Positions 1-24,650 of a stretch of DNA of 24,650 bases are shown here, piece by piece. A program made the translations under genes and the position numbers. The notes beneath the pieces were generated by a model. The model ran no database searches, was not told the DNA's origin, and was given only the letters and a program-made list of their open reading frames with translations. Position 1 is the stretch's first letter, and each line of letters opens with the position of its first letter. The DNA is from a virus: positions 1 to 24,650 of the IMG/VR virus record IMGVR_UViG_3300031772_000271; one strand, written 5' to 3'.

Positions 1-732
1 AGAACCCTCGATGTAGTTGTCCAGCACCCAGTCCGACACGTAAATCGGTATCTCGTCATAGTGCATCATCTTTATACCGAAAAGCTCGGACTCATTGAGT
101 GTAAGACCCCCACCCGCTGCCCGTGCCAGGACGCTTATCTTACGCCTGCTTCGCCTGGACATCAAGAGTAGGTCGGGTTTTCCAGGCTTGACCGCATCTA
201 TGAACTCGTCCATTGACGCCATGGTCAAAGCACCGCTGGTAGCAGTACCAGCAATCACCTGCGAGTTGTTTATCGCGTCCAAGTCAGTAGTCGTTTCCGA
301 CTCCAACTCGGCCAGGATGCGCAACAGGCCTTTGAACTGCTTGGTAGTGGCATCCACCGATGTCTGGCCAATTATCAGGGTCTTCTCGAACTCGTGCGCC
401 ATGGCCTGGGCAGCCAGGGCAGCGTCTATGGCCTCGGGATTCTGCGTAGCATTCAGGGCTATAGCTGCCTTATCAGTATAGGCGTTCTGAATCAATGTGT
501 AGATATCCGTTGACCTCTGGACGTATGTGCCCGTGCTCTCAGCAATCTGGTCTCCGATAGACAACCAGGACGCAGTCGGCAGTGCAGTAGAGACATTGTA
601 CTTGTAGGAGTTGCCCTGAATGCCCTTCATGGGGAGCTTGCCCAGAAGCGGGCTTTCCTTTACCATCCAGTCAACTATCCCCTTGAGGATTATATCCCTA
701 TCAAGGTATTCATATTGTTGAAGCGTTTGCAT
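1..732 (-). CDS. Major capsid protein, HK97-fold type (C-terminus outside window)
   Basis: The reading frame is open from ATG at 732 to the window edge (244 codons, no stop), so the gene is 3'-truncated by the window. The start has a good ribosome site (GAGG, six bases before ATG). The N-terminus runs MQTLQQYEYLDRDIILKGIV, followed by a stretch with SPLLGKLPMKGIQGNSYKYN, a pattern typical of HK97-like capsid proteins that lack a cleaved prohead domain. Later come an Ala-rich helix, a GLLRIL segment and a DLLLMSRRSRRKI strand-helix like the capsid P/A-domain. It lies directly downstream of a scaffold-like gene, as expected for the head shell protein. The family call rests on this pattern and on gene order. 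No search was run. Confidence 0.8.
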   Translation of the reverse strand, partial: MQTLQQYEYLDRDIILKGIVDWMVKESPLLGKLPMKGIQGNSYKYNVSTALPTASWLSIGDQIAESTGTYVQRSTDIYTLIQNAYTDKAAIALNATQNPEAIDAALAAQAMAHEFEKTLIIGQTSVDATTKQFKGLLRILAELESETTTDLDAINNSQVIAGTATSGALTMASMDEFIDAVKPGKPDLLLMSRRSRRKISVLARAAGGGLTLNESELFGIKMMHYDEIPIYVSDWVLDNYIEGS

Positions 733-743
733 GTTACCTCACT

Positions 744-1505
744 TTATTGTTTTTTGTTGTATTGCTCAAACCCCTTAGCAAGTTTCTGATCAGGAGACAG
801 GTGACTTGCGTCCCCCCTGGCCATACTGGGGCTACCAGCACCAGAACTCGCCAATCCCAGAGCCTTGAATTTTGCTTCCACGATAGCATCAGCCTTCTCC
901 TGGGCTTTCTTCTCTATCTTGGCCTGGAGCTTCGCCTCTTGTTTGTCCTTGAGGAATTCGAGGGCTTCTTTCGGCTCTCTATCTTCCTGCAGGGCTTCTT
1001 TAACATCGGCGTCCTCTAGGGTTAGTCCCTGACTGAGCATATATGCCCAAAAGACCTGCGCTTCAGGATTCGCTGCAGGGGCAGCCTTAGCCTGCGCTGC
1101 CCGCCTTGACTGGAGTTCATCCTTATAAGACTTTCTACCAGTCTTGGTTTCCTCGGGTTCACCGAGTTGTTGCGTGGCGAAGTTGTCCATCATCTCAGCG
1201 AAGTATTCCTGAGTGTCGTCAATCTTTTTGCTCATGGTCAGGAATTCATCTCGGGATATGCTTTTCTTGCCGATCCCCTGTAACCGTAATATCTCCTTCT
1301 CTTTGCGAGTGAGTTCTGTTGTATTTGCAGCTAATTGAGCCTTTAGCTGCTCGACCTCACTCGGGGTTTGGGGCTTAGCAGTCCCCTCTGGCGTTCCTGC
1401 CTTACCAGCCTGCGCTACTGGGGTCGTGGCCTCTGGGGGCTTGACTACAGCAGGGTCAGGTGGTTTGCCTAGTTCTCCTGGAGTTTTCTGCGTTGCCTCT
1501 GGCAT
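744..1505 (-). CDS. Scaffolding-like protein
   Basis: 253 residues with an excellent ribosome site (AAGGAGG, six bases before ATG). The first 45 residues are Pro/Ala/Thr-rich and disordered. Residues about 49-75 (SEVEQLKAQLAANTTELTRK) are coiled coil, followed by a charged helical middle and a Lys/Ala/Glu-rich C-terminal coil near 185-210. The last residues are basic (KLAKGFEQYNKKQ), as in scaffolds that touch the capsid shell. Between the portal-side genes and the capsid gene, this composition and position are those of an assembly scaffold. No protease motif is visible, so a fused protease is unlikely. The stop is only 11 bases from the capsid start, so the two are co-transcribed. Confidence 0.7.
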   Translation of the reverse strand: MPEATQKTPGELGKPPDPAVVKPPEATTPVAQAGKAGTPEGTAKPQTPSEVEQLKAQLAANTTELTRKEKEILRLQGIGKKSISRDEFLTMSKKIDDTQEYFAEMMDNFATQQLGEPEETKTGRKSYKDELQSRRAAQAKAAPAANPEAQVFWAYMLSQGLTLEDADVKEALQEDREPKEALEFLKDKQEAKLQAKIEKKAQEKADAIVEAKFKALGLASSGAGSPSMARGDASHLSPDQKLAKGFEQYNKKQ

Positions 1506-1583
1506 GTGATCCTCCTTCTCGATCCTTTCTATAAGCCTTCGAGTTGGGTAAGCCTCACCCTCGACTTGGGGGAGGTAGAGTAA

Positions 1584-1603
1584 CCGCCACTCGACAATGG
1601 CGG
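1584..1603 (-). terminator. Hairpin between polyvalent and scaffold genes
   Basis: CCGCCA (1584-1589) pairs with TGGCGG (1598-1603) around an 8-base loop, and flanking AA/TT can extend the stem with one bulge. It follows the stop of the 1872-residue gene on the minus strand. The run after it is only moderately T-rich (TTACTCTACC), so it may attenuate or mark RNA processing rather than stop transcription. It sits in the only gap of about 100 bases inside the late module, just before the highly expressed scaffold and capsid genes. Two near-copies of TCGAGTTGGG / TCGACTTGGG also lie here. Confidence 0.35.
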
Positions 1604-1611
1604 GTTGACTT

Positions 1612-4600
1612 TCATTTGTTCTCCTGAAGCAGGGATAACACTATGGCCTGTTTCTCTTTATCCAGACTATCAAACAATCCGCCATAGAGCATTCCACTTA
1701 ACTCGTCCAGTGCCCCCGCAGAGGCCTTCTGGTCTGCTTCTATATACTGATCTCGGGTATATCTACCCCAAATCAATTTCATCCAGTCATCGCTTTTACC
1801 AGATGATAAATCCAGAGCGCCCTGAATGAACCTCTTTGTTTGGATTGTCGGCAATCCAGTAAGCAACCCCGCAAGCTCTGGGGATGTCTTAAGAGCAGCC
1901 AGCCAGTCCCCCTGGTTAGCTTGCGCCATCATCTGCAGGGCTTTATCAATTCCCGCAAAGGTTATCAAGTTCAAATCAGACTGATAGCCCTGGAGGACGT
2001 TGCCAAAAAACGTACCGAATATCGGGAGGGTGCTCAGAGCTTGACTGCCCATATCTTTGCGAAACTCCTCAGCATTCTTCTGGGGGCGGCTCCTGATTGT
2101 CCAGCCTATGATCAGGGCTGGGATGATAAAGGCCTCGAAGGTTCTACGGGCAAGAGTACCGAGGCCTATCTTTTTCGCCCCGAACTTGCCAGCCATATCA
2201 AACCGATAGTAGTTCCAGTTGTTGTTCAACTCATTCGTGAACATCGTAAGAGCCTTCATAAATTCATTGGAGCGGTAGTATTCTGCCAGGTCTTTGACCT
2301 CAAACATGGCCTGAGTCCTTCTGATAACCCTGGCAGCTTCCTGTCCAGCTTCTTTCTCCATCCCTGGGTTCTTTGCCAGGTAATTATCGAAAGCCCCTCT
2401 CCATATAGCGCTCACGGTTAGCCTGTCAGCCGTTGTGGTCAGGAACATAAAGGCTTCCCTCCAGGTGATTTTGTCCGTGACCTTGGCCTCTAATGACCTC
2501 ATCATCTTTTCCTCGGCTATTTCTCTTTCAAAAGACCGCTTGTATGTCTGTGGGTCATATTGTCGAATCAGTGCCTTGGTGTCCTTGGGATGTCGTAGGT
2601 AGGTAGCCAAGCCCTTGATCGCTGGTAATTCACCAACCTCCGCCATGCCAGTAAACCAGGATATGGTCTGTCTGAAACCCATCACAAGGTTGAAGCCACT
2701 TACCGCTGCCACGGAATTCACCCGCAGGTGTCTCAGTATGCTGTCGGCATGGCTCGTGACCCGCAGTGCATCACTCTCAGCATTCTGTTTCAGCCATTTG
2801 TCCATGACTTCATAGCGGGGTCGCCCCTGCTTCAGAATAAAGGCCTGCTTAAACTTCGCATTATTGAGTATCATCTGCAAGTCCCTTACAACAGGGGCAT
2901 ATGCCTTGTAGTGAGAAACCTGATTCAGGTGCTTTATAAATACACCAACGGCATCCAGGTCAACTGGTTGCATTGCCTTGTGGCTTCGTTCTTTCAAGAA
3001 CGACTTTTTGATACCAGCCGATGCCCACTGAGCAGCAAATCGCTGGGCTTCTTCCCGCGCCAGTGTCTTCTCGAAGCTTATCTCGGGCATCGCCCCCCAC
3101 TGAATCATGATAGGGAAGTAGTTATCAGTCACGGTCATTCCCCTGCCTTCCACGAGGGTTCGCACTTTACTGATTTCCGCTCCCTGTGCCTTGTAATAGC
3201 CTTGCATATGTTCAGCTAAAGCTCTTTCTTCAGGAGTCAAACTATTAACCACCTTGGCAATCTGTTCATTGGAAAGCTTATTACCGTACCTCAAGTGCAG
3301 AAGGTTATCATTGTTCAGGCTGTGCAGATAAACCCCAATCTTCTCTGCTGGAGTAAGCGTAAGTCCTGGCTCTATAACTTCCTTCTTGCCCAAAATCTTA
3401 CCCAGGTCAATACCCCTTTCCTTCAGGAACGGTCTAAACTGTTCTTCCAGGTATGAGTAAACCTCTTTAAGCTCCTGATTCCTTGCAGCATTGATCGGCT
3501 TATAAAAGGTTTCCAGGAACACTCCGTTTTCATCATACCCGTCCACCTGGAGAAGGATTCGCTCCATCCTGTAGGTACGATTTATGACGGACTCAAAGGG
3601 ATCACTCTTATCCAACTTGGCTTCCTTGAGGGATGCCTTTGTTATAACGGCGGGTGCTTTTGGAATTACACCCAATTGAGTTATCAGACCATCAACCGCT
3701 TCATCTATCCTTCTTCCAGCCTGAATTTTGATCAGTCTATTCTTGAGCATCCCGAGATGTATAAGCGTGGTAGTTTCGTCAAGGATCGTTTGTAACTGCC
3801 CCGTTGTCATATCCCGAAGTGGCGTGGAATTCATCATCTCAAGCATTTCCTCAGAGATAGTCGGAGCAATGCCATCCGTTTCCTCAAGCATGTTCATGTA
3901 GGCTCGCAGGGCTTCGCGCTTATTAAGTGTTCCGCCCGTTCTATACTTTAGATCAAATCCTTCCAGGATCGCAGCAGCCTTCTGCCTATATTCCAATGGC
4001 AAGTTTTTGGTCTGTGCCTGCAGAGATACTATCTTGGCAGCCAGGGTTGACTTGGTCGCTTCATCGCCAGTTAAGGCTTGCTGGTTAATGAAGTCCAGTG
4101 ACATCTTGTTTGCCCTGGCAACCGCCTTAACAAGACCCTCTTTAGTTTTGATCACACGGACGGTCTTCAGGAAGTTACCCTGTAACTCTTTGGGGACGGT
4201 GGCCTGGACAATGGCAATTAAGCGCCTCTTAATATCATCAGGCGTAGCTCCCTTTGCCATGTCAGTCTCAAGCTGGGCTAGGGTGTCCATGGGCATTGTT
4301 GGGGTAACAGCGATATCTATATCCTTGAAGACAGCAACGCCTGTCTGCGTCATACTGCCATCGTAACCCATGTACTTGGCTGTGGCATATTCTATCTCGG
4401 TGGCCGACCTTATCCCCAGCGCATCAAAGCGTTCCCAGTCCTTACCCATGGCCTTTTGAAGCTTCTGCTCGACAACCCTTTTTGCCTCATTAAAGCGAGC
4501 CTTTAACTCGGGATCGGCATTGCTTAAGTCAAGGATGCGCAGAGACTGGGTAGTAGTCTTGGCTGGCAGTCCTGCAAATTTCCTCTCGACTGGCTGCGCG

Positions 4601-7230
4601 TCTGTGTACCAGTAGGAACGCCGAGCCAATAAGCCCTTATCGTAGTATTCCTTCCACTCCTCAAGAGTGGCGGATTCCTCACCAGAAGCACTTACTCCCA
4701 TATCTTTCGGGGAGACAACATTCCCTGGCCTCGGACTGTAATGAGACAGAGCAATGGTTTGCTTCGGAGGAATGTAAAGAGTAATACCGTCTTTCAGGTC
4801 GTAAATTGCCTTTTGATTCGCACCCTCGGCCATAGCAATGGCTTGGGTCTTGTCCTTTACCGTGGCCACTATATCAAGCTCGATCTGTTTCTCGGGCTTA
4901 TTTAACCACGTCCCTACGCTATAGTCAGGGTTCTGCAATAAATCTTGGTTAGCCTGGACAAACAGGTCTAGGTCTTCCTGTGTAAGTTTAGCTCCCTTGA
5001 CAATGACGGTACGGTCAGGGAACATGCCAACACTGTAGTATGGCTTGCCAACCAGATTCCCTACCGCTGGGTTCACGGTGCTTCCGCCCCCTGTGTTGTG
5101 CAGTTTAAGAATCTTCTGGCCAAGAGTTAAGCCCGCAGGCGCGGGTGGCTCAATTTTGTCAGCTATCTTTTTCGCTTCGTCTGACATCTCGCTTCTAGGC
5201 GGAAGGGCAATTTTGTTTTCCTTGATGTACTTTCCGACATCTATTAATGCCTTGGCCGAAGCCAGGGTATTTGGCTTTGCAGAGACAATACTATCAATGG
5301 TGAGTCGCCCTTCTCTCACATGAAAAGTCCCTACTATTAAGGGTTCACCATAGGAATCAGTCCTTATAAATGCCTCGCCCTCTGCAATCCCAACCGTATG
5401 TAGAAAGTTTGGCCTGACCTCGGGAACTTCTTGTAACCAGGTCTTGCCCTGGGATAAAATATTCTGTTGAACATACCCAGGCATAGGAGAACCCATCCCT
5501 ACCGCTGCAATTCCAGTCGCACGTGCCAGGGTAGTTACTGCAGGGACAATTCCTCTAACCCCCGTAGCAAGGGGGGGGGTAGCCAATTGGTCTATAATCG
5601 CTGGCAGTGCACTCATGGCTTCTGTGGCTGCCCTGTCAGCCCCCAAGGTAAGTATCTGGGGAGTGATTGCCCCCTTCCCTACTACTTGTTCAATAGCACC
5701 CATCATCCTACTGGCACTCCACTCAGGGGAAACCTTCCTCAAGAGGGTCGCAATAATCTTGGATTGAAGGTCATCACTCAATTCAATATTGGGATGCCTT
5801 GCCATCCATGTAACCAATGATTGATTTAGCCGTTGGTCAAGGCTTGTTCGATAAGCTGCGATAAGCACTGCTTCTGTTTCAGAACTTAATTTAATACCCG
5901 TCCGCATCGCTTCCTTACGCAATGCCGTCCTAGTGGCAACCTGGTTTGCCTTAGAAAGGACACCACCAAGTATTCTGGTTGATGCTGCGTTTACAACGGC
6001 TTCATAACCAGCCATGGGCGCTAACGCAATCTGCCCTGCCCTGGCAACTACCGCCCTTGTTCCACCCTTTGCTGCGGTCGCTGCTAATTTGGCTTCTCCT
6101 GCTGTAGCACCACCAAAACCACCCGCAATCATAAGAGCGACAGACAAAGGTGTAGTCATTCCCTGCCAGATAGTTGTTCCTACCCCTGCACTATCGTAGT
6201 AAGCCTTCTTTAACTCCTCAGAAGGTTTGAGTGCTGCCCCCTTCCATAGTTGAGCTACAGTTCCCACAGGATGCAACGCTGCTACAATCTTGTTGAAGGT
6301 AGGTGGCTCGCCCACTTCTTTCCTATACAAGTCAAGGAAATTCTTTTCGGGTTGAGACAGGCCAGGTTTTTCTTTTAATGTCTCTGCCTGTACCCCTATC
6401 ATAAAAGGCAAGTCTGCCTTTTCCATAACGGACAATCCGTATTTCTTAATTAAAACTGCAGGGATGTTAGGAGGAAGCCATTGCACAATGTTCCCTACCT
6501 TTTCCCAAAACCCAGCCCCCTGCCTTGGCTGTTGTTTCATAACCTGGCCACCCTGACCCGCTGCTATGGACATTTGCATCCCTGGCATTAAGTCTTCTGG
6601 GGCTGCAGAGAAGGGTTGCCTGGGGGATTGGGCAGCCAAATCCTTTTCGGCCTGCTCTTGCCCCTGGGAAGTGCCCTGTAGGTTAAGTGCTGAGTTAATG
6701 ACACTGGCAAATCCAGGGTCTCCCCCAGTTTCCTTGGCTGTATTCGCCTTTTGCAGAATATCCAGCCAGGTCGTCTTAAGGTTGGCCTGTTGCATGGGAC
6801 TCAGATTTCCCCAACTACCGCCGTATTGTTTTATTGCCCACTGAGCCCACTCAACGGCCTCTGATTCGGCAGCTTTCTGTCGAGCGCCAGCGGTTGCAGT
6901 AACGGTCTGTTGCACCATTTCATTAGCAAAGTTGCCCGAGCGCAATTCCTCTTGAACCATGTCTGGAGTAATTGGTATCTCGGAAGCGCCGTACTTCAAT
7001 AACTGTTTGTTCATCCCGAGCAACCTATCATAAGCCTTATTATGCCGAGAAGTAATCGCCAGGTTAGCAGCATATTGGGCTTTCCGTAGCCCTTCACGTG
7101 TCTGCCGATCCTTAATTTCTTGCATCTCCTGGGCATAGACATTGGAATACTTCCGCACAGCAGCCTCGGCGTGCTGTTTGGTAAGCGCAGCAAAATCATC
7201 CAGAATATTAGTCTGTTCCCACCACTTCAT
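1612..7230 (-). CDS. Giant polyvalent virion protein with ADP-ribosyltransferase-like segment
   Basis: 1872 residues, the largest gene by far. ATG at 7230 overlaps the previous stop as ATGA. Residues 1-250 are helical and Gln/Ala-rich. Hydrophobic stretches lie at 353-380 and 1700-1712. Residues 726-815 have the 'fv..N.dll..p..svGtW...LDi.a..A.A...NQ.aiyDl' pattern common in phage polyvalent proteins. Residues 826-975 resemble the ADP-ribosyltransferase-like domain of polyvalent proteins: HYS (830-832), G-rich turn, RRSYWYT (870-876), GYDG (955-958) and a VAVF strand. Residues 1290-1750 hold NYFPIM and a TADRLTVSAIWRG...RRTQAMFEVKDLAEYYRS region typical of large polyvalent C-termini. Polyvalent proteins are thought to be packaged and injected to act on the host. 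The position between portal-side and scaffold genes fits a virion component. Catalytic activity is inferred only, and a search should decide the domain names. Confidence 0.65.
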   Translation of the reverse strand: MKWWEQTNILDDFAALTKQHAEAAVRKYSNVYAQEMQEIKDRQTREGLRKAQYAANLAITSRHNKAYDRLLGMNKQLLKYGASEIPITPDMVQEELRSGNFANEMVQQTVTATAGARQKAAESEAVEWAQWAIKQYGGSWGNLSPMQQANLKTTWLDILQKANTAKETGGDPGFASVINSALNLQGTSQGQEQAEKDLAAQSPRQPFSAAPEDLMPGMQMSIAAGQGGQVMKQQPRQGAGFWEKVGNIVQWLPPNIPAVLIKKYGLSVMEKADLPFMIGVQAETLKEKPGLSQPEKNFLDLYRKEVGEPPTFNKIVAALHPVGTVAQLWKGAALKPSEELKKAYYDSAGVGTTIWQGMTTPLSVALMIAGGFGGATAGEAKLAATAAKGGTRAVVARAGQIALAPMAGYEAVVNAASTRILGGVLSKANQVATRTALRKEAMRTGIKLSSETEAVLIAAYRTSLDQRLNQSLVTWMARHPNIELSDDLQSKIIATLLRKVSPEWSASRMMGAIEQVVGKGAITPQILTLGADRAATEAMSALPAIIDQLATPPLATGVRGIVPAVTTLARATGIAAVGMGSPMPGYVQQNILSQGKTWLQEVPEVRPNFLHTVGIAEGEAFIRTDSYGEPLIVGTFHVREGRLTIDSIVSAKPNTLASAKALIDVGKYIKENKIALPPRSEMSDEAKKIADKIEPPAPAGLTLGQKILKLHNTGGGSTVNPAVGNLVGKPYYSVGMFPDRTVIVKGAKLTQEDLDLFVQANQDLLQNPDYSVGTWLNKPEKQIELDIVATVKDKTQAIAMAEGANQKAIYDLKDGITLYIPPKQTIALSHYSPRPGNVVSPKDMGVSASGEESATLEEWKEYYDKGLLARRSYWYTDAQPVERKFAGLPAKTTTQSLRILDLSNADPELKARFNEAKRVVEQKLQKAMGKDWERFDALGIRSATEIEYATAKYMGYDGSMTQTGVAVFKDIDIAVTPTMPMDTLAQLETDMAKGATPDDIKRRLIAIVQATVPKELQGNFLKTVRVIKTKEGLVKAVARANKMSLDFINQQALTGDEATKSTLAAKIVSLQAQTKNLPLEYRQKAAAILEGFDLKYRTGGTLNKREALRAYMNMLEETDGIAPTISEEMLEMMNSTPLRDMTTGQLQTILDETTTLIHLGMLKNRLIKIQAGRRIDEAVDGLITQLGVIPKAPAVITKASLKEAKLDKSDPFESVINRTYRMERILLQVDGYDENGVFLETFYKPINAARNQELKEVYSYLEEQFRPFLKERGIDLGKILGKKEVIEPGLTLTPAEKIGVYLHSLNNDNLLHLRYGNKLSNEQIAKVVNSLTPEERALAEHMQGYYKAQGAEISKVRTLVEGRGMTVTDNYFPIMIQWGAMPEISFEKTLAREEAQRFAAQWASAGIKKSFLKERSHKAMQPVDLDAVGVFIKHLNQVSHYKAYAPVVRDLQMILNNAKFKQAFILKQGRPRYEVMDKWLKQNAESDALRVTSHADSILRHLRVNSVAAVSGFNLVMGFRQTISWFTGMAEVGELPAIKGLATYLRHPKDTKALIRQYDPQTYKRSFEREIAEEKMMRSLEAKVTDKITWREAFMFLTTTADRLTVSAIWRGAFDNYLAKNPGMEKEAGQEAARVIRRTQAMFEVKDLAEYYRSNEFMKALTMFTNELNNNWNYYRFDMAGKFGAKKIGLGTLARRTFEAFIIPALIIGWTIRSRPQKNAEEFRKDMGSQALSTLPIFGTFFGNVLQGYQSDLNLITFAGIDKALQMMAQANQGDWLAALKTSPELAGLLTGLPTIQTKRFIQGALDLSSGKSDDWMKLIWGRYTRDQYIEADQKASAGALDELSGMLYGGLFDSLDKEKQAIVLSLLQENK
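5571..5579. repeat. Nine-base G/C homopolymer inside the polyvalent gene
   Basis: Nine G on the plus strand are nine C in the coding strand. They cover codons 551-554 (Thr-Pro-Pro-Leu) of the 1872-residue gene. The frame is intact in this copy. Such a run can slip during replication or sequencing, and a one-base change would cut the protein before its ADP-ribosyltransferase-like and C-terminal parts. Confidence 0.9.
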
Positions 7231-7394
7231 TTCTTATCTCCATGCCAACCATGGGCTGAGGCGTTTCGGGCATTGGCGCTACCCTGGGCTTTCGCCTTGG
7301 ACGTAGACCGCCCCTGGACCCTACCAGTGGCGACTTCCACTATCGCCCAGTCCCTCCCCGACTTGGTTGGTAAATGTTTAACTTTCACGGGCAT
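7227..7394 (-). CDS. Small basic protein of unknown function
   Basis: 55 residues starting MPVKVKHLPTKSGRDWAIVE. The frame can be extended eight codons upstream, but the ATG at 7394 has a strong ribosome site (GGGAGG) and shares one base with the previous stop (TAATG), so it is preferred. The C-terminal half is Ser/Lys/Ala/Gly-rich and basic, which suggests nucleic acid or virion contact. The stop overlaps the next start as ATGA, so translation is probably coupled to the polyvalent gene. Small proteins like this with a WxVVexxTG-like strand are common in phage head modules, but I recognise no named family. Confidence 0.7.
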   Translation of the reverse strand: MPVKVKHLPTKSGRDWAIVEVATGRVQGRSTSKAKAQGSANARNASAHGWHGDKK

Positions 7395-8482
7395 TAGAAT
7401 TGCCTCCCGACATTCCATCTTTGGCCAAGTTTCACTTTACTTGGGAATAGTTTTTGCGATTGTGCAACAAGCGGAGTCCACCACTTTTCTATATCAGACA
7501 GTGCTTTAACAGCAGACTGAGAAAACTGTGTGGGAGCACCCACCTTTGACCATGCTTGAAACCCAGCCATTTGTGCCATTTGATCGGTGTCTAATTGGGC
7601 TTGCGCTCCAATGGGTCTTACCTCCCCAACCTTCCCCAGGGATGGTTCGAGGTAGGGTTTCATCCAGTCTGGGATCGGTGGCGCACCTGACTGCTTGTAT
7701 GCCTGGTTAGCGTACTCGGGCGCTGCTCCAAGTATATTTAACCGTTCTTGGCCAATTCCGCCGACACCCCAAGTCTTGGCCTGGTCTGTATATACAGGGT
7801 TTAGCCCCTGTTGCTCCAGCGTTGAGGGGATTCCAGGGAATCCTGACCGTGCCAAGTCCTCGGCTTCCTGCATACTAATTTCGCCCCTGCCGTATGCTTC
7901 GGCTATCATGGTATCAGAAATAGGCCTGGTGGGATCAAGGGTGTATGGGTTCGGGGCGGTGTAAGTACCCTGTTCTTCTCCGACCTTTTCTGCTTCACCG
8001 ACTGCTTGCTGGCGCTGATAATTCAATGCAACAGACCCAGCGATTTGTCTATCTATGGCCTCTTGGGTATCCTTCATCTCTTTACCGATCAACCATCTGA
8101 CCCAGGTAGCTTCATTACCCAAACTACCGAACTCACCCATCAGTCCCTGCAGGGCTGCCAACTGTGCCTTTTCCCTCTCGGCAATACCGTAAACGGGCGC
8201 ACCGCCCAGTTGGTACGTATCACCAGCCGTCCCTATATTATAGGCATCGGCAATGGCCTGATTGATGACTGGGGAGGTTGTAGGCGCTCCCGCCTTCACC
8301 CCACCTGTCCCGCCAAATGTCTTATCCATCCACCAGCGATACTGTGGATCAAAACTTCCTGGGAAGGCCTGCTTAAAATTCTCTAATCCACCCAGATTAC
8401 GAACAGTGTCCCAATATTCGGCTGTCGTCCTGGGCGGATTAGGTGATTGTGACGTATCCCATTTATACCATTTGTCTGCCAT
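7394..8482 (-). CDS. Hypothetical virion-module protein
   Basis: 362 residues, ATG at 8482 with AAGGAG seven bases upstream. It overlaps the previous gene by 20 bases. The N-terminus reads MADKWYKWDTSQSPNPPRT, and residues 10-110 are Gly/Pro/Tyr-rich with little charge. Residues 115-170 contain a helical stretch (AEREKAQLAALQGLMGEFG, then an EMKDTQEAIDRQIAGSVALNYQRQQ helix). The remainder is Pro-rich with WKVGAPTQFSQSA and a C-terminal basic tail. No transmembrane segment or catalytic motif is visible. Its place between the portal and the polyvalent protein suggests a minor structural, head-completion or ejected protein. The function is unknown. Confidence 0.7.
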   Translation of the reverse strand: MADKWYKWDTSQSPNPPRTTAEYWDTVRNLGGLENFKQAFPGSFDPQYRWWMDKTFGGTGGVKAGAPTTSPVINQAIADAYNIGTAGDTYQLGGAPVYGIAEREKAQLAALQGLMGEFGSLGNEATWVRWLIGKEMKDTQEAIDRQIAGSVALNYQRQQAVGEAEKVGEEQGTYTAPNPYTLDPTRPISDTMIAEAYGRGEISMQEAEDLARSGFPGIPSTLEQQGLNPVYTDQAKTWGVGGIGQERLNILGAAPEYANQAYKQSGAPPIPDWMKPYLEPSLGKVGEVRPIGAQAQLDTDQMAQMAGFQAWSKVGAPTQFSQSAVKALSDIEKWWTPLVAQSQKLFPSKVKLGQRWNVGRQF

Positions 8483-8717
8483 CGTTTTTCTCCTTGAAGC
8501 GACTTAGCCAATCATTTACTTCCTTGACGCCGTGTTTCTCCATGAGAGCAATGATATCATTGGAAGATAACTGTGACGCCATGGCTAATTGCTCCTTGCG
8601 TGTGGATTCCCTGACCCCGTAAGGAGTCTCGCCCATCTTGGCCAGCTTCTCGTCTATGCTCACCATCATGTTGCTGAGCTTCTGCATGGTGAGCGTTCCG
8701 ATATTTACGTTACTCAC
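8463..8717 (-). CDS. Small hypothetical protein next to portal gene
   Basis: 84 residues from a GTG start at 8717 that overlaps the portal stop as GTGA, so it is translationally coupled to portal. The sequence is almost fully helical: MSNVNIGTLTMQKLSNMMVSIDEKLAKMG, then STRKEQLAMASQLSSNDIIALMEKHGVKEVNDWLSRFKEK. The second part looks like a small helical bundle. The ATG for the next gene lies inside its last codons. No known domain is recognised. A head-module accessory role is inferred from position only. Confidence 0.65.
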   Translation of the reverse strand: MSNVNIGTLTMQKLSNMMVSIDEKLAKMGETPYGVRESTRKEQLAMASQLSSNDIIALMEKHGVKEVNDWLSRFKEKNDGRQMV

Positions 8718-10510
8718 TGAGTTGCCCCCATTTGCTCACGGGGAGTTGGAATAGCACCCATTTCTGGTGATCCTCTACCCCTGGTTCTCAAAGCGTCCTC
8801 CATCACACCCATGCCTTCACCCGTCTGATTAGGCGGTTGGCTTCGCATACTCTGGTTTCCCCGCTTGTTTCCAAGCTCTTTTGCCATATTCTCAATCTTG
8901 GTAATTTGATCGAGTTGCTCCTGCATACCCAACCGTTTCATTGCATCCTTGGCAATAACTTCCCTGAGCAGTGGGTCTTTCATGGCCTCCTCTGCAGCTT
9001 GCTGGGCTATCTCATCCTCAGCCTGTTTCTCAGAGTAGTCGTGATAATCCAATAGTTCCGTCTTGTGACTGATAGAACCGCCTTGCCTGAGAGCCTTCCC
9101 GAGAGACTTACGAACATCGGTAGCCTCGGGTGGTTCAGCCAGTAATGTGACGGTGCAGTCATAGTATCCCTTGATATCAGCAGGCTTTACTTCCTGAAAG
9201 ACCTTCCCGTCCTCAGATGCCATATTCTTGATCTGTACTGGGAAGTCATAAACCTGTTCGATGATCCGAGAACCCATGCCCATACTAACACTCAGGGCAG
9301 TCTCCAGATTCTGAAAAGCGTCCTTATAGGTGCTCTTGGCACTAGACATTAAATCTTCCTGGAAAGACCCACTGTAAACACCAGGAACCTTAACTCCGCC
9401 CAGGACGGCGGGCGGACTGGCCATATTCTGTATCATTCCCCACTCCTGGAATAGACCCTGGGGCGGACTTTCGCCCGTAACGACCTCGATTTCCATTTGG
9501 CCTGGAATCTCTATCAGGATCACATCAGGATCGGTGGGAATCTTATTGTCAGGATAGTATTGCTTGATTAGTTCTGGATTACCCTTGAGCTTGTACTTAA
9601 GCCAGGCATAGCGAGCATTGATAACGTCAATCATGGATAGCATTCTGGATTCCATCTTGAGGATATCCTGCTTGCCGTACAGTAAAGACCTGTACTCATA
9701 CTCGGGTTTCCCTTCATAGCTGGTCTGCCCTGCGCCTGAATCAAAGTGCACATAGGGCACAAACCCAAAGATATTCGGCTGAACCTCTCCCTGCAGAACT
9801 GGGATATTATCAAGCAGGAAGCATCGCCAGAAGGCGTCATAGTAACTTACCCAGGAAACAGGCTGGGTCGGCTTCTTGTCCGTTGTCCAGTTCCAGCCGT
9901 TCTTCCTGCTTAAGGCCACTGCCTCTGCAGCAGTGATAGGAAACTTCTCAAACACGTCCGCGGGCACAAGCCCGTCATGCGCGGGAGAACAAAAGACATT
10001 GATGGGGTCAGGAGATGAGTGATATAACGGGAAATGGAATAACCGCTTCTCATTATATTCCTTCCGTTCCTCGTCCGAAAGGTTCGTAATCGGTTTACCG
10101 TTATAACTCCCGAAGTAGAGGTCATCCATATTGACCCTCAAGAAGCCCTCGCCACGAAGTAGAACCTTCTTGGCGCAGTTCTTGATGACCTTGATATCCT
10201 TGTGCATCCAGAAGTTATAGAAGGTCTCAACGACCCCCGCCTGCTTTCTGGCCTCATCACTATCCCTGCGGGGAACTACCCTCGCCATGGGATTATCAAG
10301 CGTGAAATGAGTTACGCCGACATCAATCCAATCCCGTGCCTTGGATGACTTACGGGTAGGAAACCTTGAAGGCACATTGGCATCAAAGGTAAGCTCGTAA
10401 AACTTGTCCAACTCTATCTGCAGTTCATGGAGCTTACCATAGAAGGCCTCATATGACTTGAGTCTCTCGTTTATCTCATCCAGAGTCGGTGGTGTTTTCG
10501 TCTGTTCCAT
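8714..10510 (-). CDS. Portal protein
   Basis: 598 residues, about the usual size of portal proteins. The portal is the dodecameric ring at one capsid vertex through which DNA enters and leaves. The N-terminal helix (DEINERLKSYEAFYGKLHELQIELDKFYE) is followed by the clip/wing core. ARVVPRRDSDEARKQAGVVETFYNFW and NCAKKVLLRGEGFLRVNMDDLYFG are typical portal patterns, as is the long helix KQDILKMESRMLSMIDVINARYAWLKYKL. The C-terminal part (residues 500-598) is charged and Gln-rich. The gene lies eight bases after the large terminase gene, the classic order. The call rests on pattern and context, without a search. Confidence 0.8.
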   Translation of the reverse strand: MEQTKTPPTLDEINERLKSYEAFYGKLHELQIELDKFYELTFDANVPSRFPTRKSSKARDWIDVGVTHFTLDNPMARVVPRRDSDEARKQAGVVETFYNFWMHKDIKVIKNCAKKVLLRGEGFLRVNMDDLYFGSYNGKPITNLSDEERKEYNEKRLFHFPLYHSSPDPINVFCSPAHDGLVPADVFEKFPITAAEAVALSRKNGWNWTTDKKPTQPVSWVSYYDAFWRCFLLDNIPVLQGEVQPNIFGFVPYVHFDSGAGQTSYEGKPEYEYRSLLYGKQDILKMESRMLSMIDVINARYAWLKYKLKGNPELIKQYYPDNKIPTDPDVILIEIPGQMEIEVVTGESPPQGLFQEWGMIQNMASPPAVLGGVKVPGVYSGSFQEDLMSSAKSTYKDAFQNLETALSVSMGMGSRIIEQVYDFPVQIKNMASEDGKVFQEVKPADIKGYYDCTVTLLAEPPEATDVRKSLGKALRQGGSISHKTELLDYHDYSEKQAEDEIAQQAAEEAMKDPLLREVIAKDAMKRLGMQEQLDQITKIENMAKELGNKRGNQSMRSQPPNQTGEGMGVMEDALRTRGRGSPEMGAIPTPREQMGATQ

Positions 10511-10517
10511 ATCACTC

Positions 10518-11882
10518 CTACGTCTTTATGTACGTTTGTCGTTCAGGTGTTCCGATAAACCTAGGTAGTTGGCCACGCCTGGCCTTGATAGGCAACCCAA
10601 ACTTATTCGCCAGTAAGTATATCACCGCCTTACAAGCGTGATCATTCTTCGCTAATGGTTGCCCCGTGAGTTTGTCCCTGATCCATATTCCTCCGCCTTC
10701 CACGGGTGATTTCCCTCCACCCAATTCTGATATCCACCCTCTACACTTGGGGTCTATATAGAAAGTCGGCTTTCCTGTCTCGGGATGAATCTTCAGGTGC
10801 GTTCTGAGTAGCTCGATTCCGTCCTCGATATTTACCTTCTTCGAGACAAGGCTAACCCCAGCATCAATGAGCCATGTTTCCGTAGGGGAAGCCATGCCCT
10901 GGTGCTGTGTACCTGCTATATCAATTGCCCCACCAATGACCGCATCCCACCATTCTCTTTTCTTGCAGATATAGATAATGTCCTTGGTGACATGTCCCTG
11001 TATGTAAACCTCATCTATTGCAGCGAATCCATCGCCTTGCTTCTGGATGACCTCAACGGCATAAGCGCCATGGTATCCTGGGTCAATGGCCAATTCAACG
11101 GCAGTATTCCTGTCAAACGGGCACTCCTTGACATGGTACGCATTAACAAACTCAGGTATAGTTCTGTCTGCCCTGGGACTCGGTTCTCCCCCGAATCGTT
11201 CCCTGAACCGATCCTTCGGCATTGACGCTTCAAGCTTTTGAAGCTCAGGATCATTTCGGCCTAACGGGAAGATTACCGTGTTTGACCAGGTAGGCAGGGA
11301 GAATGATCTGAGTTCAAGCAGGTTAAACCCTTGCCCGAGTTCATAGAGTTCTCGATACCAACCAACATAATCCTCCTCCTCAAATGTTCCTGCTGCAGAC
11401 AGCCAGCCCCGTTTCTCAGCCAACCGTCCCCTAGACCGCAGGAAGATTTCATAGGCAAGCTGGGCAGCCTCGCACAGAAGGATTGCATCGGGCGCTGTGG
11501 TAGCTATCTTCTCAGGGTACTTGGCTGACTTTGTGACTATCCGCGTCCCGTCTTTGAGTGCCATGAGTCCAGGGTCAATGTTCTTCGTAAGCTCCTGGAT
11601 TATCTCCAGCTTACCAAAATCAAGTGCAAGATGCTCCCATTCACCACGGCAGGCTTCGTAATCATCTCCGAGTAACCAGAATAACCCAGGTCGCTTGTTT
11701 GGGAGATTATCAACCCACCAGTGTCCTTCGAGTTCTTCTGCGTTAGTCTTCGACTTTCCAGCCCGTTCCCCGCCAGCTATGAGCTTGTTTCGGCTTGTGT
11801 CCAGGTGAATAACCAACTCGGCCTCAGTCGGTTTGTACCCTGTAAGCCTCCACAACTCTTGCAATTGATCCTGGTAAGCCAT
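10518..11882 (-). CDS. Terminase large subunit
   Basis: 454 residues. This is the ATP-driven motor and nuclease that packages DNA into proheads. Walker A is GGERAGKS (37-44). Walker B with the catalytic Glu is ILLCEA (134-139). The coupling motif is SAAGTFEEED (about 162-171). The C-terminal RNase H-like nuclease has its acidic triad at D267 (ELAIDPGYHGAYA), D321 (GGAIDIAGTQHQ) and D414 (KNDHACKAVIYLLANKFG). All key residues are present, so it should be active. The ribosome site is AGGA, eight bases before ATG. The small terminase is not adjacent but about 2.1 kb away, which is unusual. Confidence 0.92.
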   Translation of the reverse strand: MAYQDQLQELWRLTGYKPTEAELVIHLDTSRNKLIAGGERAGKSKTNAEELEGHWWVDNLPNKRPGLFWLLGDDYEACRGEWEHLALDFGKLEIIQELTKNIDPGLMALKDGTRIVTKSAKYPEKIATTAPDAILLCEAAQLAYEIFLRSRGRLAEKRGWLSAAGTFEEEDYVGWYRELYELGQGFNLLELRSFSLPTWSNTVIFPLGRNDPELQKLEASMPKDRFRERFGGEPSPRADRTIPEFVNAYHVKECPFDRNTAVELAIDPGYHGAYAVEVIQKQGDGFAAIDEVYIQGHVTKDIIYICKKREWWDAVIGGAIDIAGTQHQGMASPTETWLIDAGVSLVSKKVNIEDGIELLRTHLKIHPETGKPTFYIDPKCRGWISELGGGKSPVEGGGIWIRDKLTGQPLAKNDHACKAVIYLLANKFGLPIKARRGQLPRFIGTPERQTYIKT

Positions 11883-11891
11883 GAGATAATC

Positions 11892-12245
11892 CTACGGGAT
11901 TAACTTCAATAGTTTATTAACCAGTTCTTCGGTAGCAGCATTTATCTCTACCTCCGTTATGTGCCTTTCGCCAGCATCTTCCGCTAACCTGCCTACCAAC
12001 AGGTGGAGCGCTTCATGTTTGGCGCACTTCAGGGGGTCGAAACACTTGGCATCGTCTTCCTCTATATCATTGGCCATCCGTACACATGCCGTCATCAAAT
12101 CCTGGTGAATCCGAATGTCGGCATAACAGCCATCCAAGGGCGCTTGTATGAAGTAGACATTGTATCCCTCACACCCAAAGGCCTTCTGCCAGCGTTCAAA
12201 TTCCTGCTTAAAGATATCGAACTGGGCATCTGTCGCGATGGTCAT
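11892..12245 (-). CDS. HExxH zincin-like protein
   Basis: 117 residues with GGAGAG upstream of ATG. HEALH at 77-81 (KHEALHLLVGRL) is the zincin HExxH metal-binding motif, and the following helix carries Glu residues near 106-107 (INAATEELV) that could be the third ligand. The length is that of a minimal zincin domain. Metallopeptidase-fold proteins of this size are found beside phage terminase genes, with unknown targets. The protein may be a peptidase or only a metal-binding scaffold. It is the first gene of the packaging block, nine bases before large terminase. The motif is seen directly. Activity is inferred. Confidence 0.7.
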   Translation of the reverse strand: MTIATDAQFDIFKQEFERWQKAFGCEGYNVYFIQAPLDGCYADIRIHQDLMTACVRMANDIEEDDAKCFDPLKCAKHEALHLLVGRLAEDAGERHITEVEINAATEELVNKLLKLIP

Positions 12246-12781
12246 ATCTTCTCTCCGTTGTTTAGTGCGCCGTAAACACCATGTCCCCTGGGAAGAACCG
12301 CACTAGGTTCAAGGTCTTCACCCATCCCCCGTGTCTTCTCTCCCAAGTATGTGAGCCTCTGCAGTAGTTCCATATATCATTGTAGATAGTTATGGCTCTA
12401 CAACCCACTCGTTTGCTCTCACAGAATTAGCCTGAGCAACTGACTCATCGCCAGCCCGAGCGTTCCATTAACCCTGCATAGCGGTTTATTCTGGCACAGA
12501 GAACACGATATTTACTTGTTAATCTGCGGTACTATTTACTGCACTTGCAGTGTTAAATACTTAGTGGGGAGGGCTGGCTTACGTTTATCCCATTCTCCCT
12601 ATGTTTCAGAGGCTTCACTTTCGCCTTGCTGCCCTCCCCTGCCAGGCTCAATCCCCCATGCTGACCCATTCGAGTCATCGCTGTTGGGTTTAGCCTGAAA
12701 TCTGGGAAACAACCCTGCGGGAATCCAGACCCATAGGATAGTCCCCCATCATGATACCACTGACAATCATCTCAAGAAACC
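12246..12781. other. Gene-poor region of about 540 bp
   Basis: No convincing gene on either strand. The minus strand holds a 41-codon ORF at 12553-12678 (MTRMGQHGGLSLAGEGSKAK...) with no ribosome site. A perfect short palindrome ACTGCA-CT-TGCAGT lies at about 12539-12552 in an AT-rich stretch. No tRNA fold, rRNA or clear promoter was found. All three minus-strand frames stay open for long stretches at 12600-12760, which may be decayed coding sequence or a long leader for the late module. Confidence 0.5.
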
Positions 12782-12979
12782 TCAAGAGTGGGACTGGGTG
12801 TTGAGCCTAGGCCTCCGTTGTACTGGGGCGGGGTGCTTCTGTTGCAATACCCCATGTCGTTGAAGTTTCTTTAACTCACTCTCCCGAACAAGCTTTGTCC
12901 CCTGGTGGCCGACGACGAGAAGGCCATGGGGAGTAATCTTGATCGGGTTGACTGCTATAAACGGGTTTGTGTTCTTCAT
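12782..12979 (-). CDS. Small hypothetical protein, coupled to membrane protein gene
   Basis: 65 residues starting MKNTNPFIAVNPIKITPHGL. Its ATG at 12979 overlaps the stop of the upstream gene as ATGA, which supports it as real and translationally coupled. A short beta-like N-terminus (IAVNPIKITPHGLLVVGH) is followed by a very basic, Gln/Pro/Arg-rich tail (KKLQRHGVLQQKHPAPVQRRPRLNTQ). No membrane segment, no cysteines. I do not recognise the family. It is the last gene of the four-gene small cluster. Confidence 0.5.
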   Translation of the reverse strand: MKNTNPFIAVNPIKITPHGLLVVGHQGTKLVRESELKKLQRHGVLQQKHPAPVQRRPRLNTQSHS

Positions 12980-13209
12980 TTTGCATCCTTTATCTTAGCC
13001 CAGACCCACCAAGTTATTAGTACCCCAATCGTGGAGAATGCGATGAGCAGCGCCATCGAACCCATAAATACGGTTGACAGCCCTCCCTTGTCGTAGGCTA
13101 ACGCCACGTAAAAAGCCAACGGGGTCGAGATGGCCACCAGCAGCACATCCACCGACTTGATCAGTAGCCACTTGCGAGCTTGCCCGTCTTTCGGTAAGCG
13201 GAGGTTCAT
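12976..13209 (-). CDS. Small two-span membrane protein, holin-like
   Basis: 77 residues, ATG at 13209 with GAGGAG eight bases upstream. Two hydrophobic helices are visible, about residues 17-37 (LIKSVDVLLVAISTPLAFYVALAY) and 46-70 (STVFMGSMALLIAFSTIGVLITWWVWAKI), with a charged N-terminus and Lys-rich C-terminus. This is the size and layout of class II holins. No endolysin lies beside it, so the lysis role is only a suggestion. The next gene starts in its stop codon. Confidence 0.6.
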   Translation of the reverse strand: MNLRLPKDGQARKWLLIKSVDVLLVAISTPLAFYVALAYDKGGLSTVFMGSMALLIAFSTIGVLITWWVWAKIKDAK

Positions 13210-13221
13210 CGCTCACTCCTC

Positions 13222-13356
13222 TCATGGCACACATACCTCGCACGGTGGCACGGTTGGATGCGCTAAACCCCAACAGACCAGCACGATCAGCGCTACCGTG
13301 AGCGCTCCGAACACCAGCGCTGGCGCTAGGATTCTCCAGTCTACTTTCCGTTCCAT
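13222..13356 (-). CDS. Small single-span membrane protein
   Basis: 44 residues from ATG at 13356, with GAGG eight bases upstream. A charged start (MERKVDWR) precedes one hydrophobic helix at about 9-32 (ILAPALVFGALTVALIVLVCWGLA), then a short Pro/Cys tail (HPTVPPCEVCVP). The topology is probably N-in with the C-terminus outside the membrane. The two cysteines in CEVC could form a disulphide or anchor. It overlaps the upstream small ORF by 16 bases and is followed at 12 bases by the holin-like gene. Confidence 0.55.
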   Translation of the reverse strand: MERKVDWRILAPALVFGALTVALIVLVCWGLAHPTVPPCEVCVP

Positions 13357-13487
13357 ATTCGCCTCGCTACAGCCTTGACCAGGCGCACCACGATCTTGAC
13401 CACGGGGCTTACGTCCACGTTCAACGTGGTCGTGATCACGGGGCTCACTGTCACTTTCGACCTTACCACAATCTTGACTTTTGCCAT
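13341..13487 (-). CDS. Possible small Val/Lys-rich protein
   Basis: 48 residues from the internal ATG at 13487 (MAKVKIVVRSKVTVSPVITT). The sequence alternates Val with Lys/Arg/Thr, suggesting beta strands, and ends basic (KIVVRLVKAVARRIWNGK). The frame opens further upstream to 13580, but that part looks non-coding and lacks a ribosome site. The site before 13487 is also weak, since GGAAG fits better with another ATG four bases earlier. It is the first possible gene after the promoter at 13622-13649. Real but uncertain. Confidence 0.35.
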   Translation of the reverse strand: MAKVKIVVRSKVTVSPVITTTLNVDVSPVVKIVVRLVKAVARRIWNGK

Positions 13488-13503
13488 TGCATTATGTAAA
13501 CTT

Positions 13504-13520
13504 CCAAATCTTCGATTTGG
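13504..13520. promoter_or_regulatory. 17-bp palindrome upstream of the small membrane gene cluster
   Basis: CCAAATC (13504-13510) and GATTTGG (13514-13520) form a perfect seven-base stem with a three-base loop. It lies in the leader between the promoter at 13622-13649 and the first possible gene. It may be an operator, a leader hairpin that controls translation, or a weak attenuator. No T-run follows on the minus strand. Confidence 0.5.
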
Positions 13521-13621
13521 TCTGGCAGGGATACCTATACTCTCCCAGTGCGCATGGCCTTGCGATTGGGCGATGGGCATGACTTATTCACGCAAGAACC
13601 TTTCTCAGACCACATAGTGTT

Positions 13622-13657
13622 AGTATAACACAATCAATCAAGACTCCAATACCTCAT
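13622..13657 (-). promoter_or_regulatory. Minus-strand promoter for the 13487-12782 genes
   Basis: On the minus strand a -35 TTGGAG (13644-13649), a 16-base spacer and a -10 TATACT (13622-13627) are preceded by an extended TG. The 14 bases from 13644 to 13657 (ATGAGGTATTGGAG) match 13 of 14 bases of the promoter at 19339-19374. The shared block suggests a common regulator or a phage-specific promoter class. Confidence 0.6.
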
Positions 13658-13747
13658 GAACCATCACCAAGGGGTATCTTGGGCATTGGTAACTATTCTT
13701 ATAGAGTCTTTCACCAGATGGTGAATCACGATGGGATAAGTGAAAGC

Positions 13748-13907
13748 GTGACAAAGCGTGACATCGTAGCACGAGTGAGCGTGACAAAGCGTGACAAAGC
13801 TAATAGCTTCAACCGTGACAGAATGTGACAAAGCTACTACGTTCAAACGTGACAAGTGTGACAAACCCTGTCACGCTATTGTCACACGGTTGTCACATCC
13901 CTGTCAC
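13748..13907. repeat. Iteron-like array of GTGACA / TGTCAC sites
   Basis: Eight GTGACA sites on the plus strand start at 13748, 13758, 13781, 13791, 13815, 13825, 13849 and 13858. Four inverted TGTCAC sites start at 13869, 13880, 13891 and 13902. Many direct copies are paired at 9-10 base spacing and several carry the longer form GCGTGACAAAGC. The spacing is near one helical turn, as in iterons bound by replication initiators or partition-type proteins. No open frame of normal composition fits here. Replication origin, packaging site and operator array are all possible. Confidence 0.85.
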
Positions 13908-13931
13908 GCTCTGATCCTACCAGGCAATCAC

Positions 13932-13984
13932 TCTATATAATATATATATAATAGTTACTAAGTACTAAGTACTAAGTACTGAGT
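13932..13984. repeat. AT-rich tract with ACTAAGT heptamer repeats
   Basis: The tract at 13932-13952 consists almost only of alternating T and A. It is followed by three perfect ACTAAGT heptamers (13957, 13964, 13971) and a fourth imperfect copy ACTGAGT (13978-13984). Next to the iteron-like array it has the look of a DNA unwinding element. It ends a few bases from the stop codon of the small terminase gene. Confidence 0.75.
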
Positions 13985-13989
13985 TACTA

Positions 13990-14541
13990 TCACTCTATAA
14001 TCCCTTCACTGGCCTTTAAGGTACTACGCGCGCGCCCGCGCGGAGTAACAGCCTCAGTCAGTAGCGGAGTAGTCACTACAGTGATTGATCCTTGCTTCAT
14101 TTGTGCAAGCTCCTGTGATCGTGCCCGTAACTCCTCAATAAGCTTAGATGGTGTAACCTCTATCTCCATGCGCCTACCAAAGTGGGCAGGGTCTTTACGC
14201 TCAAGCATCCAGGCAGCAGCTTGCCATGAGCCTGGTAACTTACTCTTGGCAGCAGTAACTATAATAGCTATGAGAGCACGTTCACCTTCAGCTTCAGCTT
14301 TTTTTGTTGCGAGGACGAAGTTGCCGTGAAAGGTATCCAGGCCGAGTTCAATATCGGCTTCGCCTCGCTTGACGTAGTTATAATAAGTCTTTTCATTCAT
14401 ACCACTTGCTAAGCAAGCAGTCTTTATATAATTCCCATCAGAGATACTCTTACAGAGGAGGTCGAGACGTGCGGGTGAAATTCGTCTACGCAATCCCCGC
14501 TGGTCTACTTTCCCGTTTTTCTTCTTTACACCTTTTGGCAT
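13990..14541 (-). CDS. Terminase small subunit
   Basis: 183 residues, ribosome site AAAGGA before ATG at 14541. The small terminase recognises the packaging site and regulates the large subunit. After a basic N-terminus, residues 24-58 form a helix-turn-helix (LDLLCKSISDGNYIKTACLASGMNEKTYYNYVKRG). Residues 109-124 (AAAWMLERKDPAHFGRR) carry the Trp-x-Leu-Glu-Arg...Phe/Trp-Gly-Arg-Arg pattern typical of this family. The C-terminal third is less conserved. The gene lies directly beside the iteron-like block, which could be its binding site, and is separated from the large subunit. Its 3' end holds a GC-alternating stretch (14027-14043). Confidence 0.8.
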   Translation of the reverse strand: MPKGVKKKNGKVDQRGLRRRISPARLDLLCKSISDGNYIKTACLASGMNEKTYYNYVKRGEADIELGLDTFHGNFVLATKKAEAEGERALIAIIVTAAKSKLPGSWQAAAWMLERKDPAHFGRRMEIEVTPSKLIEELRARSQELAQMKQGSITVVTTPLLTEAVTPRGRARSTLKASEGIIE

Positions 14542-14602
14542 GTTACTATCCTTTTCAGCTTCAAAAACATTCGTGATTTAGCATAGCTGTTTACTCGTGA
14601 AG

Positions 14603-14651
14603 CTTACGAATAAACTGCCCATTGACAAACTTTAGTGCCCTGTGCCATACT
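14603..14651 (+). promoter_or_regulatory. Early plus-strand promoter with shared upstream element
   Basis: TTGACA (14622-14627) is followed by an 18-base spacer and CATACT (14646-14651) with an extended TG. The element CTTACGAATAAACT (14603-14616) lies upstream and matches 13 of 14 bases at 20213-20226. Half-site-like copies ATTCGTGA, ACTCGTGA and inverted TTACGAAT occur in the 50 bases before it, and the 14596-14611 area is a near-palindrome around AAGCTT. It drives the 14695-17842 block. A repressor site is plausible. Confidence 0.7.
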
Positions 14652-14694
14652 GGTAGGGCATCGTAAAATACGAGTAGAAAGGGAGAAATTGAAT

Positions 14695-14934
14695 ATGGCA
14701 AGGTATGGTAAGAGTGCATCGGGAAACCCGCTGACAAGCTATGTCAACATGTTCCAGACTCCAGAGGAACGCAGGGGCAAGTACGCCTACTTGCGTTCTA
14801 TAGGAGTAAGCATCACCTGGGCACGATCTGTACGTGACTGGCGATGGACTAAAATCAATCTCTATGTCGGCTGTCTCATCGCCGAGGGCTTCTGCCCAGA
14901 TAAATGCGATCTGGGAAAGCGGGTGACTATATGA
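14695..14934 (+). CDS. First early protein, unknown function
   Basis: 79 residues. ATG at 14695 has GGGAG about nine bases upstream; the frame could start earlier but that part overlaps the promoter. The sequence (MARYGKSASGNPLTSYVNMF, then PEERRGKYAYLRSIGVSITWARSVRDWRWTKI) is basic, with helices that could bind DNA. Two cysteines near the end (FCPDKC). The HTH-like middle part suggests a regulator or nucleic acid contact, but no family is recognised. It overlaps the next start as ATGA. Confidence 0.65.
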   Translation: MARYGKSASGNPLTSYVNMFQTPEERRGKYAYLRSIGVSITWARSVRDWRWTKINLYVGCLIAEGFCPDKCDLGKRVTI

Positions 14935-15446
14935 TAACATCTCATGTGAACAACTGGTACACTGGCAGTCATGATGCTATCGCCCGCACATATGCGCATG
15001 ATACCGCGCTCATGTGTGCTTTGCTTGCGCTCACATCACCAAACACGACTATTGCGGGCAATGCTACCCTGGCCAAGAAAGCCTACAATCAGATCAAATC
15101 ACATGGGAAGGTTTTGCGATCTGGATATATCAAGACCCACTATACGGGCATAACTCGATACCTGGAAACAGGTGAAATACGAGGGAGGAAAGTCAGGGCT
15201 TTTTTCTCATGCTTGACTGATCCTCAGTCTCAGACTGTGCCTGTTGACATCTGGATGATGAGGCACTATGGGCACACGAGCGACACCCCATCCAGTCGTC
15301 AATACGATGAGATTGAAGCCGACATCACCGCTCAGGCGCTGGCGCGGGGCATGTACCCGCGCGATTATCAGGCTCAATTGTGGCTCGAAATACGAGGAAA
15401 GAACGAGTCATATGCGAAATACTTTATGCAAGGGAGGTTATTATAG
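14931..15446 (+). CDS. HhH-GPD-like (DNA glycosylase-fold) protein
   Basis: 171 residues from ATG at 14931, coupled to the upstream stop as ATGA. The layout follows a phage family with a helix-hairpin-helix, glycosylase-like fold (DUF7178 type, from memory). It contains ALLALTSPNTTIAGNATLAKKA (29-50), GRKVRAFFSCLTDPQSQTVPVDIWMMRHYG (85-114) with an Asp at 106 in the place of the HhH-GPD catalytic Asp, and YQAQLWLEIR near the end. A function in DNA repair or base modification is possible. The weak point is that the match is by pattern and the exact family name needs a search. Confidence 0.6.
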   Translation: MITSHVNNWYTGSHDAIARTYAHDTALMCALLALTSPNTTIAGNATLAKKAYNQIKSHGKVLRSGYIKTHYTGITRYLETGEIRGRKVRAFFSCLTDPQSQTVPVDIWMMRHYGHTSDTPSSRQYDEIEADITAQALARGMYPRDYQAQLWLEIRGKNESYAKYFMQGRLL

Positions 15447-15527
15447 GTGCAAATCAACGTAAACACGAGAAGGGCGCCCATAAGTCCTGACCCTATTAGG
15501 GCAGGCAGGGAGAAAGGAGTAAAATGA
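15447..15527 (+). CDS. 26-residue leader-like ORF
   Basis: GTG at 15447 has a perfect GGAGG nine bases upstream. The product is about MQINVNTRRAPISPDPIRAGREKGVK, basic and hydrophilic. Its stop TGA overlaps the ATG of the next gene (ATGA), which suggests translational coupling. It could be a leader peptide, or the ribosome site may only look like one because of the upstream gene's last codons. The ISP codons fall in the CATAAGTCCTGA direct repeat. Confidence 0.4.
   Translation: MQINVNTRRAPISPDPIRAGREKGVK
15479..15490. repeat. Leader direct repeat, copy 1 (CATAAGTCCTGA)
   Basis: Identical 12-base copy lies at 16193-16204. Both copies are followed by an about 30-35 base leader, with a CTAT(T/C)AG block and AAGGAG, that ends in an ATG. 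The pair flanks the Ala-repeat gene, as if the leader had been duplicated together with that gene. Confidence 0.7.
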
Positions 15528-16204
15528 AAGGATATAGGTTCGTAACAAATGCCCTCAAAAGTGAGCGCGGGGACACTCAATGGATGATTGGCAAGTGGCA
15601 GAAATGCAAGGGGAAATTATCTCTTTGTGCAAATGGTTTTCATGCCAGCCAAAAGCCGATTGATAGCCTTAGTTATATCTTCGGCACTCGTTGGTTTGAG
15701 TGTGAGGCACGAGGGCAAATCCTCAAAGGCACTGACAAATTCTGCGCCTCCGAAATGAGGATAGTCAAGGAAATCCCTAATAAGGTAATCCAGCAATTTG
15801 CTATAGATTGTGCCTGGCGGGTATTACATATATTCGAGGAGGGCTACCCAGATGATAAGCGGCCCCGACAGGCACTAGAGGCAGTAAGGGCATATCTGAA
15901 ATTCCCAACTCAAGAGAATCTAGATAAGTTAACTGCCGCTAGGGCTGCCGCTAGGGCTGCCGCTAGTGATGCCGCTTGGACTGCCGCTTGGACTGCCGCT
16001 AGGACTGCCGCTTGGGCTGCCGCTAGGGCTGCCGCTAGTGATGCCGCTTGGACTGCCGCTAGGGCTGCCGCTTGGGCTGCCGCTTGGGCTGCCGCTAGTG
16101 ATGCCGCTTGGACTGCCGCTAGGGCTGCCGAACAGAAATGGCAAAACAGACATCTACAAAATCTTATTAGGAATGAATCAGGCAATTATGCGCATAAGTC
16201 CTGA
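15524..16204 (+). CDS. DUF7666-like protein with Ala-rich tetrapeptide repeat
   Basis: 226 residues with AAAGGAG upstream. The N-terminal 80 residues (MKGYRFVTNALKSERGDTQW, KLSLCANGFHASQKPIDSL, RWFECEARGQIL) resemble the DUF7666-type phage domain. Residues 90-125 (AIDCAWRVLHIFEEGYPDDKRPRQALEAVRAYL) resemble a conserved helical motif of putative immunity-type proteins. Residues 137-203 are about 17 tetrapeptides of form xAAx with x among Ala/Arg/Trp/Ser/Asp/Thr (AARA, AASD, AAWT, and so on), likely one long amphipathic helix. The repeat is also a 12-base minisatellite. The tail is Gln/Asn-rich. Function is unknown. Repeat length probably varies among related phages. Confidence 0.65.
   Translation: MKGYRFVTNALKSERGDTQWMIGKWQKCKGKLSLCANGFHASQKPIDSLSYIFGTRWFECEARGQILKGTDKFCASEMRIVKEIPNKVIQQFAIDCAWRVLHIFEEGYPDDKRPRQALEAVRAYLKFPTQENLDKLTAARAAARAAASDAAWTAAWTAARTAAWAAARAAASDAAWTAARAAAWAAAWAAASDAAWTAARAAEQKWQNRHLQNLIRNESGNYAHKS
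15932..16130. repeat. 12-base minisatellite encoding xAAx tetrapeptides
   Basis: The unit is about RCTGCCGCTWGG, repeated some 16-17 times with limited changes (GCTAGTGAT units interrupt at intervals). It is in frame, so copy-number changes lengthen or shorten the helix by four residues without breaking the protein. Long open frames on other strands here are only side effects of the repeat. Confidence 0.85.
16193..16204. repeat. Leader direct repeat, copy 2 (CATAAGTCCTGA)
   Basis: Second exact copy of the 12-mer at 15479-15490. Here it covers the last codons and stop of the Ala-repeat gene (His-Lys-Ser-stop) and begins the leader of the next gene, which also ends in AAGGAG and ATG. Confidence 0.7.
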
Positions 16205-16240
16205 GCTATCAGCCAGGCGAGCGCAGACAGAAGGAGAAAA

Positions 16241-16921
16241 ATGTACGATCTAGCAACAATTCAAGCAATGAATAACGAGGAAACCAGGAGAGCCAGGGCG
16301 ATGGGCAGCAAGCCATACGTCCTCAAGTTTCACGAGCTACATCCCTGTAACTTCCCGCCATTCCCATTCCCATACCTGGGGGACTACCAGCCTAAAGGCT
16401 GGCGCAAGACGGCAGAATACTTCGTAGACTCATCGGGCTTTGGCTCAGAAGGTGAGCCAGCGCTCACCATCGGGGGATTCATTAAGAAGCTTAAGGTTGG
16501 CTTCGGCTATGCCATCACGTCTGCTGGCCAGTTCCAGGTACATGTAGGCGAGTATCTGTGCCTACACACCAGGCAGGAATCAGAAGCCATGAAGGAAGTC
16601 AGGGCGGTTGTCTTGTTCACCAAGACGATCCCACTTGAGACCGTCAAGGCGCTAAATGCCAAGGGCGGGCTGACCTTCTTTAGCCACTCTAGCACCCGCT
16701 ACTTCAACAGCAGGTATCCCAGTGCAGCCTATCAGATAGGGAACAAGGCATTCTTTGTTACGTCAGAACGGCAGTCATCCTCTGTGCCTCGCCGTTATAC
16801 CATCAGGGTTTGCGACATGATCACTGGCGCAATATCCAATGTGGGCGCATTCTGTGAAAACACCGAGGTCGAGGCCAGGAAGCTCTTACGTGACACAATC
16901 AGACAAGAGGAGGTAGTATAG
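16241..16921 (+). CDS. Hypothetical early protein
   Basis: 226 residues, AAGGAG before ATG at 16241. Begins MYDLATIQAMNNEETRRARAMGSKPYVLKFHEL, an N-terminal pattern seen in phage proteins of unknown role. The middle is Gly/Phe/Pro-rich and beta-like (FPPFPFPYLGDYQPKGW; GGFIKKLKVGFGYAITSAGQFQVHVGEYL). It has no membrane segment, no catalytic signature, and few cysteines. It follows a duplicated leader and precedes a run of very small genes, all in one plus-strand operon. Function is unknown. Confidence 0.65.
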   Translation: MYDLATIQAMNNEETRRARAMGSKPYVLKFHELHPCNFPPFPFPYLGDYQPKGWRKTAEYFVDSSGFGSEGEPALTIGGFIKKLKVGFGYAITSAGQFQVHVGEYLCLHTRQESEAMKEVRAVVLFTKTIPLETVKALNAKGGLTFFSHSSTRYFNSRYPSAAYQIGNKAFFVTSERQSSSVPRRYTIRVCDMITGAISNVGAFCENTEVEARKLLRDTIRQEEVV

Positions 16922-16923
16922 CT

Positions 16924-17151
16924 ATGACACCAACAGCAATGGCACTGGTCAGAAAGGGATTAACCTTGATTTACAAGGCGATCTGGGATGGCGGGGAATT
17001 CATGTCTCTCGATGAGGATGAAGCCTGGTCAGTCTACGCTGAAGCCCTCTCAAAATGCGATAACGTGCGCCTGGTGACGCTGTATGACACGGGCACGATG
17101 TTAGAGATGGGCGAGACTATCGCCTCAAAGGGCGATTACCCGTTAGAGTAG
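16924..17151 (+). CDS. Small acidic hypothetical protein
   Basis: 75 residues, ATG at 16924 two bases after the previous stop, with AGGAGG just upstream. Begins MTPTAMALVRKGLTLIYKAIW. Acidic second half with DEDEAWSVYAEAL and a C-terminal ASKGDYPLE. Helical, no cysteine motif. No family is recognised. The tight spacing shows it is part of the operon. Confidence 0.6.
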   Translation: MTPTAMALVRKGLTLIYKAIWDGGEFMSLDEDEAWSVYAEALSKCDNVRLVTLYDTGTMLEMGETIASKGDYPLE

Positions 17152-17181
17152 AAGAATAAATCATATAGGAGGGAATGTAAC

Positions 17182-17394
17182 ATGAGAAATTTATCTGTAA
17201 GATTCAGAGAGCACGGGAAGGCACGTGATTACGCATATGCTGTGATCCCGCAACAGGACATCATCTTCACATCAGGCCACGGGGTCGAGATCATGTGCCT
17301 CAAGTGCGAGGATGGAGTCCTGGTAATCACCACCAGGCAGGAATGCGTGATCGAGACTATGTCTGGCGGATTATACTTACAGGGGGTAAAATGA
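17182..17394 (+). CDS. Small hypothetical protein, beta-rich
   Basis: 70 residues, GGAGG before ATG at 17182. Starts MRNLSVRFREHGKARDYAYAVI, then beta strands (QDIIFTSGHGVEIMCLKCEDGVLVITTRQECVIETMSGGLYLQ). CLKC and a third Cys (QEC) might hold a metal. Its stop overlaps the next start as ATGA. The function is unknown. Confidence 0.6.
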   Translation: MRNLSVRFREHGKARDYAYAVIPQQDIIFTSGHGVEIMCLKCEDGVLVITTRQECVIETMSGGLYLQGVK

Positions 17395-17654
17395 AGAACA
17401 TCAAAGGCATTATCAATCACACAACCGAGGTTAAGGTCGAAGTCCCTATCCGAATTCAGGTGCGCCAGGAGTTTGAGGCAGACTATTATTACACGGGCAG
17501 CACCAATGGCTGTATCTATTTTGGTAAAGGTAACGAGCTTGTAACCGCATCCTGGGTACAGATTCGCCCCGATGGAAAGCTTATTATCACAACCGAGGGA
17601 AGCCATAGGGTAGAAGAAGATGGCGAAGACCTCTGGATAGGGGGGCAGGAATGA
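17391..17654 (+). CDS. Small hypothetical protein, beta-rich
   Basis: 87 residues. The frame extends further upstream, but the ATG at 17391 overlaps the previous stop (ATGA) and is the better start. Sequence: MKNIKGIINHTTEVKVEVPI, then RQEFEADYYYTGSTNGCIYFGKGNELVTASWVQIRPDGKLIITTEGSHRVE. Predicted as beta strands with an aromatic patch; it resembles a small beta-barrel. It couples to the next gene by ATGA. No function can be given. Confidence 0.65.
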   Translation: MKNIKGIINHTTEVKVEVPIRIQVRQEFEADYYYTGSTNGCIYFGKGNELVTASWVQIRPDGKLIITTEGSHRVEEDGEDLWIGGQE

Positions 17655-17842
17655 GCGCAGGATGGATGCACTATCACAAGTACCCGCCAAAGCGCAAGTG
17701 TCCTACCTGTGGAAGGCGTCACAGCCTCAAGAGGATCGGGGCTATGAGCAATGGAGCAGATGTCTGGAAGATAATCTGCACCCAGACGGGACAAGTAGCG
17801 GGGCGCTTTGCCTCTGACTGGCCAGAGGGTTATCCCATATAA
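17651..17842 (+). CDS. Small zinc-ribbon-like protein
   Basis: 63 residues, ATGA overlap with the previous gene. CPTC at 17-20 (RKCPTCGRRH) is a zinc-ribbon knuckle, with a further Cys at 43 and His at 24 as possible ligands. Basic N-terminal part (HYHKYPPKRK). Likely a nucleic-acid or protein contact module. It is the last gene before the two-way terminator. Confidence 0.6.
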   Translation: MSAGWMHYHKYPPKRKCPTCGRRHSLKRIGAMSNGADVWKIICTQTGQVAGRFASDWPEGYPI

Positions 17843-17862
17843 CGGACGATTCCACCAACGCA

Positions 17863-17893
17863 AAGGGGGAGACCATCGCACGGTCTCCCCCTT
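17863..17893. terminator. Bidirectional rho-independent terminator
   Basis: AAGGGGGAGACC (17863-17874) and its perfect complement GGTCTCCCCCTT (17882-17893) enclose a seven-base loop. On the plus strand a CGCTTTT run follows, suiting the end of the 14695-17842 operon. On the minus strand the stem follows the stop of the 49-residue gene within a few bases. It thus separates convergent operons. Confidence 0.9.
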
Positions 17894-17898
17894 CGCTT

Positions 17899-18048
17899 TT
17901 AGGTGGTTGGGGCAAGTAGCCTGTCCTGAAAGGAGATAGACACCAGGAAATCCCAAGGATTCTCTGTTATCCAAGGACAGCAATCAGTAGGGGATTCACC
18001 AGTAAGGTTTCCCCAGTTCAGTGGCAAAGAGTAGTTCTCGTAAGACAT
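17899..18048 (-). CDS. Small hypothetical protein at end of second minus cassette
   Basis: 49 residues, MSYENYSLPLNWGNLTGESP, ending LLAPTT. The ATG at 18048 shares one base with the stop of the upstream gene (TAATG), so coupling is likely. Aromatic- and Pro-rich with a CC pair (TDCCPWITENPWDF). No membrane helix. The gene ends six bases from the terminator stem. It is easy to miss because it is short. Function is unknown. Confidence 0.6.
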   Translation of the reverse strand: MSYENYSLPLNWGNLTGESPTDCCPWITENPWDFLVSISFQDRLLAPTT

Positions 18049-18395
18049 TATAACCTCAGTGTGATAACACCCAGGTAGTTAAGTATACTCACGGGGATCA
18101 TCGCCAGCCATAGAGCCAAGGCCATCTCCCAGTGATCCATCGCTCCCTGTGGCAGGTAGACCTGGCCATCGGGAAGCGGTAAGCCGAATCGAATCGCCAT
18201 CTCCTGGGTCATTAGCAACTCTCGGTCATTCCACCGTTCCCATGCCCAAAACCACACCAGGACAATGATACAGGCCACCAGCCCCACAGAAACAGCAATC
18301 CAGGCGGTAAATACCCCCAGCGCGTAATGAGCGGGCGATGTCGGCTTGCGCAGGACATTCCAAACCTCTTTGGCTGTCTGGCCTAATGTTTTCAT
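18048..18395 (-). CDS. Two-span membrane protein
   Basis: 115 residues, ATG at 18395 overlapping the previous stop as ATGA. Hydrophobic helices at about 26-50 (LGVFTAWIAVSVGLVACIIVLVWFWAW) and 90-112 (WEMALALWLAMIPVSILNYLGVIT). The loop between them (residues 51-88) is polar, with Glu/Arg and a PLPDGQ turn. A short basic N-terminus suggests the N-in topology. It could be a lysis or membrane accessory factor. No specific family is recognised. Confidence 0.6.
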   Translation of the reverse strand: MKTLGQTAKEVWNVLRKPTSPAHYALGVFTAWIAVSVGLVACIIVLVWFWAWERWNDRELLMTQEMAIRFGLPLPDGQVYLPQGAMDHWEMALALWLAMIPVSILNYLGVITLRL

Positions 18396-18973
18396 ATCAG
18401 TGCGAATGCCCCCTCTAGGCTATAGAACCTATCGAGCCTCTGAGTCCACATCCACATGCCGTCCGATTGAGGCTCAAGTACCATCGGTTCACTCTCGGCA
18501 AAGAGTACCAGATTATACGAATGGCCACTCTTGTAGTCCAGGATATAAGCAACCTGGTTGACATTGAAGATTAGGTTGGTCATAACCTTAAACATCATGG
18601 CGAATTTGTCACAATCAAAGAAGTCCCTCACATACACCAGGCGCTCGGTTGTGTCATATGCGACAATGTTGGCAAAGTTCTTACGGTTAGTCAGTCTATA
18701 CTTGCCATCTAGGGGAAGACGCACGATGTTCAGCTTGAGCGCCGACAACTGAGCATCAACCCAGGCTGTATCCAACTCAACCGTGTAGTCAAGCGGGGTC
18801 GGGGGAGGCCGAGGGACGAGCAATTGTAGCTGTCTTATCTGCTCGGCCTGGGTTTCTATAACACCCTGAAGGTCGGCAGTCTGGGTAAGACAGGCAGTAA
18901 GCTGTGATTGCTCGGCGCTACAGTCTGTCTGACATCCCAGCCAACTACACAGTAAGTTGCGCAGATTGTCCAT
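18392..18973 (-). CDS. Papain/transglutaminase-like cysteine protease-fold protein
   Basis: 193 residues. The first 50 residues hold Cys residues and a coiled coil (EQSQLTACLTQTADLQGVIETQAEQIRQLQLL), then a Pro-rich linker (VPRPPPTP). The C-terminal half shows a Cys-His-Glu layout: C121 in FFDCDKFAMMF, H151 in KSGHSYNLVLF, and E167 in VLEPQSDGMW. The 'CDxFA ... GHSYN ... EPQ' pattern is that of the papain-like domain seen in MOA-type agglutinin C-termini and in phage proteins. It may cut or cross-link host or virion protein, or act as an unusual lysis factor. It overlaps the holin-like gene by 29 bases. Activity is inferred only. Confidence 0.6.
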   Translation of the reverse strand: MDNLRNLLCSWLGCQTDCSAEQSQLTACLTQTADLQGVIETQAEQIRQLQLLVPRPPPTPLDYTVELDTAWVDAQLSALKLNIVRLPLDGKYRLTNRKNFANIVAYDTTERLVYVRDFFDCDKFAMMFKVMTNLIFNVNQVAYILDYKSGHSYNLVLFAESEPMVLEPQSDGMWMWTQRLDRFYSLEGAFALI

Positions 18974-19178
18974 TGGTTTTCTTCGTTACGGTGATCCCGA
19001 CTTGCTTTGTGATTCCCCTCTCTACGAACCACTCGCCTACGATAGCGATGGCAAAGAATCTAAACCACTCGCTCATGGGGTAGCCAAAGGACTCCAGGAG
19101 AGCCCCAACAATAAGGGCTGCAACCAGGAAGATCATGGCAATGGGGCGAGCAAAGGACTTGAAATCATCTGGGTTCAT
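18945..19178 (-). CDS. Small two-span membrane protein, holin-like
   Basis: 77 residues, ATG at 19178 with AGGAG (GGGAGGAGTACC) just upstream. Two hydrophobic helices: about 12-30 (PIAMIFLVAALIVGALLESFGY) and 36-50 (EWFRFFAIAIVGEWFVE). Charged C-terminal tail (KKTNGQSAQLTV). Layout and size are those of small holins. It lies upstream of the papain-like gene in one cassette and overlaps the 50-residue gene upstream by 14 bases. A lysis role is suggested, not shown. Confidence 0.6.
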   Translation of the reverse strand: MNPDDFKSFARPIAMIFLVAALIVGALLESFGYPMSEWFRFFAIAIVGEWFVERGITKQVGITVTKKTNGQSAQLTV

Positions 19179-19317
19179 GGTACTCCTCCCTGGGGTGAGC
19201 GTACTTACGGCACACCCTGAGACAAATCGAGATACAGATTGCCAGTTCGATAGGCAAAAGAATCAGGTGCGACAGAATCGCACGTAGGGTAAAAGCTTCA
19301 ATTAACCATTCGGGCAT
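19165..19317 (-). CDS. 50-residue single-span membrane protein
   Basis: ATG at 19317 with AAGGGA upstream; the product is MPEWLIEAFTLRAILSHLIL then LPIELAICISICLRVCRKYA and HPREEYHEPR. One hydrophobic helix covers about residues 10-36. Basic and acidic charges follow at the C-terminus. The gene overlaps the next start by 14 bases and starts about 20 bases after the -10 box of a strong promoter, so it leads the cassette. Probably real despite its size. Confidence 0.6.
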   Translation of the reverse strand: MPEWLIEAFTLRAILSHLILLPIELAICISICLRVCRKYAHPREEYHEPR

Positions 19318-19338
19318 AGTTCTATCCCTTCTACTTTC

Positions 19339-19374
19339 ATTATATCACACATGAAAGGTTCACCAATACCTCAT
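19339..19374 (-). promoter_or_regulatory. Minus-strand promoter for the second membrane cassette
   Basis: -35 TTGGTG (19361-19366), 16-base spacer, perfect -10 TATAAT (19339-19344) with an extended TG. The block ATGAGGTATTGGTG (19361-19374) is 13/14 identical to that at 13644-13657. It abuts the stop of the HNH gene and drives the cassette 19317-17899. Confidence 0.75.
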
Positions 19375-19740
19375 TCACTGGTGTTTTTTGACAGCAACAT
19401 GGCATTCGTGGCAAACGACCAACAGATTTGATGGTATATTTAGGGGATGCCATGTTCTTTGTTGCCCATTCAAGGGGATAATATGATGAACACGTAAGCC
19501 CATTTTTTCATACCACGTGCCATGGATAGCCCTAGTGCCCTCCGATGTCACTCCACAAACCTGGCATTTACGATTTGCACGGTGAATAGCATCCCAACTG
19601 GCCTGCGGCCAAAAGAACAAGCTGAGATACAGGGTTGCACATTCGTCAGAACAATAGGCTCGCCTACGCTTGGGCAACCGATCACCGCACATGAAACAGA
19701 TGCCCTGGTTCTCGTAGCCCGTACAAATCACCTTATTCAC
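19375..19740 (-). CDS. HNH endonuclease
   Basis: 121 residues from GTG at 19740, which overlaps the upstream stop by eight bases (GTGAATAA); a longer frame up to 19824 would overlap 92 bases and looks less likely. Residues 15-34 form a treble-clef-like zinc site (CFMC, CSDEC). The HNH core is CQVC (59-62), VHHIIPL (84-90) and CHECH (110-114), with Asn in NIPSNLL between. It is a His-Me finger nuclease, either free-standing homing or DNA-processing. Position beside a minor operon fits a homing gene. Key residues are present, so it is probably active. Confidence 0.8.
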   Translation of the reverse strand: MNKVICTGYENQGICFMCGDRLPKRRRAYCSDECATLYLSLFFWPQASWDAIHRANRKCQVCGVTSEGTRAIHGTWYEKMGLRVHHIIPLNGQQRTWHPLNIPSNLLVVCHECHVAVKKHQ

Positions 19741-20146
19741 GGTGGTAGATTTCCCGTTTCCATCTAGCAAAGGAAATCTTCTTCCTACCCCAGCCCGTAC
19801 AATACATGAGAGCCTTACGTGCATTAGGACTCAATGCTTCAAAGCTTCTGCCAGCCTCGATCTGGGCTACCAGAAGCTCACCATATATGCCCGTCTTCTC
19901 AAGCCTAATCTTAACCTCGGCCACTACACTGACAGGCTTGGCAAAGGTAGCCTCTTTGGGGATATTACTTGATCCAGGAGAATCATCCCTGTTTCCCCAG
20001 TCTGCGCCCCTGAGTGCCTCTGTATGTTCTATAATCCAGTACACCTGGCGGGGACACCAGCGAATGTCCGAGTAGGTGTAGCCATCAATCTTACCCTCGC
20101 AACCCCTATAGTCTCGGCACTTTAAGCAATTAAGTCCATTGTCCAT
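19733..20146 (-). CDS. Cys-cluster protein of unknown function
   Basis: 137 residues, ATG at 20146. Four Cys in the first 31 residues (CLKC at 7-10, C16, C31) suggest a zinc or iron-sulphur site. The C-terminal part, after residue 85 (GELLVAQIEAGRSFEALSPNARKALMYCTGWGRKKISFARWKREIY), is basic and helical, and may bind DNA. A regulator is possible but not recognised. The promoter at 20155 lies so close that the transcript would be nearly leaderless. The HNH gene starts in its last codons. Confidence 0.65.
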   Translation of the reverse strand: MDNGLNCLKCRDYRGCEGKIDGYTYSDIRWCPRQVYWIIEHTEALRGADWGNRDDSPGSSNIPKEATFAKPVSVVAEVKIRLEKTGIYGELLVAQIEAGRSFEALSPNARKALMYCTGWGRKKISFARWKREIYHRE

Positions 20147-20154
20147 ATGAGAAT

Positions 20155-20182
20155 ATTATACCACAAAAGATACTCCCACCAA
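20155..20182 (-). promoter_or_regulatory. Minus-strand promoter, probably leaderless
   Basis: -35 TTGGTG (20177-20182), 16-base spacer, perfect TATAAT (20155-20160) preceded by an extended TG. The -10 ends nine bases from the ATG at 20146, so the mRNA starts at about 20148 and has almost no leader and no Shine-Dalgarno site. Confidence 0.75.
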
Positions 20183-20212
20183 AGACATTCCAGTAAGATA
20201 CACATTTCCACC

Positions 20213-20252
20213 CTTACGAACAAACTTGACAAATCCTTGGGGGTGTGATAAG
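20213..20252 (+). promoter_or_regulatory. Second early plus-strand promoter with shared upstream element
   Basis: TTGACA (20226-20231), 15-base spacer and GATAAG (20247-20252) with an extended TG. CTTACGAACAAACT (20213-20226) matches the element at 14603-14616 in 13 of 14 bases. It starts the operon that carries RecT and the PD-(D/E)XK nuclease. Confidence 0.65.
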
Positions 20253-20290
20253 CTTTACGGTAAATACAACAAAGCAAAAAGGAGGAAAAG

Positions 20291-20452
20291 ATGGACAAGC
20301 AAGAAAGAGATTATAAGAGACACAGAATACTTGAATGGCTGTACGAGTTGATTGGCCTTTCTGAGGAGGTCAGGAATGATTGGCTCACATACGTGCTCGT
20401 AATCGTAGGCCTATTAATCTTTGCCTGGATGTGCGTTCAGTCCGTAGGATAG
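20291..20452 (+). CDS. 53-residue single-span membrane protein
   Basis: ATG at 20291 with AGGAGG about nine bases upstream. A charged N-terminus (MDKQERDYKRHRILEWLYEL) precedes one C-terminal hydrophobic helix (about 32-49: LTYVLVIVGLLIFAWMCV). The product sits in the membrane with the charged part inside. It is the first gene of the second early operon, a usual place for small host-interaction proteins. Function is unknown. Confidence 0.65.
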   Translation: MDKQERDYKRHRILEWLYELIGLSEEVRNDWLTYVLVIVGLLIFAWMCVQSVG

Positions 20453-20483
20453 TGGTCGAATTATTAAACACAAAGGAGGGAAC

Positions 20484-20690
20484 GTGAAACACTATGATTG
20501 CTACAGTCAGAGGGTCAAGGTCGAGCAATTTTATGGCGCAGAATCTCAGCTTCAACTCCTAGTGGGTATTGCAAGCTGGTGGGTGGAGACAAGGGTGAAT
20601 AAGCCTACTGCCATTATGGATGCCATTAAGCTTGAGTTTGATGGGGATGAAGGGGGAAAGTGGGGCGCTGTAATACACTGGTCAGAATAG
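20484..20690 (+). CDS. Small hypothetical protein
   Basis: 68 residues from GTG at 20484 with a strong GGAGG seven bases upstream. Begins MKHYDCYSQRVKVEQFYGAES, then LQLLVGIASWWVETRVNKPTAIMDAIKLEF, and an acidic C-terminus (DGDEGGKWGAVIHWSE). No membrane segment or known motif. Part of the 20291-24650 operon. Confidence 0.55.
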   Translation: MKHYDCYSQRVKVEQFYGAESQLQLLVGIASWWVETRVNKPTAIMDAIKLEFDGDEGGKWGAVIHWSE

Positions 20691-20697
20691 GAGGAAC

Positions 20698-20961
20698 ATG
20701 AAAGTAGACGTAAAAGCACCCGACAATCACTCGATCCTGGTAATCGCCCCGTTCCTGTGGGGCAGAGGAGACACACTCAAGCTGGCTCTGAAGGAAACCA
20801 GAAAACACGGCAGCGTGACAGAGGGCAACTTTGAGGCCTGGATTGCCCCCACGGATGTCTGGGTAAATGAGATGGGGACATTCTATCTGCACCATGATTG
20901 CAAGGTCTGTCAGCAGATAGTCCGCCCGATTCACATGAAGGGGAAACGTGAAACTAGCTAA
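20698..20961 (+). CDS. Small hypothetical protein
   Basis: 87 residues, AGGAGG just upstream of ATG. Sequence MKVDVKAPDNHSILVIAPFL, then GRGDTLKLALKETRKHGSVTEGNFEAWIAPTDVW, with a C-terminal CKVC (HHDCKVCQQIVRP) that could be half of a zinc site. It overlaps the next gene by 14 bases. Unknown function. Confidence 0.6.
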   Translation: MKVDVKAPDNHSILVIAPFLWGRGDTLKLALKETRKHGSVTEGNFEAWIAPTDVWVNEMGTFYLHHDCKVCQQIVRPIHMKGKRETS

Positions 20962-21538
20962 CAAGACCAGTCACAGCACTGCAGGCTTGCGAGCCATGTT
21001 CTATGATCTGGCTCGCAAGGCTCATGTCTCAACGAGGAAGCTCACCGTAGTGGTTTTGCCTTCTCGCCGTCATGTTCACGGCTGGTGTGATACAGACCGA
21101 AGACTCATAACCCTGTATTTGTTAAGGGAAAGCACAACCTCCACTATATCATTCCTCTGGGTGCATGAGTTGGCTCACCTGACCCCGCATAATAAGACGC
21201 TATATCGCCATGGCCACTCAAGGAAGGGGCAGGCACACGCTGACGCTATGGCAGCAAGAGTCACGGGCGGGAAGCACGAGGACATGAAGTGGCACAAGGA
21301 ACAGGGGTGGAGGAAGCTCCGCTACCGCCCAGCATATCCGACCAAGGCACTGGCTCGCCAGGAACTCCAGAAGCTCCGCTACCCATATAATCTTCTGACA
21401 TCTGATCAGCGATACAGCCCTGACGGGAAGCGGAAAGACGGCTTCTCGTTCAGAATCTCCCCGAAGTCCAGGCGTGGGCACTACTGGCTGGAGGAGAAAT
21501 ACATTGCCAGGAATGATAAGCGGGAGGTATTGTCATAA
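20948..21538 (+). CDS. HELAH zincin-like protein
   Basis: 196 residues from GTG at 20948, with AAGGGG upstream. HELAH at 73-77 (FLWVHELAHLTPH) is a HExxH zinc motif. It is followed by a His-rich stretch (HGHSRKGQAHADAMAARVTGG, 88-107) in which H97 or D99 could be the third ligand. Before it lies a strand with LITLYLL, as in M78/SprT-like zincins. After residue 110 the sequence is very basic (KALARQELQKLRYPY; KSRRGHYW) and could bind nucleic acid. The target is unknown. A second zincin-like protein is at 11892-12245, unrelated in sequence apart from the motif. Confidence 0.7.
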   Translation: MKLANKTSHSTAGLRAMFYDLARKAHVSTRKLTVVVLPSRRHVHGWCDTDRRLITLYLLRESTTSTISFLWVHELAHLTPHNKTLYRHGHSRKGQAHADAMAARVTGGKHEDMKWHKEQGWRKLRYRPAYPTKALARQELQKLRYPYNLLTSDQRYSPDGKRKDGFSFRISPKSRRGHYWLEEKYIARNDKREVLS

Positions 21539-21909
21539 TGCTTTCCGAGTGGTATAATATCTCAGAGGGGCAAGCATACGCAGGCATCTTTATACTTCGC
21601 AAGGAACTTGCCAAGTTTAGGCGCAGAAGCCTCACCAATACCTGGATTAAGAACTATGATGACAATGCGGTCATCGCCTCACTGTGCCGATGCTGTGACA
21701 GAAACCCCGACTGTATCTGGAAACCTCTATGTAAGGCTCTCTATGACAGGTGGAGCGATCTTGCCCCGATAGACATTACCAAAAACTATGACTGGGAAAA
21801 GCTCATCGAGGGAAGCGGAATCACTGATCCAAACTGGCTACCGTTCATCCGCATCCAACTCCTCGTGGACATTATCCGTGGCCAGGAGCAGCTAAATATG
21901 ATTCAGTAA
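21538..21909 (+). CDS. Hypothetical Cys-rich early protein
   Basis: 123 residues; start shares one base with the previous stop (TAATG). Starts MLSEWYNISEGQAYAGIFILRKELAKFRRRSLTNTW. A Cys cluster CRCC...CIW..LC lies at residues about 50-65 and may bind metal. The rest is helical, with a hydrophobic C-terminus (FIRIQLLVDIIRGQEQLNMIQ). No recognised family. Position in the recombination operon gives no clear function. Confidence 0.6.
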   Translation: MLSEWYNISEGQAYAGIFILRKELAKFRRRSLTNTWIKNYDDNAVIASLCRCCDRNPDCIWKPLCKALYDRWSDLAPIDITKNYDWEKLIEGSGITDPNWLPFIRIQLLVDIIRGQEQLNMIQ

Positions 21910-21921
21910 AGGAGGGCAGAA

Positions 21922-22479
21922 ATGAGAGAGAAGATAGCAGAGAAAGTAGCAACAATCTATAGGGGGCATTTCCCGCACTGTCCGAATGTGCCTGAAGTGC
22001 CTAAAAAATTTGGCTATGAAGTAGCTGACCAAATCCTACCTATGGTGCAGCGCGGGTTCTACGATATGGGTTACGCTCAGGCTGTAAGGGACAATCAGGT
22101 ACTCATGGGGAACAGGGAGGTCTTTTGGCAGAAGGAAGTTCAACGGGCAAGGCAAGAGGCCAGGGAAGAAATAGTGAAAACCATGATAGCAAAGGGACTC
22201 AAGGTCAACAATCTGAGCTTTGAGAACCAGGGCAAAGGACTAATAATCTTTATTACTGAAGCCAAGCTCAAGGAGTTAGGATTCGAGGTCGAGCCTAAAT
22301 ACGAATGCCCCTGCGGGACAGTCTTCCTGGAGAAAGACGCACAGTATAGCCATGGCTGGATGAGTTGTCCAAGCTGTGGCATAAAGGAAGACCTAATCCA
22401 GGTCGCAGGAAAGGAGGTAGATGGCGAAACACGGCGTCAAGTTGGCGCAACGTCACAACAAGAAGGACAAACCCCGTAA
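21922..22479 (+). CDS. Hypothetical protein with C-terminal zinc ribbon
   Basis: 185 residues, ribosome site AAAGGAGGG before ATG. The N-terminal half is helical and charged (MREKIAEKVATIYRGHFPHC, VFWQKEVQRARQEAREEIVKTM). The C-terminal part has a zinc ribbon with CPCG (129-132) and CPSCG (148-152), the two knuckles joined by a Trp-rich loop (YSHGWMSC). Likely a DNA- or protein-binding adapter near the recombination genes. An alternative reading is a replication/transcription accessory. Confidence 0.6.
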   Translation: MREKIAEKVATIYRGHFPHCPNVPEVPKKFGYEVADQILPMVQRGFYDMGYAQAVRDNQVLMGNREVFWQKEVQRARQEAREEIVKTMIAKGLKVNNLSFENQGKGLIIFITEAKLKELGFEVEPKYECPCGTVFLEKDAQYSHGWMSCPSCGIKEDLIQVAGKEVDGETRRQVGATSQQEGQTP

Positions 22480-22504
22480 ACCAAAGAACGAAAAAGGAGG
22501 GTAA
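22421..22504 (+). CDS. 27-residue very basic protein
   Basis: ATG at 22421 has an ideal AAAGGAGG, and the product MAKHGVKLAQRHNKKDKPRK then PKNEKGG is almost all Lys/Arg/Asn/Pro. It overlaps the end of the previous gene in another frame. Similar short basic peptides occur in phages. It may bind nucleic acid. Could also be a chance ORF over a spare ribosome site. Confidence 0.4.
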   Translation: MAKHGVKLAQRHNKKDKPRKPKNEKGG

Positions 22505-22573
22505 GTAGACACAAATTGAGTGAAATAGACATCAAGGAATTTCAGGGATTCAGGATCAAGTAGGAGGTATTGT

Positions 22574-23713
22574 ATGACAGAGAAAGCAAAGAATGGAGAT
22601 AACAAGGCCTTAATGACCGTGACCCAAGCGCTCAAGTCATATGATACTGCCGAGGTTCAGCTTATCAAGGACACCGTGGCCAGGGGAGCTACCGATCAAG
22701 AGCTTGCCCTATTCCTGTTCACCGCCAAGATGCGAGGACTGAACCCCCTCACCCGCCAGATTCACCTGGTTAAGCGAAAGCAGAAGGTTGACGGGGTGGA
22801 TAAGGAGGTCGCCGTTATCCAGACAGGCATTGACGGTTTCCGCCTGATAGCAGAGCGCACAAAGCAATATGCGCCGAGTCCCAAGCCGACATACTTTGAG
22901 TATGACAAGGGACGCCTGATCAGAGCCACCGTTTTCGGCATGAAGATTGTCGGCAGCCAGGCCTTCGAGTACAGCGCCACCGCCAAGTTTTCCGAGTATG
23001 CCCAATCATTCGGCGGACGGCTCGGTAACATGTGGGCGAAGATGCCCGAAACCATGCTGGAGAAATGTGCCGAGGCAAAGTTACTTCGCAAGGGCTTTCC
23101 CGAGGAACTGTCTGGCATCTATACCGATGAGGAAATGGCGCAGGCCGATTCCGTAACGATTCACAGTGCCGAGTCCCCAGGTCAAAAGGGGAAACCAGCC
23201 ATCCAAGTTAAGGCCACACAGGAGGGCAGCGAACAGCAAGGGATAAACCTGAACGGCGATCCCAGTATGGAGGTTATAGAAGCGCCCCCAGAAGACATCG
23301 TGGAAGGAGAATTCCACTCAGAGAATGAGGGGGAGGGAACTTATGATTACCTACTGGTAACTTGTCCCGAGCATGATCAGCCATGGGCAATCAACAAGTT
23401 CGGCAAGAGTTACCACAGGATGGAAGGCGATACCTTCTGTAACTTCAGCCAGCAAGTTAAGCTCGTGATGGAATCCCGTGGTGTATTAGCTGGCTTCTCT
23501 GAGAAGGAACAATTCTCTGCCTGGTGCAAAGAGAATTTCAACGGAGAAACCTGGAGCAAGCTCACCGAGAAGCAACAGATTGAGGCCTTGGGATTGGTTG
23601 ACAAGATCATTGCCGACAAAGAGGCCTCGGCTCAAAAGAACCCAGTGGTCGAAGAAGCTAAAAAACTGGGTGGAGTAGTCACCAAGAAAGACATCAAAAA
23701 GGAGAAGAAATAA
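22574..23713 (+). CDS. RecT/Bet-type single-strand annealing protein
   Basis: 379 residues with GGAGG upstream. It pairs complementary single strands during phage recombination. Residues 15-193 hold the Bet-like core: ATDQELALFLFTAKMRGLNPLTRQIHLVKRK (39-69), VIQTGIDGFRLIAERTKQYA (81-100), and MWAKMPETMLEKCAEAKLLRKGFPEELSGIYTDEEM (153-188). The core is intact. The C-terminal extension is long, with Cys264, His267, His281 and Cys289 able to hold zinc and an acidic tail before it. A PD-(D/E)XK nuclease follows, the usual partner. Confidence 0.85.
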   Translation: MTEKAKNGDNKALMTVTQALKSYDTAEVQLIKDTVARGATDQELALFLFTAKMRGLNPLTRQIHLVKRKQKVDGVDKEVAVIQTGIDGFRLIAERTKQYAPSPKPTYFEYDKGRLIRATVFGMKIVGSQAFEYSATAKFSEYAQSFGGRLGNMWAKMPETMLEKCAEAKLLRKGFPEELSGIYTDEEMAQADSVTIHSAESPGQKGKPAIQVKATQEGSEQQGINLNGDPSMEVIEAPPEDIVEGEFHSENEGEGTYDYLLVTCPEHDQPWAINKFGKSYHRMEGDTFCNFSQQVKLVMESRGVLAGFSEKEQFSAWCKENFNGETWSKLTEKQQIEALGLVDKIIADKEASAQKNPVVEEAKKLGGVVTKKDIKKEKK

Positions 23714-23715
23714 CC

Positions 23716-23886
23716 ATGTGTGAACAAATAGAGAAAACCCAACCGCAGCCCAGGTGTAAGTTCCTGAACGACAACGGCACATGCAGTCATGACGATGCCC
23801 CACAGCCCAACGAGAGTGAGTGCATCGGCACGGTTGACTGTGGCGTTACGTTGGACGCGGACATTCATAAAGTAGAGGAGGAGTAA
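23716..23886 (+). CDS. Small Cys-rich protein
   Basis: 56 residues, ATG three bases after the RecT stop with GGAG upstream. Five Cys and one His (C2, C14, C23, H25, C36, C42) could form a small zinc site: PRCKFLN, GTCSHDD, SECIGTVDCG. Acidic tail (HKVEEE). Squeezed between recombinase and nuclease, it may help the pair or be an independent inhibitor. Probably real from spacing. Confidence 0.55.
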   Translation: MCEQIEKTQPQPRCKFLNDNGTCSHDDAPQPNESECIGTVDCGVTLDADIHKVEEE

Positions 23887-23888
23887 CC

Positions 23889-24650
23889 GTGCGCCTAACT
23901 AACACTTACGATTTGCCCGAAACCATTGTCAAGGCGGTAACTCACTCTTACAAGCCTCGACAACTTCCCCATCGCTTCTCAGTGTCGGAGCTTCTCAATG
24001 CTCCACAGGCACAACAGCTATACGTGAGGCACTGGGATGAGATTGAGGAAGATATTAGTGAGCGCATCTGGCTCTTACTGGGCAATGCCGTACATGCCAT
24101 CCTCGAACAGGGCAAGGTAGAGAATTCCCTGAAAGAGGAATCCCTTAAGGGGATTATTGACGACAATGTCGTTAGTGGTAGACCAGACCTATGGCACAAC
24201 CAGGTGATTGATGACTATAAGATCACGTCCGTATGGACGATAGTTTACTCACCACAGGGTCGCCAGGAATGGCAGGCACAATTGAATATTTACAAGTGGC
24301 TGTACGGCATCGCAGGATTTGATACCAAGTCACTGGAAATCTGTGCGATCCTACGGGACTGGCAAGAATCCAAGGTAGGCAATGGCTATCCCCCAATCCC
24401 CATCGTTTCTATCAAAGTACCTCTATGGACACGGGCGGACACCGAGGCCTACTTACGGGAAAGAATCGCTGCACACACTTCAGCTAGGGCTTTACCCGAC
24501 AACCAGCAGTCTCCTTGTTCTAGCGTAGAGAAATGGGCAAAGCCCACCCAGTACGCAGTCATGAAGAAGGGGCGCAAGTCTGCTATCCGTCTTTATGATA
24601 ACGAGGAGAATGCCAAGAAGAACCTCCCCGAGGGCACACAACACTACATC
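23889..24650 (+). CDS. PD-(D/E)XK exonuclease, RecB/Cas4-like (C-terminus outside window)
   Basis: 254 codons open from GTG at 23889 to the window edge (GAGGAG upstream). The core shows the RecB/Cas4-type layout: H69 in GNAVHAILE, the catalytic D100 (SGRPDLW) and D109-x-K111 (VIDDYKIT), and Q131 (QLNIYKWL). A later Cys-x5-Trp (PCSSVEKW) matches the phage family that carries it near a metal site. Paired with the RecT gene upstream, it most likely supplies the 5'-3' resection. All key residues are present. The C-terminus is cut by the window edge. Confidence 0.8.
   Translation, partial: MRLTNTYDLPETIVKAVTHSYKPRQLPHRFSVSELLNAPQAQQLYVRHWDEIEEDISERIWLLLGNAVHAILEQGKVENSLKEESLKGIIDDNVVSGRPDLWHNQVIDDYKITSVWTIVYSPQGRQEWQAQLNIYKWLYGIAGFDTKSLEICAILRDWQESKVGNGYPPIPIVSIKVPLWTRADTEAYLRERIAAHTSARALPDNQQSPCSSVEKWAKPTQYAVMKKGRKSAIRLYDNEENAKKNLPEGTQHYI

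Follow-up and report, generated by a model that had tools for sequence, protein, structure and literature searches.

Twelve exact copies of the hexamer GTGACA were found within 160 bp (positions 13748-13907) beside the small terminase gene, terS, of a viral IMG/VR record, and arrays of the same word were found at the 3' end of terS in four related contigs. The stretch analysed here (the window) is linear, measures 24,650 bp and has its right end inside an exonuclease gene. We tentatively interpret the array as a packaging-initiation (pac/cosB-type) site, a reading that falls just short of an even chance and is favoured somewhat because the array stays by terS, other relatives carry other words there and three genomes have a separate array at a replication gene. 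The sequence-only reading had proposed a replication origin, and part of this held, since iteron-like repeats do lie by the lowest-stability DNA of the window and GTGACA arrays do occur in initiator genes of unrelated phages, but the comparative evidence fits the packaging alternative somewhat better.

The units and their order were as the sequence-only reading had described them, with eight direct copies followed by four inverted ones and a switch of orientation at 13863/13869. The direct units (13748..13863, plus strand) start at 13748, 13758, 13781, 13791, 13815, 13825, 13849 and 13858, and the inverted units (13869..13907, minus strand) at 13869, 13880, 13891 and 13902. The successive spacings are 10, 23, 10, 24, 10, 24 and 9 bp and then four times 11 bp, so that units are indeed often 9-11 bp apart, the others being 23-24 bp; the direct units form pairs 9-10 bp apart that repeat every 33-34 bp. 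The whole window contains 20 copies of GTGACA against 10.4 expected, 12 of them within the 160 bp of the array, and in shuffled windows (n = 200) no 6-mer exceeded five copies per 165 bp. When every GTGACA array in the family is taken together, the extended unit is A(G/C)CGTGACA. The inverted units have the same orientation as terS and as every unit in the four relatives. The array is non-coding and lies 83-242 bp beyond the terS stop codon; its best period is 11.0, a poorer fit to a 10.5-bp turn than the spacings of the relatives.

The assignment of the neighbouring gene as the small terminase, also made from the sequence alone, was borne out by a profile match of terS (13990..14541, minus strand) to phrog_4102 (E = 1.8e-24). 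The match of TerS to Pfam Sf6_terminase reached 20.8 bits, under the cut-off of 27, and that to the Sf6 gp1 PDB profile E = 0.007. The predicted fold has a confident N-terminal helix-turn-helix (HTH), and the top four Foldseek matches were all Sf6 gp1 (probability 0.99-1.00). Judged by sequence and predicted fold together, TerS is an Sf6 gp1-like small terminase. The leftward late block runs from terS through the array, small genes and a 117-aa gene to terL (10518..11882, minus strand; phrog_2, E = 3.2e-9) and the likely portal gene (8714-10510), assigned by its position after terL and without a family match. The rightward block contains RecT and the exonuclease gene that runs off the window end. 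A further ORF (15524-16204, plus strand) holds a 12-bp tandem repeat at 15932-16130; this repeat stretch is low-complexity, rich in Ala, Arg and Trp, and open in several frames. A search of the window for known RNA elements was negative, and a prophage search with the TerL alignment gave no host match.

Downstream of the array and before the next late gene lies a conserved non-coding block (13478..13612, minus strand), in which CCAAAT...ATTTGG is followed by TTTACATAATG. The latter stretch has loose counterparts in contigs L079, L087 and L081, and 23 bp of the block (TGCCCATCGCCCAATCGCAAGGC) are identical in L081 on the same side of terS; one might speculate that the block is a cut site or a gene leader. 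The 3' part of terS itself carries a GC-rich inverted repeat (14022-14047), a 13-mer of which, GCGCGCCCGCGCG, recurs beside the array of L047 (about 6327-6341).

The four related contigs were found in two ways. When only the GTGACA-array pattern was used for scanning, L029 and L047 came up, both of which proved to have terL, portal and terS in common with the window, and a scan by TerL alignment alone returned the same two (as L080 and L085) together with L082 and L086. The window TerL is 54-65% identical to those of the relatives, and their TerS proteins are 30-40% identical to that of the window. In all four the array starts in the last terS codons or no more than about 65 bp past the stop, and in L029 and L086 it overlaps the terS 3' end. 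The spacings are 20/10/20/10/21/10/21/10 in L047, 21/10/22/10 in L029, 10/32/32/10 in L082 and 10/10/10/37/30/20/10 in L086, where 37 is off whole turns. Most are thus near one, two or three helical turns though unit number and spacing vary, which is the expected product of protein binding on the same face of the DNA. Absence of the array from close relatives, which the sequence-only reading had named as counting against it, is therefore not what was found. A place at or next to terS that is kept in relatives, as looked for in a packaging site, is common to the window and these four. The relatives are assembled contigs, and the contig ends near terS in L029, L047 and L082 are explained equally well by assembly breaks.

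In other relatives, small ORFs near terS contain arrays built from different words: GGCGTTACA four times in L078, GGTCTAACA four times in L088/L089, GATGTTAACAAG four times in L081 and GGTATGACG three times in L024/G003. Three of these array-bearing ORFs are homologous to each other, yet their position varies, being downstream of terS in L078, one gene away from it in L088 and upstream of it in G003. ORFs of this family that carry GGTATTACA also stand beside two non-homologous TerS proteins, phrog_51 (L205) and phrog_2538 (L208); given that these two contigs have the word in common and differ in TerS, the idea that each TerS type goes tightly with one motif was rejected. Each small-ORF array is weak alone by 6-mer count. 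These arrays may be a different thing, and their equivalence to the window array is uncertain because they are not helically phased. The ORFs encode a family of small proteins whose genes repeat the codons for G[VMLI]T, spelled identically each time (L205 4001-4291, L208 3995-4276, L078 1272-1577, L091 7286-7570 and L103 4711-4995), which stands beside three unrelated TerS types and received no PHROG assignment save one weak match.

With an 8-mer test, a repeat cluster was found within 1 kb of terS in 10/10 terS-bearing contigs of the family tested, the cluster counted in G005, L029 and G011 being a different one from the array discussed here. No joint probability is given for these clusters since the contigs are related and three clusters differ from the arrays discussed. 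No array was found at terS in G005. In another phage, a non-coding TGTACAT array lies between terS and terL (L268 1753-1945), with several spacings near 10-bp multiples.

The control hexamer GAGTCA, a scrambled form that is imperfect in having TGAC in common with GTGACA, gave 20 array loci compared with 22 for GTGACA, mostly beside a gene in the terS position or within initiator-like genes, and a second control, CAGGTA, gave five loci, mostly simple repeats. A uniqueness of GTGACA was accordingly rejected, and the similar number and places of the GAGTCA loci indicate that the array geometry is a general phage style. Among 20 and 73 TerS-selected loci, mostly outside the close clade, arrays were not enriched at terS (p = 0.27 and 0.82). 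The notion that arrays as a rule lie at terS was likewise rejected, and the terS-linked array is a trait of the window's clade and of scattered other phages.

If the array is a packaging site, the HTHs of TerS would load on the GTGACA units roughly along one DNA face, with one HTH of the TerS ring per unit; the ring would bend or wrap the array DNA, a step that the AT-rich tract beside it might ease by bending or melting, and would pass the adjoining DNA on to TerL, which would make the first cut. We infer TerS binding of the array and TerL cutting nearby in this way. The geometry would suit a ring of HTHs, adjacent HTHs of small-terminase rings being about one DNA turn apart (PMC4737164). The pac site of P1 offers a precedent, with seven hexamers TGATCA/G in 161 bp inside pacA (PMC10028697), and like the window array it combines a length of about 160 bp with repeated hexamers and a place at the gene for the small terminase. 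The twelve units of the window differ in that they lack GATC (Dam) and lie downstream of terS, not inside it, so that the P1 type of pac, with GATC hexamers inside the gene, is not what is seen here. The pac of SPP1/SF6 (PMC4737164) likewise has direct repeats at terS, and its small terminase is also an HTH protein in which one HTH lies about one turn from the next, but in SPP1 the repeats amount to few boxes, placed where terS begins, and the DNA-binding domain on its own was little specific for them.

Several observations count against packaging. Which motif is present does not follow TerS type, terS enrichment is absent outside the clade, G005 lacks a terS array and the AT tract next to the array resembles an unwinding element. 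Known TerS proteins bind DNA weakly in vitro (PMC9611059).

The AT tract is a point for an iteron replication origin, in which an initiator encoded past the right end would bind GTGACA and melt the tract at 13931-13990, a reading that deserves serious weight even though we think it less likely than packaging. Directly after the array, as the sequence-only reading had it, and on its terS side, 13932-13953 is 95% AT and three copies of ACTAAGT (13957, 13964 and 13971) are followed by one ACTGAGT. In a nearest-neighbour profile 13931..13990 is the lowest-stability 60 bp of the window, and the minimum falls at the same place with 30- and 100-bp spans. This segment is possibly an unwinding or bending element, and the AT tract is a good candidate for the former. 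An array next to an AT-rich stretch is the layout of an iteron origin, and iterons flanked by an AT-rich region make up the lambda ori (PMC7466680); there, however, the iterons lie inside the initiator gene O, whereas the window array is non-coding, by terS and without an initiator in view. The flanks of the relatives' arrays are not the lowest-stability DNA of their contigs.

No replication initiator was found in the window, in agreement with the sequence-only reading for this 24,650-bp linear fragment; as the fragment ends inside the exonuclease gene, an initiator may be encoded past its right end. A Phage_rep_org_N initiator was absent in 11/11 contigs of the window's clade searched. The GC skew changes sign near 14.5 kb, and this check, which had been suggested for an origin, lent no support and was discarded as evidence because the skew tracks gene strand.

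Arrays at replication genes bear on an origin from both sides. In unrelated phages, GTGACA arrays with the same geometry are found inside initiator-type genes (L034, Phage_rep_org_N, E = 1.6e-45; L028, DnaT, E = 2.2e-18), which favours an origin. More widely, the linkers of initiator-type genes (Phage_rep_org_N, DnaT and O-like) encode short-repeat arrays of many words in the arrangement of lambda O (L028, L034, L043, L048 and L063; L006, L014 and L016; L222 and L227). Also in favour are unannotated GCGTGACA arrays in both orientations in the gap after a primase-type gene of Rhizobium phages 16-3 (L161 4300-4670) and RHph_X2_25 (L162 4295-4660), which are likely origins. These have the same octamer as the window in both orientations and are also non-coding, but they directly follow the primase-type gene and lie about 3 kb or more from terS or cos. 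A DNA similarity search of annotated phages and plasmids found this array type only in these two phages, the remaining matches being rejected as short chance matches. In the relative G005, which lacks an array at terS, an AT tract and GCGTGAA units lie directly before a helicase-like gene (L097 9880-10160), a region that on sequence is a good origin candidate.

On the other side, the array accompanies terS rather than a replication gene in five genomes, and in three near-complete genomes a replication gene has a second array, built from a different word. In G003 this word is CTACACC and the array falls in the linker of a Lin1244_N/DnaB_2 initiator; in G010 it is GTCTACA, within a DnaB-like gene; and in the less related G047 it is CTGCTAA, before a related helicase-like gene. 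If replication has an array to itself, some other protein is the more likely user of the one at terS, and the DNA-binding neighbour that is conserved there is TerS. If the window array is an origin after all, it would be unusual too, being placed among the packaging genes with no initiator visible.

Omega- and ParR-type systems likewise include arrays in which short units stand in both direct and inverted order. A regulatory or partition-type array, coated by a small cooperative DNA-binding protein for late transcription control or genome segregation, is nevertheless improbable here: the array does separate terS from the late genes that follow, and a single weak promoter-like match (13907-13878, minus strand) falls across it, but a promoter function is not general because the arrays of L029 and L086 overlap the terS 3' end, and no partition gene was recognised on looking through the window's ORFs.

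Neither repeat-bearing packaging sites nor iteron origins are new as kinds. The literature searched contained no example of an array of this many short units, spaced close to whole turns, next to an Sf6-like TerS and with different words in relatives, and a review states that neither wrapping nor threading accounts for the sequence specificity of TerS rings (PMC9611059). It is unlikely, though worth stating, that the packaging site of this family is a near-whole-turn hexamer array read by the HTH ring of TerS, with the word swapped between relatives and the place kept, as a code by which phage DNA is told from host DNA. If this were true, the HTH-ring wrapping idea would become directly testable with a natural array of near-whole-turn spacing and relatives that carry other words.
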